This document shows, one piece after another, positions 1 through 64,000 of a stretch of DNA of 64,000 nucleotides. Under the pieces are notes generated by a model that was not told the origin of the DNA, did not search any database, and saw only the letters and a program-made list of their open reading frames with translations. Position numbers and translations under genes: made by a program. Source of the DNA: Acidobacteriota bacterium (GTDB lineage Bacteria > Acidobacteriota > Terriglobia > Terriglobales > Acidobacteriaceae); NCBI GenBank assembly GCA_021791875.1, contig JAJYVU010000008.1:1-64000 (forward strand), read 5' to 3'. The number at the start of each line of letters is the position of its first letter. Position 1 is the first letter of the stretch.

Positions 1-1
1 T

Positions 2-241
2 GCGGTTGTGCTTTCGATGAGCCAGAACGGGCTCGAAGTAAAAGTGATAGATGACGGAGTCGGGGTGCGACAGCAACCACCCTCACCGGACATCGACCGA
101 AAACTGCATGGCGAGGAAGACACCCGCGGCATGGGGATGTTTCTGATTCAGGCTTTGGTGGATGAAGCCGAGTGGTATGTGGGTCCACCGGGAAAAAGCT
201 ACGTACGACTGGTGATCAAGCTTGCCAAGGAGAAGGATTGA
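2..241 (+). CDS. Anti-sigma factor serine/threonine kinase (RsbW/SpoIIAB-like), C-terminal part
   Basis: The reading frame is open to the left edge, so the N-terminal part lies outside the window. The visible part holds two ATP-binding boxes of the GHKL fold: VIDDGVG (G1) and RGMGMFLI (G2). Proteins of this family bind a sigma factor or another target and phosphorylate a STAS-domain antagonist. The stop codon overlaps the start of the STAS gene by one base (TGATG), which fits translational coupling of a kinase/antagonist partner-switching pair. The target of the switch cannot be read from this window. Confidence 0.8.
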   Translation, partial: AVVLSMSQNGLEVKVIDDGVGVRQQPPSPDIDRKLHGEEDTRGMGMFLIQALVDEAEWYVGPPGKSYVRLVIKLAKEKD

Positions 242-600
242 TGCAGGACACGACCAAGATCACGCAGCGAACTGCGACAGCCGCTTCCGGGAGTCCGGTT
301 CGCATTTTCTCCTTTAGCGGAGACATTACATCGACTGCCAAGGATTCCATTCTCAGCGCCTACCGTGAGCTCGACGGTTCCACTTACTACCTGCTGCTCG
401 ACTTCACGGCCGTCGAATACATTAATTCGTCTGGCATTGCGATCATCATCCAGATGCTGCTCGATGCCAGCAAGGCCGGGAACCAGACGGTGGCAATTTT
501 TGGTCTGAGCTCACACTTCAACAAGGTGTTCACGATGGTCGGTATTAACAAATACGCCGCTCTCCATCCCGACGAAGCCGCCGCCATCGCCTCGATTTAG
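241..600 (+). CDS. STAS-domain anti-sigma factor antagonist (SpoIIAA/RsbV-like)
   Basis: This 119-residue single-domain protein matches the size of the SpoIIAA/RsbV family. The conserved INSSG motif lies at residues 61-65; by analogy with SpoIIAA the second serine (Ser64) is the one phosphorylated by the partner kinase. The ATG at 241 was chosen over an upstream in-frame start at 172 because it directly overlaps the stop of the kinase gene and gives the normal family length. In the unphosphorylated state such proteins sequester the anti-sigma kinase and free its target. A hairpin at 753-780 may end the transcript. Confidence 0.85.
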   Translation: MQDTTKITQRTATAASGSPVRIFSFSGDITSTAKDSILSAYRELDGSTYYLLLDFTAVEYINSSGIAIIIQMLLDASKAGNQTVAIFGLSSHFNKVFTMVGINKYAALHPDEAAAIASI

Positions 601-752
601 CAAAATCATCACTCAGGGCCAATCGTGGCCTTGCGATTGAGCCAGCGTGGTGGTCCACGCCTGCCTGTTGCCCCTCCGCACCAAAGAAAGAGATGCTGGC
701 CGCTGACCAGAGCATTTCCGCTATTCCTGTGAACTTTCTGAATTCAATCAAG

Positions 753-780
753 CGCAGCTTTTCTTAACGGAAAAGCTGCG
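753..780. terminator. Hairpin between convergent genes
   Basis: A 10-bp perfect inverted repeat (CGCAGCTTTT / AAAAGCTGCG) with an 8-base loop sits between the STAS gene and the converging mutarotase gene. There is no clear U-tract after either arm, so terminator function is plausible but unproven. Confidence 0.4.
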
Positions 781-819
781 TTGAGATTGTCTCTTCGGTC
801 TATACCAATAGGGGAAATG

Positions 820-1728
820 CTAGAGGCTGGTGCAAGTGATCACAGCGCTCAGCGTGTGAGTTTCTCCGGGAGCTATGTTGACCGCGCAACTGAGTACGTT
901 GCTGGCCTCCAGACAGGCGAAGTGCTGCCACTCGCCGACGCCGAGGTCGGCAATTTTACCGGCGCCTGTTTCCCAGGGGTTCCACGTCACGGTGGATTGC
1001 GAGCCGGATTTCGCGACGCGAATGCGCCGCATGAGGACGGGATCGACGAGGGTCAGATCGGCTGCGGTGTTGAGGTAGGCATTGTCCGTTTCGCTGCTGA
1101 ATCTGAGGTCGCCCAGTTGCTGTTTTTCGCGGTTTCCCTCCCCGTTGTCGAGATAGCGTGCGCCGTCGAGTCCGGTGATGCTGACTTGCCGCACATCGCC
1201 GACGGCGAGATAGCTGTGCAGCGCCTCGGCCACCCTGACCGGCACCGATGCCTCATTGGTGTAGTCGAGTTCCATCCGCAAAGCGGCGCCGAAGGTCGCG
1301 CGCAACCGCAAGGTGAAGTCATACGGCCACCACTGCTTGCCGCTGCTGTCATTCGTGGTGGAAAGCGTGACGCGGACGCCGTCGGCATGAGGTTCGATCG
1401 CGTCCAGATCCCAGGCCTTTGTCCGCACCAGTCCATGTTTGGGGGCCCGGGGATTGTCTTCTTTGGCGCGAAACCATGGCGAGCAGACGGGTACGCCGCC
1501 GCGAATGGCCTCGCCATCAGCCCAGAGCGCGCTGCTGCTCGTAAAGATGACTTCTTCGCCTCCAGCCGGGCGCCAGGACGTGATGTGCGCTCCATGCAGG
1601 TAGATTTCGCCGGTGGCCGCGGGGGCAGTGATACGAACGCACGGCAGGCCGCCGTTGCCCGTGGTGATGTGCGCCAGTCCAGGCAGGCCAAAGCGCGCCT
1701 GTAACGTTTCTGCAGAAAGGCAGGTCAT
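820..1728 (-). CDS. D-hexose-6-phosphate mutarotase (YeaD-like aldose 1-epimerase)
   Basis: The 302-residue product interconverts alpha and beta anomers of hexose 6-phosphates, probably glucose 6-phosphate, in the cytoplasm. Family signatures are LHGAHITSWRP (44-53), the phosphate-side IRGGVP (75-80), His98 in KHGLVR, His171 and Glu274 in ACLEASN; the His/Glu pair matches the catalytic residues of galactose mutarotase-fold enzymes. The IRGGVP motif separates it from free-sugar galM enzymes. It is divergent from the membrane protein at 1828, with 99 bp between them. It stands alone, so its place in a pathway is not shown by context. Confidence 0.88.
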   Translation of the reverse strand: MTCLSAETLQARFGLPGLAHITTGNGGLPCVRITAPAATGEIYLHGAHITSWRPAGGEEVIFTSSSALWADGEAIRGGVPVCSPWFRAKEDNPRAPKHGLVRTKAWDLDAIEPHADGVRVTLSTTNDSSGKQWWPYDFTLRLRATFGAALRMELDYTNEASVPVRVAEALHSYLAVGDVRQVSITGLDGARYLDNGEGNREKQQLGDLRFSSETDNAYLNTAADLTLVDPVLMRRIRVAKSGSQSTVTWNPWETGAGKIADLGVGEWQHFACLEASNVLSCAVNIAPGETHTLSAVITCTSL

Positions 1729-1827
1729 GGAAAAAGTATGCTCCGGCAGGGGAATGTCTGTCTCCAGTGAGAAGGATAGGCGTGATGGAATCTCAATCGC
1801 TAATGCACAGGCTCCCAGCCAGCCCGT

Positions 1828-3372
1828 ATGATGAGACTGCCCACTTTCATGACTGAACCTGTCTCTTCAGAAGCCATCACATCACCTGTTTCGCGGACTC
1901 CTTCGCCGCGGGCCGAGATGACCGCACGCGCCATTGTCATCGCCATTGCTTATTCCGTGATTGGCATCGTCGCAGTTCGCAGCGTGCCGGGGATCGACAT
2001 CGACCAGTGGTGGCATATGAGCGCCGCAAGGTGGATGTTGCATCATCACGCATTCCCGCAGGTGGCCATTTACTCGGGCCTGCATCCGCAGCCTGTGTGG
2101 CACGACTACAGCTGGCTCTACGACCTGATGATGTACAAGCTCTACCGGTCTTTCGGGCTGGCAGGGATTCTGGCTTACATCACGGCGATGGTGCTCGCCA
2201 TTCTGACTGCTCTGCATCGCATTACCGGTCGAGTGCAGGCGGATTTTCTGCCGGCGATGGTGGTGGCCGTTGCGGGAATTTTGAGCATGACGCCGCTGTA
2301 TACGCCGCGATCCTGGCTCTTCTCCATATTATTCTTTGTCATCCAGCTGGATGTGCTGCATCGCGCACGGAGCAGCGGACGGTGGCAGACTCTGCTGTGG
2401 CTGCTGCCGCTCTACGCGCTGTGGGCCAATATCCACATCCAGTTCATGGATGGGCTGGTGGTGCTGGGTGCGACGGCCTGTGAGCCGTTGTTCATGCGCC
2501 TTTGGCCGTGGCCGGAGAAGCCGCCGCTGCCGGCAGGCAAATTGTTTGCTATTCTTGGCGGCTGCATCGGGGCGACATGGATCAATCCCTACGGATGGAG
2601 CTTGTATTTTTCCGCCTACAAGCTGGTTTCTGAGCGCGTGGTCTTCAATCACGTAGAGGAACTGCTGGCTATCCCCTTCCGCATCTGGGAGAACTATCTC
2701 TTTCTGGCCCTGGTTGTGGCCGCGGCAGTCGCGCTTGCCCGGCGACAGAAGCCCGACCTGTGGCGATGGATGCTGTTTGCCGGAGGGCTGATTATCTCCT
2801 TCCGTTCGGGGCGGGATATCTGGTTTTTGACGGCCATTGCGGTCATGATTCTGGCCGAGGGGCTGTCTTCCAAGGCTGTCTCCGCGCCGCTGCGCCCGCT
2901 GCCGAAACTGGCTCGTCCGGTCATCGCGGTGGTGGTGATCCTGGTTACGTTTGCCTCCGCGCGGGTGATGGGCATCGACAAGACCTACCTCAAGAAATAC
3001 GAGTACCTGGCTATGCCGGTGAGGGCCGTGGATGCGGTGATGGAGAAGGGCTACCCCGGTCCGATTTTCAATAACTACGAATGGGGTGGATATCTGATCT
3101 GGCGGATGCGGAAGCCGGTGTCGATTGATGGCAGGGCGGCCGTGTATGGCGGGGAACGCTTCAAGCGAACCCTTGACACCTGGATGGGCGAGCCAGTCTG
3201 GACCAGCAACCCACAGCTGAAGGCAGCCAACCTGGTGATTGGCCCAGTGAACGATGCGCTGACGCAGTTATTGCGAGAGGATCCGGATTTCCGGATGGTC
3301 TACCGGGACAAGGTTGCAGCGGTGTTTGTACGGAATACGACCGCTAAGGCCGCTCAGGCAAAGAAGAACTGA
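1828..3372 (+). CDS. Polytopic membrane protein, GT-C-like, function unknown
   Basis: The 514-residue protein has about ten hydrophobic segments from about residue 37 to 385, followed by a soluble C-terminal region of roughly 130 residues. The first loop contains PGIDIDQWWHMSAARWML and a following HDYSWLYD, an acidic-rich first loop like that of GT-C membrane glycosyltransferases, and WANIHIQF occurs near residue 200. This pattern is common among uncharacterised acidobacterial membrane proteins. A polyprenyl-phosphate-sugar-dependent transferase role is inferred only. Two in-frame ATGs lie at 1828 and 1831 and a third at 1849, so the start is uncertain. The next gene, nagA, converges on it. 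Confidence 0.6.
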   Translation: MMRLPTFMTEPVSSEAITSPVSRTPSPRAEMTARAIVIAIAYSVIGIVAVRSVPGIDIDQWWHMSAARWMLHHHAFPQVAIYSGLHPQPVWHDYSWLYDLMMYKLYRSFGLAGILAYITAMVLAILTALHRITGRVQADFLPAMVVAVAGILSMTPLYTPRSWLFSILFFVIQLDVLHRARSSGRWQTLLWLLPLYALWANIHIQFMDGLVVLGATACEPLFMRLWPWPEKPPLPAGKLFAILGGCIGATWINPYGWSLYFSAYKLVSERVVFNHVEELLAIPFRIWENYLFLALVVAAAVALARRQKPDLWRWMLFAGGLIISFRSGRDIWFLTAIAVMILAEGLSSKAVSAPLRPLPKLARPVIAVVVILVTFASARVMGIDKTYLKKYEYLAMPVRAVDAVMEKGYPGPIFNNYEWGGYLIWRMRKPVSIDGRAAVYGGERFKRTLDTWMGEPVWTSNPQLKAANLVIGPVNDALTQLLREDPDFRMVYRDKVAAVFVRNTTAKAAQAKKN

Positions 3373-3414
3373 GCCGTCGCTCTCGGTTGTTCTCGGAAGA
3401 AGAACGGGGCGGAT

Positions 3415-4572
3415 TTACGCGGCGATTTGCGGTGCTCCGCGCAGGAAGGTCTGGATAACCGTCCGCTCAGGGGAGAGGATTACAAAATCCGCGCTTCGGC
3501 CTGCGGCGATGTCGCCGATCTTATCGTCAAGGCCAAGCATGCGCGCCGGGTTGCGAGTGGCCAGGGGCATCACCTCGGCGAGCGCGGCTCCCGTAAATGC
3601 AGCGAAGTTGCGCAGGCCGGTGTCCAGCGTGAGTGTGCTGCCGGCCAGGGTGTTTTCTTCAATCAGGCAGACGCCGCCCTCGACGCGGACATCCAGTTCG
3701 CCCAGCTTGTAGGGGCCATCGGGCATGCCGGCGGCGCTCATGGCGTCGGTGATCAGGATGCCACGCTCGCGCCCTTTCATTTTCCAGTAGATGCGGACCG
3801 CGGTTGGCTCGACGTGCAGGCCGTCGCAGATCAGCTCGGCGAAGAGGCCGTCGTTGGTGAGCACCTCGCCGACGAGTCCCGGTTCGCGGTGATCGAAGGT
3901 GCGCATGGCGTTGAAGGTATGCGTGGCAGAGGCAGCGCCGAGTTGCACGCCCTTTCTGGCTTCGGCGAGGGTTGCGTTGCTGTGCCCCAGGCTCACGCGG
4001 ATACCCAGCTCGACGGCCCGCGCGATGGTTTCATCGGCTCCGGGCAGTTCGGGCGCAATGGTGAGCAACCGTACCTGGCCCTCGGCAGCCTGCCACATTT
4101 GGTTGAGCAGCTTGACGGAGGGTTTCTGCAGCAGTCGTTCCGGGTGGGCGCCGCGCTTGTGCGGCGAAAGGAATGGGCCCTCCAGATGGATGCCGACAGG
4201 CTGAGCGCCGAGCTGGGGGCGGCGCATTTCCAGAGCCAGCCCCTCCAGCGAGCGCAGGGTCATGTCCATGTCTGCAGAGACGGTGGTCGCCAGGTAAGCT
4301 CCGACGCCATGGCGGGCGAGGAAGCCGCCAATCGTTGCCAGTGCCTGCGGCGTGGCTTCCATGATGTCGTGCCCGGCGCTGCCATGAATATGAACGTCAA
4401 AGAGCGCGGGCAGGATGGTTGCTCCGGGAAAGTCGAGCACCTCGCCGTTGGGCAGAGACGCTGCGTCGGCCTGGCCAATTTCTGTTACTGCGCCATCTTC
4501 CACAACGACAAACGGATCTTCGATGGCTCGCTGTGCCGTCAACAATTGTGCTGCTCTCACTACCGTCCGCAT
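3415..4572 (-). CDS. nagA: N-acetylglucosamine-6-phosphate deacetylase
   Basis: The 385-residue amidohydrolase removes acetate from GlcNAc 6-phosphate to give glucosamine 6-phosphate, feeding amino-sugar breakdown or peptidoglycan recycling. Seen motifs are HIHG (61-64), the HLEGPFLSPHKRGAH block (129-143, metal ligand Glu131), His197 in SLGHSNA, His218, His253 in DGLHVEP and catalytic Asp276 in LITDAMSA. Length fits the family. It is divergent from the endonuclease IV gene at 4710. No nagB or transport gene lies nearby, so a dedicated nag operon is not present here. Confidence 0.93.
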   Translation of the reverse strand: MRTVVRAAQLLTAQRAIEDPFVVVEDGAVTEIGQADAASLPNGEVLDFPGATILPALFDVHIHGSAGHDIMEATPQALATIGGFLARHGVGAYLATTVSADMDMTLRSLEGLALEMRRPQLGAQPVGIHLEGPFLSPHKRGAHPERLLQKPSVKLLNQMWQAAEGQVRLLTIAPELPGADETIARAVELGIRVSLGHSNATLAEARKGVQLGAASATHTFNAMRTFDHREPGLVGEVLTNDGLFAELICDGLHVEPTAVRIYWKMKGRERGILITDAMSAAGMPDGPYKLGELDVRVEGGVCLIEENTLAGSTLTLDTGLRNFAAFTGAALAEVMPLATRNPARMLGLDDKIGDIAAGRSADFVILSPERTVIQTFLRGAPQIAA

Positions 4573-4709
4573 AACACTCTGACTCTACACTGTTACAGCG
4601 TGTTTCATATAGAGTTCTGCAGACGATTGATTTCGCGGGTCGGGCGCGTTGGCGCGTTCCATGCAATTCATCCCCGGCAGGCGGGCGGTTTTGAAGCACG
4701 TTCCAAGGA

Positions 4710-5570
4710 ATGACTGTGCGCAGAATTGGTATTCATCTTTCGACCACGGGCGGCTATTACAAGGCCGCTGAGCGCGCCCATGAAATCGGCGCAAACACCG
4801 TTCAGATTTTTTCTTCCAGCCCGCGCATGTGGCGCTCGCCCAGCGTGAAGCCGGAAGATGCCGCAAAACTGAAGGAAACATGCCGCAAATACGATTGCGA
4901 GCCGGTGGTGATTCACGTCAGCTACCTGGTGAACGTGTGCAGCCAGTCGGAGGACGTTCGCGCCAAATCCGTAGTTGCGTTTCGCGGCGAAGTGGAACGC
5001 GCCCTCGCACTTGGTGCGCGCTACCTGGTCCTGCATCCCGGTTCGTGGAAGGGAATGACGCGCGATGAGGGGCTTGCGCTGGCGGCGGAATCCATCGCAA
5101 AAGCCACGGAAGGCATCGATTTTTCCGGCAAGGACTTCCAAATCTTGATTGAAAACACCGCTGGAGCCGAGTTTTCCCTGGGCGGCAGCTTCGAGCAGGT
5201 GGGCGAGCTGGTGGCGCGGCTCAGGCCGGTTGTGCCAGTGGGCGTGTGCCTCGACACCTGCCACTGCCACGTGGCGGGCTACGACATTGTCAGCTCCGAA
5301 GGCTATGAGGAGACGGTGGCGCTGATCCAGAAAACCATCGGACTGGAAACGGTGCGGGTGTGGCACATGAACGACGCCAAGGCGCCGCGCGGGTCGAAGC
5401 TGGACCGGCACGAGCATATCGGTGAGGGAACCATCGGCGCCGAGCCGTTCCGGCGGCTGCTTCACGACGCCCGCTTTGCCCACTGCGCCTTCATTGCGGA
5501 AACACCGCTCGATGAGGAGGCGGATGACGCGCGCAATGTGGCGGCGCTGCGGGGGCTCGCCGCAGGCTGA
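4710..5570 (+). CDS. nfo: Endonuclease IV (AP endonuclease, deoxyribonuclease IV)
   Basis: The 286-residue TIM-barrel enzyme cleaves DNA 5' of abasic sites in base-excision repair. All nine expected trinuclear-zinc ligands can be placed: His69, His109, Glu148, Asp182, His185, His219, Asp232, His234 and Glu264, in motifs such as VLHPGSW, LIENTAG, CLDTCHCH and DRHEHIG. Length matches the family. The gene is followed 51 bp later by leuS on the same strand. The ATG at 4710 gives the usual N-terminus starting shortly before the first beta strand (RIGIHLS). Confidence 0.95.
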   Translation: MTVRRIGIHLSTTGGYYKAAERAHEIGANTVQIFSSSPRMWRSPSVKPEDAAKLKETCRKYDCEPVVIHVSYLVNVCSQSEDVRAKSVVAFRGEVERALALGARYLVLHPGSWKGMTRDEGLALAAESIAKATEGIDFSGKDFQILIENTAGAEFSLGGSFEQVGELVARLRPVVPVGVCLDTCHCHVAGYDIVSSEGYEETVALIQKTIGLETVRVWHMNDAKAPRGSKLDRHEHIGEGTIGAEPFRRLLHDARFAHCAFIAETPLDEEADDARNVAALRGLAAG

Positions 5571-5621
5571 AACGGGGGGAGTTGAGGGGATTTTCGGCTG
5601 GCCGCGAAGTTACAATCAAAG

Positions 5622-8282
5622 ATGACTATGGCTAAAGACAAGACCGAGAAAGCGGCCTCCACGGCGCCGACGGACGCTTCTCCGACATCGAACTTCGAGA
5701 CCCGTTACAACCCGGGTGAGATTGAGCCGCGCTGGCAGCAGCGCTGGGCTTCGCAGCCCGATCTTTACGCTGCCGAACCGGCGACCAGCCGCAAACCCAA
5801 GTACTACGTGCTGGAGATGCTGCCGTATCCGTCTGGCCAGCTGCACATGGGCCACGTGCGCAACTACGCCATTGGCGACGCGCTCGCCCGCTACATGTGG
5901 ATGCAGGGCTACAACGTGCTGCACCCGATGGGCTGGGACGCATTCGGTCTGCCGGCTGAGAACGCGGCGCTGAAGAACAATACACCGCCGCGCGAGTGGA
6001 CGCTCTCAAACATCGCCGCCATGCACAAGCAGATGGACCGGCTTGGGCTGAGCTACGACTGGCGCAACGAGGTGACCACCTGCCTGCCCGAGTATTATCG
6101 CTGGAACCAGTGGTTCTTTTTGCGCATGTATGAGCGCGGCCTTGCCTACCGCAAGCAGAGCAAGGTGAACTGGTGCCCGCAGTGCGCGACAGTGCTGGCG
6201 AATGAGCAGGTAGTGGACGGCTGCTGCTGGCGGCATGAAGATCAGCCGGTGGAGCAGCGCGACCTGGAGCAGTGGTTTTTGCGCACGACGAACTATGCGC
6301 AGGAATTGCTGGATGGCCTGGACGAACTGGAAGGCTGGCCCGAAAAGGTGCGCACCATGCAGCGCAACTGGATCGGCCGCAGTGAAGGCGCCGAGGTCGA
6401 GTTTGCTGTGGAGGACAGCGCGTCGGTTCCTGAAGATGAGCTGCACCAGCGCCACGCCGGGACGGCTATTCTGCCAGTGCGTGAGGATGTAAAAGCCGGT
6501 CCACACAAGATTCGCGTATTTACCACCCGCATTGATACGATTTACGGCGCCACGAGCCTGCAGCTTGCACCCGAGCATGCGCTGGTGAAGGAGTTCTGCG
6601 CAAGCGACGAGAAGCTTGCGAAAGAAGTGGACGCACTGCTGGAACAGCAGCGTAGTGCCAAGGAAACCGGCGACGTGGGCGGAATTGAGAAACATGGTGT
6701 CTTCACCGGCCACTACGCGATCAATCCATTCAACGGCGAGCGGTTGCCCATCTGGGTCGGCAACTACATCCTGGCGGACTACGGCACGGGCGCGATCATG
6801 TCAGTGCCTGCGCACGATGAGCGCGACTACGAATTCGCCAGGAAGTACGGGTTGGAGATACGGATCGTCATCCTGCCGCGGCGCCCGGAAGATCCGGCGC
6901 CGGATGGCGAGCCGGACGAGCCGATTCTGCCTTTTACTGACGAGCAGAGCATCCTGATCAACTCCGGCGAATTTGACATGCTCGGCTGCGAAGAAGCGCA
7001 GCACAAAATGGCCGAGTACGCCGAGCAGCATGGCTTTGGCAAGGCGCAGGTGACGTATCGGCTTAAGGATTGGGGCATCAGCCGCCAGCGCTACTGGGGC
7101 ACGCCCATTCCGATGCTGTACTGCGAAAAAGATGGTATCGTGCCGGTTCCGGATGACCAGTTGCCCGTGCTGTTGCCCGGGAACGTGGAAATTACGCAGC
7201 AGGGCGGGTCGCCGCTGGCGAAGCTGAAAGAATTTGTAACTGCTACGTGCCCAAAATGCGGCGGACCCGCGCGGCGCGAGACGGATACGATGGACACCTT
7301 CGTCGATTCGTCGTGGTATTTCTACCGCTATACGAGCGCACGAAACGACAAGGCTCCATTTGATACCGATACGGTTGCGTACTGGTTTCCGATCGACCAG
7401 TACATCGGCGGCGTGGAGCACGCCATCCTGCATTTGATCTATTCGCGCTTCTGGACGAAGGTGATGCGCGACCTGGGCCTGGTGAAAAATGACGAGCCGG
7501 CGCAGCGGCTGTTTACGCAGGGCATGGTGATCAAGAACGGCGCCAAGATGTCGAAGTCGAAGGGCAATGTGGTGTCGCCCGAAGACATGATTTCGCGCTA
7601 CGGCGCCGACGCCACGCGCATGTATGCGCTGTTTGCCGCGCCGCCCGATCGCGACCTGGACTGGCAGGAAGACGGCGTGGCCGGAGTCAGCCGCTTTCTC
7701 TCGCGTGTGTACCGGGTGGTGATGCGGTATGTCGAGCGTGCCAGAGCCGCCAGCGGCAAGGTGGAAGCAAGGACCGCCGCAGAGCAGGCGCTGCTGCGCA
7801 AGCTGCACCAGACGGTTCGAAAGATCACGGAAGATTTTGGCGGGCGCTGGCATTTCAACACCTGCATTGCCGCCATCATGGAACTGGTGAACGCCATCAC
7901 CGGTGCAGAAGGAGCCATTCAGAGCGGGGAAGTTTCCGATGCCGTTGTCGCCGACCTGATGAAGAATCTCGTGCTGTTGCTGCAGCCTTTCGCGCCATAT
8001 CTGGCGTGTGAGCTGTGGGAGCAGCTGGGAGAGCCGGACAACCTGTTGCGCGCCGCATGGCCGAAGTTTGACGAGGGGCTTGCGCGCGAAGATGAGATCG
8101 AGATTCCCGTGCAGGTGAACGGCAAGCTGCGCTCCGTGATTCGCGTGGCTGCCGGCGCCGGGGAAGAAGCGCTGCGCGATGCAGCGATGGCGGATGAAAA
8201 AGTAACCGCATCGATTACAGGAAAACAGGTGATCAAGGTCATCATTGTTCCGGCCAAGCTGGTGAATCTTGTGGTGCGCTAA
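5622..8282 (+). CDS. leuS: Leucyl-tRNA synthetase
   Basis: The 886-residue class I synthetase charges tRNA-Leu. The HIGH-type motif is HMGH at 75-78, after PYPSGQL, and the KMSKS motif lies at about 642-646 followed by [12 protein letters not shown]1 editing domain fills the middle, with the TTRIDT and [15 protein letters not shown] editing motifs. A C-terminal anticodon-binding domain ends in a ubiquitin-like tail. Length is typical for bacteria; an extra Ala/Thr-rich tail of about 25 residues precedes the core. ATGs at 5622 and 5628 are both possible starts. The stop is 9 bp before the next membrane-protein gene. Confidence 0.97.
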
Positions 8283-8291
8283 GGGACTGTT

Positions 8292-9203
8292 ATGAACAGG
8301 CACGGCGCGGCGTCCTTTGCCGAGGTGGTAGCGCTGTGCTGGCGCCGTCCCGGCCTGCTGGCGAGCGAGCTGGCCTGGCGATGGATCTACGGCATTCCGG
8401 CGCTGGCGGCCGTCGCGGTTGCGTGTTATCACATCTATCAACTCACCTCGGGCACATTGCAGGCTGCCGGTGTGGGGCAGATCTCGTTTGGAGATCCATA
8501 CCGGAGCGCAGCGATCGTCGCCGTTGTGGCGCAGATTCTTCGTCCTGTACTGAGGGAGATCGCCTTGTGGCTTTTGCCCGTGCTTGGGATTGGATGGGCG
8601 ATTGCCGCGGGGGTTGGCCGCAATATTGTCTTCCGCTGCTATGCGCCCGGGTTGCCATGGCGGCCGGCGGCGCTGACCTGCGTGCAGGCAATTCGGGTGA
8701 TCGGGCTGGCCGTTACGTTGGCCCTGTGGTGGGGCAGCATGCGCTGGTCCGCGGCGGTTTCCACCGTGGCGGGCGTGCCGAATCTGCTGGTTTATTTTGG
8801 GCTGGTAGCGATATTCACCCTTGGCTTTCTGGTGATCTGGTCGCTTTTCAGCTGGGTGTTTTCGATTGCACCGCTCTTCCTGCTGGTGGAAGGGAAAAGC
8901 CTTGCCTTGAGCCTGCGGAGGAGTTTCTGGCCTGGCTCAGCAACCGGCCGGCTAGTGGGCGTCAACCTCGCAGTAGCGCTGATCCGGTTCGGGCTGGCCG
9001 TGTTTGCTACTGTCTTGAGCCTTTTGCCGCTGGCGTTCGTCTCCTCGGCGCAAAGCCTGGCGCCGTACCTGTGGCTGGGGGCGGTCACGGTGCTTTACAT
9101 GGTCGTCTCGGGCTTCTTTCAGGTGGTGCGGCTGGCCGCTTTTGTCGAGTTCTGGAAGCCGGCCCAAGTCCTGCAGGATCCGGCGTCTCCGCCTTTGACA
9201 TAA
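8292..9203 (+). CDS. Membrane protein of unknown function between leuS and guaA
   Basis: The 303-residue protein has about five or six hydrophobic segments (for example around residues 37-53, 90-112, 138-150, 163-195, 223-245 and 260-280) and no motif I recognise. It starts 9 bp after leuS and ends 18 bp before guaA, so the three are probably co-transcribed. Segment spacing and lack of charged catalytic motifs suggest an integral inner-membrane protein without an obvious enzyme domain. Confidence 0.6.
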   Translation: MNRHGAASFAEVVALCWRRPGLLASELAWRWIYGIPALAAVAVACYHIYQLTSGTLQAAGVGQISFGDPYRSAAIVAVVAQILRPVLREIALWLLPVLGIGWAIAAGVGRNIVFRCYAPGLPWRPAALTCVQAIRVIGLAVTLALWWGSMRWSAAVSTVAGVPNLLVYFGLVAIFTLGFLVIWSLFSWVFSIAPLFLLVEGKSLALSLRRSFWPGSATGRLVGVNLAVALIRFGLAVFATVLSLLPLAFVSSAQSLAPYLWLGAVTVLYMVVSGFFQVVRLAAFVEFWKPAQVLQDPASPPLT

Positions 9204-9221
9204 ACACGTAAACTAGATTTC

Positions 9222-10784
9222 GTGGACACCTCCTCGATCGTCATTCTCGACTTTGGCTCGCAGTACACGCAGCTGATTGCGCGGCGTATTCGCGAGCAGA
9301 ACGTTTTTTCCGCTGTGCTGCCGTGCACGGCCAGCCTGGAAGAAATCCAGGCGTACAAGCCGTGCGGCATCATCCTGTCCGGCGGACCGTCTTCGGTCTA
9401 CGATGCGGACGCGCCGCCCGCCGACCCGCGCGTGCTGGATATGGGGCTGCCGGTGCTCGGCATCTGCTACGGGCTGCAGTTCATTACGTACCATCTGGGC
9501 GGCAAGGTGCGTTCTGCCGAGAAGCGCGAGTACGGCCACGCCGAGGCCTATATCGAAGATGTTGCCAACCCGCTGTTCGCGGGCCTTCCAGCGTCGGTGA
9601 ACGTGTGGATGTCGCATGGAGACGAGGCGCTGGAATTGCCACCGGGGTTTCGCCGCATTGCAAAGACGGCGAATGCGATTGCGGGCATCGCGAACCCTGA
9701 GCGGCGCATCTGGGCGGTGCAGTTCCATCCGGAAGTGCGCCATACCGCGCACGGCGCGGAATTGCTGCACAACTTCGTCTTTCACATTTGCCAGGCCAAG
9801 CCGGACTGGACGCCGGAACATTTCATCCAGAGCACGGTGAATGCGATTCGCGAGAAGGTGGGCGACGGGCACGCCATCTGCGCACTGTCTGGCGGTGTCG
9901 ACTCGTCTGTGGCAGCCGTGCTGGTGGATCGCGCGATCGGCGACCGTCTGACCTGCGTTTTTGTGAACAACGGCGTGCTGCGCAAGAACGAGTTCTTCAA
10001 GGTACAGGAAAACCTGCGCGAGAAGCTGGGCCTGAACCTTGTCGCCGTGGATGCGAGCAGCCGCTTTCTTTCGCGGCTTGCTGGCGTTACCGATCCGGAG
10101 AAGAAGCGCAAGATCATCGGCAACGAATTCATCTCGGTTTTTGATGATGAGGCGGCGCGCATCCTGCAGTCGTTTGGAGACTCGGGCAAGGAAGTTGCCT
10201 GGCTGGTGCAGGGGACGCTTTATCCGGATGTGATCGAGTCGTCGTCAGTCAAAGGCCCGTCGCAGACGATCAAGAGCCACCACAACGTGGGCGGCCTGCC
10301 GGAAAACATGAAGCTCAAGCTGATTGAGCCGCTGCGCGATCTCTTCAAGGATGAAGTCCGCCGCATTGGCGCCGATCTGGGCATGCCGCAGGAGATTCTG
10401 CAGCGCCAGCCGTTCCCGGGGCCCGGACTTGCGGTGCGGATTGTGGGCGAAGTGACGCCGGAGCGCGTGGCCCTGCTGCAGGAAGCCGACGACATCGTGG
10501 TGACGGAGATCAGGAACGCCGGGCTGTACCAGCAGATATGGCAATCGTTTGCGGTGCTGCTGCCGGTCAAGAGCGTGGGCGTGATGGGCGACCAGCGGAC
10601 CTATGCGTATACCTGCGCAGTCCGCGCGGTGCACTCTGACGACGGCATGACGGCCGACTGGGTGCCGTTGCCCTACGATGTGCTGAAGAAGGTTTCCAGC
10701 CGCATCGTGAACGAGGTTCGCGGCATCAACCGCGTGGTATACGACATCACCTCGAAGCCGCCGGGCACGATCGAGTGGGAGTAG
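9222..10784 (+). CDS. guaA: GMP synthase (glutamine-hydrolysing)
   Basis: The 520-residue enzyme converts XMP to GMP using glutamine and ATP. The class I amidotransferase domain has the nucleophile Cys82 in GICYGLQF and the His-Pro-Glu triad part at about 169-171 (QFHPEV). The ATP-pyrophosphatase loop SGGVDSSVA lies at about 223-231. The C-terminal dimerisation domain ends in PPGTIEWE, the characteristic GuaA C-terminus. It begins with GTG. A double hairpin (10787-10826) and a strong intrinsic terminator (10840-10873) follow. Confidence 0.97.
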
Positions 10785-10786
10785 GA

Positions 10787-10826
10787 CTCTCCGTCCAGGT
10801 GCGCGCCCTGGGCGCATGACGGAGAG
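10787..10826. other. Nested hairpin immediately after guaA
   Basis: An 8-bp inverted repeat (CTCTCCGT / ACGGAGAG) encloses a second small stem (GCGCC / GGCGC). It begins three bases after the guaA stop codon and precedes the real terminator, so it may protect the mRNA 3' end. No U-tract follows. Confidence 0.4.
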
Positions 10827-10839
10827 AGTATGTGCAGAG

Positions 10840-10873
10840 GCCACCGTTTCGTTCGATACGGTGGCTTTTGTTT
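10840..10873 (+). terminator. Intrinsic terminator of the leuS-guaA unit
   Basis: A perfect 8-bp stem (GCCACCGT / ACGGTGGC) with a 10-base loop is followed by TTTTGTTTT on the plus strand. Confidence 0.78.
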
Positions 10874-10881
10874 TGTGCAAT

Positions 10882-10909
10882 AGAAAACGCTCTAAATTAG
10901 CGGTTTTCT
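10882..10909. promoter_or_regulatory. Palindromic operator-like site upstream of the M14 peptidase gene
   Basis: AGAAAAC-GCT and AGC-G-GTTTTCT form an interrupted inverted repeat around CTAAATT, centred about 60 bp before the start codon at 10956. This position suits a repressor site; no regulator gene is adjacent and no clear promoter hexamers could be assigned. Confidence 0.3.
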
Positions 10910-10955
10910 GGTATTCTGCCGAACATCAGTTCACCTTTCAGCAAGGAAAACTCCC

Positions 10956-13916
10956 ATGAGAATGCGTTGCCTGGCCGCACTCATCGTGATGAGCTGTTTC
11001 GCCCTTCCTCTTTTCGCGCAGAATGACATCCTCGGTTATTACGCTCGCGATCCAAAGCAGCCCATCGACCAGCAGTACACGCAGCACATCAAGAAGTACA
11101 CCACGGAACCGTATTTCAACTCGCCATTGACCGACTATCTGCCGGCGTCGAAGACGGTGCCCACCCCGGAAGCCGTGCTTGGCGATGTGAGCGGCGCACC
11201 CAACATGCTGCCGTACGCGGAGACGGTGTACAAGTATTTCCGGCTGCTGGCCAAGAGCACGCCGCGGGTGCGCGTCTACACCATTGGCCACTCGGAAGAA
11301 GGCCGCGAGATGATTGCCGTGGCGATTGCCGACCAGTCGCTGCTCAACCAGCAGCAGGCCAACAACGCACGCCTTGCCCAACTGGCCGACCCGCGCACGA
11401 TTCACATGAATGACAAGGTGGCGGCGCAACTTGTGAAGGAATCGTTCCCGGTGTACTACATCACGGGCACGATTCACTCGCCGGAAACCGGCGCGCCCAC
11501 GGCGCTGATGGAACTGGCCTACCGCCTGGCCGTGGATAATTCGCCTTACATCCAGTACATCCGCTCGCACATGATCGTGCTGATCACGCCGGTGGTGGAG
11601 GTGGACGGGCGCGACCGCATGGTGGATATTTATCGCTGGCACCGCGCGCACCTGGGCGAAAACTGGCCACACCTGCTTTATTGGGGCCACTACGTGGCGC
11701 ACGACAACAACCGCGATGCCATGGGCATGTCGCTCGACCTTACGCGCAACGTGCTCAATACCTATCTGGGCTGGCATGCGCAGGTGCTGCATGACCTGCA
11801 TGAGTCTGTGCCGTTTCTCTATGACAATACCGTTGGCGACGGTCCCTACAATTCGTGGATCGACCCGATTCTTGTGGGAGAATGGCAGCAGCTTGGCTGG
11901 AATAACGTGCAGCAGATGACCAAGTTCGGTATGCCCGGTGTCTTCACGCACGGCAACTTCGATACCTGGAGCCCTGGCTACCTGATGTTCCTGGCCGCGA
12001 TGCACAACGGCATCAGCCGCTTATACGAAACATTCGGCAACGGAGGCGCGGATACGGAAGAGCGCATCCTTTATCCGAACGAGTACGCGCGCACCTGGTA
12101 CAAGCCCAATCCGCCGCTGCCCGAGGTGATGTGGTCGCAGCGCGATAACAACAACTACGAAGAGACTGCGCTGCTGACGACGCTCTCGTACTTTTCGCAT
12201 CATGGTTCGGAATGGCTCACGGACTATTACCTTAAGGCGAAGCGTTCGATTGAAAAGCCGGAGGAAGCAGGGCCCGCGGCATATGTGATTTGGCCCAATG
12301 GTCCGGCCAGCCGCCGGGTTGCCATGCTGCACGTGTTGGAACTGCAGCACGTCGAGATTCAACGCCTGCTCAAGTCTGTGACGATCACGCAGAAGCCGAT
12401 GATCCAGGGCGAACCGGATGCGCCCGCTGTGACCACGACGCTGCCTGCCGGCAGCTACGTGGTCCGCATGGATCAGCCTTACTCGCGGGTGGCTGATGTC
12501 CTGCTCGATCGCCAGTACTGGGCGCCGAACGATCCGCAGAAGCATCCCTACGACGATACCGGGTGGTGCTTTCCGGCGCTGTTCGGCGTGAAGACGCTGC
12601 GCGTGACAGACAGGTCGATTTTGAAGGCGCCGATGGAGCCGGTGAGTTCGATCAAGGCGCTGCAGCAGAAGCTCAACGACAATCGCGCGCCGGGCAGCAT
12701 CATCGCCGTGGATCAGAGGGGTGAGATTTCCTTGCTAGGTCTGCGCTACGCGATGAAGGATGCGAAGGTTTCGATAGCCGATGCGTCGTTCGATGCAGAG
12801 GGCTATCATTTCCATGCAGGTTCGCTCATCATTCAGAATGCAGACCCCGCACAACTGCGCGCTGCGCTCAACACGGCGGAGCTGAAGGGCGTGAACCTGA
12901 GCGCGATGCCGCAGGTTGCCATGCGCGCGGCGCCGCTGCCGCGGATCGCCTTCATGCACACCTGGCTCACCACGCAGACGGAGGGCTGGTGGCGGATTGC
13001 CTTTGACAAGCTGCACGTGCCCTACAGTTACATCAGCACGCAGACGGTTGCGAAGGATGCCGATCTGCGCAGCCAGTATGACGTCATCATTTTTGCGCCC
13101 ACCGGCTATCTGAGCGACCAGCAGATCATCGACGGTCTGCCCATGTGGGGCAATCCGATTCCGTGGGAGAAGACGGCGCTGACGCCGAACCTCGGCAGGA
13201 TTGATTCCACGCCGGACATGCGCCCGGGGCTTGGTTTTACCGGGCTGGATCATCTAAGGAAATTCGTCCGCGAGGGAGGGCTGCTGATCACCGCAGAAGA
13301 CACGGCGCGCTTTGCCATTGATGAAGGGATGGCGCCCGGCGTCTTCTTGCGGCATCCGGTTGGGATACGGGTGGTGGGCAGCGTGCTGAACGCGGTTCCA
13401 CACGGCGACGGCCCGGTAAATGCGGGTTATGACACCGATTTCGGAGTGTACAGCGCCGCGGGCATGACTTTCGCGGTGAGCAACCTCGTGGTGGACCGCA
13501 AAGTTCCCACGAAAAAGGACTACCAGCGACCGACGGGGCGCGGCGGGCCGAATTCGATCGACATGCCGGAAGCGCGTCCTCCGGCTCGTCCCGCGGCGTT
13601 GCCATCTCCGGCGCCATGGCAGGCCGTTCCACTCAATATCGAGCAGACGCGGAACAATCCTTACGTGATTCCGGAGACGGACCGGCCACAGGTGCTGGTT
13701 CGCTTTGGAGATACAAAGGGGCTGTTGCTGTCAGGTCTGCTGGTGGGCGGAGGCAAGATTGCCGAGCGGCCCATCGTGGTGGACGCGCATTATGGGAGCG
13801 GCAACACGCTGTTGTTTGCCATCAATCCGGTGTATCGCGGCGAAACCATCGGAAGCTATCCACTGGTATTCAACGCGATTCTCAACTTCAATCACCTCAG
13901 CCCCGCGGCGAACTGA
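10956..13916 (+). CDS. Secreted M14-family zinc carboxypeptidase-like protein with long C-terminal extension
   Basis: The 986-residue protein starts with a signal peptide (about residues 1-22, ending FAQ). The M14 zinc motif HSPE lies at 174-177 (TIHSPETGAP) and a further His-rich motif, LHDLHES, at 278-284 may give the third ligand. The peptidase part occupies roughly 75-400. The remaining 550 residues contain a region resembling a class I amidotransferase-like sandwich (LRKFVREGGLLITAED near residue 770) without a nucleophile I can identify. Such long M14 proteins are frequent in Acidobacteria and Bacteroidetes. Substrate is unknown; a periplasmic or extracellular peptide-degrading role is inferred. 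The gene is monocistronic. Confidence 0.8.
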   Translation: MRMRCLAALIVMSCFALPLFAQNDILGYYARDPKQPIDQQYTQHIKKYTTEPYFNSPLTDYLPASKTVPTPEAVLGDVSGAPNMLPYAETVYKYFRLLAKSTPRVRVYTIGHSEEGREMIAVAIADQSLLNQQQANNARLAQLADPRTIHMNDKVAAQLVKESFPVYYITGTIHSPETGAPTALMELAYRLAVDNSPYIQYIRSHMIVLITPVVEVDGRDRMVDIYRWHRAHLGENWPHLLYWGHYVAHDNNRDAMGMSLDLTRNVLNTYLGWHAQVLHDLHESVPFLYDNTVGDGPYNSWIDPILVGEWQQLGWNNVQQMTKFGMPGVFTHGNFDTWSPGYLMFLAAMHNGISRLYETFGNGGADTEERILYPNEYARTWYKPNPPLPEVMWSQRDNNNYEETALLTTLSYFSHHGSEWLTDYYLKAKRSIEKPEEAGPAAYVIWPNGPASRRVAMLHVLELQHVEIQRLLKSVTITQKPMIQGEPDAPAVTTTLPAGSYVVRMDQPYSRVADVLLDRQYWAPNDPQKHPYDDTGWCFPALFGVKTLRVTDRSILKAPMEPVSSIKALQQKLNDNRAPGSIIAVDQRGEISLLGLRYAMKDAKVSIADASFDAEGYHFHAGSLIIQNADPAQLRAALNTAELKGVNLSAMPQVAMRAAPLPRIAFMHTWLTTQTEGWWRIAFDKLHVPYSYISTQTVAKDADLRSQYDVIIFAPTGYLSDQQIIDGLPMWGNPIPWEKTALTPNLGRIDSTPDMRPGLGFTGLDHLRKFVREGGLLITAEDTARFAIDEGMAPGVFLRHPVGIRVVGSVLNAVPHGDGPVNAGYDTDFGVYSAAGMTFAVSNLVVDRKVPTKKDYQRPTGRGGPNSIDMPEARPPARPAALPSPAPWQAVPLNIEQTRNNPYVIPETDRPQVLVRFGDTKGLLLSGLLVGGGKIAERPIVVDAHYGSGNTLLFAINPVYRGETIGSYPLVFNAILNFNHLSPAAN

Positions 13917-14275
13917 AGCGGGCCTCCCGGGGTTGTACGTCGAGAACTACCGCGCCTTGCACGGCTTTTTCGGTGAGAAGCGCCGCAGTTCGCGCTGCGG
14001 TGTGCGTAGCCAGAGGGAATCGGATTCTGGATCTACGCTTGCGTGCGGGGAGGACAAAGGTGCAGCAGGCATAGGCCGCCGTCGCTTTCTTGGACGGGCG
14101 GCCTGTGTACCCCATGCAGTGTGGGATAAGTTCGTCTTGAGCATTTTCACTGACGCTACGAGGTGTTTTGGATTGATCCGGTGTGGCCGTTCTTTGATGG
14201 AACGTTCACGCCAACTTCCTTGTTCTCTCCTACACCTTCAGTGGAAATGCTCGAAGATTGCGCAAAGGCTGATGC
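13917..14275. other. Intergenic region with hairpin and repeat element
   Basis: This stretch after the M14 gene contains a GC-rich inverted repeat at 14073-14104 (AGGCCGCCGTC / GACGGGCGGCCT) that could end the M14 transcript, and the first copy of the MITE-like repeat (14137-14254). A 72-residue minus-strand frame here lacks any recognisable feature and was not called. Confidence 0.5.
14137..14254 (+). repeat. MITE-like element, copy A
   Basis: About 118 bp bounded by inverted ends: TTGAGCATTTTCACTGA on the left and, read on the minus strand, TCGAGCATTTCCACTGA on the right. The interior (GATCCGGTGTGGCCGTTC, TTTGATGGAACG) is shared almost base for base with copies at 60907-61035 and 63127-63243. 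It encodes no protein. It lies between the convergent M14 and tadC genes. Confidence 0.8.
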
Positions 14276-14371
14276 TCAGGCAGATTTGCGTTTACGCCGC
14301 AGAATCAGAATTCCGGCAACAACTACGAAAAGAACGCCGGCAAGGATGCGAATCGCGGTGGGTGAAAGCAT
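14276..14371 (-). CDS. 31-residue single-span membrane peptide
   Basis: The frame starts with ATG at 14371, is preceded by GGAG with 10 bases of spacing, and ends with TGA. The product has a short polar N-terminus (MLSPTAIR), one hydrophobic helix (about residues 9-24, rich in V, I, L, G and A) and a basic tail RRKRKSA, so the positive-inside rule predicts a cytoplasmic C-terminus. It sits 163 bp downstream of tadC on the same strand and could be the last gene of the Tad operon. I do not recognise the family; a role in pilus assembly is only a guess. Confidence 0.5.
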   Translation of the reverse strand: MLSPTAIRILAGVLFVVVAGILILRRKRKSA

Positions 14372-14534
14372 AAGGGGGAGTCTCCTTCAGGTATTTGTTA
14401 GAGGTTCAAGGGATGCGCAGGCCAAACGGCTGTCTGCGATTATCAGTCAGAAACCTGGTCAGGGCTTGCAGGTCGAAACAGGTTTCAGGAATTTGTTTTC
14501 GAATTGTCTACGGCACGCGGGTTCTTATGGGGCA

Positions 14535-15434
14535 TCAGTGCTTGAGCTGGCTGAATGTTTTCACTATGGTGATGGCTGCGGGACCGAGCAGCACGATGAA
14601 GATGCATGGGAAGATGAACAGCACCAGCGGGAAGAGCAGTTTGACGCTGGTTTTAGCGGCCTTTTCCTCGGCCTGCTGTTTTCTCTGCAGGCGCATGCCG
14701 TCAGAGAATGCGTTGAGTGCGCGGGCGATGGGCGTTCCGAAGCGTTCGGTCTGGACGAGCATGCTGACGAAGTTCTGCACATCGGGCAATTGGGTGCGTT
14801 CGGCCATCTCCTGCCAGGCTTCGAGGCGCGGCCGGCCGGCGCGCTGTTCACGGTTGATCTGCAGGAATTCCTGGTTGATTTCCGGGTGACTGACGGCGAG
14901 TTCCTGGCCGACGCGGAGCATAGCCTGATCGAGCCCCAGGCCGGCATCCACGCAGATGACGAGCAAGTCGACGGCATCGGGCATACTGCGATGAATCCTG
15001 TGCCTGCGGCTTTTGATTTGCCGCTCGAGCCATAAGTCTGGGCCGAGATAACCGGCGGCGGCCAGCACCACGATGGCGAGAAACGTGTTGGTGTGGACGA
15101 AGGTGCCTGCGATCACGCCGAGAATGGGGGCGAGAATGCGCACGGTGAGATACATTTCCGCGGCATCTGGCTTTCGCATGCCCGCGGCGGCAAAACGCTT
15201 GGCCAGTTTGTCGTTGCTGGCGATGCCGAGGTGAAGGCGCAGGCTGGTGAGTGCCTTCATCAGACGCTGGCCCGTGACTTTCACCAGAGATGGTCCCTTG
15301 ACCGGCTGCATTTCTGTGATCTGGGCCAGCCGGCGTCCGGCGCGCGCCGTTCTCATTTGCAGAAGGAAGTAGAACGCCAACGCCGCAAAACAGAAGAGCG
15401 TTGAACCGAGCGCGAAATCGTAGACCAGGTTCAT
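14535..15434 (-). CDS. tadC: Tad pilus inner-membrane platform protein TadC (T2SS F family)
   Basis: The 299-residue protein has an N-terminal membrane segment (about 5-25), a central pair near 110-140, a cytoplasmic T2SSF domain (DAVDLLVICVDAGLGLDQA, about 155-250, followed by ALNAFSDGMRLQR) and C-terminal membrane segments ending near residue 292. With TadB it forms the platform on which the CpaF ATPase works to extrude Flp pilin. It starts 6 bp after tadB stops. Length and motif order fit the family. Confidence 0.88.
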   Translation of the reverse strand: MNLVYDFALGSTLFCFAALAFYFLLQMRTARAGRRLAQITEMQPVKGPSLVKVTGQRLMKALTSLRLHLGIASNDKLAKRFAAAGMRKPDAAEMYLTVRILAPILGVIAGTFVHTNTFLAIVVLAAAGYLGPDLWLERQIKSRRHRIHRSMPDAVDLLVICVDAGLGLDQAMLRVGQELAVSHPEINQEFLQINREQRAGRPRLEAWQEMAERTQLPDVQNFVSMLVQTERFGTPIARALNAFSDGMRLQRKQQAEEKAAKTSVKLLFPLVLFIFPCIFIVLLGPAAITIVKTFSQLKH

Positions 15435-15440
15435 CGGGTG

Positions 15441-16412
15441 CTATACCTCGATCTTTACAATGCGCTGGATCAGCATGCCGCCGATCGCCAGCAGGCCGAC
15501 TCCTGCCATGAGCAGCTTGTGTCCGAAGTCGCTGCTGACCAGGGGCTTTGCGTAGCCGGGGTTGATGATGTTGATCAGGATGCCGAGGATGATCGGCAGG
15601 GCCGCCAGGATGGAGCCGGTGAGGCGTCCCTGCGCCGTCTTGGTCTTCACCTCGCCGTAGATGCGGAGGCGCTCGCGAATCACGTGGGTGGTGCGGTCCA
15701 GAATTTCCGTGAGATTGCCACCTGTTTCTTTCTGCACCATCATGGCAGTCACCAGAAAGCGCAGATCAGAGGAAGGTACGCGATCGGCGAGGGCAATCAG
15801 CGCGTCGCGATAGGGCAATCCGAAATTCTGGGCGCGAAAGACCTCGCGAAACTCGGAGGAGACCGGTTCACGGCCCTGCTCGGCTACCACTTCAATCGCC
15901 GAAGAGACGGAGTGTCCTGCCTTGAGGGCGCGGGACATCAGATCGATGGAATCCGGCAGCGCATCATTGAACTGCTTGACTCTCCGGCTGCGCTGAAAGT
16001 TCAGCAGGACAAAGGGGCTGGTTGCGCCAACGAGCGGGGCGGCGATTTCGACGAGGAGATGAGGGAAGAGCAGCCTGGAGGCGATTTCGCAAGCGGTGGC
16101 GATCAGAGCAGCCTGCAGGAGCACGCGTGCGGGTGTGATGGGACGATGCGCCTGAAGGATCAGTTTTTCCAGCCGAGGGTAGAAGTCGAACCGGTCGAGT
16201 ACGCGGTCGAGGCGCGCGACATTGCCGGCAGCGAGCGGCTGCTTGAGTAACTCGTCCGCTTCCTGCTTGTCTTGCTGTGCTCCGCCGCTGAAAGCCGCAA
16301 CCCGCTCCAGCCGCTTGTGGATCATTTTCTGTTTGGAGGTCGGCCGCGTGAGCAGGGCAATCACCACGAAGCAGAACAGCGCAATCCCGGCAAATATCAG
16401 TCCGATCAGCAT
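15441..16412 (-). CDS. tadB: Tad pilus inner-membrane platform protein TadB (T2SS F family)
   Basis: The 323-residue protein starts with a membrane helix (about 1-22), has a second hydrophobic pair near 95-135, and then a T2SSF domain with the conserved DALPDSIDLMSRALKAGHS stretch and the QKETGGNLTEILD motif. The C-terminus has two more helices. It begins 2 bp after the cpaF stop and is 6 bp from tadC, so the three are translationally linked. It is the partner of TadC in the pilus machine. Confidence 0.9.
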   Translation of the reverse strand: MLIGLIFAGIALFCFVVIALLTRPTSKQKMIHKRLERVAAFSGGAQQDKQEADELLKQPLAAGNVARLDRVLDRFDFYPRLEKLILQAHRPITPARVLLQAALIATACEIASRLLFPHLLVEIAAPLVGATSPFVLLNFQRSRRVKQFNDALPDSIDLMSRALKAGHSVSSAIEVVAEQGREPVSSEFREVFRAQNFGLPYRDALIALADRVPSSDLRFLVTAMMVQKETGGNLTEILDRTTHVIRERLRIYGEVKTKTAQGRLTGSILAALPIILGILINIINPGYAKPLVSSDFGHKLLMAGVGLLAIGGMLIQRIVKIEV

Positions 16413-16414
16413 GG

Positions 16415-17770
<1,356 letters not shown>

Positions 17771-17776
17771 GGGTGA

Positions 17777-19021
17777 TTACTCCTGAACTTTTTCTGTCTT
17801 CCAGAAGGAAAACCGTTTTCTGGGTGCGTGCTGACTCAAGGCGGAGGGGCCGTCATGCTCGCCGGCGAGCTGATGCGCCCATCGTGTCAAACGTGAGGTA
17901 AATTCCGAGCGCCGTTGCGGCCAGATCGGCTCTCCGGCGTTCACGGCACGGAGCAGTTCACCGTAATTGTTGGGAATGCTGACCGAAACCGGAAATTTGA
18001 CGACTTTTTCAATCTGCTCCTGGCCGATCGCGTCCTGAGACGCGGACCGGTTGATGGCGACGCGCAATTTGTCTGCGGGAACCTCGGTGAGGCCCAGATG
18101 CTCGATGTGCCGGGAAAGATCACGCAGCGCGGCCACGTCGGGCGTCGAGACCAGATACACGCTGTCCGAGTACTGAATCATGGCCGGTGCGTCGTCATAT
18201 TGCAGGGAGGAATCGATGACGACGAAGTCGAATTCCTGCCGCAGAAATTCGAAGATGCGTTCCAGATCCTCGGGCATGGCATGGTATCTGACCGAACAGG
18301 TCGACGGCGATGAGAGAACGGCCAGCCCGCTGGCGTGCCGAATCAGGAAGCCGCTGAGCAGCTCCGCATCGAGCCGGTCGACATTGCGAGTCAGGTCGTC
18401 GAAGTGGTAGTTGCTGTCTTCCAGTCCGAGCAGCAGGCCGACGTGGCCGAGCTGGTGATTGTGATCGACGAGCAGGGTCTTTTTGCCGTGCTGTTTGGCA
18501 AGGTAGGCGGCAATATGCACGGCCAGCGTTGTGGTGCCGACTCCGCCCTTGGCTCCGAAGAAGGAGACGATTCGTCCGCGTGGCGCAGACGATTCCATCT
18601 GCACAAAAATCCGGCTCTTAATTCTCTCGACCGTTTCCTTGAGATGCTCGATGGTCACCGGCTTCTGATGGAACTCGCTGCAGCCGTGGCGCATGGCGCG
18701 CAGCAGCAGGGATGTCTCGACTTGAGAGGCGACGCCGACGCAGGTCACGGTGGGAGCACTCATGCGGTGCAGCACCTCGGCGGTTTCGAGCGCAGCTTCC
18801 TGGTCCTGATCGAAGTCAATCCATGCAACACAGCCCGGGGCCTTGCGGACGCTCTGGGGAAATTGCGGCCGCTGCCCGGTGCTGATGTAGTGCTGAAACT
18901 CGCCAGCGAAGGCGACACCCTGCAGGCGTTCGGGAAGCTGCTCGATCAACCCGTTGAGCGCCGCATCGGCGCAGACGGTGAACGTGGCAATCGCGTCGTT
19001 TGCTGATAGGGTTTCGCTCAT
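17777..19021 (-). CDS. cpaE: Tad pilus localisation protein CpaE/TadZ (ParA/MinD-like)
   Basis: The 414-residue protein has an N-terminal receiver-like domain (about 1-140) and a ParA/MinD ATPase domain with a deviant Walker A KGGVGTTT (158-165). Members of this family place the Tad machine at the cell pole. The A' motif reads LLVDHNHQLGHVG where family members usually have an Asp-Leu-Asp pattern; the first Asp is kept, the second is replaced. The receiver-like domain has no clear Asp-acceptor context. The gene is 4 bp from cpaC and 6 bp from cpaF. Confidence 0.9.
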   Translation of the reverse strand: MSETLSANDAIATFTVCADAALNGLIEQLPERLQGVAFAGEFQHYISTGQRPQFPQSVRKAPGCVAWIDFDQDQEAALETAEVLHRMSAPTVTCVGVASQVETSLLLRAMRHGCSEFHQKPVTIEHLKETVERIKSRIFVQMESSAPRGRIVSFFGAKGGVGTTTLAVHIAAYLAKQHGKKTLLVDHNHQLGHVGLLLGLEDSNYHFDDLTRNVDRLDAELLSGFLIRHASGLAVLSSPSTCSVRYHAMPEDLERIFEFLRQEFDFVVIDSSLQYDDAPAMIQYSDSVYLVSTPDVAALRDLSRHIEHLGLTEVPADKLRVAINRSASQDAIGQEQIEKVVKFPVSVSIPNNYGELLRAVNAGEPIWPQRRSEFTSRLTRWAHQLAGEHDGPSALSQHAPRKRFSFWKTEKVQE

Positions 19022-19025
19022 CGGA

Positions 19026-20471
19026 TCACGCTCCCTGCTTCCCGCGCTGGTTGCCGCCTTTTTTGCGCTGTGGATTCAGCTGCTGGTCGAAGACCTTGTC
19101 GTTCAGGTACGGCCTCACGGTCTTCGGCAAGGCGGGGCCGGCCTTCGGCGCTTTCAGCGGATTCACGATGGTCGGCGTCACAATGACGATCAGGTCCGTT
19201 GTGGAGGTAGTGTTCTGCTTTGACCGGAAGAGCCAGCCCAGCACCGGAATCTTCGCGATAGCAGGCATGTGCTGAAAGTCGTCGGTGAGCCGATGGTCCA
19301 GCAGGCCCGAAATGGCAAAGCTCTGCCCGTTGCGGAGCTCAACTTCGGTGGTTGCCCGGCGGGTATCGATGGCCGGGATCGTATATCCGGAAATCTGCAC
19401 TTCGTTGGTGTAGTCGAGCGCGCTGACTTCCGGGGCGACCTTGAGGCGGATGGTGCCGTCGGGATTGACGTAAGGCGTAAAGGTGAGCCGCACGCCATAG
19501 GGTTGGAACTGCACGGTGACAGTGGCCAGTCCTCCAGCGGCGCCCTCGACGACGGGAAAGGGAAACTGCCCGCCGGAAAGAAAACTCGCGGTGACTCCGC
19601 TGAGTGAGGTGATCGTGGGCTCCGCAAGAATCTGCAACACCTGCTCCTGCTCCATCGCCGCGATGGCTGCGCCCACATTGAGGTCTGAGTTGTACAGCAG
19701 AAGATTCAGCGGATTTGTCACCTGGACGGGGTTCGCCGAGGTGTTTCCGCCCAGGGTGACATTGCTGAAAGACTGGAATTGTCCCGTACTGGTGATCGCA
19801 CTGGTGCGGTTGCCCTCGAAGAGGTTGAATCCCAGCTGCTCGGCGCGCGTACGGTCCACTTCGGCGAATCGCACCTTGAGCCTTACTTCGTCGAGGTGAG
19901 GCGGATCGAGGACCAGCGAGTTGGTCACGATTTTGCTGTAGCCGGCAGCAATCTTTACCGCTCGCGCAACATCGTCCTTGGTTGTCGCGATGCCGGTCAA
20001 TGTGACTCGATCGAGCCGTGCGACGGCATGAATCTCCTCGTGCGGGAAGGCTGCATCCAGCGCATCCTGCAGGCCCGAGACGTCGATATCCGCCACCACG
20101 TTGTAGAGCTGGCAGTGACCGTGCTCATCCCAGACGGCGAGGGTGCTCACGCCAGCCGTTTTGGCGGAAATCAGGAGCTGATACGGGTTTACGGTGAGGG
20201 AATCGAGGACGGCCGGGTTGCTGATGTAGATCTTGTGCAGCCTGGCCGAGGTCTGGATGACCACCGAGTGCCCGACGACGACGTGCATCGTCTGGCTACG
20301 TTGGCTGAGCCCGATCGAACTAGGTGAAACCGGCTCATGATAGACCGGGCGCTGTGCCAGGGATCTGGGCGGCAGGCAGGCGAATCCTGCGAGTGCAAGG
20401 CTCAGCAGCCCCGCGGTTGCCCTGCGGGACCGGGGGCTCTCGATATGCGGCAATGGCATGCGGAATCTCAT
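19026..20471 (-). CDS. cpaC: Tad pilus outer-membrane secretin CpaC/RcpA
   Basis: The 481-residue protein starts with a basic N-terminus and a signal peptide (to about residue 40, ending SLAQ), followed by a pilus-type N-terminal domain (QTMHVVVGHSVVIQTS), a BON-like segment and a secretin domain with QVLQILAEPTITSLSG and the C-terminal KIPVLGWLFRS signature. It forms the outer-membrane channel. The ATG at 20471 was chosen because the longer frame (to 20669) runs through cpaB; it sits 4 bp after the cpaB stop with GGAGAGGA upstream. Another ATG at 20459 is possible. Confidence 0.92.
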   Translation of the reverse strand: MRFRMPLPHIESPRSRRATAGLLSLALAGFACLPPRSLAQRPVYHEPVSPSSIGLSQRSQTMHVVVGHSVVIQTSARLHKIYISNPAVLDSLTVNPYQLLISAKTAGVSTLAVWDEHGHCQLYNVVADIDVSGLQDALDAAFPHEEIHAVARLDRVTLTGIATTKDDVARAVKIAAGYSKIVTNSLVLDPPHLDEVRLKVRFAEVDRTRAEQLGFNLFEGNRTSAITSTGQFQSFSNVTLGGNTSANPVQVTNPLNLLLYNSDLNVGAAIAAMEQEQVLQILAEPTITSLSGVTASFLSGGQFPFPVVEGAAGGLATVTVQFQPYGVRLTFTPYVNPDGTIRLKVAPEVSALDYTNEVQISGYTIPAIDTRRATTEVELRNGQSFAISGLLDHRLTDDFQHMPAIAKIPVLGWLFRSKQNTTSTTDLIVIVTPTIVNPLKAPKAGPALPKTVRPYLNDKVFDQQLNPQRKKGGNQRGKQGA

Positions 20472-20475
20472 GGCG

Positions 20476-21294
20476 TCAGAAAGAAGTCCTCTCCGTGCGA
20501 TTGCCGAGGATGGTTTCGACGGTGTAGGGCGCGGGCCTCGGCTTGGCCGGACGGCGCACGCGGCCGGTGCCGGAAGGCCGCGCCTGGAGACCGGAGAGAT
20601 TGACCAACTGCGCCAGGTCCACCGGGGGCACCTTGACCTGCTTCTGGTCGGCGCCGTTCCTGAGCACAAAATGAATCGCGCCCCGGGCGCTGGCCAGCAC
20701 TGCTTTTTCGGCCTGTTCCGGTGTCAGCAGCAGGGTAACGATGTTCACATGGGTGGGTTTGCCTTTGGGGTTGGGCTCGGTCTGCTGCCCGGTAGCCAGA
20801 ACCTCGACATCCTGTAGGACGATCGCTGTCACGGGCTCGGAACTATGGCCAATGTCGTAGGTCACGAGCACATCCACATGGGAGCCGGGGTAAATGAAGC
20901 CGCCGACGGCGACAACGTCATCGGTAGACAACGCCACGGCGCGCATGCCCTTGGGAATGTGGGTTACAATGCCTAGACCGCTTCCGGGGGCGGCAAGATC
21001 CGCATTCAGAATCGGTTCGCCGGCGGCCACGGGATAAATTGTTGTTCGGCCGGTGACACCGGCAACATTCTGGAATCCGCCCTGCAAGGGAGAGGTCTGT
21101 GGCCAGGAGATATCTTTGAGCGACGCGGCTGTGACCAGCTCCCCGGCGGCAATTGGCTTTGCGGCGACCACGTAGGTCAGTGTGGGCACGGCTGGCGGCG
21201 GTTTTTTCGCCATGCGCCGGCTCAGCAGGAGCGTGCATGCGCCGGAAATCACCAGCGCTGCGACCAGTGCGACCAACATGCGACGGCTGTTCAC
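20476..21294 (-). CDS. cpaB: Tad pilus protein CpaB/RcpC
   Basis: The 272-residue protein has one N-terminal membrane anchor (about residues 6-25), then a SAF domain (YVVAAKPIAAGELVTAASLK and GEPILNADLA) and the RcpC region containing GMRAVALSTDDVVAVGGFI, PGSHVDVLVTYD and LLLTPEQAEKAVLAS. It is a periplasmic partner of the CpaC secretin. It is separated from flp by 199 bp that contain a hairpin, and is followed at 4 bp by cpaC. Confidence 0.92.
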   Translation of the reverse strand: MNSRRMLVALVAALVISGACTLLLSRRMAKKPPPAVPTLTYVVAAKPIAAGELVTAASLKDISWPQTSPLQGGFQNVAGVTGRTTIYPVAAGEPILNADLAAPGSGLGIVTHIPKGMRAVALSTDDVVAVGGFIYPGSHVDVLVTYDIGHSSEPVTAIVLQDVEVLATGQQTEPNPKGKPTHVNIVTLLLTPEQAEKAVLASARGAIHFVLRNGADQKQVKVPPVDLAQLVNLSGLQARPSGTGRVRRPAKPRPAPYTVETILGNRTERTSF

Positions 21295-21445
21295 CGTCGA
21301 CCTATCAGGACAGGGCCCGTTGACAACATCACCAAGCGATCCACTTTCACTGTCATAAGGTAAATTTCGGCCAAGAACACAATTCCCGTTACACCGCCCG
21401 TACGGTCAGGGCGATTTCAGCGTTACTGCAGCACTGCAAAGGAAA

Positions 21446-21471
21446 GGGCGTCTGCAAATCTGCAGGCGCCC
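21446..21471 (-). terminator. Attenuator-like hairpin between flp and cpaB
   Basis: GGGCG-T-CTGCA and TGCAG-G-CGCCC pair around AATC, giving a 10-bp stem with one mismatch. Read on the minus strand it is followed by CCTTTCCTTT rather than a clean U-tract. Its place between the pilin gene and the assembly genes suits partial termination that keeps pilin mRNA in excess. Confidence 0.5.
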
Positions 21472-21493
21472 CTCCGAAGTAAGCGTCCGCGGC

Positions 21494-21679
21494 TTAGATA
21501 ATCGCGGCGGTAAGCTGGCTAGACACGCTGGTGAACAGGCTGGAAATATCTTTGCCCAGCGTGCTCATGGCAGCGACAGCCGCCAGCGCGATCAGAGCTG
21601 CAACGAGAGCGTACTCGATCAGGTCCTGACCGGATTCATCCCGCAGCAGATTTTTCAATGTACTGAAAATGTTGTTCAT
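21494..21679 (-). CDS. flp: Flp/Fap-type major pilin precursor
   Basis: The 61-residue product has the Flp prepilin form: a charged leader, the cleavage site after Gly in ESGQDLIEYA, Glu at +5 and Tyr at +6, and a hydrophobic helix (VAALIALAAVAAMS). After cleavage by a prepilin peptidase it would be polymerised by CpaF/TadB/TadC. The ATG at 21679 was chosen because the longer frame (to 21787) adds an unlikely leader, and GAGGGAG lies 6-7 bases upstream. No prepilin peptidase gene is in the window. The 283 bp upstream are AT-rich and should hold the operon promoter. Confidence 0.9.
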   Translation of the reverse strand: MNNIFSTLKNLLRDESGQDLIEYALVAALIALAAVAAMSTLGKDISSLFTSVSSQLTAAII

Positions 21680-21962
21680 GGCTTCTCCCTCACGGTCCAA
21701 CCCCTGAGTTCTAAATATCTCTATGGAGCTGGTATTCTGCAGTGATAGTAACCTTAAATCTGAACATATGTAATATTTTTCATGCAACTTTGGTGTTATT
21801 TACGTAACGAGTGTAAAGATTACTTCATGTTGCGCGAAGGCTCCTCCCCCGTCCACAGGCAGAGCCCGAGAGATAGGGAAACGGCGATCCGCGCCTTTCA
21901 GCGGACGACTGCCTGCATCATCGGCAGACGCGCGGTAAACGTGAGGATTTTCGAGGGAAAAG

Positions 21963-23120
21963 TCAGCCGGTAACGGGACCGGGATTGCGGTGGGATTGGC
22001 CGGTCAGCTCATGGTCCAGTTGCAGGATGTAGGCATCCGTCATGCCGGCAATGTAGTCGGCGACGACCCGTGCCGCGCCACTTTCTCCTACTTGCGCGGC
22101 GTAACCGGCCGGCAGCCGGGAGGCATCTTCCATCCACCAGCTGAAGAGCCGGTGGATGACGTCGGATGCTTCGCGATGCGCCGAGGCGAGTTCCTCACCC
22201 AGGTAGAGGTTCTGGTACAGGAAGCGCTTGGTGGCCATGCGCAGTGCTTCCATCCCTGGGCTGAAGCCGCAGGTGCGTTCCGGCCAGTGGCGTATCTGGT
22301 TGAGGCTGGTCAGGCGGTGTTCGTGAGTCCGGGCCGCTGTCTGGTCGATGAGGTCGGTGACGAGCGCATTCAGCATGCGCCGCAGCGCCTCATTGAATTT
22401 CAGCTTGGCTTGCGCGTCAGGAAATTCATGTTCGAGCGGTGCGTAGTAGCGCTCAAACAGATCCACGCCGTCGCGGACCTGGCTGAGCGAGAGAATCCCG
22501 GCTTCCATGCCGTCGTCCAGGTCGGCGGTGAGGTAGGCGATTTCGTCGGCCAGATCAATGATTTGCGCTTCGAGGGGTGGGCGCAGGTCAAGGAAGAATT
22601 CATCGAGTTCGGGGTGATCGGCGGGGGTATAGTCACGGGAGTGTTTGATGATGCCCTCGCGCACCCCAAGCGTCAGGTTGACGCCGCGGAATTTGAGGTA
22701 GCGCATCTCGAAATGGTCGACGATTCGCAGTGCGTGCAGGTTGTGGTCAAAACGCAGGCCGTATTGGCGCATCGCCTCGTCGAGCGCCCGCTCGCCGGCG
22801 TGGCCAAAGGGAGGATGCCCGATATCGTGCACCAGTGCGAGGGTCTCGGTCAGGTCCTGGTTGAGACCCAGCGCCACGGCGATGCTGCGCGCAATCTGCG
22901 CCACTTCCATGGTATGGGTGAGGCGGCTGCGGAAGTGGTCGGAGTAGCGCTCGGTGAAAACCTGGGTTTTCCCGGCCAGCCGCCGGAAGGCGCGCGAATG
23001 AATCACGCGGGCGCGGTCGCGCGCGAAGGGAGTGCGATAAGGATGAGCGGGCTCGTCAAATCGGCGCTGGGAGAGCGGTCCCTCGTCTGGGACGGCGCAC
23101 GCAACCGGCAGCGGATTCAC
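21963..23120 (-). CDS. dGTPase-like HD-domain deoxynucleotide triphosphohydrolase
   Basis: The 385-residue protein has the HD signature: His69 in RLTHTMEV and His98-Asp99 in LVHDIGHPPFGH, typical of dGTPase-like proteins that hydrolyse dNTPs to deoxynucleosides and triphosphate. The N-terminal SRAFRRLAGKTQVF block is also conserved. The GTG at 23120 is chosen because it overlaps the TGA of the upstream TPR gene as GTGA, a common coupling arrangement; a longer frame to 23255 would overlap that gene by 139 bp. It resembles the short type 2 dGTPase-like group rather than the longer E. coli Dgt. Confidence 0.85.
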   Translation of the reverse strand: MNPLPVACAVPDEGPLSQRRFDEPAHPYRTPFARDRARVIHSRAFRRLAGKTQVFTERYSDHFRSRLTHTMEVAQIARSIAVALGLNQDLTETLALVHDIGHPPFGHAGERALDEAMRQYGLRFDHNLHALRIVDHFEMRYLKFRGVNLTLGVREGIIKHSRDYTPADHPELDEFFLDLRPPLEAQIIDLADEIAYLTADLDDGMEAGILSLSQVRDGVDLFERYYAPLEHEFPDAQAKLKFNEALRRMLNALVTDLIDQTAARTHEHRLTSLNQIRHWPERTCGFSPGMEALRMATKRFLYQNLYLGEELASAHREASDVIHRLFSWWMEDASRLPAGYAAQVGESGAARVVADYIAGMTDAYILQLDHELTGQSHRNPGPVTG

Positions 23121-25240
23121 GAGCGCGGCGGCGTTGCGGACTCCTTCGCCAGCCGGTTGCGCACATTGTCCAGTCGCTTCTGCACCTTGCCGAGTTCCCC
23201 GGGTTCGGCATCCGCCGGCAGAGTATGCGCAAATTCCTTCAACGAAAGCTCCCACTGCTCGGCGGCCAGTTTCAGCTGGCCGGTTTTCTCGTAGAGCTGG
23301 CCCAGGTGGTCGTGGACCGTGGGGTCAGTGGAATCACGATCGCAGGCCTGCCGCAGATTTTTTTCGGCCTCGGGGTAATTGCCCATCTTGAAGTAGACCC
23401 AGCCCAGCGAATCAAGGTAGGCGTAGTTCATGGGGTCGAGCTGGACGGCTTTCTTGATCATGGCCAGCGCCTGGGGCAGATCCTTGCCGCGGTCGGCCAG
23501 CATGTAGCCCAAATAATTGAGCGCCACGGAGTTATCCGGTTGCAGGGCGAGCACTTTGCGGAATTGCGCTTCAGCCGGATCGAGGTGGTTGGTACGCTCG
23601 AGCAGCGCGCCGCGCAGAAAGTAGACAAATATCTTTTCGTCGTTTGTCGTGGACAGTTTTTCGGCTTTGTTCAGAGCCTTGGAGGCTGCGTGCCAATGGC
23701 CGAGGCGTGTCTGCATCTGGGCCAGCGAAAGGTAGACTTCACGATCCTCAGGCTTGCCGGTCAGCAACGAGTTATCGAGGGCAATCGCCTTGGTGGCATC
23801 TCCGGTGTCGGCCATCGTGCCGGCCAGCATCATCTTCATGGACCGGCTGTTCGGCAGGCTTTTCACCGCCTGCTCGGCTGCCTGACGCGCCTTGTTGTAC
23901 TCATGCGCCGAGCCGTAGGTATCCACTTGTGACTGATAGGCTTGTTCGGCATATTTGCCGCCCAGGTCGGTCATCTTTTCGTAGGTTGCAATCGCATCGT
24001 CTACCTTGTTTTCTTCGCGGTAGACGTGTGCCAGCCGGTCGAGGAACAGGAACCGGTCAGTCTTCTCGTCTTTCGAGTAGTCGCTGGCCGGGCGGTCAGA
24101 AATATGCACCAGCTTCTTGAACGCCGCTTCCGCCTTGTCGAGACGTCCCAGCGCGTCGTCCAGCAGGCCTTCATCGTAAAGGATCTCGATGGAGTCTGGG
24201 TTGATCGCCTTGGCCTTCATCAGGTTGTCGTAGGCCTGCTGAAATTTGCCGTTATGCCGCTGGATATCCGAAATCCGGAGGAATGCTGTCGCATCCGTAG
24301 AGTCGGCGGCGGCAACATCCTCGTACAGGCCCAGCGCCTTGTCGTACTGTTGGTCGGCAAAGAGATTTTTCGCCAGCGCTTTTTCGATATCGACGTTGCC
24401 TGGGTCCAGCTGCAGGGCACGCTCGAAGGCGGCAATCGCTTTTTTCGTCTGCTTCTGTTGTTCGTAGGTGAGCCCCAACGCATATTCCATGCGGGGCGTC
24501 TGGTTGCTTTCCGGCACGCCGCTCAAAATTTCGATCGCTTTTTTCGGATGGCCTGCGTCGCTGTAAAAGCGCGCGAGATTCAGCACAGTGCTTTCTGAAT
24601 AGGGGTCGAGCTTGCGGGCGGCTTCAAACTGCGCCTCGGCTTTGGCCTCTTCCTGGTTGGCTGCATAGAGACGGCCAAGCATGAGGTGGTTGGGCGCGCT
24701 GTTGGGTTCGAGCTTGACGATGGTTTCGTATTCGCTGGTCGCCAGCTGCAGCATCTGTTCGGCGGTCGCCTGATCCTGCTGATTGTTGCTCAGGGAGTTG
24801 AGGTAGATCCGCGCGAGCAGCTTGTGCCCCTCGATATCGTTCGGGTCCTGCTTGACCTGCTTCTGGGCAGCCTCAATGGCCTGCTTGATGTTGCCTGTCT
24901 GGAAGTAGAGATTCGCGAGGTGGTCTTCCAGAAACTTTGAACCGGGATCGGCGCTCATGGCCAGGCGGTATTCCTCGATGGCCTTGGCGGCATCCGCGGG
25001 TCGGCCGTAAGTAGAGGAGAGCTGCTCGTAGTAGTGCGCCAGCATGTAGTGGTAGTAGGCGTTGCCTGCGCTAGCCGGCTCGGCAGCTTGATCCGCGGCC
25101 GGCTGCGCCGGTGCGGTCTTTACCGGTGCGGAGGGTTTGTGTGCATCCGGCCTGGGGCGGGTCTGCGCGAGTGCGGCGCACGAAAGCGAGAGGGTAGCGA
25201 TAAGAAGCAGACGGGCGCTGCGATGGGATGCACGGCTCAT
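23117..25240 (-). CDS. Secreted TPR-repeat protein
   Basis: The 707-residue product begins with a signal peptide (residues 1-27, ending ALAQ) and an Ala/Pro-rich linker, then carries roughly a dozen or more tetratricopeptide repeats, seen as recurring pairs such as AIEEYRLAMSADPGSKF, AIAAFERALQLDPGNVD and LDSLGWVYFKMGNYPEAEK. TPR arrays of this type scaffold protein complexes in the periplasm or at the outer membrane. The ATG at 25240 was preferred to 25324 because the signal peptide begins there, although its ribosome binding site is weak. It overlaps the HD gene by 4 bp. It could serve as a TadD-like pilotin, but this is not shown. Confidence 0.75.
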   Translation of the reverse strand: MSRASHRSARLLLIATLSLSCAALAQTRPRPDAHKPSAPVKTAPAQPAADQAAEPASAGNAYYHYMLAHYYEQLSSTYGRPADAAKAIEEYRLAMSADPGSKFLEDHLANLYFQTGNIKQAIEAAQKQVKQDPNDIEGHKLLARIYLNSLSNNQQDQATAEQMLQLATSEYETIVKLEPNSAPNHLMLGRLYAANQEEAKAEAQFEAARKLDPYSESTVLNLARFYSDAGHPKKAIEILSGVPESNQTPRMEYALGLTYEQQKQTKKAIAAFERALQLDPGNVDIEKALAKNLFADQQYDKALGLYEDVAAADSTDATAFLRISDIQRHNGKFQQAYDNLMKAKAINPDSIEILYDEGLLDDALGRLDKAEAAFKKLVHISDRPASDYSKDEKTDRFLFLDRLAHVYREENKVDDAIATYEKMTDLGGKYAEQAYQSQVDTYGSAHEYNKARQAAEQAVKSLPNSRSMKMMLAGTMADTGDATKAIALDNSLLTGKPEDREVYLSLAQMQTRLGHWHAASKALNKAEKLSTTNDEKIFVYFLRGALLERTNHLDPAEAQFRKVLALQPDNSVALNYLGYMLADRGKDLPQALAMIKKAVQLDPMNYAYLDSLGWVYFKMGNYPEAEKNLRQACDRDSTDPTVHDHLGQLYEKTGQLKLAAEQWELSLKEFAHTLPADAEPGELGKVQKRLDNVRNRLAKESATPPRS

Positions 25241-25410
25241 GAATGGGGTCGTAACCGGACCTTTCCTGGCAAATGGCCGGCAGGCGGCGGTTTTGCCCCC
25301 GCGTTTGCAGCCGGAAAACACCATTTGTATCTTTGATTGTAACTCTGTGACAGGAGGCCCTCGCTCGCCTGTCGCGGCCGGCGCGTCTATGCTAGACAGA
25401 AGTCGTTCTT

Positions 25411-25974
25411 ATGCCCAGTTCGCCGCAAGACCTTCGTATCTCATCCCGCACGGAACCAGCGGAAGGGTACGCCCAGGATGAGGTTCATGGCGACAAATGG
25501 CTGGTCCTGATTGGCGTCCTCAAGCTCGTCAAGGGATTCCTGTTCATTCTTCTGGGCGTCGGAGCGCTGCGCCTGCTGCATCGCGACCTGGTTGGTTTCC
25601 TGGCCCACTGGATTGTGGTAGTCCTGCGTTTCGATCCGGAAAGTCATGCCGTCAACTTCATCCTGGCCAAGGCTGCGCTCATCCATCCCCGCGAGCTCAG
25701 GATGTTGAGTGCGGGTATCTTTCTCTACGCCGCGCTGGATCTGGTGGAAGGCACAGGGCTTGTCCTGGAAAAAGTGTGGGCCGAGTACGTCACGCTGTTC
25801 ATAACGGCCGCGTTTCTGCCCTGGGAGTTCTACGAGCTGATCCGTCACTTCTCCCTGTTCAAGATCGGGCTGGTGCTCGCTAACGTCCTCATTGTGCTCT
25901 ACCTGTTGTGGTTAGTGCAGGCGCAGGCCCGGCGCCGCATGACCCGCCTGGTTCACCGGAAGTCTCGCGAATAG
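25411..25974 (+). CDS. DUF2127 membrane protein
   Basis: The 187-residue protein has about four membrane segments (near residues 33-52, 66-76, 104-120 and 150-167). It shows the DUF2127 pattern: GVLKLVKGFLFILLGVGALRL near the start, then LSAGIFLYAALDLVEGTGL and a central FLPWEFYELIRHFS. The function of this family is not established. It is divergent from the TPR gene and precedes the mraZ promoter region; a small inverted repeat at about 25999-26016 follows the gene. Confidence 0.75.
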   Translation: MPSSPQDLRISSRTEPAEGYAQDEVHGDKWLVLIGVLKLVKGFLFILLGVGALRLLHRDLVGFLAHWIVVVLRFDPESHAVNFILAKAALIHPRELRMLSAGIFLYAALDLVEGTGLVLEKVWAEYVTLFITAAFLPWEFYELIRHFSLFKIGLVLANVLIVLYLLWLVQAQARRRMTRLVHRKSRE

Positions 25975-26303
25975 GCTTGTATTTCTGAATTGCAAGCCCT
26001 TTTGCGGGCAAAAGGAACCAGAAGAGTTAACCGCAACATCTTGCGGTTTCCCGCTTTGCGCCCCTATGCATAGATTTCCCGATTTTGGTCTTCGCCAGTC
26101 CTTCGCCTTTTTGAGATTTCCACCGTAAGTATTTGATTTTTGGCGTTTGACATGGGGCGTAGCTGGGGTACGATGTGGACAAATGTGGTCAGAAGTGGAG
26201 CAGACCTCACGAGTTTTCGTAGAAAGACGATAACGGCAACAGAGTAGCAGTAATTTCAGCAATTTCACTTGGTTTTCTCCACATCGGATCAGGGTTATCA
26301 ACG
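25975..26303. other. Intergenic region carrying the dcw promoter
   Basis: The first part has a short perfect inverted repeat (CCTTTTGC / GCAAAAGG, 25999-26016) that may end the DUF2127 transcript. The second part holds the mraZ promoter and phased TGG repeats, described separately. Confidence 0.5.
26147..26200 (+). promoter_or_regulatory. Sigma-70-like promoter with phased TGG repeats (candidate MraZ operator)
   Basis: TTGACA at 26147-26152 and TACGAT at 26069+100 (26169-26174) are separated by 16 bp. Five TGG-starting pentamers lie at 26153 (TGGGG), 26164 (TGGGG), 26176 (TGGAC), 26186 (TGGTC) and 26196 (TGGAG), spaced 11, 12, 10 and 10 bp. E. coli MraZ is known to bind TGGGN repeats on a 10-bp period upstream of its own gene. 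The first two repeats fall between the promoter hexamers and the others overlap or follow the predicted start, a layout expected for autorepression. Confidence 0.65.
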
Positions 26304-26744
26304 ATGTTTCGCGGCAATCATCCAACCCGGGTCGATGAGAAAGGGCGCCTCAAGCTGCCGGCGGAATTCAAGCGCCGGATTGATGAGCAGTACGGCACCC
26401 AGTTCTACATCACCAGCAAGGATGGCAGGGTCGCGGAGATTTACCCACTGCAGGAGTGGGAAAAGATCGAGCAAAAGCTGGCTGCGATTCCCAGCATGAA
26501 TCCTGCAAAGAAGAAGTTTCTGGACCGGGTCAACTATTACGGCCAAGTCACTGAGATGGACGCGCAGGGCCGTGTTCTGCTGCCGCAGATCCTGCGCGAG
26601 GCGGCAAACGCTACCGGCGATGTGGTTGTGTTCGGCATGCAGACGTACCTCGAGGTCGCGAACCACGAGGCCTTCAAGCAGAACATGGAGCAGAACCCGC
26701 TCACCACGGAAGATGAGCAGGCGCTGGCAGATTTTGGATTGTAA
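26304..26744 (+). CDS. mraZ: Transcriptional regulator MraZ
   Basis: This 146-residue protein has two tandem AbrB-like domains, each with the DxxGRxxxP signature: DEKGRLKLP near residue 11 and DAQGRVLLP near residue 86. MraZ forms a ring and represses the dcw cluster by binding repeats upstream of itself. It is the first gene of the cluster, 20 bp before rsmH. Length fits the family (about 140-155). Confidence 0.95.
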   Translation: MFRGNHPTRVDEKGRLKLPAEFKRRIDEQYGTQFYITSKDGRVAEIYPLQEWEKIEQKLAAIPSMNPAKKKFLDRVNYYGQVTEMDAQGRVLLPQILREAANATGDVVVFGMQTYLEVANHEAFKQNMEQNPLTTEDEQALADFGL

Positions 26745-26764
26745 ACGCCCCCGAGGGGGAGCAC

Positions 26765-27658
26765 ATGGAGCGTGAGCGTCATGTGCCGGTTCTTTTACAG
26801 GATGCGATCCGTTACCTGAATGTGCGACGGGGCGGCGTCTATGCGGATGCCACCCTGGGACTCGCGGGGCACTCGACGGCCATAGCAAGACAGCTTGGTC
26901 CGGAAGGCACGCTGATCGCCTTTGACCGCGATCCGGAAGCCGTGAAACTGGCCCGGGAACGCATGGAGGCGCTGCGTGAGGAGCTCGGGCCGGAGATGCC
27001 GGCCGTGGTCCTGCATGACACCGAGTTCAGCGAGGCAGAAGCGCTGATTGAGCCAGCCAGCCTCGACGGTCTGCTGGCCGACTTCGGCGTCAGCTCGATG
27101 CAGTTTGACGAAGCGCACAGAGGATTCAGTTTTCAGGCGGAAGGCCCACTCGATATGCGGATGAATCCGCGGGAGGGGGTGACCGCCGCACAGGTGGTAA
27201 ACCAGTTCGGCGAAAAACAGCTCGCCGACCTGATTTACGAATTCGGAGAGGAAAGGAGGTCGCGGAGAATCGCCAGAGCCATTGTCCGGGCACGGCCGAT
27301 CAGCACTACCGCGCAGCTTGCGCGGGTTGTTTCGGCCGCTGCCCCGGCGATGAAATCGGAGCGAATTCATCCGGCGACGCGAACCTTTCAGGCGCTCCGA
27401 ATCTACGTGAACCAGGAACTGGGGCAAATCGAGGCGCTGCTGAAGGCGGCGCCCGCGCTTCTGAAGCCCGGTGGGCGGCTGGTGGTGATCAGCTTCCACT
27501 CCCTGGAAGACCGCATTGCGAAAGACGCGTTGCGGGAGGGGGCACGGCAGGGAATCTATGAAGTGTTAACGCGCAAGCCGGTCACGGCCAGCGCCGAGGA
27601 AATGGATCGCAACCCCCGCGCACGCAGCGCGAAACTGCGCGCCGCGGAACGCATATAG
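26765..27658 (+). CDS. rsmH: 16S rRNA m4C1402 methyltransferase RsmH
   Basis: The 297-residue protein methylates N4 of C1402 in 16S rRNA. The SAM-binding start reads DATLGLAGHSTAIA, slightly different from the common GGGGHS, and IAFDRDPEAV follows. Further signatures are LADFGVSSMQFDEAHRGFSF, GPLDMRMN and the late VVISFHSLEDRIAKD. GGGGGAG lies just upstream of the ATG. The second place in a dcw cluster is the usual one. Confidence 0.95.
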   Translation: MERERHVPVLLQDAIRYLNVRRGGVYADATLGLAGHSTAIARQLGPEGTLIAFDRDPEAVKLARERMEALREELGPEMPAVVLHDTEFSEAEALIEPASLDGLLADFGVSSMQFDEAHRGFSFQAEGPLDMRMNPREGVTAAQVVNQFGEKQLADLIYEFGEERRSRRIARAIVRARPISTTAQLARVVSAAAPAMKSERIHPATRTFQALRIYVNQELGQIEALLKAAPALLKPGGRLVVISFHSLEDRIAKDALREGARQGIYEVLTRKPVTASAEEMDRNPRARSAKLRAAERI

Positions 27659-27664
27659 GAGTTA

Positions 27665-27725
27665 TCAGTTGTCAGTCCCCAGGGTTTCAGTTTCTCAGGA
27701 CTGATAGCTGGCAACTGACAACTGA
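27665..27725. repeat. Inverted repeat in the rsmH-ftsL gap
   Basis: A perfect 12-bp inverted repeat (TCAGTTGTCAGT / ACTGACAACTGA) is separated by about 37 bp that contain further CTGATA/TATCAG-like parts. No U-tract follows. The structure may be a dispersed intergenic repeat or an mRNA processing hairpin within the operon. Confidence 0.55.
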
Positions 27726-27882
27726 AAACATCGGGCCCAGGGTCGTCCTACCGAAAGTAAACACAGCGAAAGTAATACCTCAGACGACTTCTGCAGTACC
27801 CCATCCTTCCAGAACTCAGCGGCCCTGGCCCGGTCGCAAGGAAGGAAAACAGCAATACCGGCAAGGGAATCAGGAGAAGACC

Positions 27883-28401
27883 ATGGCGACACAGGTCATG
27901 ACAGGATTTGATGGGATGGACGCAGGGCGCTCGCATCGCGATCGTGTACAGGATCGTATCCGGGAGCGCAATCTGTCGCTGCTCGCCGCGCAGCAGCGCG
28001 CGCGCCGCGGCCCCACGCCTGAGGTTTTCTTCGCCAAGAAGATCGACAACAGCCGGCTGGTGAAGGCGCCCGATCCGCGCCGGATGCAGGAGATGCGCAG
28101 CTTTGCGATGGCGATGGGGCTGCTGCTGTGCCTCATCCTCGTATACGGATGGCAGCACTTCAGCGCCATCGAGTATGGCTACAGCATCGCATCGCAGAAG
28201 CAGGAGCTGCTCAAGCTGCAGGAGGCGAACTTTCATCTGCGGCTCACCGAGGCGCAACTGAACAGCCCGGGACGCATCGACCGGCTGGCCAATCAGCTTG
28301 GACTCGCCGCTCCCACACCTGGGCAGGTGGTTCGCCCCAACGGCAGCCTGGACCCCAACGCGCCGGTGCTGGCCGAGGCCACGCCTCCGCAGATGCGGTA
28401 A
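27883..28401 (+). CDS. ftsL: FtsL-like cell division protein
   Basis: The 172-residue bitopic protein has a basic cytoplasmic N-terminal part of about 70 residues, one membrane helix (about 73-92) and a periplasmic coiled coil with leucines (KQELLKLQEANFHLRL, about 105-125) that ends in LNSPGRIDRLANQLG, a form common to FtsL/DivIC proteins. It is assigned by position between rsmH and ftsI as well as by topology; sequence similarity in this family is low. GGAG lies upstream of the ATG. The N-terminal tail is longer than in E. coli. Confidence 0.75.
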   Translation: MATQVMTGFDGMDAGRSHRDRVQDRIRERNLSLLAAQQRARRGPTPEVFFAKKIDNSRLVKAPDPRRMQEMRSFAMAMGLLLCLILVYGWQHFSAIEYGYSIASQKQELLKLQEANFHLRLTEAQLNSPGRIDRLANQLGLAAPTPGQVVRPNGSLDPNAPVLAEATPPQMR

Positions 28402-28450
28402 GGGAGTCTGAGGGGAGTTTGGCTCCGATGCATCCTCAGGGAGGGAGTTC

Positions 28451-30754
28451 ATGCCGGCCGTAGCGACGCCATCGAAACCCTCCCGCCCCCGCACCTCGTC
28501 CAAACAATCCGGTTCTGTTCCGCTCCATACGCCGATGCGGCGGTGGCGCGTCTTCAGCGTGCCGGCGTTCTTTCTTTTCTGGACGCTGGTGATTGTGGGC
28601 CGTCTCTTCATGGTGCAGATTGTGGAGCACCAGAAATATGTAGAGGAAGCTGCAAGCCAGCAGGAGCGGACCTTCCAGGTGGATCCGCGCCGCGGCATCA
28701 TCTATGACCGTGACCTGCATGGATTGGCGATGAGCGTCCTGGCCGAATCTGCGTATGCCGTGCCCTGGCAGGTGGGCCCGGACAAGGCTCGCGATGCGGA
28801 ACTGCTGGCCGCCATCGTCCACACCAATCCCGAGGACCGCTACACCAGCGCGCACGACATTCTGGCGCGCATGAAGGCATCGCGGGACTTTGCGTGGGTG
28901 GCGCGCAAGCTCAACCCTTCGGTCTACCAGCGGGTGAAGGCGCTTCACCTCAAGGGCGTCTACTTCACGCGCGAGTTCAAACGCTACTATCCGGATCAGA
29001 ATCTGGCAGCGCAGGTGCTCGGCTTTGTGGGTTCCGGCGGCAACGGGCTGGATGGTCTTGAATACCAGTTCAACAAGCAGTTGCGCGGCACGCCGGGTCG
29101 CATGTACACGGCCGTCGACGCACGCAGCCATGTACTTGGCAGCAAGGAACGCGACCCCAAGCCCGGGGAAAACATCGTTCTCACCATCGACGCCAACATC
29201 CAGTACATGGCCGAAAAGGCGCTCGAAGAGAATATGCAGCGCACGAAGGCCAAGCGCGGGGTGATCATCGTGCAGGACCCGCATACGGGGCAGATTCTTG
29301 CGCTGGCTGTCAGGCCCACCTTCAACCCAAATCACTATCGTTACGACAATCCTGATCTGCTGGTCGATCATGCCGTCAGCGACGTTTTTGAGCCGGGCTC
29401 GATGTTCAAGATCGTCACCTATTCGGCGGCGCTGCAGCAGCATGTCATTACGCCGGATTCACTGATTCATACGCTCGGCGGCAGCATCGACATCCACGGA
29501 CGCGTCGTCCACGACGACAGCGATGTGATTCGCTTCGAGCATAAGCACGGCAATGTCCTCACCGCACGACAGGCGCTGGCGCAGTCCAGCAACGTCGCGG
29601 CCATCGAGATTGGCGAGCGGCTCGGCAAGTACGAGCTCTACCACTACATCCGGGATTTTGGTTTCGGCCAGCGCTCCGGCATTCAATTGCCGGGAGAAAC
29701 CGCCGGTCTGTTGCGCCCGCCGAATCGCTGGGGGCCGACTGCCATTGGCTCGGTTCCCATGGGGTACGCCATCGGGATTACACCGATCCAGCTTGTTTCC
29801 ATGGCTTCGACGGTCGCCAATGGAGGGATTTATATGCCGCCGCGCATCGTTCTCAAGCTCACGACCAAGGCTGCCGGAGATGGCCTGCGGCCGGCTGCTT
29901 ATCATCCCGAGAGGAGCGTGCCTACTCCGCTGCCGCCGGGCGCGCATCGCGTGATCTCAGAGCTGACGGCGGCCAAGATGCGCAGCATGCTGGAGGGCGT
30001 TGTGCTGAACGGAACGGGGATTCCCGCGCAGCTGAACGGATACAGCGCCGCGGGCAAGACCGGAACAGCGGAAAAGATCGATCCGCGCACCCACTCGTAT
30101 TCCAAGCGCAAGTACGTGGCTTCGTTCATCGGATTCGCGCCGGTCAACGATCCGGCCGTTACGATTGCCGTGATCACCGATGCGCCGGAATACAAGTATC
30201 GCTTTGGTACTTCGGCCAGCGCGCCCGTCTTCAGGGAACTCGCACAGGAAATTCTTGAATATCTTGGCGTGCCGCACGATCAGCCGCTGAAAACGCCCAA
30301 GGAGATCGCCCAGGAGATCAAGAACGCTCCGAAAGAGGCCGATCCGCAGGAGCAGCTCGATGACATGGACTCGCTTTTTGCAGAGGTCAACCATCTTCCT
30401 GCGAATGATCCGCTGCGTTCCAACAATATTCCCGGCGTGGCGCCCATCGTGGACAAGCGGGTGGCAGAGGACAAGCCGCTGCACGAAACCAACGCTGGGT
30501 CGCCGGCCGAACCACAGGCCAGCGTACAGGCGCCGGCATCAACATCCTCGCCCGACGCGGTAACTATCAGCGCGAAGCCAACGGTCACTGTGCCGTCGTT
30601 CACGGGGGAATCGGTACGCGAGGTGATTGAAAAGGCCGAAGCTGCCGGTCTGGGCGTACAGGTGCTGGGTTCAGGGCTGGCCGCCGAACAGGTACCAGCC
30701 GCCGGAAGCAAGGTTACCGAGGGCACGCAGATTGTTGTCCGCTTCCATCCCTGA
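28451..30754 (+). CDS. ftsI: Division transpeptidase PBP3/FtsI with C-terminal PASTA domain
   Basis: The 767-residue class B penicillin-binding protein cross-links septal peptidoglycan. It has an N-terminal membrane helix (about 35-55), the pedestal domain with RGIIYDRD, and a transpeptidase domain with the SMFK (active Ser), SSN and KTG motifs (GSMFKIV, AQSSNVAAIEIG, GKTGTAEK). A Pro/Ala/Ser-rich linker of about 80 residues leads to one PASTA domain (about 700-767, ending in VVRFHP). A PASTA domain on FtsI is typical of Gram-positives and also seen in Acidobacteria. It follows ftsL by 49 bp. Confidence 0.93.
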   Translation: MPAVATPSKPSRPRTSSKQSGSVPLHTPMRRWRVFSVPAFFLFWTLVIVGRLFMVQIVEHQKYVEEAASQQERTFQVDPRRGIIYDRDLHGLAMSVLAESAYAVPWQVGPDKARDAELLAAIVHTNPEDRYTSAHDILARMKASRDFAWVARKLNPSVYQRVKALHLKGVYFTREFKRYYPDQNLAAQVLGFVGSGGNGLDGLEYQFNKQLRGTPGRMYTAVDARSHVLGSKERDPKPGENIVLTIDANIQYMAEKALEENMQRTKAKRGVIIVQDPHTGQILALAVRPTFNPNHYRYDNPDLLVDHAVSDVFEPGSMFKIVTYSAALQQHVITPDSLIHTLGGSIDIHGRVVHDDSDVIRFEHKHGNVLTARQALAQSSNVAAIEIGERLGKYELYHYIRDFGFGQRSGIQLPGETAGLLRPPNRWGPTAIGSVPMGYAIGITPIQLVSMASTVANGGIYMPPRIVLKLTTKAAGDGLRPAAYHPERSVPTPLPPGAHRVISELTAAKMRSMLEGVVLNGTGIPAQLNGYSAAGKTGTAEKIDPRTHSYSKRKYVASFIGFAPVNDPAVTIAVITDAPEYKYRFGTSASAPVFRELAQEILEYLGVPHDQPLKTPKEIAQEIKNAPKEADPQEQLDDMDSLFAEVNHLPANDPLRSNNIPGVAPIVDKRVAEDKPLHETNAGSPAEPQASVQAPASTSSPDAVTISAKPTVTVPSFTGESVREVIEKAEAAGLGVQVLGSGLAAEQVPAAGSKVTEGTQIVVRFHP

Positions 30755-30834
30755 CGCTTGCACCATGCCATCCGCACGCTCTCACGGGTAATTTCCACTT
30801 GCGCAAACCCTTCCGGATTGGTTCTTCTGACACC

Positions 30835-32343
30835 ATGCGTTACAGCGAAATCCTTGCTGGAGTCGAAGTTCTCGAGCGCTCCGGGCCAGATCCGGAAATC
30901 GCCGGTGTCGAGTACGACTCGCGCCGCGTCGGGGAAGGCGCACTTTTCGTTGCGATGCGCGGCGAAACGGTGGACGGTAACCGCTACATCGCGTCGGCTT
31001 TTGAAAAAGGCGCAGCCGCCATTCTTACGGACTCTGTCGAGACGATGGCTGAGTGGTCATCGCGGCCCGAAGTCGCCATTGCGCGGGCTCCGCATGGCCG
31101 TCAGGCGCTGGCTGGAGCCGCAGCTAATTTTTTCGCACACCCTGAGCGGCACCTGGCCGTCAGCGGAGTGACCGGCACCAACGGCAAAACGACCACGGCT
31201 TTTCTGCTGGAAGGCCTGATGCAGCGCGCCAGTCGCAAGACGGTGCTGGTGGGTACAATCGAATGTCACCTGGCCGGGCAGGTGCTGCCGTCGCCGCATA
31301 CCACGCCGGAGTCGCGCGATCTGCTCGACCTTTTCCGGCGCGGCGTCGATGCCGGCGCTACGGAAGCCGTGATGGAAGTCTCCTCACATGCGCTCGCGCA
31401 GGGCCGCGTCTTCGGCATCCCTTATGATGTGGCGATCTTCACCAATCTCACGCGCGACCACCTCGACTTCCACGGCACCATGAAGGAGTATTTCGCCGCC
31501 AAGAGGAAATTGTTCGACGCAAGCCTGGGCCGCGCTCCGCGCGTTTCCGTACTCAATGCCGATGATCCGCACGGCGAGCAGCTCGCCGCATACGCTCGAG
31601 AGCAGGGCAGCGAAGTCTTCACCTACGGCATGAATGGCGGCGACTTCCGGGCCGAGTCGGTCGAGCTGGGCAGCCGCGGCATGCGGTTCCATCTGCATAC
31701 GCCGTCTGGTGCGGCGCAGGTCACCACCAAGCTCGTTGGCCGTGTCAACGTTTATAACCTGCTCGGTGTTTCCGCGGCGGCCATGGCGCGCGGCCTTGCG
31801 CTGGAGGAAGTGGTTGCCGCGATTGCCACGCTGCCCAGCGTTCCGGGCCGCTTCCAGACCGTTGACGAAGGGCAGCCCTTTGCCGTGGTGGTTGACTACG
31901 CGCACACCGACGATGCACTGCGCAACCTCATCGCGCTGGCTCGGGACCTGGTCCGCGATCACAACGGGCGCGTGATCACGATGTTTGGCTGCGGCGGCGA
32001 CCGCGACCGCACCAAGCGCCCGCTGATGGGCCGCGCCGCGGCGGAAGGCAGCGACGTGGTCGTGCTCACTTCGGACAATCCCCGCAGCGAGGAGCCGGAA
32101 GCCATTCTTGCCGATATTCTGCCCGGCCTGGCCGGCCTTGGCACGCCTTACACGCAGGAGCCGGACCGCACCCGCGCCATCCACGCTGCGATCCGCGCCG
32201 CCCGTCCTGGAGACATTGTTTTACTGGCCGGCAAAGGGCATGAGAAGACACAAACGCTCCGGCAAGGTACGATTCCATTCGACGATGCTGCCGTGGCGGC
32301 AGCCGCTCTGCGTGAAATGAAAGACTCTGGAGCCACTCCATGA
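30835..32343 (+). CDS. murE: UDP-MurNAc-tripeptide synthetase MurE
   Basis: The 502-residue ligase adds the third residue to UDP-MurNAc-L-Ala-D-Glu. The ATP-binding motif is GTNGKTT (114-120). DNPR at 414-417 is the motif that selects meso-diaminopimelate, so the organism makes mDAP peptidoglycan. The ATG at 30835 is preferred to a TTG at 30799 because it fits the usual N-terminus. The gene overlaps murF by ATGA at 32340-32343. Confidence 0.94.
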   Translation: MRYSEILAGVEVLERSGPDPEIAGVEYDSRRVGEGALFVAMRGETVDGNRYIASAFEKGAAAILTDSVETMAEWSSRPEVAIARAPHGRQALAGAAANFFAHPERHLAVSGVTGTNGKTTTAFLLEGLMQRASRKTVLVGTIECHLAGQVLPSPHTTPESRDLLDLFRRGVDAGATEAVMEVSSHALAQGRVFGIPYDVAIFTNLTRDHLDFHGTMKEYFAAKRKLFDASLGRAPRVSVLNADDPHGEQLAAYAREQGSEVFTYGMNGGDFRAESVELGSRGMRFHLHTPSGAAQVTTKLVGRVNVYNLLGVSAAAMARGLALEEVVAAIATLPSVPGRFQTVDEGQPFAVVVDYAHTDDALRNLIALARDLVRDHNGRVITMFGCGGDRDRTKRPLMGRAAAEGSDVVVLTSDNPRSEEPEAILADILPGLAGLGTPYTQEPDRTRAIHAAIRAARPGDIVLLAGKGHEKTQTLRQGTIPFDDAAVAAAALREMKDSGATP

Positions 32344-33749
32344 AGCTCACGCTCGAACAGATTGCTTACTGGTGCTCCGGCGAATTGCGCTGTGCCAATC
32401 CGGCACACTCGGCCACCGGCTACTCCATTGATTCGCGCACGCTTGAGTCCGGCGATCTGTTCTTCGCCATCCAGGGCGAACGATTCGATGGGCACGACTT
32501 TGTCACGGGCGCCCGCGAGCGCGGCGCCGTGGCAGCAGTGGTAGCGCGGTCGCGTATTTCAGGGCTGCAGGCGGGAGCAGAGCAGCCCCTGGTCGTTGTC
32601 GATGACACGCTGGTGGCTCTCCAGCATTTGGCCTCTGCCGTGCGGCGCCACTGGGGCAAGCGGGTGATCGGCGTTACCGGTTCAGCCGGAAAGACCACGA
32701 CCAAGGAAGCGATGGCTGCTGTGCTGGGCGTCGGGTACTCGGTGCTGAAGTCGCGCGGCAATCTCAACAACAACTATGGCCTTCCGCTACAGTTGCTCCG
32801 GCTGGAGCCGGAGCACGACGTCGCTGTGATTGAAATGGGCATGAACCACGCCGGAGAAATCGCGGCGCTCGCCCGGATCGCGGCGCCCAACTGGGGAGTG
32901 GTGACGAACGTGGGCCGGGCGCACATCGAGAATTTCCCGGATGGTATTGCCGGCATCGCCCGCGCCAAATATGAGCTGATCCAGGCATTGCCGCCGGACG
33001 GGATCGCTTTCCTGAACTGTGATGACCCCTACGTTTCGCAGTTTGGGCGCGACTTTCACGGGCGCGTCATCCACTTTGGGCGCGGCCCCTGCGCCAACCT
33101 GCGCGTCGAAAAGGTGGAAAACCTCGGTCCCGACGGCGTGCGGATTGCGGTTCATGCCGAGGGCGAGCGCGCCACGGTTCATCTGCACCTGCTGGGCGAG
33201 CACAACGTGACCAACGTTCTTGCAGCGCTCGCTGTCGGCCTTGCCGCTGAAATCCCTCTGGATATGGCGGCGCGGGCGCTTGAGTCGCTCCAGCCCGAGG
33301 ACAAGCGCGGCGAGGTCCTCAACTGGCACGGCGCGACGATCATCAATGACAGCTACAATTCCAACCCCGAGGCGCTGAAGGCCATGATCGCCACGCTGGC
33401 GGGAATGCCCGCCCAGCGCCGCATCCTGGTCGCGGGAGAGATGCTCGAACTGGGCAAGGAATCTCCGAAATTGCATGCGGCCTGTGGTAAGGCCGCCGCG
33501 GAGGCGAATGTCAACCTGGTGATTGGCGTTCGCGGCGCAGCCACGAGCCTGGTGGAAGCGGCGCGCAAGGCAAAGGTGGAGGCGATCTACCTGGAAACGC
33601 CGGAAGAAGCCGGAGAATGGCTCCGCGCCAACTTGCGCGAGGGGGATGCCGTTCTGCTGAAGGCTTCGCGCGGCGTCCGGCTGGAACGCGCGGTGCACAC
33701 CCTGATGGCAAATGGGGAAAATCCCAGCGCTGCTGCTCCGGCATCGTAG
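32340..33749 (+). CDS. murF: UDP-MurNAc-tripeptide:D-Ala-D-Ala ligase MurF
   Basis: This 469-residue Mur ligase adds D-Ala-D-Ala to the tripeptide precursor in the cytoplasm. GSAGKTT at 114-120 is the ATP-binding loop, and NNNYGLPLQLL, MGMNHAGEIA and INDSYNSNPEAL are MurF signatures. It starts inside the murE stop (ATGA), indicating coupled translation. D-Ala-D-Ala ligase (ddl), its substrate supplier, is not in this window. Confidence 0.95.
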   Translation: MKLTLEQIAYWCSGELRCANPAHSATGYSIDSRTLESGDLFFAIQGERFDGHDFVTGARERGAVAAVVARSRISGLQAGAEQPLVVVDDTLVALQHLASAVRRHWGKRVIGVTGSAGKTTTKEAMAAVLGVGYSVLKSRGNLNNNYGLPLQLLRLEPEHDVAVIEMGMNHAGEIAALARIAAPNWGVVTNVGRAHIENFPDGIAGIARAKYELIQALPPDGIAFLNCDDPYVSQFGRDFHGRVIHFGRGPCANLRVEKVENLGPDGVRIAVHAEGERATVHLHLLGEHNVTNVLAALAVGLAAEIPLDMAARALESLQPEDKRGEVLNWHGATIINDSYNSNPEALKAMIATLAGMPAQRRILVAGEMLELGKESPKLHAACGKAAAEANVNLVIGVRGAATSLVEAARKAKVEAIYLETPEEAGEWLRANLREGDAVLLKASRGVRLERAVHTLMANGENPSAAAPAS

Positions 33750-33844
33750 CCAGCGCGATTCCTCCCGTGAATTGACTGCGGCCAGCGGTATCGCATCCGA
33801 GTTAAGATAACGAGGACCGCCCCTTTCCCAACGCCGGAGGAAGT

Positions 33845-34978
33845 TTGCTCTACTGGCTTCTTTACCAAAAGCTTTATCCGCACTTCAGCCCATTCCGCAT
33901 CTTTCGGTACCTCACCTTCCGAACTGCGTTCGCCTCGCTCACAGCGCTTTTGATCACGCTGGTGATTGGCCCGTATGTGATTGAGAGATTGAGGGAATTC
34001 CAGATCGGGCAGTACATCCGCGAAGAGGGCCCGCAGGCGCACCACAAGAAGGCCGGAACGCCGACCATGGGCGGAGTGCTGATCTGCACGGCCATATTGC
34101 TGCCCACGCTGCTCTGGTCAGACCTGTCCGATCCGCTGGTCTGGGTGGTCATGCTTTCGACCATGGCCTTTGGCGCCATCGGTTTTGCCGATGACTATAT
34201 CAAAGTGGTGCACCGGCGCAACCTGGGTCTTTCGGCCCGCGCCAAGATGAGCCTGCAGATCATCGCTTCGGCGCTGGTGGGCATCTCGCTCGTCTACCTG
34301 GAATGGCAGGGCAACTACAACACCCAGTTGATGGTGCCGTTTTTCAAGAACCTCCGGCCGAGTTTCACGATTCCGGCGCTGGCGCACATTCCGCACTTCG
34401 GGCTGCTGGAATTCATCCCATTTGTGCTTTTCGTGATCCTGGTGATTGTCGGCTCCAGCAACGCGGTGAACCTGACTGACGGGCTGGACGGCCTGGCGAT
34501 CGGCTGCACCATCATCGCGGCAGGCGCGCTCACCGTGCTCACTTACGTAAGCGGCCACGCTGTGTTTGCCGATTATCTGGAGCTGCAACGCATGCCGCTG
34601 GTGGGCGAACTCACCATCTTTTGCGGCTCCATGGTGGGCGCGGCCATCGGATTCCTCTGGTATAACGCCCATCCCGCGCAGATTTTCATGGGTGACGTGG
34701 GCTCGTTGGCGCTCGGCGGCGCGATAGGCACCATGGCCGTGGTGATCAAGCAGGAACTGCTGCTGCCGTTTATCGGCGGCATCTTCGTGGTGGAGGCGCT
34801 GTCGGTGATTCTGCAGGTAGGCAGCTACAAGCTGCGCAAGAAGCGAATTTTCCGCATGGCGCCGCTTCACCACCACTTTGAACTGATGGGCTGGTCTGAA
34901 TCGAAGGTGATTGTCCGGTTCTGGATCGGCGCCCTGGTATTTGCACTTTTTGCACTGACGACACTCAAACTTCGCTAA
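33845..34978 (+). CDS. mraY: Phospho-MurNAc-pentapeptide transferase MraY
   Basis: The 377-residue polytopic enzyme makes lipid I from UDP-MurNAc-pentapeptide and undecaprenyl phosphate. Seen motifs are HHKKAGTPTMGG (66-77), FADDYIK with Asp116-Asp117, NAVNLTDGLDGLA and the late HHHFE. About ten membrane helices are expected. It begins with TTG at 33845: GGAGG lies four bases upstream and the resulting N-terminus MLYWLLY is the family form. Confidence 0.95.
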   Translation: MLYWLLYQKLYPHFSPFRIFRYLTFRTAFASLTALLITLVIGPYVIERLREFQIGQYIREEGPQAHHKKAGTPTMGGVLICTAILLPTLLWSDLSDPLVWVVMLSTMAFGAIGFADDYIKVVHRRNLGLSARAKMSLQIIASALVGISLVYLEWQGNYNTQLMVPFFKNLRPSFTIPALAHIPHFGLLEFIPFVLFVILVIVGSSNAVNLTDGLDGLAIGCTIIAAGALTVLTYVSGHAVFADYLELQRMPLVGELTIFCGSMVGAAIGFLWYNAHPAQIFMGDVGSLALGGAIGTMAVVIKQELLLPFIGGIFVVEALSVILQVGSYKLRKKRIFRMAPLHHHFELMGWSESKVIVRFWIGALVFALFALTTLKLR

Positions 34979-35040
34979 CGTTGTTGCCGCGTGGGAAAAT
35001 ACTCCTGTTCGCGCTCGCATCAAAGGCCTCAGGAAGAAGC

Positions 35041-36426
35041 ATGGAGTTAAAAGGAAAGAAAGTTCTCGTCGTGGGTCTCGGCAAATCGGGACTTGCGGCC
35101 GCACTGTTTCTCCGCCGGCAGGGGGCGCAGGTCACGGTTTCCGATATCCGCAGCGCGCAAAAGCTGGGCAAAGACATTCCGGCGCTCATTGAGCAGGGAA
35201 TCGCCGTCGAGGCCGGCGGCCACGGCCTGCTGACCTTCCGTCGCCAGGATCTGATCGTCGTCAGCCCGGGGGTACCGCTCAGCACGCCGGAGCTGGTGCA
35301 GGTGCAGAAGTTTGGCCTGCCGATCATCGGCGAGGTCGAGCTGGCAGCACGATTCCTCAAGGGCAGGACCATCGCGATCACGGGCTCCAACGGCAAGACC
35401 ACCACCACTAGCCTGTGCGGCGCCATTCTCGAAAAGGCTGGGTATCCCGTGCACGTGGGCGGCAACATTGGCCTGCCGGTCATCGGACTCGTAGAAGATT
35501 CCCGCGAGGACGGCTGGTCGGTGCTTGAAATCTCCAGCTTCCAGCTGGAAACCACTGAGAAATTCCGCCCGGATATCGCCGTGATTCTCAACATCACGCC
35601 CGATCACCTGGACCGCCATGGCAGCTTCGCGAACTACGTTGCCGCCAAGGAGCGCATCTTTGGCGCGCAGAGACCCGACGACAAGCTGGTTCTGAACGCC
35701 GACGACGATGTGACGTCGCGCGCCGCTGCCCGCGCGCCTTCGCAGGTATTCTGGTTCAGCCGCAAGCGCGTCATCCGCCAGGGAGCTTTCGTGCATGAGG
35801 GTGCGATTCTGTTCCGCGCGTCAGAGCAGGCCAAGCCGGAGCCGATTCTCAAACTGGATGAAATTCCCTTGAAGGGTGTGCACAACGTTGAGAATGTTCT
35901 CGCCGCCGTGTGCGCCTCGCGCCTTGCCGGAGTGGCGCCGGAAGCGATTCGCGCGGCCGTCGCTTCCTTCCGCGCCGTCGAGCATCGCCTGGAATTCGTG
36001 GCGGAAATCGACGGCGTCAGTTACTACAACGACTCCAAGGCCACCAACGTGGACGCCACCATCAAGGCGATCGAAGCCTTTTCTTCAGGCGTTCATTTGA
36101 TTCTGGGCGGCAAGGACAAGGACTCTGACTACCGGCAGCTTCGCCCGCTGCTGGCCGGGCGCGTGAAAGCCGTCTACACTATCGGCTCGGCCGCGGAGAA
36201 GATCTCCAACCACCTCGACGGCGCAGTGCCTCTGGTTGCCGCCGGCACGCTGGACCGCGCTGTTTCATTGGCCGCGGAAGCCGCCGAGGAGGGCGACGTG
36301 GTGCTGCTTGCGCCGGCGTGTGCCAGTTTTGACCAGTTCGAGAATTACGAACACCGAGGGCAGACCTTCAAGAGCCTGGTTCTCGCCCGGCGAGGAGTCG
36401 CCGCATGGCAAAACGCGTCGGCGTAG
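35041..36426 (+). CDS. murD: UDP-MurNAc-L-Ala:D-Glu ligase MurD
   Basis: The 461-residue ligase adds D-glutamate to UDP-MurNAc-L-alanine. The N-terminal Rossmann-like GLGKSG (12-17) binds UDP and GSNGKTTTT (115-123) binds ATP. YYNDSKATN and GGKDKDSDY are C-terminal family motifs. The ATG at 35041 replaces an upstream TTG at 34981 because MELKGKKVLVVGLGKSG is the expected N-terminus and AGGAAG lies upstream. It overlaps ftsW by 22 bp. Confidence 0.95.
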   Translation: MELKGKKVLVVGLGKSGLAAALFLRRQGAQVTVSDIRSAQKLGKDIPALIEQGIAVEAGGHGLLTFRRQDLIVVSPGVPLSTPELVQVQKFGLPIIGEVELAARFLKGRTIAITGSNGKTTTTSLCGAILEKAGYPVHVGGNIGLPVIGLVEDSREDGWSVLEISSFQLETTEKFRPDIAVILNITPDHLDRHGSFANYVAAKERIFGAQRPDDKLVLNADDDVTSRAAARAPSQVFWFSRKRVIRQGAFVHEGAILFRASEQAKPEPILKLDEIPLKGVHNVENVLAAVCASRLAGVAPEAIRAAVASFRAVEHRLEFVAEIDGVSYYNDSKATNVDATIKAIEAFSSGVHLILGGKDKDSDYRQLRPLLAGRVKAVYTIGSAAEKISNHLDGAVPLVAAGTLDRAVSLAAEAAEEGDVVLLAPACASFDQFENYEHRGQTFKSLVLARRGVAAWQNASA

Positions 36427-37496
36427 ACAAATTCCTCTTCTGCGCTACGCTCGTCCTGGTTGTCATCGGCTTGCTGATGGTCTTCAGCGCCTCGGCCGTG
36501 CTGTCGAAAGTCCGCTACGGTTCGCCGTACACGTTCCTCATTCGCCAGTCGATTTTTGCCTGCCTGGGCCTCGCCGCCATGACGGTGCTCATGCAGATTG
36601 ACTACCGCAAGCTGAACCGCACCAACGTTATCTTCCCGCTGGTAGGCGTTACGGTGATTACGCTGCTCTCCGCCTTCCTGATGCGAGACTCGCACAACAC
36701 GCACCGCTGGATTCGCTTCGGCGTCTTTTCCTTCCAGCCGTCGGCGCTGGCCACGCCCGTTGCCGTGCTTTTTATTGCGTGGTTTCTGCAGAATCGCATG
36801 CACGCCATGGATGATCTGCGAAACACGATTCTGCCCGCCGCGCTGCCGAGCCTCATCTTTACCGGCCTCATCTTGAAGGAGCCGGATCTCGGTACGGCCA
36901 TGGTGGTTGCCGCGGTCACGGCGCTGCTGCTCTATGTTGCCGGAATGCGGCTGCGCTGGATCGTCGCGGCGTTTGTGGCCTCCGCGCCGATCCTCTACTG
37001 GATGCTTTTCCGCGTCGCGTGGCGGCGCGAGCGACTGCTGGCTTTTCTAAACCCTGAAGCCGATCCGCTTGGCAAGGGCTTTCACATCATCCAGTCACTC
37101 ATCGCGGTCGGCACCGGCGGCCTGTACGGGCTCGGCTACATGGAAGGCCGCCAGAAGCTTTTCTTTCTGCCCGAGCCGCAGACCGACTACATCTTCGCGA
37201 ATATTTCGGAGGAGCTTGGCTTCATCGGCGCCATCGTGATTGTCGGCCTCTTCGTGTACATCGGCTACCGGGGATTCCGTGCCGCGATTCTTTCGCGCGA
37301 TCCCTTTGCCCGCTTCGTCGCCTTCGGGCTTACGTCCGCGATTCTGATTCAGGCCTTCTTCAACATCAGCGTGGTGATCGACCTGCTGCCCACCAAGGGA
37401 ATCACGCTTCCATTCATCTCCTACGGCGGCACGTCGCTCATCATCATGCTCTGCTGCATGGGGATTCTGCTGAGCATTACGCGGGAAGTGGAATGA
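36405..37496 (+). CDS. ftsW: Septal peptidoglycan polymerase FtsW
   Basis: The 363-residue SEDS protein polymerises glycan strands at the septum together with FtsI. About ten membrane helices are visible, with motifs MVFSASAV, LKEPDLGTAMV (containing the catalytic-region Asp), QSLIAVGTGGLYGLGYMEGRQKL and FISYGGTSL. The start lies inside murD, indicating coupled expression. Length fits the family. Confidence 0.93.
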   Translation: MAKRVGVDKFLFCATLVLVVIGLLMVFSASAVLSKVRYGSPYTFLIRQSIFACLGLAAMTVLMQIDYRKLNRTNVIFPLVGVTVITLLSAFLMRDSHNTHRWIRFGVFSFQPSALATPVAVLFIAWFLQNRMHAMDDLRNTILPAALPSLIFTGLILKEPDLGTAMVVAAVTALLLYVAGMRLRWIVAAFVASAPILYWMLFRVAWRRERLLAFLNPEADPLGKGFHIIQSLIAVGTGGLYGLGYMEGRQKLFFLPEPQTDYIFANISEELGFIGAIVIVGLFVYIGYRGFRAAILSRDPFARFVAFGLTSAILIQAFFNISVVIDLLPTKGITLPFISYGGTSLIIMLCCMGILLSITREVE

Positions 37497-37503
37497 TCGA
37501 GAG

Positions 37504-38283
37504 ATGAGCGGAAGCGAGCACAAGGAAGAGATTCTCGATCAGTTCACGCGGCAGGCCGCGCAATTTGCGCAGTCGGCCACGGCCCGCGATGAAGAGCTGC
37601 TGCGCACGATTCTCCGCATGGCCGAGCCGCAGCCGCGGGACGCGATGCTGGACGTCGCCTGCGGTCCGGGCATGCTGGTGTGCGCGTTTGCTCCGCAGGT
37701 GCGGCATGCCACCGGGATTGATCTGACGCCCGCCATGCTCGACCAGGCGCGCGCCGCGCAAGATGCGCAGGGCCTTGCGAATATTTCCTGGGATTGCGGC
37801 GATGTGACGGCTCTGCCGTATCAGGACGGCAGTTTCAACATCGTGACCTGCCGCTACGCATTTCATCACTTTCCTGATCCGTTGGCCGTGCTCACGGAGA
37901 TGCGGCGCGTCTGCGCTCCCGGCGGGCGCGTGGTTGTGGTCGACAGCGCACCTGAGGCGGGAAAGGCTGCTGCCTTCAATGCGATGGAGAAGCTGCGCGA
38001 CCCGTCGCACACGCGCGCCCTGCCGCGCGAGGAACTAGCCGCGCTCTATGCGGAAGTGGGCTTGCCCGCGCCGCGCGTCGAGCACTTCCGGCTGGAGCTG
38101 GATCTCGAATCCTTCCTGGCGCGTTCGTATCCCCGCGAGGGCGATGAAGTGCGCCTCAGGGCTGTTTTTGAATCGGCGCTGGTTGAAGACATGCTTGATT
38201 TGCAGCCGCGCCAGGTGGACGGCAAAATTTTCTTCGCGGTCCCGACCGCGATTCTTTCGGCACGGATCCCCCATGCAGCATGA
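37504..38283 (+). CDS. Class I SAM-dependent methyltransferase (UbiE-like), substrate unknown
   Basis: The 259-residue protein has motif I LDVACGPGML (about 49-58), an acidic end of strand 2 in GIDLTPAMLDQA and the post-motif CRYAFHHFPDP, all of the UbiE/MenG-like methyltransferase type. It sits between ftsW (8 bp upstream) and murG, overlapping murG by 11 bp, so it is made with the peptidoglycan enzymes. The C-terminal 80 residues show no motif for a known substrate. Placement suggests a lipid, quinone or precursor substrate, but nothing in the sequence decides this. Confidence 0.75.
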   Translation: MSGSEHKEEILDQFTRQAAQFAQSATARDEELLRTILRMAEPQPRDAMLDVACGPGMLVCAFAPQVRHATGIDLTPAMLDQARAAQDAQGLANISWDCGDVTALPYQDGSFNIVTCRYAFHHFPDPLAVLTEMRRVCAPGGRVVVVDSAPEAGKAAAFNAMEKLRDPSHTRALPREELAALYAEVGLPAPRVEHFRLELDLESFLARSYPREGDEVRLRAVFESALVEDMLDLQPRQVDGKIFFAVPTAILSARIPHAA

Positions 38284-39376
38284 TTCCAAGTCCGCATTGC
38301 GGGTGGTCATTGCGGGAGGCGGCACCGGCGGCCACATTATTCCCGCCATCGCTATCGCGCGCCAGCTTCAGGCAGGCGGACCGGCAGAGCTTCTGTTTCT
38401 CGGCACGCCGCGCGGGCTTGAGTCTCGGCTGGTTCCGCAGGCGGGTTTTCCGCTCACATTGATCAAGGTGGGCCAGCTCAACAACGTTTCGCTGCTCACG
38501 CGTGCACGCACGCTCGTGGACCTGCCGCTGAGCATCGGGCGCTGTGTTGCGTTGCTGCGCCGCTTTCAACCGAATGTTGTGATCGGCGTCGGCGGGTATG
38601 CCTCCGGTCCGGCCATGCTGGCCGCACAGCTGCTGCGGATTCCCACGCTTGCTTTTGAGCCTAACGCCGTGCCGGGACTCGCCAACCGCCTGGTTGGCAA
38701 ACGCGTAGCCGCCGCGGCCGTCAACTTTGCGCCCGCCGCGGCTTACTTCCGCAACGCGCAGGTGACTGGCATCCCCGTGCGCGACGAGTTCTTTCATCTG
38801 GCGGAGCGCCCGGCGTCTGACACGGCGCAACACCCGCACCTGCTCGTTTTCGGCGGCAGCCAGGGTGCGCGCGTGCTCAACAACACGCTGCCGCAGATCA
38901 TCTCGGGGCTTCTCGCCACCGTGCCGGGACTGACTGTCCTGCACCAGGCCGGCGCGCGCCACGCCGAGGCTACGCAGGCTGCTTACGCGGCTACCGGCGC
39001 AGATCCTGCCCGCTGGCAGGTGCATGCGTTTCTCGATGACATGCCCGCCCGGTTCGCGGCTGCCGATCTCATCCTGGCGCGCAGCGGAGCCAGCACTGTC
39101 GCTGAACTGGCCGCTGCCGGCAAGCCCGCAGTGCTCGTTCCGTTTCCGCAGGCAGCAGACGATCACCAGCGCAAAAATGCCGAGGTAATGGCCGAAGCCG
39201 GCGCTGCCGTGATGATTCTCGAAGCCGAACTCACCCCGGACCGCCTTTGCCGCGAACTGGCGCAGTTGCTCGCCTCACCGGAGGAGTTATCCGCTATGTC
39301 CGCGCGCGCCCGCACGCTGGCGCATGTGGATGCGGCCGAAGTCATCGCACGGATGGTCCGCCGCATCGCGCGCTAG
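38273..39376 (+). CDS. murG: Lipid II synthase MurG
   Basis: The 367-residue GT28 enzyme transfers GlcNAc to lipid I at the inner face of the membrane. GGGTGGH lies at 15-21, VIGVGGYASGP and FEPNAVPGLANR follow, and the C-terminal donor site reads LILARSGASTVAELAAAGKP and PFPQAADDHQRKNA. The ATG at 38273 was chosen over the long upstream frame (38048) because that frame runs through the methyltransferase gene. A terminator follows at 39401-39427. Confidence 0.95.
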   Translation: MQHDSKSALRVVIAGGGTGGHIIPAIAIARQLQAGGPAELLFLGTPRGLESRLVPQAGFPLTLIKVGQLNNVSLLTRARTLVDLPLSIGRCVALLRRFQPNVVIGVGGYASGPAMLAAQLLRIPTLAFEPNAVPGLANRLVGKRVAAAAVNFAPAAAYFRNAQVTGIPVRDEFFHLAERPASDTAQHPHLLVFGGSQGARVLNNTLPQIISGLLATVPGLTVLHQAGARHAEATQAAYAATGADPARWQVHAFLDDMPARFAAADLILARSGASTVAELAAAGKPAVLVPFPQAADDHQRKNAEVMAEAGAAVMILEAELTPDRLCRELAQLLASPEELSAMSARARTLAHVDAAEVIARMVRRIAR

Positions 39377-39400
39377 GAACGCCCGCTTTTCTTCCGGCAA

Positions 39401-39427
39401 AAAACAGCCCCTGCATTCGCAGGGGCT
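39401..39427 (-). terminator. Terminator between murG and the Gly-rich gene
   Basis: AGCCCCTGC and GCAGGGGCT form a perfect 9-bp stem with loop ATTC. On the minus strand it is followed by GTTTTTTG, a clear U-tract, so it ends the Gly-rich gene; on the plus strand it may also weakly end the murG transcript. Confidence 0.75.
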
Positions 39428-39447
39428 GCTTTGCTGTTTGCAGGAGA

Positions 39448-40293
39448 CTACCGTCCGTGGCCGCCGCCGTGGAAACCGCCACCGTGGAAGCCACCGCCGC
39501 CATGGAAGCCGCCGCCATGGAAACCACCACCGTGGAAGCCACCGCCGCCATGGAAGCCGCCGCCACCGTGGAAGCCACCGCCATGGAAACCGCCCATGGG
39601 CCGCATTCCGCCGCTACGGATGCCACCAAAGCGAGGTCCGCCGCCAAAGTTGCGAGCGGGGCCTACGCCACCGAAGTTCGAAACCGTATGGAAGCCGTGA
39701 TTGTAGCCAAAGGCGCGCTGCGGGCCTCCATGGAATCCGCCGTAGCCCTGTCGGAAGTTGTTTCCAGCCACCATGTGGCCACCACGGAACCCACCGCCTC
39801 CGCGGTAGTTCCCTGGGCGACCGCCAAAATATGTGCCGCCACGGCCGCCACCGTAATACCGCGCGCGGTCACCCCAGCCGCCACGCCAACCGTCGCCGTA
39901 GCCGCCGCGCCAACCGTCGCCGTAGCCGCCCCAGCCGTCACCGTCCCAGAAGCCCTGACCGTACCAGCCGTAGTAGCCCATGTCATCGAATCCCCATCCC
40001 CAGGGGCGTCCATACCAGCCGCGGAACCACGGTCCAGCACCGATGAACACGCCGTTATCAAACCAGTCGGCTCCATAGTAGCCATAGGGCGCGCATGAGT
40101 AGGGGTAGTAGGAGTAGTAGCCATACTCGCAGACCGGCGGCCCATAGACCGCTACTGGCGCCGGGTATCCATAAACGGGCCCAATGCCGATTGCGACTGA
40201 GAGCTGCGCCTGTGCCGGTTGCACCATGGCCAGCGGAGCAGACAGAAGCGCGATTACAAACGTTGTTCGCAGTAGAGAGCGCCATCTGCGCAT
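39448..40293 (-). CDS. Secreted Gly/His/Tyr-rich repeat protein
   Basis: The 281-residue protein begins with a signal peptide (about residues 1-30, ending PAQAQ). A Tyr/Pro-rich region (YGYYSYYPYS, then WFRGWYGRPWGW) leads to Gly/Arg segments (GYGDGWRGG repeated) and a C-terminal block of tandem GGFHGGG repeats from about residue 232 to the end. The ATG at 40293 was preferred to 40461 because it opens the signal peptide. Such proteins are structural, adhesive or metal-binding (His) candidates; no family was recognised. It is on the minus strand inside the dcw cluster. Confidence 0.7.
   Translation of the reverse strand: MRRWRSLLRTTFVIALLSAPLAMVQPAQAQLSVAIGIGPVYGYPAPVAVYGPPVCEYGYYSYYPYSCAPYGYYGADWFDNGVFIGAGPWFRGWYGRPWGWGFDDMGYYGWYGQGFWDGDGWGGYGDGWRGGYGDGWRGGWGDRARYYGGGRGGTYFGGRPGNYRGGGGFRGGHMVAGNNFRQGYGGFHGGPQRAFGYNHGFHTVSNFGGVGPARNFGGGPRFGGIRSGGMRPMGGFHGGGFHGGGGFHGGGGFHGGGFHGGGFHGGGGFHGGGFHGGGHGR
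39456..39600. repeat. Tandem coding repeats of the Gly-rich protein
   Basis: Units of 12-18 bases alternate GGCGGCGG- and TTCCATGG/TTCCACGG-like blocks on the minus strand, encoding repeated GGFH(G)n. Codons within the repeats are nearly identical, so replication slippage can change copy number. Confidence 0.7.
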
Positions 40294-40586
40294 CGTGATC
40301 CTCCCGCCAGAGTCTTGGTCAGTGTCTGGCCTGCTTCTGGCTACCTTCAGGTAAGCAATTTGCTTGCCTGCTCTGCATTTATAAACGGGGCAAACCCATA
40401 AAAGTTGCGAAAAACTCGCTCGCTGGCCGGGCTGCTCCAGATTTTCAATCAGTTGCCGCACGTTTTTGCTCCGAGTGGCACTGTTTTGTTCATCTTTCCT
40501 TCATCTTGCGTCGCTTCCAGTTACGACAACGTACCCGCGAGTTGCCGGGTGCGCTGGTCTGCGTTTGCCAGCAGCCTGATCTTTCC

Positions 40587-41033
40587 TTAGTGACGGCCGC
40601 CGCGGCCATTGCGGTAACTGTTCCGGCCATTCTGGCGGTTGTCGTTTCTGCGATTGTTGCGGCCATAGTTGCGGTTCTCATTCCGGCCATAATTGCCGCG
40701 GCCGAAATTGGCATTGCCATCGTTACGGCTATAGCTGCCGTAGTTGGCGTACCGGCTGTTAAAGCGGGCGTTGCGATCTCCGTAGCGATCCTGGCGCTGG
40801 TAGCGGAAATCCGTGCGATACACCCATTGGCCCGGCATCCACTGCGTCCCGCTGTAGTAGCCGTTCACCCACATGTAGCCAGGGCCGGGGCTCGGCGACA
40901 TGTAGTTGGCAACCACTGCGGCAACCGGGGTTCCAAATTGAACCATGATTCTTGTCTGCGCCTGGGCGGCCATGGCGGCTCCGCTTAAAAGCCCCGTCAG
41001 AACGAATGCGCTCAGTAGTCGATAGAGTTTCAT
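40587..41033 (-). CDS. Small secreted Gly/Asn/Arg-rich protein, paralog 1
   Basis: This 148-residue protein has a signal peptide (1-26, ending AQAQ), then a short conserved core SPGPGYMWVNGYYSGTQWMPGQWVYR (within about 45-72) and a low-complexity tail of Arg, Asn, Gly and Tyr. The WxxGYY/WxPGxW core resembles YXWGXW-type repeats in secreted proteins. GAAGGAGG lies upstream of the ATG at 41033. It is a paralog of the gene at 41346-41741, sharing the signal peptide, the core and the 5' leader. Its function is unknown. Confidence 0.72.
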   Translation of the reverse strand: MKLYRLLSAFVLTGLLSGAAMAAQAQTRIMVQFGTPVAAVVANYMSPSPGPGYMWVNGYYSGTQWMPGQWVYRTDFRYQRQDRYGDRNARFNSRYANYGSYSRNDGNANFGRGNYGRNENRNYGRNNRRNDNRQNGRNSYRNGRGGRH

Positions 41034-41345
41034 GATGAGACCTCCTTCGGGTTTCCCCATTTTGTCTCTGCATGTTTGAGTAGCTGGAGAGAAATAGGCC
41101 GCAATTAATTTGAAAATACCTTTGTAATTAAGATTATCTTCAGGTAAGTATCGGAAAAGCCAGAAAATACGGCAATTCAGGAGGATTCTGTGTGACCTTA
41201 AGTTTCACTTAATGATAAGTCAAAAGCTATATGCGAGTAAGTGGCTGCTTGTTGAGGGGCCGAGTTGTGCTTGGGCCGGCCGCAACAAAAAACGCACCCG
41301 GATTGCTCCGGGTGCGCTCCTGCGGTATCGCCGATGCCGCTGGAA
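41034..41345. other. Gap between the two paralogs
   Basis: It holds the shared 5' leader of paralog 1 (about 41034-41080), an AT-rich stretch that should contain its promoter, a 15-bp palindrome TTAAGTTTCACTTAA at 41198-41212, and the terminator of paralog 2 at 41287-41316. Confidence 0.5.
41287..41316 (-). terminator. Intrinsic terminator of paralog 2
   Basis: A 10-bp stem (CGCACCCGGA / TCCGGGTGCG) with loop TTGC is followed on the minus strand by TTTTTTGTTG. Confidence 0.82.
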
Positions 41346-41741
41346 TTAGTGGTCATGTCCACGGCCACGTCCCCATCCGCGGTGCCAGCCGTTGTCATGA
41401 TGGTCTTCGCCTCCCCAGCCACGGCCGCGCCAGCCATCTTCGCCGCGCCATCCGCGGTCGCCGCCGTAATAGCCGTTTCCGTAGTAACCGTAGCCGCCGC
41501 CGTAATAGCCCTCGTCATCGCCGCGGCGAGCCCAATAGCCCTGCACCCAGTAAGGGCCGTTGTAATAGCCTGAGATCCAGACATAACCCGGGCCCGGGCA
41601 GGGCGGAGCGTAGTATTGCGCTGCCATCGCAGGGCCACTTCCGAAGCCAAAGAAGATTCGCGTCTGGGCCTGGGCAACCATAGTAGCTCCGCTCAAGAGA
41701 CCAACAAGAACGAACGTGGAAAGCACTCGATTGAGTTTCAT
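41346..41741 (-). CDS. Small secreted Gly/Tyr/His-rich protein, paralog 2
   Basis: The 131-residue protein has a signal peptide (1-26, ending AQAQ) nearly identical to paralog 1, then the core CPGPGYVWISGYYNGPYWVQGYW and a tail rich in Gly, Tyr, Trp, Asp and His (GYYGGGYGYYGNGYYGG, then GWGRGRGHDH). GGAGG precedes the ATG at 41741. The sharing of signal sequence, core and 5' leader with the gene at 40587 indicates a tandem duplication followed by tail divergence. It ends at a strong terminator. Confidence 0.72.
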   Translation of the reverse strand: MKLNRVLSTFVLVGLLSGATMVAQAQTRIFFGFGSGPAMAAQYYAPPCPGPGYVWISGYYNGPYWVQGYWARRGDDEGYYGGGYGYYGNGYYGGDRGWRGEDGWRGRGWGGEDHHDNGWHRGWGRGRGHDH

Positions 41742-42068
41742 CAGGAGACCTCCTTTGGGTTTGCCCCATCTTGTCTCTGCCTGTTAGAACACGCTGCGGG
41801 GAAGAAGTTGCATGTACTTTTTGTCATTTTTCGGATCTTAAGTCTTTATTCATGAAGGGGTTGTCATAGTGCGCGATGACCTGCAAATCTGCGCGATGAT
41901 TTACATGTTTTGCGTATTTATTGCTCATTCGGCGAGTAACTTTTCCCTCCTATTGAGTAAGTGCATTACAGAGAAAAACCGGTGATGCGCACCCGCTCCT
42001 GTGCTGATTCCGCGCACAGTGGCCGTTCTTCCCGTGCCGATTGATAAAGTAATGAAGGAGATTTGCTT
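41742..42068. other. AT-rich gap between paralog 2 and murC
   Basis: This region holds the divergent promoters of the secreted gene and murC. A direct repeat GCGCGATGA occurs at 41871 and 41891 (20 bp apart, two helical turns). I could not assign promoter hexamers with confidence. Confidence 0.4.
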
Positions 42069-43451
42069 TTGTTCGCCAAAGCGCAGCGCGTCCACTTCAT
42101 CGGTATCGGGGGCATCGGCATGAGCGGCATTGCCGAGATCGTGCTGAACCTCGGCTACGCTGTTTCCGGTTCCGATCTGCGCCGCACACCCATCACCAGC
42201 CGGCTGGAATCACTCGGCGTCGTGCTCTATGAGGGCCATGCCGCGGCCAATGTTGTGGGCTCCGGCGTTGTGGTCGTCAGCTCTGCCATCGACGAGCGCA
42301 ACCCTGAGGTCGCCGAAGCCCGGGCGCGCAAAATTCCGGTGATCCAGCGCGCGGAGATGCTCGCCGAACTCATGCGGCTGAAGTACGGCATCGCGATTGC
42401 CGGCATGCACGGCAAGACCACGACGACGTCAATGATCGCGTCGGTGCTCGCGGCCGGTGGGCTTGATCCCACGGTGGTGGTGGGCGGACGCGTCAACGCG
42501 CTCGGGTCTAATGCACGTCTCGGCAAGTCGCATTATCTTGTCGCGGAAGCCGACGAAAGCGACCGTTCGTTCCTCAAGCTGGCGCCGATTCTTTCCGTCG
42601 TGACCAACCTCGACCGCGAGCACATGGACTGCTACCACGACATGGGCGACGTGGAAGAGGCGTTTGTCGAATTCATGAACCGCGTGCCGTTCTATGGCGC
42701 CAACGTTGCCTGTGCCGATGACCCGCTGCTGGCCAAGGCGCTGCCGCGTGTGCGCCGCCGCGTTTTCACCTACGGCACGTCACTCAGCGCCGATTATATG
42801 ATGCGCATTCTGCCCGCTGATTGCGAAGTCCGCTCCCGTTTCGAGGTCGCCAGCGCGCGGGGAATTCTCGGACCTTTTGAGCTGCATGTTCCGGGCATCC
42901 ACAATATGCTGAATGCCACCGCGGCCGTGGCCATTGCCGCGCAGCTTGACTTGCCCGAGCAGTCCATCGTGGAGGGACTCGGGTCGTTTCGCGGAGTCGA
43001 GCGCCGATTTGAGCTTAAGGGCAAGGTAGACGGGATCACCGTTATCGACGACTACGGCCACCACCCCACGGAGATTCGCGCCACGCTGCGAGCAGCCCGG
43101 GAGTGCGGCTACTCCAACATTCATGTCCTCTTCCAGCCGCATCGCTACACGCGCACCCGCGACCTCATGGACGCTTTCGTCAATTGCTTTGAAGACGCCG
43201 CCAGCGTTGCGATGCTCGACATTTACGCGGCTAGTGAAATACCTATCCCCGGCATCGATACGCCGGCGCTCATCCAGCGGATCGGCCGGGAAAACATTTG
43301 TTACACGCCCTCGACCGAGGAGGCCATCCAGTCCGTTCTGGACCGATCCGCTCCCGGCGACCTGATTCTGACGCTCGGAGCGGGCAGTGTTTCGCAGCTG
43401 GCTCCGCTGATCGTCGAGCGCCTGCAACAGAGCCGCCCTGCGGCGGGCTGA
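42069..43451 (+). CDS. murC: UDP-MurNAc:L-Ala ligase MurC
   Basis: The 460-residue enzyme adds L-alanine to UDP-MurNAc, the first step of the stem peptide. GIGGIGMSG lies near residues 12-20, GMHGKTT at 112-118, DEHPTE-like DDYGHHPTEIRATL near residue 328 and HRYTRTRDL near 358. A TTG at 42069 was preferred to the TTG at 42063 because GAAGGAG ends eight bases before it. MurC opens the second half of the dcw cluster; murB does not precede or follow it. Confidence 0.94.
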   Translation: MFAKAQRVHFIGIGGIGMSGIAEIVLNLGYAVSGSDLRRTPITSRLESLGVVLYEGHAAANVVGSGVVVVSSAIDERNPEVAEARARKIPVIQRAEMLAELMRLKYGIAIAGMHGKTTTTSMIASVLAAGGLDPTVVVGGRVNALGSNARLGKSHYLVAEADESDRSFLKLAPILSVVTNLDREHMDCYHDMGDVEEAFVEFMNRVPFYGANVACADDPLLAKALPRVRRRVFTYGTSLSADYMMRILPADCEVRSRFEVASARGILGPFELHVPGIHNMLNATAAVAIAAQLDLPEQSIVEGLGSFRGVERRFELKGKVDGITVIDDYGHHPTEIRATLRAARECGYSNIHVLFQPHRYTRTRDLMDAFVNCFEDAASVAMLDIYAASEIPIPGIDTPALIQRIGRENICYTPSTEEAIQSVLDRSAPGDLILTLGAGSVSQLAPLIVERLQQSRPAAG

Positions 43452-43601
43452 AGAGTCAGCCGCCCGGGCGGGTTCGCGTAAAGCCGGGAAATGGTTATTT
43501 CGTGGGTTCTCTCTTTTGGTTCCATCCCACATTCGGCGGTTCCGATCCCGCCTGCCAAACGATATAGTCAATAACGGCGATTCTCACGACCTGGCTCGGC
43601 C

Positions 43602-44684
43602 GTGGCGAAAACAACTCGGACCAATCCGGCATCGCGTGGCAGCCTCACTCTCATTGAGGACGAGGCTCTCGACGAGTCGTACGAACCTGCGCCCCCGCGG
43701 CGCGGCGCGCGCGATTCCGCAGGAGATGCGCGTCCCGCCGAGGACGCATCCCCCCGTCTGCGCCCGTTTCGGCCTGTAGAGACCGAAACGGAGGACGAAC
43801 CATTCCTGCGCGTGCGCCGCCGCGTGCCGGTCCGCCGCGGTGTGTTGCCCGCGTGGTCGCGTACCCGTTGGGGGAGAATCCTCTTTATCGCGCTGGTGCT
43901 GAGCATCTTCGCCGCCGGAATTACCCTTTCGCTTGCGGTGCGCAGCTTCTTCCTGCATGACCAGCAGTTCCGCATCGGCTCCACGGCCGCCATTCAGACC
44001 GTCGGGAATACTGAAGTCACGCGGGACGCGATTCTTTCGGTTTTTGGCTCGGATGTGGGCCGCAACATCTTCTATGTGCCGCTCGCTAAGCGCCGCGCCG
44101 AACTCGAACGCATGCCCTGGGTGCAGAGCGCCAGCGTCATGCGCATCCTCCCGGACCAGTTGCGCGTTTCCATCGTCGAGCGGAAGCCGGTGGCCTTCCT
44201 GCAGACGGGGAGCCAGATTTCGCTGATCGACGCGCAAGGCATGGTGCTGGGTCTCACTCCGGGCATCATGGCCAGGCATCACTTCAGCTTCCCGGTGATC
44301 ACCGGGCTTGATCCTAATATGCCGGAGCCGACGCGCGCCGCCCGTGTGCAACTCTATCTCAAGTTCCTGCAGACCCTCGACAGCGGCGGCAATCACATCT
44401 CGAGCCAGATCAGCGAAGTCGATCTGGCCGATCCCGAGGACGTCCGCGCCACGATCACGACGGGCCATCGCGATCTGCTGCTGCACTTCGGCCGCGAGGA
44501 TTTCCTGGCCCGGTATCAGCGATACAAGGCGAATATCCAGAACTGGCTCACGCAGTATCCGGCGCTTTCGGCGGTCGATCTTCGTTACAAAGACCAGGTT
44601 GTGCTGACCATGGCGCATCCGGCCGCGCCGCCCGATGCCGCCAAGACGAATTCCGCCATTCCCGCCAAGCGAGGCCGCCGATGA
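43602..44684 (+). CDS. ftsQ: Cell division protein FtsQ
   Basis: The 360-residue bitopic protein has a long charged cytoplasmic N-terminus (about 85 residues, Arg/Glu/Asp-rich), a membrane helix (about 88-110), a POTRA domain (about 122-195, with GNTEVTRDAIL and MPWVQSASVMRILPDQLRV) and the FtsQ domain to the end. In the divisome it links FtsL/FtsB to later proteins. It begins with GTG at 43602 and overlaps ftsA by ATGA at 44681. The usual ddl neighbour is missing. Confidence 0.9.
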   Translation: MAKTTRTNPASRGSLTLIEDEALDESYEPAPPRRGARDSAGDARPAEDASPRLRPFRPVETETEDEPFLRVRRRVPVRRGVLPAWSRTRWGRILFIALVLSIFAAGITLSLAVRSFFLHDQQFRIGSTAAIQTVGNTEVTRDAILSVFGSDVGRNIFYVPLAKRRAELERMPWVQSASVMRILPDQLRVSIVERKPVAFLQTGSQISLIDAQGMVLGLTPGIMARHHFSFPVITGLDPNMPEPTRAARVQLYLKFLQTLDSGGNHISSQISEVDLADPEDVRATITTGHRDLLLHFGREDFLARYQRYKANIQNWLTQYPALSAVDLRYKDQVVLTMAHPAAPPDAAKTNSAIPAKRGRR

Positions 44685-45898
44685 GTCATCGCCACAGCAA
44701 CCTCCTCGTTGCGCTCGATGCGGGCAGCAGCAAAATCCGCGTGCTCGTGGCTGAAGTGGTGGAAGGGGCGCTGCGGTATCGCGGCCACGCCATTGTTCCT
44801 TCTGAAGGAATGCGCCGCGGGCTCATCGCCAACCTTGCGCCGGCTACAAACGCCATCAACCAGGCCGCCATTGCCGCCGAGCAGAGCGCGCAGGAAACCA
44901 TCGAGACCCTGGTGGTGGGGGTGGGAGGGCCGCATCTGCGCGGCGTGAACAGCCGCAGCGGCATCGTGCTCGGCTCCCGCATGCGCGAGATTACGCGCGA
45001 AGATGTGCGCGCCGCCACGGACCGCGCGCGCTCCATTTCGCTGCCCGCCGACCGCGAGTTCCTGCACCTGCTGCCGCAGCAGTTCATCCTTGATGAGCAG
45101 CCCGGCATCTTTGATCCCGTGGGCATGATCGGCAACCGGCTTGAGGTGAATCTGCATATGGTAGCGGCTTCGTCGAGCGCGGTGCAGAGTATCGTCACCT
45201 GCGTCAATCGGGCCGGCATCGAGGTGCGGGACACCGTTTTTGAAGCCCTGGCCGCTGCCGAATCCACGCTCTCGGCCGATGAGCGGGAGATGGGCATCTG
45301 CCTGCTCGACATTGGCGCCGGATCGACGGAAATCATTGTTTTCTTTGAGGGCGCCGTGCAGCACACCGGGGTGATTCCCATTGGCGGCGACCACTTTACG
45401 AACGACCTCGCGGTGGGCCTGCACGTCACCCCGCCGGAGGCCGAATGGATCAAGTGCGAGTACGGCCACGCGGTTGTGACCGCTGTTCCGCTGGTCAATG
45501 AGCTGGAATTGACCGGCATGCCGGGCCACGAGCCTCGTATTGTGCGCCAGCGCGTGCTTAGCGAAATTCTCGAACCCCGCGCCCGCGAGCTCTTCCAGAT
45601 GGTGCGCGACAATCTTCGCCACGGCGGCGTGCTGGAGGCGCTGGGCGCCGGTTGCGTGCTTACCGGCGGAGGTGCGCGACTGGGCGGCATGCTCGATACT
45701 GCAGAGAGCATGTTGCGCGTTCCGGCGCGCGTTGCCACGCCGGTTCCGTTATCCCGCATGCCCGCCGAGCTGGCCGTGCCTGAATGCGCCACGCTGGTTG
45801 GCATGTTGCTCTATACCCACCGCACCAGCCTCGTCCGTGCGGCGGAAGACCACAGTTTGCGCGCGAAGCTGCGTGCCATTTTCGCCGGGAGCGTATAG
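44681..45898 (+). CDS. ftsA: Cell division protein FtsA
   Basis: The 405-residue actin-like protein anchors FtsZ to the membrane. Signatures are [16 protein letters not shown] (phosphate 1), the 1C-domain region, [13 protein letters not shown] (phosphate 2), [13 protein letters not shown] and [10 protein letters not shown] (adenosine). The last 15 residues ([15 protein letters not shown]) can form the amphipathic membrane-targeting helix. It overlaps the ftsQ stop and is followed 20 bp later by ftsZ. Confidence 0.95.
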
Positions 45899-45918
45899 CC
45901 CGGTTCGGAGTTGAGCCC

Positions 45919-47286
45919 ATGAATCCTGCTGACGAAATTCGCATCCAGTACCACGACGAAGTTCCGCGCGGCGCCAAGATCAAGGTTATCGGCGTTGGCG
46001 GCGGCGGCGGCAACGCCGTCAATCGCATGATCGCGGCGCGTGTCGAGGGGGTTGAGTTCATCGCGGCCAACACCGACCGGCAGGCGCTGCAGCTCTCGCA
46101 CGCGCCCGTCAAGCTCCAGCTCGGAACGCGCCTGACCAGCGGCCTGGGCGCAGGCGCCAACCCCGACATCGGCCGCCAGGCAGCGCTCGAAGACTCGGAG
46201 AAGATCATCGAGGCGCTGGAAGGCGCGGATATGGTCTTTGTCACCGCCGGCCTCGGCGGCGGCACCGGAACGGGTGCGGCTCCGGTGATCGCCTCGCTCG
46301 CCAGCGAAATGGGCGCGCTCACCGTCGCTGTGGTGACGCGGCCCTTCGGCTTTGAGGGCAAGCGGCGCATGATGCAGGCCGAGCGCGGCATGCAGGAGCT
46401 GATCGACAGCGTCGACACCATGATCGTCATTCCCAACGAAAAGCTGCTCGCCGTCGCCAAGGATGCCGGTTTCTTCGAGTCCTTCCGTATCGCCGACGAT
46501 GTGCTGCGCCAGGGCGTGCAGGGAATCTCCGACATCATCACCATCCCCGGCATCATCAACCGCGACTTTGCCGACGTGAAGACCACGATGGCCGGCATGG
46601 GCTACGCCGTGATGGGCGCGGCGGTCCGCGCGGGAGAAAACCGCGCGATTGAGGCGGCCCAGGCAGCGATGGCGTCTCCGCTGCTCGAGAATGTCGCCAT
46701 CGATGGTGCGCGCGGGATCCTCATCAACATCAGCGGCTCCAGCTCGCTCAAATTGAGCGAGGTCAACGCCGCCTCCACGCTCATTCAGGAAGCGGCCCAC
46801 GAAGACGCCAACATCATCTTTGGCGCAGTGCTCGATGAATCCCTCGGCGACGAGGTGAAGATCACGGTCATCGCCACGGGTTTCGAGCACGAGTCCCACG
46901 AACGCCGCGAGCGGATGCTGACCTCCACGGCACAGCCGCAGGTTGCGCGGCCGACAGCGCCGATTCCCGACGCGCCGCCCGCGAGGGCCCGCTTCGCCAG
47001 TGAGGAAGAATTCGAGCCTGAACTGGTTCCGGTTTCGACCGAGCAGCTGGTGGAGGCTTTTGCCGCACCAGTGCGCAAGCCCGAGCCAGTCTACGAGGCG
47101 CCACTGCACATCCCGGAGATGCCGCCTGCTCCCCCGATGGCAGCCGCGCCGTACGAGCCTGCCCAGACGCCTGTTTTTGACGAGTCTCAGGCCGTCGCGG
47201 CACCGAGTTTTGAAGATCTCTCCGCGCCCAGTCACGAAGATCTTGAGATTCCGGCCTTCATGCGGCAGAATAACCTTCGTCCATGA
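45919..47286 (+). CDS. ftsZ: Cell division GTPase FtsZ
   Basis: The 455-residue tubulin homologue forms the Z ring. GTP binding: [13 protein letters not shown] (25-37) and GGGTGTG (113-119); the T7 loop reads [12 protein letters not shown] variable Pro/Glu/Ala-rich linker of about 110 residues ends in the conserved C-terminal peptide EIPAFMRQN (443-451), the FtsA-binding site. The ATG at 45919 was chosen because GGAG lies eight bases upstream and earlier starts overlap ftsA. Its stop overlaps the next start as ATGA. Confidence 0.96.
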
Positions 47287-47561
47287 AACGTCTCGCCATT
47301 GCGTTACTCGCGCTTGTGGTGTGGGCCTGCCCGGGGATGCTCCATGCATCCATCCGACATACCCGGCATACGGCCCACCCCAAAGTGGTCCGCCATCATG
47401 TCGCCCGTCGCCCGCGGGTGCGCCATTACACCGAGAGGGCGCAGCGGCACAGGGTGGTCAGAACCAGGTATCCGCGGCACTACACGCGCAAGGCACGACC
47501 CCACAAGAAAGCGCGCCGGCTGCGGAAAGCGCATCGGCACAAGAAGGTCGGGCACAAGTAG
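47283..47561 (+). CDS. Small secreted, extremely basic His/Arg/Lys-rich protein
   Basis: The 92-residue product has a signal peptide (about 1-22, [22 protein letters not shown]). In the remaining 70 residues I count about 19 Arg, 12 His and 8 Lys and a single acidic residue, so the mature protein is strongly cationic. Its ATG overlaps the ftsZ stop as ATGA, implying coupled translation with ftsZ. I recognise no family. Binding to anionic polymers such as teichoic-like acids, LPS, DNA or metals via His would fit its composition, but this is inference. Confidence 0.6.
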
Positions 47562-47638
47562 ATTTCGGTTCTTGCGAGGTTTACCTGGACTCGGGCCTCT
47601 ATCGGGGCAGCCAAATCGGGATTCCTAATGATTCAGGG

Positions 47639-47673
47639 CAGTCCTCATTCGGTATACATCCGAGGGAGGACTG
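47639..47673. terminator. Hairpin ending the dcw unit and the channel gene
   Basis: CAGTCCTC and GAGGACTG form an 8-bp stem with further pairing inside (TTCGG / CCGA). It lies between the convergent basic-protein and channel genes; U-tracts are weak. Confidence 0.45.
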
Positions 47674-47675
47674 AG

Positions 47676-48725
47676 TTAGCTCGTCAGCAGCTTTTCCAGT
47701 TCTTCCAGCCGTTCGTGTTCGCCCATCACGATCAGGTAATCCCCGGGAGCAATTTCGAATTCTGCGGGAGGATTGAATACCATCTCGCCGCTCTTGCGAC
47801 GCACGGCCAGCACAATGGCGCCTGTGTGGTTTTCATTCATCACCCGCGTCAGTGTGCGGCTGTCAAAGGGCTCCTTCGGCGCAACGCGTACCTGCTCAAT
47901 CGAGACGTGTGGTCCCAGTTCGCTGTGTTCAAAGTCCAGAAACTCGACCACGTGCGGCCGCAGCAGCGCATTCGCCATCTGGTTACCGGCAATCGCGTAG
48001 GGCGTGAGCACCGTATCGGCGCCCGCGCGCCGCAGCTTTTCTTCGGCTTCTTCTTCTGAGACGCGCGTCACCACGCGCAGGGTCGGATTGAGCGCCTTGG
48101 CCGAGAGAATGATGAACAGGTTTTCCGCGTCTGAGGGCAGCGCCGCGATGAGCCCGCGCGCCCGCTCCACCCCCACTTCGCGCAGGCTCTGGTCGCGCGT
48201 GGCATCGGCTGCGACCGCCAGCATGCCCATTCCTGTTGCGCGCGCCACCCGCGACTCATCGCGGTCGAGAATCACAAACGGCGCCCGCGCCTGTTGCAGT
48301 TCAAACGACGCGTGCCGTCCCACGCGGCCAAAGCCGCAGACAATTACGTGATCGTGCAATGACTGAATCATGCGCTTCATCCTGCGTTTGCCAAAGCGGT
48401 CCTGCAGTTCCAGTTCGATGATGGTTTGCGTCATCGCGCCCACGGCCAGGAACATCGAGGTCACGCCAAACAGGATCAGAATGGCATTAAACACCTGCCC
48501 CCGCCTGTGCAGCGGGCTCAGTTCCTGGTTGCCGGTTGTCGTGATCGTCGTGACGGTGCGGTAGAAGGCGTCAAAGACCGAGTCGCCCTGCACCAGCGTG
48601 AAGCCGATAGTGCCCACCACCAGTGCTGTGCCCAGCAGTCCGGCGATCATCAGTACGCGGTACAGCAAGCGCCGGGAATGCAGGGGCTTCGCTGTCCACT
48701 CCGCTGTCTGCCGTCGTCTGGGCAT
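47676..48725 (-). CDS. Two-helix potassium channel with RCK (TrkA-N/TrkA-C) domains
   Basis: The 349-residue protein has two membrane helices (about 22-44 and 78-102), a pore loop with TTITTTGNQE in the filter position, an RCK-N Rossmann domain (HVIVCGFGRVGRHASFELQ near 125) and an RCK-C domain at the end (PPAEFEIAPGDYLIVMG). This is the MthK/YugO layout, giving ion-gated K+ flux. The filter departs from TVGYGD: Gly is kept but the Tyr-Gly pair is Asn-Gln, so ion selectivity is doubtful. It is convergent with the dcw cluster. Confidence 0.82.
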   Translation of the reverse strand: MPRRRQTAEWTAKPLHSRRLLYRVLMIAGLLGTALVVGTIGFTLVQGDSVFDAFYRTVTTITTTGNQELSPLHRRGQVFNAILILFGVTSMFLAVGAMTQTIIELELQDRFGKRRMKRMIQSLHDHVIVCGFGRVGRHASFELQQARAPFVILDRDESRVARATGMGMLAVAADATRDQSLREVGVERARGLIAALPSDAENLFIILSAKALNPTLRVVTRVSEEEAEEKLRRAGADTVLTPYAIAGNQMANALLRPHVVEFLDFEHSELGPHVSIEQVRVAPKEPFDSRTLTRVMNENHTGAIVLAVRRKSGEMVFNPPAEFEIAPGDYLIVMGEHERLEELEKLLTS

Positions 48726-48934
48726 CTGCCGAATCTTCCTCCGGACGCCTCATCATAAGCCAGGTTGCCTGTTTTGCGCTGTAATGTTCTCCGTTCCACC
48801 GCGATTGCGGGGTGACAACTGTCACTTCCGATTCCTGACAAACGGGACTACAAAGCCGTTCCGCTCCGCGTGATTCTCATTGTGTACTCGCAAGCGCCGT
48901 ATCTCCACGAACTCAAAATCCAGGAGAGAAACCG

Positions 48935-49897
48935 ATGTCCACTGCCATGCTTTCCATCGAGCCAATCACAGCTCGCCCTGCCCCCTTGCCCTACCGCACG
49001 CCCGTCGCTCAACTGCGCAACGTGACCCGGCGTTACGGGAAAGTGGTGGCTCTCAAGGGATTTTCACTCGCCATTTACCCCGGCGAAGTGGTGGCTTTGC
49101 TCGGCCCCAATGGGGCGGGCAAAACTACCGCCGTGCGCCTGCTGCTCGGCCTGCTCTCAGCGCACGGCGGGCAGGTGACAGTTCTTGGCGGCGATCCGCG
49201 CGAAGACAGCACACGGATCCGCATGGGGGCCATGCTGCAGGTTTCGCGAGTACCAGAGATGCTGCGCGTCCGTGAGCATATTGATCTCTTCCGCGGCTAT
49301 TACCCCAATCCGCTGCCCGCTGCGGAAATCGTTCGCCTGGCTCAGCTGGAAGGGCTGGAAAACCGTCTGTTTGGCAAACTTTCCGGCGGGCAAAAGCAGC
49401 GCGTGCTCTTTGGTCTGGCGCTCTGTGGCGATCCGGATCTCGTCTTCCTCGACGAGCCCACCGTCGGGATGGATATTGAATCCCGGCGCGCGCTGTGGGA
49501 TCGCATTCGCGCGCTTTCCGCCGCCGGCAAAGCCGTGCTGCTCACCACGCATTACCTGGAAGAAGCAGATCAGCTCGCCAGCCGTGTGGTTGTGATTCAC
49601 GAGGGCAGAACCGTGGCGCAGGGCACGCCCGCGGAAATCAGGCACCACGCCGGCGGACGCCGTATTCGATGCATCACGCGCCTCGATGCAGCGTGGGTCC
49701 GCAGGCTGCCCGGCGTGACTGACGTCTCGCAGGACCGCGAAGCGCTGCTTATCCACGCTGCGGCGCCCGAGCCTGTGTTGCGAGAAATGCTCGCTGCCGA
49801 TGCAACCCTGTATGGCCTTGAAATCAACGCCGCCGGTCTTGAAGAGGCGTTCCTTTCACTCACCCAGAACCACAACGCCGAGGAGGTGACCCAGTGA
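48935..49897 (+). CDS. ABC transporter ATP-binding protein
   Basis: The 320-residue subunit has Walker A GPNGAGKT (about 56-63), the signature LSGGQKQRVLFGLAL, Walker B LVFLDEPTVGMD and the H-loop TTHYLEEAD. It is of the DrrA/NatA type that pairs with ABC-2 permeases for export of drugs, lipids or peptides. A C-terminal region of about 100 residues follows, as in DrrA. GGAGAG precedes the ATG. The stop overlaps the permease start as GTGA. Confidence 0.9.
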   Translation: MSTAMLSIEPITARPAPLPYRTPVAQLRNVTRRYGKVVALKGFSLAIYPGEVVALLGPNGAGKTTAVRLLLGLLSAHGGQVTVLGGDPREDSTRIRMGAMLQVSRVPEMLRVREHIDLFRGYYPNPLPAAEIVRLAQLEGLENRLFGKLSGGQKQRVLFGLALCGDPDLVFLDEPTVGMDIESRRALWDRIRALSAAGKAVLLTTHYLEEADQLASRVVVIHEGRTVAQGTPAEIRHHAGGRRIRCITRLDAAWVRRLPGVTDVSQDREALLIHAAAPEPVLREMLAADATLYGLEINAAGLEEAFLSLTQNHNAEEVTQ

Positions 49898-50679
49898 ACT
49901 CCGCCGCTGTCATGGCCCACCCGCACAAGCTAAGCGCAGGCTACTACCTGCATGCACTCACGCAGGAAACCCGCTATGAATTTCTCAGCCGTCTGCGCTT
50001 ACGCGCCTTTTCGCTCTCGACCATCGGATTTCCGGTGATGTTCTATCTTTTCTTTGGCCTTACCAACAGCCACGGCAACATCGCTGCGTATCTGATTGCG
50101 ACTTACAGCTGCTTCGGGATGATCGCGGCCTGCCTCTTCGGCATTGGCGTGAGCGTCTCGCAGGAGCGCATGCAGGGCTGGCTCGACCTGAAGCTGGCCA
50201 GCCCCATGCCGCGCTGGACCTATCTCACGGCCAAGATCGCAAGCTGTGCCGCATTTGCCATGATCATAGTTACCATTCTGCTTGTGCTTGGCATTCTTTT
50301 CGGCGGGGTGCACATCACGGCGATGCAGATCCTCGCGCTTTACGGCGTCACGCTGGCCGGAGCCGTCCCGTTCTCCGCGATGGGCGTGCTCATTGCATTG
50401 CTGGTGCCGCCCAACGCAGCGCCTGCCATCATCAACCTCATCTATCTGCCCATGTCGTTTGCGTCGGGCCTGTGGGTTCCCATCCGCTATTTGCCCCACT
50501 GGATGCAGCACTTTGCACCCGTGATGCCGGCGTATCACTATGGCCAGCTGGCGCTCGCAATCTTCGGATTCGCGCAGCCCGGAGCGGCTTCTCAACACTG
50601 GTCCGCGCTTACTGGTTTCACTTGTCTTATGCTGGGTGGTGCGTGGTGGATTTTCGCCCGCAGTGAGGCCCGAGCATGA
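49894..50679 (+). CDS. ABC-2 type transporter permease
   Basis: The 261-residue protein has six hydrophobic segments and the ABC-2 permease form (SQERMQGWLDLKLASPMPRWTYL in the first cytoplasmic loop). With the preceding ATPase it forms an exporter. It begins with GTG overlapping the ATPase stop and ends in ATGA with the kinase gene, so all four genes of the unit are translationally coupled. The substrate cannot be deduced. Confidence 0.88.
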   Translation: MNSAAVMAHPHKLSAGYYLHALTQETRYEFLSRLRLRAFSLSTIGFPVMFYLFFGLTNSHGNIAAYLIATYSCFGMIAACLFGIGVSVSQERMQGWLDLKLASPMPRWTYLTAKIASCAAFAMIIVTILLVLGILFGGVHITAMQILALYGVTLAGAVPFSAMGVLIALLVPPNAAPAIINLIYLPMSFASGLWVPIRYLPHWMQHFAPVMPAYHYGQLALAIFGFAQPGAASQHWSALTGFTCLMLGGAWWIFARSEARA

Positions 50680-51881
50680 GTCCCCAAGGTCAAGATGCGA
50701 TGAAGGACAGCGCCACAAGCCAGATTCCGTTCGACGCGCCATGCTCCACGGACAAGGCATACGACTGGCGTGAGCCCGCCGCGCTGCCGCAGCTCAAGAA
50801 TATGCACAACCGTGGGCGTCTCTTCCATTTTGTCTGGCTTATCTACACGGCGTTTTTCTTTGTTGTGCCGATCCAGGAAAACACCTTGCGCTCTTGGGTC
50901 GAATTCGGCATTGCGTATGCGCTTTTTCTCGCTTTCTATGCCGGAATCTATTTCGCCCGCAATGCTCGCCGGCAATACTGGATGCTCGGCGGGATGGCCG
51001 CGCTGGGGTTCGCGTATGTGCCGCTCAATCCATCTGCCAGCGGCATGTTCATCTATGTGGCGGCCATTCTTCCATTCGTTACGGAATCGGCCTGGGTCTG
51101 CTTCGTCATCATCGGTTCCTTGTGTGTCGGGTCAGCGTTTGAGGCCTGGTATCTGCACATCCTGCCATGGTCCTGGGGCATCGTCGCTTTCTTTTGCGTG
51201 TCTGTCGGGGCAGGGAATTACATTGCTTCGCAGGCGCGCCGTTCCGGGATCCAGCTCATGCGGGCGCATGAGCAGATGGCCGAACTCGCCAAGGTTGCCG
51301 AGCGCGAACGCATCGCGCGCGATCTTCACGATTTGCTGGGGCACACGCTTTCGGTTGTGGCGCTCAAGGCCGAGCTGGCCGGCCGCTCCTTTGACCGCGA
51401 CCCCGCGCGCGCCCGCAGTGAGATTGGCGAGGTGGAAGCCATTGCCCGCCAATCCCTCCAGCAGGTGCGCGAAGCCGTTTCCGGCTACCGCATGCGCGGC
51501 CTCGCGGCGGAAATCGACAATGCGCAGCGTTCGCTCGCCGCTGCCGGCGTCAAGCTCACCTGCACTACGCCACAGCCGGATTTCGGCCCCGCGGAAGAAA
51601 GCGTTCTCGCGCTGATCCTTCGCGAAGCCGTGACCAACGTGCTCCGTCATGCGCAGGCAACCGAGGTTCGCCTTGAGTTTTCTGAAGATTCCGGCGGCGT
51701 GCGGCTCAACGTGGCGGACAATGGCCGCGGCGGCATCCGCACGGAAGGGAGCGGACTCCGCGGTATGCGCGAGCGAGTGCAAATGCTCGGCGGCAGTTTC
51801 CAGCTCGAATCCCTGCACGGCACCGCCATCTCGGTTCAGCTACCGGCGCATGCCGTCTCGGGAACGGTCGTTCAGCCATGA
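50676..51881 (+). CDS. Sensor histidine kinase (HisKA_3, DesK/NarL-type)
   Basis: The 401-residue protein has about five or six N-terminal membrane helices (about 48-180), a linker, a HisKA_3 dimerisation domain with the phospho-acceptor His in RERIARDLHDLLGH and a HATPase domain (LREAVTNVLRHAQA, VADNGRGG, GLRGMRERV). The topology, with little periplasmic sensing mass, is that of DesK-like kinases that sense the membrane. It overlaps both the permease and the regulator by ATGA. Confidence 0.9.
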   Translation: MSPQGQDAMKDSATSQIPFDAPCSTDKAYDWREPAALPQLKNMHNRGRLFHFVWLIYTAFFFVVPIQENTLRSWVEFGIAYALFLAFYAGIYFARNARRQYWMLGGMAALGFAYVPLNPSASGMFIYVAAILPFVTESAWVCFVIIGSLCVGSAFEAWYLHILPWSWGIVAFFCVSVGAGNYIASQARRSGIQLMRAHEQMAELAKVAERERIARDLHDLLGHTLSVVALKAELAGRSFDRDPARARSEIGEVEAIARQSLQQVREAVSGYRMRGLAAEIDNAQRSLAAAGVKLTCTTPQPDFGPAEESVLALILREAVTNVLRHAQATEVRLEFSEDSGGVRLNVADNGRGGIRTEGSGLRGMRERVQMLGGSFQLESLHGTAISVQLPAHAVSGTVVQP

Positions 51882-52489
51882 AACAGATCCAGGTTATCGT
51901 TGCAGAAGATCAGGCCATGGTGCTCGGCGCGCTGGCCGCGCTGCTGGAAACCGAGCCGGACATTGCTGTCTGCGCGCGCGCGGCCAATGGACGCCTGGCA
52001 CTGTCGGCTGTTGCCGCGCATCATGCTGACGTGCTCGTCACCGACATCGAAATGCCCGAGATGACCGGTCTCACGCTGGCCGGGGAAGTCCGCGACCGTT
52101 ATCCCGAAACGCGCGTCATCATCCTTACCACCTTTGCCCGCCCCGGCTATTTGCGCCGCGCCCTCGACGCCGGCGCCAAAGGTTACCTGCTCAAAGACCG
52201 TCCCGCGGCCGAGCTTGCCGATGCGGTTCGGCGGGTGCACCGGGGCCTGCGCGTCATCGATCCCCAACTCGCCGCTGACGCGTGGGAAAGTGGGCCAGAT
52301 CCGCTGACCGAACGCGAACGCCAGATTCTGTGGCGTGCGGGGGAAGGCAAAACCAGTCAGGAAATTGCCACGGAGCTGCATCTTTCCGAAGGCACGGTGC
52401 GCAACTATCTCTCTGAGGCCATCAATAAGCTTGGCGCCGCCAACCGCGTCGACGCCGCCCGCATCGCCCGCGCCAAGGGCTGGCTCTGA
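51878..52489 (+). CDS. Response regulator, NarL/LuxR family
   Basis: The 203-residue protein has a receiver domain with acceptor Asp in VLVTDIEMPEMTG (Asp53 region), switch Thr in ILTTFARPGYL and Lys in LLKDRPA, and a LuxR-type helix-turn-helix (LTERERQILWRAGEGKTSQEIA, then LSEGTVRNYLSEAINKLGA). Its partner is the kinase just upstream, and the likely target is the exporter operon. It ends the four-gene unit. Confidence 0.92.
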   Translation: MKQIQVIVAEDQAMVLGALAALLETEPDIAVCARAANGRLALSAVAAHHADVLVTDIEMPEMTGLTLAGEVRDRYPETRVIILTTFARPGYLRRALDAGAKGYLLKDRPAAELADAVRRVHRGLRVIDPQLAADAWESGPDPLTERERQILWRAGEGKTSQEIATELHLSEGTVRNYLSEAINKLGAANRVDAARIARAKGWL

Positions 52490-52640
52490 GTTCATACCTG
52501 TCAGGTGAGGAGCGCCTGAAAGTATTCACAGGCCTCTAGTAAATCGTTTAGACTGCGGTTGCCTTCAAGGAGCGAGTTCGTCTGTCCCCTGCGAAATGCG
52601 CCCCATACCTTGCAACTTCGGCTGGAAAAAGGAGATTCCC

Positions 52641-54812
52641 GTGCGCCTGAAAGCTACCTCGCTCGCACTGTTGCTCGCCTGCACCGTATCCCTTGCCATC
52701 GCGCAAAAGCCCAGATATCAGTACCCGTTTGAGAATCCCTCGTTGCCGGTCAATGTTCGCGTCAAGAATCTGCTTTCGCTTATGACGCTGCAGGAAAAGA
52801 TCGACGCTCTCGGCTCGGATCCCTCAGTGCCGCGCCTCGGTGTAGTCGGCACCACTGCCGTGGAAGGACTGCATGGCGAAGCGCTCGGCGGCCCGGCACA
52901 CTGGGAGGGTCGATTCCGTCACGTGGTACCTACCACGCAGTTTCCGCAGTCGTACGGGCTTGGGCAGACCTGGGATCCCGCGCTGCTCGAAAAAGCCGCC
53001 GCAGTTGAGGCCTTTGAAACGCGCTGGGCCTTTGACAAGTACCACGCCGGAGGCCTCATTGTGCGCGCACCCAACGCCAACCTGGCGCGCGACCCACTCT
53101 GGGGCCGCAACGAAGAAACCTTTGGCGAGGACCCCTACCTCGCCGGCAAGCTCACCGTTGCTTATGTCCGGGGTCTGCAGGGAAATAATCCCCGCTATTG
53201 GGAAACTGCGTCGCTCATGAAGCACTTCGTCGGATACAACAACGAAACCAATCGCGCGGGCTCATCCTCCAACTTTGGCGTACGCCTGTTTCAGGAGTAC
53301 TACGCCTTGCCTTTCCGCATGGGCATCGAGGATGGCCACTCGAACGCCTTTATGACCTCCTACAACGCCTGGAACGGCATTCCGATGACCGTGAATCCCG
53401 TGCTGCGCAGGGTTGTCATGCGGCGCTGGCACTTCGACGGCATCATCTGCACGGATGCCGGCGCCATGACAAATATGGTCGATCATTTTCACTACTATCA
53501 GACCCTTCCGCAAGCGGCTGCGGGTGCTATCCATGCGGGCGTCAACCAGTTCCTCGACCGATACCAGAAGCCGGTGGAAGAGGCGCTCGCGGAGCACCTG
53601 ATCACGGAGAAGGACATCGATCGCAACCTCGCGGGCGTTTACCGCGTGATGATCCATCTCGGCATGCTCGATCCCGCCTCCATGAACCCCTACGCGCTCA
53701 TCGGCATTACCCACGTCGATCCTGCCAAGGGCGATCCCTGGTGGTGGCCTTCGCATATCCAGGTCGCGCTCCAGGCGACGGAAGAATCCATTGTGCTGCT
53801 GAAAGACCAGGACCGCGCTCTTCCGCTCGACGCCGCCAGGCTGCACTCGATCGCGGTGATCGGCCCCTGGGCCAACACGGTCAATCTGGACTGGTACAGC
53901 GGAACCCCGCCCTTCGCCATCACGCCCGTCCAGGGCATACAGAAGTTCGTCGGTCCCAACGTCAAGGTTACCTATAACAACGGCTCCAACCTCGCAGCCG
54001 CCGCGGCGCTGGCGAAGAAGTCCGACGTCGCCATCGTCATCATCGGCAACAACCCCACCTGCGATGCGGGCTGGGGTGTCTGCAATGTTCCCAGCGACGG
54101 CAAAGAAGCCTTCGACCGCACATCCATGACGCTGCCCGGTGAGGCCATCGCCAGGGCTGTGTACGCTGCGAATCCCCACACCGTCGTGGTGGTGCAGACC
54201 AGCTTCCCGTACACCATCAACTGGACGGAGGCGCATATTCCCGGCATCCTGGAAATGACCAACAACAGCGAAGAGCAGGGAACCGCGCTCGCCAACGTTC
54301 TATTCGGCAAATACGATCCTGCGGGCAGACTCACGCAGACCTGGGTGCGCTCCATGAGCCAGCTTCCGCCGCTCATGGATTACAACATCCGCCACGGATT
54401 CACGTACCTGTATTTCCACCACAAGCCGCTTTATCCCTTCGGCTTTGGGCTCAGCTACACCACCTTCCAGTATTCCAACCTGCGCCTCAGCAGCAACACG
54501 CTGCCTGCGAATGGACAAATCACGGTGAGCGTCGACGTCACCAACACGGGCAAGCGCGACGGCGATGAGGTGGTGCAGATGTACGTGAAACATCTGGACT
54601 CGAAGGTCGCACGGTCCATCGAAGCGCTCAAAGGCTTCGAGCGAATCAACATCCCTGTCGGCCAGACGCGGACCGTAACCTTCCCGCTCACGGCGAAGGC
54701 CCTGGCTTACTGGAGTTACGGGGGGTGGCGCGTCGAGCACGATCACGTCCAGATTCTCATCGGCGCATCCTCGGCAGATATTCGCCAGAAAGCCGAGATC
54801 ACGGTGGAGTAA
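52641..54812 (+). CDS. Glycoside hydrolase family 3 beta-glycosidase, secreted
   Basis: The 723-residue enzyme has a signal peptide (about 1-21, ending AIAQ), the GH3 N-terminal barrel, the C-terminal sandwich and a fibronectin III-like domain (about 610-700, with NTGKRDGDEVVQMYVKH). The nucleophile is probably Asp272 in IICTDAGAM, although the following Trp of the usual SDW is replaced. GTG at 52641 was preferred to the ATG at 52596: GGAG precedes it and it opens the signal peptide. Likely substrates are beta-glucosides or xylosides from plant material. Confidence 0.85.
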   Translation: MRLKATSLALLLACTVSLAIAQKPRYQYPFENPSLPVNVRVKNLLSLMTLQEKIDALGSDPSVPRLGVVGTTAVEGLHGEALGGPAHWEGRFRHVVPTTQFPQSYGLGQTWDPALLEKAAAVEAFETRWAFDKYHAGGLIVRAPNANLARDPLWGRNEETFGEDPYLAGKLTVAYVRGLQGNNPRYWETASLMKHFVGYNNETNRAGSSSNFGVRLFQEYYALPFRMGIEDGHSNAFMTSYNAWNGIPMTVNPVLRRVVMRRWHFDGIICTDAGAMTNMVDHFHYYQTLPQAAAGAIHAGVNQFLDRYQKPVEEALAEHLITEKDIDRNLAGVYRVMIHLGMLDPASMNPYALIGITHVDPAKGDPWWWPSHIQVALQATEESIVLLKDQDRALPLDAARLHSIAVIGPWANTVNLDWYSGTPPFAITPVQGIQKFVGPNVKVTYNNGSNLAAAAALAKKSDVAIVIIGNNPTCDAGWGVCNVPSDGKEAFDRTSMTLPGEAIARAVYAANPHTVVVVQTSFPYTINWTEAHIPGILEMTNNSEEQGTALANVLFGKYDPAGRLTQTWVRSMSQLPPLMDYNIRHGFTYLYFHHKPLYPFGFGLSYTTFQYSNLRLSSNTLPANGQITVSVDVTNTGKRDGDEVVQMYVKHLDSKVARSIEALKGFERINIPVGQTRTVTFPLTAKALAYWSYGGWRVEHDHVQILIGASSADIRQKAEITVE

Positions 54813-54858
54813 AACAGTTCTGAGGTGCCAGTCCACAGTCCTCAGGAAATGGAATCCA

Positions 54859-55152
54859 ATGCCTGTTGCCTCCATGACGCTGCAGCTTCGCATCGAGCAC
54901 AGCCGCTCGCTCAAGGACCGCCGTCAGGTGGTCCGCAGCCTGAAGGAGAAGCTGCGCCACGGTTTCAACATCTCCGTGGCGGAAATGGATGAGGCCGTCA
55001 CGTGGCAGTCGGCCACGCTCGGCATTGCTGCCGTCTCCGGGTCACGGGATTATCTTTCCGGGCTCATGACGGAGGTGGAAGCAGCCGCCCATCGTATCGC
55101 CGGCGACCTTGGGGCTGAGATCACCGACGCATGGTGGGAGCTGGTCGAGTGA
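54859..55152 (+). CDS. DUF503 (YlxP-like) protein
   Basis: The 97-residue protein matches the DUF503/YlxP size and pattern: an N-terminal beta strand (VASMTLQLRIEHSRSLKDRR), KLRHGFNISVAEMDEAVTWQSATLGIAAVSG and a short C-terminus. In many bacteria this gene lies between infB and rbfA; here it is about 5 kb from rbfA on the opposite strand. A ribosome-assembly-linked role is therefore suspected but unproven. Confidence 0.75.
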   Translation: MPVASMTLQLRIEHSRSLKDRRQVVRSLKEKLRHGFNISVAEMDEAVTWQSATLGIAAVSGSRDYLSGLMTEVEAAAHRIAGDLGAEITDAWWELVE

Positions 55153-55180
55153 GGGCTGCGGGCTCGATCAGGCGTCCCTC

Positions 55181-55221
55181 GGCAAAAATAAGAGGGGCAA
55201 CGGCATGGCCGTCGCCCCTCT
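55181..55221 (-). terminator. Intrinsic terminator downstream of the DUF948-like gene
   Basis: AGAGGGGC-A-ACGGC and GCCGT-C-GCCCCTCT pair around a very short loop. On the minus strand the stem is followed by TTATTTTTG. Confidence 0.75.
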
Positions 55222-55240
55222 TTGGTTTCTCTGGCAGCGG

Positions 55241-55732
55241 TTATTTTGCTTCTTCTCGTGCTTTGCGCCGCGCCCGCAGCACTTCCATCCCAACGCGGAG
55301 ACCCGTCATGACGGCGCCCACCTTGCGAGAGGTTCCGCCGGTGGCCTGCTGCACGATTCCGCCGGCGCGGCCCAGCCCTCCCAGCACCAGCGTCAGGGCT
55401 TCGTCGACGCGGTTTGCCTGGGTGTGTGTCTTGTCCACAATGTCAGTGAGGGCCTCGTTGACGTGGTCCACCTGCTGCCGCACCTTGCGGGAAACCTCGA
55501 GCATCTCCTCGGTGGCCTGTTTCAGCTTGGGCGATGCATCTACGAGAATCTCGCGTACTATTTTTACCGCCGGCAGAACATCGTCCTCGATGCGGTCCGT
55601 CAGCTCATTCACGCGTTTTCGGGTCTTGAGAGACCCGATCGCGATGATCATCATGAAAATGGCCTGCATCAGCGCCGAAGCGGCCACCACGATCACACAG
55701 ATCAGAATCCCTTGATCGGTTGTCAGGTGCAT
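55241..55732 (-). CDS. DUF948-like membrane-anchored protein
   Basis: The 163-residue protein has one N-terminal membrane helix (about 8-32) and an amphipathic alpha-helical region (about 40-110, ITDRIEDDVLPAVKIVREILVDASPKLKQATEEML-like spacing) characteristic of DUF948 proteins. It follows the YtxH gene by 3 bp. Pairing of DUF948 and YtxH genes is common and associated with stress, but no molecular role is known. Confidence 0.7.
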   Translation of the reverse strand: MHLTTDQGILICVIVVAASALMQAIFMMIIAIGSLKTRKRVNELTDRIEDDVLPAVKIVREILVDASPKLKQATEEMLEVSRKVRQQVDHVNEALTDIVDKTHTQANRVDEALTLVLGGLGRAGGIVQQATGGTSRKVGAVMTGLRVGMEVLRARRKAREEAK

Positions 55733-55735
55733 TCC

Positions 55736-56137
55736 CTATGCCTGGCCTTCGGAAGCTTCCACTGCCTGCGGGCCAGCCTGGGGCGCTTCACGGCCGGCCG
55801 CGGTCTCGTAGGCCTCTTTGCCCGCCTGCACCGCTGCCGAAACCTTGTTCGACTTCTCCTGTACAAAATCCCGACCCTGGCGCACGAAATCGTCCCACTG
55901 GGTCCGGCCGCGATCCACGTATTCGTTTACGCGCTCCCGTCCGCGCTCGGCATAGGTGTTCATCTGTGTGGCGGCTTCGCGCCCCCGAGCCTTCAGGTAC
56001 TCCGAGCCGTCGCGAGCGCTGCTCAATAGTTCTTCCCGCGTCTCCCGGCCAGACTTGGGCGCGTAGAGTACACCAATCAGCGCCCCAATGCCGAGGCCCG
56101 CAAGAAACCAGCTGAATCCACTCGATTGTTCTGACAT
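55736..56137 (-). CDS. YtxH-domain protein
   Basis: The 133-residue protein starts with a short polar segment and a Gly-rich helix, FLAGLGIGALIGVLYAPKSGRETRE (about 11-34), the YtxH signature, followed by a long charged helical tail (about 35-105) and an Ala/Gly-rich end. It is probably membrane-associated. It precedes the DUF948-like gene by 3 bp. AAGGAG lies upstream of the ATG. Confidence 0.8.
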   Translation of the reverse strand: MSEQSSGFSWFLAGLGIGALIGVLYAPKSGRETREELLSSARDGSEYLKARGREAATQMNTYAERGRERVNEYVDRGRTQWDDFVRQGRDFVQEKSNKVSAAVQAGKEAYETAAGREAPQAGPQAVEASEGQA

Positions 56138-56284
56138 TCCTTATCTCCTTCTCGTTTTCAGCCTTCAGAATCCCGCATGTTACCACAGCTCACAACCGCT
56201 GCGGCAAAACTTCTCCCACAGTAGATGCGCTTGCGCCGTTGCCGGCTGTCCCCGGAGCGCATTGTCGGCCGCGCGGAGCTGCTT

Positions 56285-57298
56285 TCAGCTCGCGCCGTTG
56301 TGGTCCACCATGCGTGCCAGGCGCATTTGTGGCCTCACCCACAGCATCGCATCAAACGCGTGCATACGCACAAACCCGAGTCGATCATACAGCCGAACCG
56401 CCCCATAATTCTGCTGCGTCACCGTCAGCGTAACGGTTTTGAAGCCATTCTGGCGCAGGTGTGCAGCGCAATCTTCAATCAGCAGCCCGCCCAGCCCGCG
56501 CCCCTGCCATTCTGGCGCCACGCACACCTGCGTGATGTGAGCCACGTTGTTTTTGACCTGCGAACACAGCAGCACGCCGACCAGTTCCCGCGTCCGGTCG
56601 CTCAGGAGCACTCGCGAGGCGGAAGCGTCGAAGCGTCCGCAGCCGGGGAAGCGGATGATGTTATGCAGAAACCGCAGTGAACCGGCGATGCTCTGGTACT
56701 GGTCGTTGATCTTGCTGTCCAGGTGCCCGGTGTAGGCGCTCGCAATCAGGTGCGCCGCCGGAGTAAAGTCCTCTTCCGTCCATGAGCGCATCGCCAGTCC
56801 CGCGGGTGGTTTGGGGATTTCCTTCCGCTTGCGCCCATCCAGCCGCAGTTCCATGAAGTCGCGCCGGAAGACCTCAAAGTCGGCGGCCCGAAAGACCGCG
56901 GACAGCCTGCCGGAAGCGTGCAGGAGCAACTGCGACTCGATCCGGTCTGTCCCCGGCGAATTCTGGAGCGTGGTAATCAGGTGTTCCAGCAGCTGCCGCT
57001 CAATGTCTTTGGCGGAAAACCGCCCGTCGCTGCTGTCGATGGAATAAACATCCCCGATCACGGCTTTGGCGTCTTCATAGACGCAAAAGACGTACCCGAT
57101 GATCCTGGAGCCTTCCACGGCCACGTATCCCGGCAGCACCCGGGAGTCAAGGTACTGCAGAATCAGGTCGATGGACGTTCGGTAGTCCCAGTTCAGCCGC
57201 TGGCTCCACTCCCTGGTTTCGGTCGCGAGCAGCGGCTTCAGGTTTGCGGCCGAAAAATGGCGCAGATCCAGGATGTCCAACTGAAGCGCCTGCGTCAT
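56285..57298 (-). CDS. GNAT N-acetyltransferase, two GNAT-like domains
   Basis: The 337-residue protein has two GNAT-like halves. The C-terminal half shows the acetyl-CoA motif CVAPEWQGRGLGGLLIE (about 263-280) and LYDRLGFV near 311. The N-terminal half (about 1-170) has a degenerate acetyltransferase fold around GYVAVEGSRIIGYVF. Neither substrate is identifiable. It lies downstream of the GT39 gene on the same strand, 102 bp away. Confidence 0.8.
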   Translation of the reverse strand: MTQALQLDILDLRHFSAANLKPLLATETREWSQRLNWDYRTSIDLILQYLDSRVLPGYVAVEGSRIIGYVFCVYEDAKAVIGDVYSIDSSDGRFSAKDIERQLLEHLITTLQNSPGTDRIESQLLLHASGRLSAVFRAADFEVFRRDFMELRLDGRKRKEIPKPPAGLAMRSWTEEDFTPAAHLIASAYTGHLDSKINDQYQSIAGSLRFLHNIIRFPGCGRFDASASRVLLSDRTRELVGVLLCSQVKNNVAHITQVCVAPEWQGRGLGGLLIEDCAAHLRQNGFKTVTLTVTQQNYGAVRLYDRLGFVRMHAFDAMLWVRPQMRLARMVDHNGAS

Positions 57299-57400
57299 AG
57301 GCTGCAGTTCATCCTCCTTGAGGCCGGTACCGGGTGCGAATCGCCGCTTGCAGGCGTCGCCAGCATCGTGATCTGGCTGGAAACCATGCGCAAATCTCGA

Positions 57401-59170
57401 TTACTTTTTCGCGGCCACCTCATAGACCACCAGATTCTGTGCAGGATACTCGAAAAGCTCCTCGTATGTCCTGCCCTTCAGCAGGGTCTTCAGTTTTCCG
57501 ACGTCCTTTTTCTGGGTGATCAGCAGGTGCTGCGCCGCGGGAATGCCGTTCGTGCGATACTTCCAGACCTGCCGATCGCGGTAGAACGACAGCCCGTAGG
57601 CCATCTCGCGCCGCACGTCATACAGCGCCAGAATCTCCCCCGGTTCGGCAATCTCGTTCACGATCCTGGCCATCGGCCGCGCAGAAAAGGTCAGGTCCAT
57701 CAGGTGGATGTTCCGCTTCGTATTCGGCAGCGGTCCGAGTCCGAAGACCGGTCCCACGCCGAAAATGTAGAACATCAACACCACGACCGGGATAATGGTC
57801 GCCGTGCGCAGCTTCTTCACGCCGTACTGCGCCACCATGATGAGGATGAAGACAGCCGTCGCAAAGCCGGTCAGCCCGCCGGCGATCAGCGCCCTCCCCG
57901 GCGGAATCTGCTTGGGATGCAGCAGATGCAGCGGCATCAGCAGCACAAACGTCACCAGCCCGCCAACCGTAACCGCGTGCAGGATCAACAGCCAGGGCTT
58001 CAGCCCCCGGTTCTTGATGCGGTTGATATAATCGCCGGCCAGGATCGTCAGCGGAGGTATCGACGGCAGAATGTAGCCTGGCAGCTTCGATTGCGACAAC
58101 GAGAAGAACACGATCGGCAGCAGCGCCCAGATCACCAGAAACTCAGGAAATGCATCGCCGGTCCGCGCGTGGCCCACATAATGATGCTTCCGGCGCCGCG
58201 CCCGCCATTCGTTCAGCGAGGTTCGCGCCGCATCGGCAAAGGCCGTCAGGGCGATCACCACCCATGGCATCAGCGCCAGCACCGCGACGGGGATGTAGTA
58301 CCAGAACGGCTGCTCGTGGTGATACAGGTTCGAGCCAAAGCGCTCCAGGTTTTGCTGCAGTATGAATTGCTTCAGGAACTGAGGGTTTCGAATCTGTACT
58401 TCCACGTACCATGGCAGGACGATCGCCATGTACAGCGCCACGCCCGGCCACCAGATCGTCCGCCGCAGCACGGACCATTCCCTTCGCAGCGCGGCGAAGG
58501 TGACCAGAATCAGCAGCGCCAGAAACGGCGCCACAGGCCCCTTGGCCAGCGTGGCCGTTGCGTTGAAGAAGTAGAGGTCAAAGAGCCAGAACTTGCTGCC
58601 TGTTTCGTACCAGGCGTACCAGCCGAGCATCCCGATGCAGAAGGGAGCGGCCAGTTGCATGTCAGTGGAGGCGCCGCGCGCAAAGCTCAGGATTGCCGCG
58701 CAGGTCACGGTGATCAGCGCCGCGTCCAGCTCGCCGCCCCTGCGGAAGCTGCGCATGTGCATGTAGATGAGCACGATGAGCGTGAGAGCGAAGGTGGCCG
58801 AAGGCAGCCTTGCCGCCCAGTCGTGTACGCCAAACTCCATGAATGAGAGCATGGCGCGCCAGTAATACAGGGCCGGCTTCTGGAGCCAGGGATGTCCCCA
58901 AAGCACCGGTGTCACCAGGTCATGCCGATGGAGCATCTCGCGCGCCACCTGGGCGTAACGCGGCTCGTCGGCGCCTACCAGTCCCAGCCCGTCGCCTCCG
59001 AAGGCAGGCACCAACCCGTAAAACAGGAAAAAGAGGGTGAAGCCGAGCATGGTTACCACCTGCGCGGCGGTGGCAAACGCAGGGAAACGCGCCGAGATGC
59101 GGCTCGGCGCATGCTTGAACGCTCGAATCCAGGGGGCAGGATGAGAAGAATTTGGTCTAGTGTCAGGCAC
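57401..59170 (-). CDS. Glycosyltransferase family 39 (ArnT/PMT-like) membrane protein
   Basis: The 589-residue protein has about eleven or twelve membrane helices. The first periplasmic loop contains GADEPRYAQVAREML (about 65-80), the DE-box of PMT/ArnT transferases, followed by RHDLVTPVLWGHPWLQKPALYYW; a later WYVEVQIRNPQFLKQF also fits. These enzymes move a sugar from an undecaprenyl- or dolichyl-phosphate donor onto protein or lipid A. The acceptor is unknown. The gene lies upstream of the GNAT gene and downstream of nrnA, all on the minus strand. Confidence 0.85.
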   Translation of the reverse strand: MPDTRPNSSHPAPWIRAFKHAPSRISARFPAFATAAQVVTMLGFTLFFLFYGLVPAFGGDGLGLVGADEPRYAQVAREMLHRHDLVTPVLWGHPWLQKPALYYWRAMLSFMEFGVHDWAARLPSATFALTLIVLIYMHMRSFRRGGELDAALITVTCAAILSFARGASTDMQLAAPFCIGMLGWYAWYETGSKFWLFDLYFFNATATLAKGPVAPFLALLILVTFAALRREWSVLRRTIWWPGVALYMAIVLPWYVEVQIRNPQFLKQFILQQNLERFGSNLYHHEQPFWYYIPVAVLALMPWVVIALTAFADAARTSLNEWRARRRKHHYVGHARTGDAFPEFLVIWALLPIVFFSLSQSKLPGYILPSIPPLTILAGDYINRIKNRGLKPWLLILHAVTVGGLVTFVLLMPLHLLHPKQIPPGRALIAGGLTGFATAVFILIMVAQYGVKKLRTATIIPVVVLMFYIFGVGPVFGLGPLPNTKRNIHLMDLTFSARPMARIVNEIAEPGEILALYDVRREMAYGLSFYRDRQVWKYRTNGIPAAQHLLITQKKDVGKLKTLLKGRTYEELFEYPAQNLVVYEVAAKK

Positions 59171-59249
59171 GATCCCAACTTAGGCTAACAGATCGGCAGC
59201 AAAGCGGCTCAATCGTTTGCCGCCAAGACAGCCTCGTACAGGGTGCAGC

Positions 59250-60287
59250 TCAGCCCAGTCCGTACATGCTCTCCCGGAGCATCGCACGCAGCTTTTCGAG
59301 AATCACATTGGTCGCAATGTGCATGGGCCCCTCGAGGGTGCAGCCGGCTGCATGGGGATGCCCGCCGCCGCCGAACTCCTCGGCGAGGCGCGCCACGTCC
59401 ACGCGGCCCTTGCTGCGGAGCGAGAGGCGGACTCTGCGATCCTTCAGCTCGCGCAGAAAGACGGCTGTCTCGACGCCTGCAATGCCGATGGCATAGTTCA
59501 CCACGCCTTCGCAGTCTTCCTCAGCCGCGCGTGTCCGCAGCATGTCGTCCTGGTTCACGGATAGCCATGCCAGCTTGCCGTCCCTGCGCAGATTGGTGAG
59601 CGCGGCGCCCAGCAGCATCATCTTCGACGTTGGATTGGAGAAATACACCTGCTCGGCGATCGCCGCCGGTTGCGCTCCGTGCCGCACCAGGTTTGCGGCC
59701 AGCTCAAAGGTGTGCGAATCAGTTCCGTCGTAGCAGAAGGAGCCCGTGTCTGTCAGCACGGCGGCATAGAGGCAGGTCGCCATCTCCGGGGTGATGGTCA
59801 CGCCGGCTTCAAGAGCCAGATCGTAAACCAGCTCGGCGACCGCGCAGGCTTCCGGCTCAATCCAGTTCACATCGGCAAACTTCTGCCCGCTTACATGGTG
59901 GTCAATGTTGATCAGCTTCCGGCCTTCGAGTCCATGCAGTCGCGAGCGTGGAATGCCATCGCACTCCAGCAGGATGACCGCGTCGTAGTCGCCTTCAATC
60001 ACTGACCGGCGGGCAATCGACCGCGAGCAGGGAAGGCCGTGATAGATGAGCGGCAGCCCGTCGCAGGAGACCAGCTCCGCTTCCTTGCCCATCTGGTGCA
60101 GAATTCCGCCCATCGCCAGCATGGAGCCAATGGCATCACCGTCCGGCCGCGCATGCGCGCTCACCAGGAAGCGTTTGCCAGCGCGGATTGCCGCCAGCAC
60201 GGCGTGCAGGCCCTCGCGCTCACCGTAGAGTCCGGTGGCGACCGGTTCGTACTTCGAAGGTGGATGAAAGAAGGCTTCGAGAGACAT
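59250..60287 (-). CDS. nrnA: DHH-family phosphoesterase NrnA (nanoRNase/pAp phosphatase)
   Basis: The 345-residue enzyme has the DHH-family metal motifs HARPDGDAIGS (45-55), Asp110, NIDHH (127-131, DHH at 129-131), LTDTGSF and the C-terminal DHHA1 motif GGGGHPHAAGC (306-316). NrnA degrades short oligonucleotides and 3',5'-bisphosphoadenosine. It begins 5 bp after rbfA, keeping the common rbfA-nrnA pairing. Confidence 0.92.
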   Translation of the reverse strand: MSLEAFFHPPSKYEPVATGLYGEREGLHAVLAAIRAGKRFLVSAHARPDGDAIGSMLAMGGILHQMGKEAELVSCDGLPLIYHGLPCSRSIARRSVIEGDYDAVILLECDGIPRSRLHGLEGRKLINIDHHVSGQKFADVNWIEPEACAVAELVYDLALEAGVTITPEMATCLYAAVLTDTGSFCYDGTDSHTFELAANLVRHGAQPAAIAEQVYFSNPTSKMMLLGAALTNLRRDGKLAWLSVNQDDMLRTRAAEEDCEGVVNYAIGIAGVETAVFLRELKDRRVRLSLRSKGRVDVARLAEEFGGGGHPHAAGCTLEGPMHIATNVILEKLRAMLRESMYGLG

Positions 60288-60292
60288 CGTTG

Positions 60293-60664
60293 CTAGGCGT
60301 CCTTCCGTCTCCTTTGCGAGCGGCCCAGCAACTCGTCAATCCGAGCCTTCATGCGCTCCGATCGATCCACGTGAAAGCTCAAATCCGGCACATGCCGCTT
60401 GCCCGTGCGCTCCTGCAATTCATGCCGGATGTAGCCGCGCGCCGCCATCAGTCCCTCGACGGTCTCTTCCTCGGCTTTTGGTCCGCCGTCCACGGCCACC
60501 CATACCTGCGCGGACTTGCCACCCGGATTGAGAATCACCTGGCTTACGTAAGCAAAGCTGATGCGCGGATCGCTCAACTCTCCCTCGATCATCGCGCTGA
60601 TCTCCTCGCGCAGCGACTCGGCTACGCGATCCTGGTGATGCTTCCTGCCTCTTGACTCCTGCAT
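60293..60664 (-). CDS. rbfA: Ribosome-binding factor RbfA
   Basis: The 123-residue KH-like protein assists 16S rRNA 5'-end maturation in the 30S subunit. The pattern RVAESLREEISAMIEGELSDPRI (near 13-36), SQVILNPGGKSAQVWV and VPDLSFHVDRSERMKARIDELL near the end is characteristic. It leads into nrnA. infB and nusA are not upstream; instead a repeat element and a lipoprotein gene are found. Confidence 0.92.
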   Translation of the reverse strand: MQESRGRKHHQDRVAESLREEISAMIEGELSDPRISFAYVSQVILNPGGKSAQVWVAVDGGPKAEEETVEGLMAARGYIRHELQERTGKRHVPDLSFHVDRSERMKARIDELLGRSQRRRKDA

Positions 60665-61032
60665 TTCTACTTCCTAGGGGGTAAACCTGAGAGGATAACA
60701 GAGACCGGGCGATTGCGATCACAAATCTGCAACAGAAATCCGTGCCGGAATCGATTTTCTTCGCGCGCTGCCGTGCAATCCGGAGGGTGCTTCCTGTAAC
60801 AGGCTGATTTCGCGCAGGTTGAGGCAAACGCCGCAAAAATCCGGCCTCCGGGAGCAATTTTGGTGTGACATCCATGGGTCGAAGAGTGCTGATGAGGTCG
60901 AGCGCATAGAGCATCTTCACCGATGCTATGAGATGTCTATAAGGTGTCCTGGATCGATCCGGTGTGGCCGTTCTTTGATGGAACGTCCACGCCAACTTCC
61001 TTGTTCTCCCCTACACCTTCAGTGAAAACGCC
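60665..61032. other. Gap upstream of rbfA
   Basis: It contains the second MITE-like repeat (60907-61035, overlapping the lipoprotein stop) and about 240 bp next to rbfA that should hold its promoter. No convincing gene or promoter hexamers were identified. Confidence 0.5.
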
Positions 61033-61035
61033 CTA
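60907..61035 (+). repeat. MITE-like element, copy B
   Basis: A 129-bp copy of the repeat at 14137. The left end reads TAGAGCATCTTCAC; the right end, on the minus strand, reads TAGGGCGTTTTCACTGA. An internal hairpin (GTGG-C-CGTTC / GAACG-T-CCAC, 60964-60990) is present. The copy has about 11 extra bases near the left end. The terminal TAG on the minus strand is also the stop codon of the lipoprotein gene. Confidence 0.8.
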
Positions 61036-61455
61036 GGGGCAGGTGAGCTGCGCCGAGCCCTCGATGGTGCACCCGCCGCCGCAGGCAGTTAAGGCGAGGC
61101 AACTGGCTTGCCCAATGGGAAAACTCCATGCATTCACGTCGTAGATGCCTTTGGCGCCGCTCCCGCAGGTTGCCAGCCCGTTGGCTGAAACCGTTACATC
61201 CTTGGTGGTGGCGTTGTTCTGGCACACGACCCAGTTGGCGGAGAAGGGCGTACTCGTCAGCGGAGCCGAGCTCCAGTGCGCCGTCGCGGTGAACTGCACC
61301 GTTCCGCCCGAACTGCTCGCGTCCGCCGTGACAGGGCTCACGGTAATGGCTTTGAGCACGCGGCTCGTCATCGAACTGTTCCCGCCGCAGCCGCCGAGCA
61401 ATGCGGCTACGGCTGATAGCGCAGCAAGAAAGGCTAATCCACGCCGGAGACGCAT
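61033..61455 (-). CDS. Small lipoprotein with Ig-like beta pattern
   Basis: The 140-residue protein has a lipoprotein signal peptide with lipobox LGGC (Cys23). The mature part has alternating beta-type stretches (TVSPVTADASSSGGTVQFTA and TVSANGLATC) like bacterial Ig-like (Big_2) repeats, and several cysteines (CQNN, TCGSG, SCLALTACGGGC). It is probably an outer-membrane or periplasmic lipoprotein; function unknown. Its stop codon lies at the edge of repeat copy B. Confidence 0.7.
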   Translation of the reverse strand: MRLRRGLAFLAALSAVAALLGGCGGNSSMTSRVLKAITVSPVTADASSSGGTVQFTATAHWSSAPLTSTPFSANWVVCQNNATTKDVTVSANGLATCGSGAKGIYDVNAWSFPIGQASCLALTACGGGCTIEGSAQLTCP

Positions 61456-61518
61456 GGTAAACCCTCCCCGGGTATCATTCTGGCACCAAAGAGTGGCTAC
61501 GGGCAGCGATTCTGCGAA

Positions 61519-63033
61519 TTACGGACTATCCAGTGCTTCCACCCTGTCGCGGTCAGTCACTTCGGTCAACTCGGCGAGACGGTGCGCCAGCCGCGTCTTC
61601 CACGCGTGCTCGGGGCAGCGCCAGCTCCAGTTGCCCTTCGGCAGGGACGGCACATTCATGCGCGCCTCCGAGCCCAGATCCAGCACATCCTGGGCGGGGA
61701 AGAGGCATATGTCGGCCACAGATGTGGCCGCCGCACGCATCAGCGCCCACACCTCGTCGTGATCGCTGGGATGCAGGTAGGCCTTGACCGCGGTTTTCTC
61801 GACCGCCGTTGCGCCGTTCTCCCACCAGCCGCGGGTGGTGTCGTTGTCGTGCGTGCCCGTGTAGACCACGGCGTTGCGCTCATAGCGGTGAGGCAGGTAG
61901 TTGTGCGCTCCGCGCCCGCCAAAACCAAACTGCAGCACCTTCATCCCCGGCAACTGGAAGCGCTCCCGCAGCGCATCCACCTCGGGGGTGATCAGTCCCA
62001 GGTCCTCGGCGATGAATGGCAACTCGCCCAGCTCGCGGCGCAGCGCTGCAAACAGCGCGTCACCCGGCGCCTTTACCCACTCGCCGTTGACCGCGGTCTC
62101 TTCCTTTGCCGGAATCGCCCAGTAGGCCTCGAATCCGCGGAAGTGATCCAGCCGGATCGCGTCATACAGAACGCGCGCCCGCTGTACCCGCTCCACCCAC
62201 CACTGGAAGCCGCGTGCTTCCATCACATCCCACCGGTACAGGGGATTGCCCCACCTCTGCCCGGTCTCGGAAAAATAATCCGGCGGGACGCCCGCCACCC
62301 GCACCGGTGACAGACGCTCGTCCAGCTCGAAGAGCGCCGGATGCGTCCACACATCGGCGCTGTCGAAGTTCACGAAGATCGCGATGTCGCCCAGGAACTG
62401 AATTCCGCGCCCGGCGCAGTAAGCCCGCAGCGCCGTCCACTGCTCCTCAAAGGCGAACTGGATGGCTTCGGCCACGGCGATCTCTTCGGCCATTTCGTGA
62501 CGCGCCTGAGCCAGAGCTCCGGGCTCGCGGCGCGCCAGCGGCTCGGGCCACTGATTCCAGCAGGAGTTGTCATATTTCCGTCGCAGCACGCTGTAGAGCG
62601 CCCAGCCGGGCAGCCAGCCGGCATTGGCCTGGCGAAAGGCCTCAAACCGCGCCCACTGCTCTTGTGGCCTACTCTGCAGGAAGCGCTTCGCGGCAGACTT
62701 AAGCAGGGGCAGCTTGCGCGCCGTGACTTCGTCGTAGTCCACGTTGCCCGCGCGCCCGGGAAGCCCGGCGATGGCGTCGCCCTCAATCCATCCCCAGTCG
62801 GAAAGGTACTCGAGTGAAATCAGCAGGGGATTGCCAGCGAACGCCGAGAGCCCCGCATACGGCGAGTTGCCAAAGCCTGTCGGGCCCAGCGGAAGCACCT
62901 GCCACCACTGCTGTTTGGCTTCGGCGAGAAAGTCGGCAAACTCGTAGGCCGCAGGGCCGAGATCGCCGATGCCGCCATACGAAGGCAGGGAGGAAATGTG
63001 CAGCAACACTCCCGAGGATCGCGCAAAGGGCAT
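61519..63033 (-). CDS. malQ: 4-alpha-glucanotransferase (amylomaltase, GH77)
   Basis: The 504-residue enzyme transfers alpha-1,4-glucan segments in maltodextrin or glycogen metabolism. GH77 features are SLPSYGGIGDLGPAAYEF (15-32) and PLGPTGFGNSPYAG, the nucleophile Asp296 in RLDHFRGFEAYW, the acid/base Glu343 in IAEDLG and Asp396 in TGTHDND. Length is typical of the short bacterial form. It is followed by the small lipoprotein gene's opposite flank with a 63-bp gap. Confidence 0.95.
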   Translation of the reverse strand: MPFARSSGVLLHISSLPSYGGIGDLGPAAYEFADFLAEAKQQWWQVLPLGPTGFGNSPYAGLSAFAGNPLLISLEYLSDWGWIEGDAIAGLPGRAGNVDYDEVTARKLPLLKSAAKRFLQSRPQEQWARFEAFRQANAGWLPGWALYSVLRRKYDNSCWNQWPEPLARREPGALAQARHEMAEEIAVAEAIQFAFEEQWTALRAYCAGRGIQFLGDIAIFVNFDSADVWTHPALFELDERLSPVRVAGVPPDYFSETGQRWGNPLYRWDVMEARGFQWWVERVQRARVLYDAIRLDHFRGFEAYWAIPAKEETAVNGEWVKAPGDALFAALRRELGELPFIAEDLGLITPEVDALRERFQLPGMKVLQFGFGGRGAHNYLPHRYERNAVVYTGTHDNDTTRGWWENGATAVEKTAVKAYLHPSDHDEVWALMRAAATSVADICLFPAQDVLDLGSEARMNVPSLPKGNWSWRCPEHAWKTRLAHRLAELTEVTDRDRVEALDSP

Positions 63034-63075
63034 AATGAAAAACCTCTTCTGATACTTGCATAGATGCGCAGCCGC

Positions 63076-63107
63076 AAAAAGGCCCGTGCCGGGGCACAGG
63101 CCTTTTT
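63076..63107. terminator. Bidirectional terminator between the isomerase gene and malQ
   Basis: AAAAAGGCC and GGCCTTTTT flank an inner GTGCC / GGCAC stem with loop GG and one mismatch. The A/T arms give a U-tract in both directions. It lies past repeat copy C from the isomerase gene. Confidence 0.7.
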
Positions 63108-63126
63108 CAATTGCTGATCAAAGTTC

Positions 63127-63243
63127 TAGCGCATTTTCACAGATGCTATGAGGTGTTTTGGATCGATCCGGTGTGGCCGTTCTTTGATGGAACGTCCACG
63201 CCCACTTCCTTCTTCTCCCCTACACCTCAGTGAAAAGGCCCTA
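63127..63243 (+). repeat. MITE-like element, copy C
   Basis: A 117-bp copy of the repeat. Left end TAGCGCATTTTCACAGA; right end, on the minus strand, TAGGGCCTTTTCACTGA. The internal hairpin GTGG-C-CGTTC / GAACG-T-CCAC lies at 63173-63199. The right-end TAG on the minus strand is the stop codon of the isomerase gene, as in copy B. Confidence 0.82.
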
Positions 63244-64000
63244 ACCCTGACTTCCGACCGGGATGGCCGCCGCGTTCTGATTGATGTGGATCCGGCCCTG
63301 CTTCTCGTACTGGTGTTCCAGATTCGTCAGGAAGACGGCAAACATCTGGTCGCGCTCCTGGCTCAGCAGCTGCTGGCGCGTTGCCTCAAAGTGCGCCTGG
63401 ATTTCCGCCGCGTCCGGCAACTGCTTCTGCGTAATCTGGGCCACGACGCCGCTGCGGCCGGTGTTGATCCCCTTGCTCATCTGGCCCGGAGTCAGTGTAA
63501 AGAGCGAAGGCGCCACCTGCTCCAACTCCCCGATTTCGGGTACCTGGTCGGTGCGGCCCACCAGGCCGCTGGTCATGAGAGTCGCGCCCATCTGCTTGGC
63601 GGCCTGCGCCAGGCTGTTCAACTGATGCGCCTTGGCAGCCAGTTCATTCGTCTTTTCAGCGAGCAATCCGGGAAGCTGATCGTTGCGATAGTCAGAAAGA
63701 ATCTGGCTCTTGTATGAGGCAAACGTCGGAGCATGCGCCGGGTCAATGTTGGTCACCTGGAAGACGGCGAAGCCATTGCCGGTGCTGGCGATTTCAGGTT
63801 TGGCGCCCTTCTTCGCGGTGAAGGCTTCGCTCACCAGCTTGGAGCTGTCCTGCATATTCGGCAAGTTTGCTCCCTGCTGGAAGGGGCTCGACGTGGTCAC
63901 GGAGAGCTGATGCGCGGCTGCCGTCTTGGCCAGTCCTTCCTGGGCGGCCTGCTTGGCCAGTTGCAGCGCGTACGCCTGCGCCGCCTGCGCCGTCTCTTGC
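63241..64000 (-). CDS. PpiD/SurA-like peptidyl-prolyl isomerase, C-terminal part
   Basis: The frame is open to the right edge of the window, so the N-terminal anchor and most of the PpiC domain are outside. The visible 250 or so residues are alpha-helical with long charged stretches, plus LEQVAPSLFTLTPGQMSKGINTGRSG-like spacing and KQLPDAAEIQAHFEA, matching the C-terminal region of PpiD-type chaperones that help secreted proteins fold. Length and catalytic residues cannot be judged. Its stop codon is the terminal TAG of repeat copy C. Confidence 0.7.
   Translation of the reverse strand, partial: QETAQAAQAYALQLAKQAAQEGLAKTAAAHQLSVTTSSPFQQGANLPNMQDSSKLVSEAFTAKKGAKPEIASTGNGFAVFQVTNIDPAHAPTFASYKSQILSDYRNDQLPGLLAEKTNELAAKAHQLNSLAQAAKQMGATLMTSGLVGRTDQVPEIGELEQVAPSLFTLTPGQMSKGINTGRSGVVAQITQKQLPDAAEIQAHFEATRQQLLSQERDQMFAVFLTNLEHQYEKQGRIHINQNAAAIPVGSQG

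Follow-up and report, generated by a model that had tools for sequence, protein, structure and literature searches.

An array of three GTGG boxes, set one helical turn apart, adjoins the −10 element of a sigma-70 promoter upstream of mraZ in the 64,000-nucleotide stretch of acidobacterial DNA analyzed here (the window). From sequence comparisons, we put at about 90% the probability that this is an operator for MraZ at the dcw promoter, which would serve mraZ, rsmH and, as the layout permits, the genes down to murG under negative feedback. The features are as follows:

26147–26152, + strand: −35 element TTGACA; a −35-like hexamer (at least 4/6 letters) lies at the same offset in 91/116 family-type loci
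26153–26155, + strand: TGG, the first repeat of the first-pass annotation; spacer sequence, off-phase and unconserved (1/116 loci)
26165–26168, + strand: GGGG in 10-bp phase 5' of box 1, from a one-mismatch match; possible degenerate extra box or plain promoter spacer
26169–26174, + strand: −10 element TACGAT, adjoining the first predicted MraZ box; a TA...T hexamer abuts the array in 91/116 loci
26175–26178, + strand: predicted MraZ box 1, GTGG (sequence, conservation)
26185–26188, + strand: predicted MraZ box 2, GTGG (sequence, conservation)
26195–26198, + strand: predicted MraZ box 3, GTGG (sequence, conservation)
26199–26303, + strand: untranslated leader from the array to mraZ, without the upstream ORF found in relatives (Rfam, fold and frame checks)
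26304–26744, + strand: mraZ, with two MraZ domains and the loops DEKGR and DAQGR
26765–27658, + strand: rsmH (mraW), first gene downstream (TIGR00006, 315 bits)
39405–39428, + strand: terminator-like hairpin past murG, with a 10-bp stem and a T-rich tail

The promoter proposed in the first-pass annotation was confirmed at 26147–26174, and most relatives share its geometry. TTGACA-N16-TACGAT, with 16 bp between the hexamers, is the sole sigma-70-like site in 25900–26400 (0.2 expected). As in the window, 91 of the 116 anchored family-type loci have a −35-like hexamer whose first base is at −28 relative to box 1, and the register of promoter and array is fixed in 91/116 anchored loci. Transcription would start near 26181.

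The operator sequence is GTGG-N6-GTGG-N6-GTGG (26175–26198), in exact 10-bp steps. Its exact 24-mer pattern occurs once in the window; allowing up to one mismatch gave two matches against 0.33 expected, the second (26165–26188) being the same array entered from the degenerate GGGG at 26165. The exact triple is also rare at genome scale: three were counted in the 4.17-Mb genome to which the window belongs, and the two others both lie within long ORFs. A search with a TGGG-led pattern found no match at the promoter. The first-pass annotation had described five phased TGG repeats in a degenerate operator. All five TGGs are present, starting at 26153, 26164, 26176, 26186 and 26196, but the steps between them are 11, 12, 10 and 10, regular spacing is confined to the last three, and the 12 core letters of this three-box array are all intact. 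The two upstream copies are rare: a TGG occurs at the offset of 26153 (−22 from the first box) in 1/116 family-type loci and at that of 26164 (−11) in 4/116, the window's own locus included in both counts.

These figures bear on whether the operator has five boxes, with the two upstream TGGs making extra MraZ contacts within the promoter spacer. We consider this improbable, since the 11- and 12-bp steps fall out of the 10-bp register, the upstream TGGs recur in very few loci, and relatives carry their extra boxes downstream instead (21 bp past box 3 in 72/116), where the window has none. In favor of five boxes, the GGGG at 26165 keeps the 10-bp phase of box 1, a same-genus locus (L031) has GGGG at the same place, and four repeats are reported for the MraZ of Burkholderia cenocepacia (PMC7761207). 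The GGGG at 26165–26168 may be a weak contact and was not counted as a box.

To score conservation of the three-box operator, the 400 nt upstream of each locus were searched for the closest match to three GTGG cores with a 10-bp period, the maximum being 12 letters. A MraZ search of the window's own genome and 119 relatives gave a match in 114/120, own genome included. Upstream DNA was taken for the own locus and 89 relatives, of which 88 loci were parsed and two were unparsable; 24 matching relatives were left out. Within this class set (n = 88, own included), 56 loci scored 12/12, 28 scored 11, three scored 10 and one scored 8. Scores of at least 11/12 were thus found in 84/88 upstream regions, compared to 4/4400 dinucleotide shuffles; no shuffle scored 12. 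The period was specific: at periods of 8, 9 and 11–14, at most 2/88 loci had at least 11 letters. In a wider-phylum set of 75 loci, 17 of them unparsed, 37 of the 58 parsed loci had at least 11/12; the 58 include one rsmH locus, L123. Periods other than 10 did not give this result. Of the 57 parsed mraZ loci in the set, 20 scored below 11/12, some of them perhaps because of wrongly chosen starts. For a family-type set, 80 named loci were added, and 16 duplicates, two incomplete loci and 32 loci with non-MF starts were removed from the resulting 168; at least 11/12 letters were present in 116 of the 118 distinct loci that remained. The upstream-region comparison across Acidobacteriota that had been suggested therefore found the array kept throughout the class and in most of the sampled phylum, and an argument against the operator from unconserved repeats does not arise.

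Some relatives differ in the DNA past the array. The downstream GTGG of 72/116 relatives lies at +41 from the first box, two turns (21 bp) past box 3, and 55/116 loci have a GTGG at +72 that is in part the GTG start of an upstream ORF. One class member (L089) has seven 10-bp units past its −10 box, comprising two GTGG, three GCGG and further degenerate copies; this MraZ-like array is much longer than the others.

In relatives, anything between 20 and 310 nt separates the array from the start codon, which links its position to the promoter rather than to the start codon. This also speaks against repeats that arose by chance or that serve another function, e.g., in the promoter or a leader RNA: a strict 10-bp DNA period is kept while the remaining leader varies, 11 of 12 letters occurred in only 4/4400 shuffles, and the array is not seen in genomes that lack mraZ. 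In keeping with such an origin, the window sequence has many TGG triplets, and array and promoter always occur together; even so, we regard it as very unlikely. An RNA element in the leader (26199–26303) was rejected as a separate candidate on the lack of any Rfam match and on a fold that was not unusual (z = −0.80).

The protein encoded downstream is a MraZ. It has two MraZ domains (PF02381, 85 bits, cut-off 23), scores under the TIGR00242 equivalog cut-off (86.5 vs. 98.35), and has MraZ structures (1n0e and others) as its closest solved relatives. Both DxxGR loops are kept, and D11, K13, G14 and R15 are invariant in 20 aligned proteins. Nine genomes of the phylum gave no Pfam MraZ match, and rsmH was found in eight of these. 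In all seven readable MraZ-less genomes, the array is missing upstream of rsmH, with scores of 7 to 9 that correspond to chance level. One genome without a Pfam match (G097) is not a MraZ-less case, since it has MraZ-like motifs and scores 11/12 at its rsmH locus. Two genomes with divergent MraZ proteins and weak matches (G104 and G089) score 12/12. Because the array is conserved at mraZ and rsmH has none upstream in the MraZ-less genomes, these data are best read as autoregulation by MraZ. Separately, in some phylum members (L125, L126, L127 and L167, of G140, G152, G182 and G176), four Pfam MraZ matches that cluster on one contig suggest tandem mraZ copies.

The operator is of a known and ordinary kind, an E. 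coli-type three-box site. The E. coli mraZ1p operator is said, in papers that cite the 2014 work of Eraso et al., to consist of TGGGN repeats. E. coli K-12 MG1655, like the window, has GTGG-N6-GTGG-N6-GTGG with a 10-bp period, placed after a sigma-70 promoter and before mraZ; the boxes number three in both, with identical spacing, and the idea that the window has more repeats than E. coli falls away. The two sites differ in placement. By our own reading, the first E. coli box lies 7 nt past the −10 hexamer TAAACT, whereas that of the window abuts the −10 element, which brings its array about one turn nearer the promoter. The MraZ box of Mollicutes is given as (AAAGTGKN3)3 in PMC5282649 and PMC8475190. 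It resembles AAAGTGG, the consensus of boxes 2 and 3 across 80 anchored loci; however, the window boxes are preceded by GAT, AAT and GAA, making the A-run imperfect. In B. cenocepacia, MraZ is reported to bind GTG-core repeats near the −10 element (PMC7761207). That promoter, PmraBc, also has GTG cores with a 10-bp period downstream of the −10 element and over the start site, with a leader of about 100 nt, but its repeats number four compared to three in the window. Literature searches on mraZ in Acidobacteriota and on MraZ binding sites returned no study of an Acidobacteriota operator among the matches listed. The window thus extends the E. coli-type MraZ operator to Acidobacteriota with every box matched, which supports the view that feedback on the cell-division cluster is ancient and widely retained.

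By analogy with these systems, MraZ would bind the array and repress by binding. The sigma-70 promoter TTGACA-16-TACGAT would drive mraZ, rsmH and, as the layout permits, the genes down to murG. The three GTGG cores, one helical turn (10 bp) apart on one DNA face, would extend from the downstream edge of the −10 element to about +18. MraZ is a ring-shaped oligomer, with an octamer cited in PMC7761207, and the ring could contact three successive major-groove faces, one turn apart. Bound MraZ would then lie over the start site as well as the edge of the −10 element and hinder initiation, closing a negative feedback loop. Autorepression is therefore a plausible outcome, and two reports state that the MraZ proteins of E. 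coli and Mycoplasma genitalium repress (PMC7761207, PMC8475190). The site could instead be a real MraZ site at which MraZ activates or tunes the promoter. In Neisseria elongata, mraZ deletion is reported to have lowered, and overexpression to have raised, the expression of dcw genes (PMC9395523). Against activation stand the repression recorded in the other two species and the boxes themselves, which abut the −10 element and sit downstream of it in a position suited to steric repression, and we judge activation unlikely. As for further MraZ targets, a search of the own genome for pairs of AAAGTGG gave 16 matches compared to 43 for the reversed control, and we therefore make no claim of a regulon.

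Autoregulation by MraZ would probably reach only part of the cluster. Downstream of mraZ come rsmH and then the usual dcw genes, with murG ending at 39376. The terminator-like hairpin follows, and then three opposite-strand ORFs of 131 to 337 codons (39448–41741) without a Pfam match, before murC, ftsQ, ftsA and ftsZ. The first-pass annotation had predicted control of the whole dcw cluster; the hairpin and the opposite-strand ORFs between murG and murC argue against this by their layout. Because they precede murC-ftsQ-ftsA-ftsZ, the promoter probably serves mraZ to murG and not ftsA-ftsZ, and the transcript would end after murG. Both the box count and the reach of the promoter are thus corrected. 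Three details of this region were also seen: judging by the N-termini, two of the three ORFs in the murG-murC gap seem to encode small secreted proteins; a class I methyltransferase gene (37504–38283) lies between ftsW and murG; and the listed start of the murG ORF (38048) overlaps this gene, so that the true start is probably further in.

The leader of relatives holds a second feature, which is more surprising than the operator itself. In relatives (loci L195–L274 and L003–L068), an ORF of the leader in the +1 frame starts about 45 codons upstream of mraZ and continues into it (e.g., L196, 1368–1904, + strand). The window has no such ORF: its +1 frame lacks a start codon after the upstream stop and is closed by a further stop at codon 10 of mraZ. 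We grouped loci by the upstream part of the ORF alone (at least 36 codons, start codon downstream of the array) and set aside grouping by frame openness as circular. By this definition, 86/118 family-type loci carry the upstream +1-frame ORF, and 82 of these 86 have no +1 stop in the first 96 mraZ codons, compared to 2.5 expected from synonymous shuffles; kinship of the loci inflates these and all other overlapping-frame counts. In the third frame of the same loci, there were 3.02 stops against 3.15 expected. The avoidance of stops weakens around codon 134, which is where a large number of these ORFs terminate.

The same pattern appeared at risky sites, i.e., pyrimidine third positions where T gives a +1-frame stop. 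In mraZ of the ORF loci, T was found at 7/1028 risky sites compared to 1139/2742 elsewhere. The corresponding values were 332/1756 and 2346/5409 in the rsmH control (51 of the same loci), and 63/307 and 275/748 in mraZ of 24 loci without the ORF. By parsimony on a tree, C-T changes numbered five in 830 risky codons, compared to 329 in 2295 safe codons. The upstream part of the ORF shows moderate purifying selection: across 28 loci, single differences comprised 1718 that were synonymous and 2521 that were non-synonymous, compared to 2829 to 8188 expected at random.

Constraint on the amino acids encoded within the overlap was not found (0.586 observed vs. 0.581 permuted), and loci without the ORF gave a similar gap in the same test (0.416 and 0.408). 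Four-fold divergence of mraZ was not below that of rsmH (0.425 vs. 0.354). The predicted structure of the overlap product is poor (mean pLDDT 50) and mostly disordered, with one helix at residues 17–36, and the product had no Pfam, NCBIfam or PHROGs match. A literature search on mraZ with overlapping genes or alternative frames gave no paper mentioning mraZ among the matches listed.

Taken on sequence evidence, we lean towards the view that the mraZ message is dual-coded in the window's own family (Terriglobales; Candidatus Sulfotelmatobacter and related MAGs). The second ORF would begin about 45 codons upstream, usually with GTG and a GAGG-like ribosome site, and selection would keep it free of stops for about 97 to 135 mraZ codons. 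It would either yield an overlapping protein of about 180 residues or couple the translation of mraZ to the passage of a ribosome reading the second frame. The genus of the window lacks this ORF or has lost it. If true, this would be a long same-strand overlapping frame on a core, highly conserved bacterial gene with its openness under selection, making it a rare and testable case. Two codons of mraZ are also frozen in the ORF-bearing relatives: codon 3 is fixed as CGC (88/88), and the third position of aligned codon 46 is fixed as T (76/77 valine codons), while both vary in loci without the ORF. These frozen codons may be a signal at the RNA level or of dual coding.
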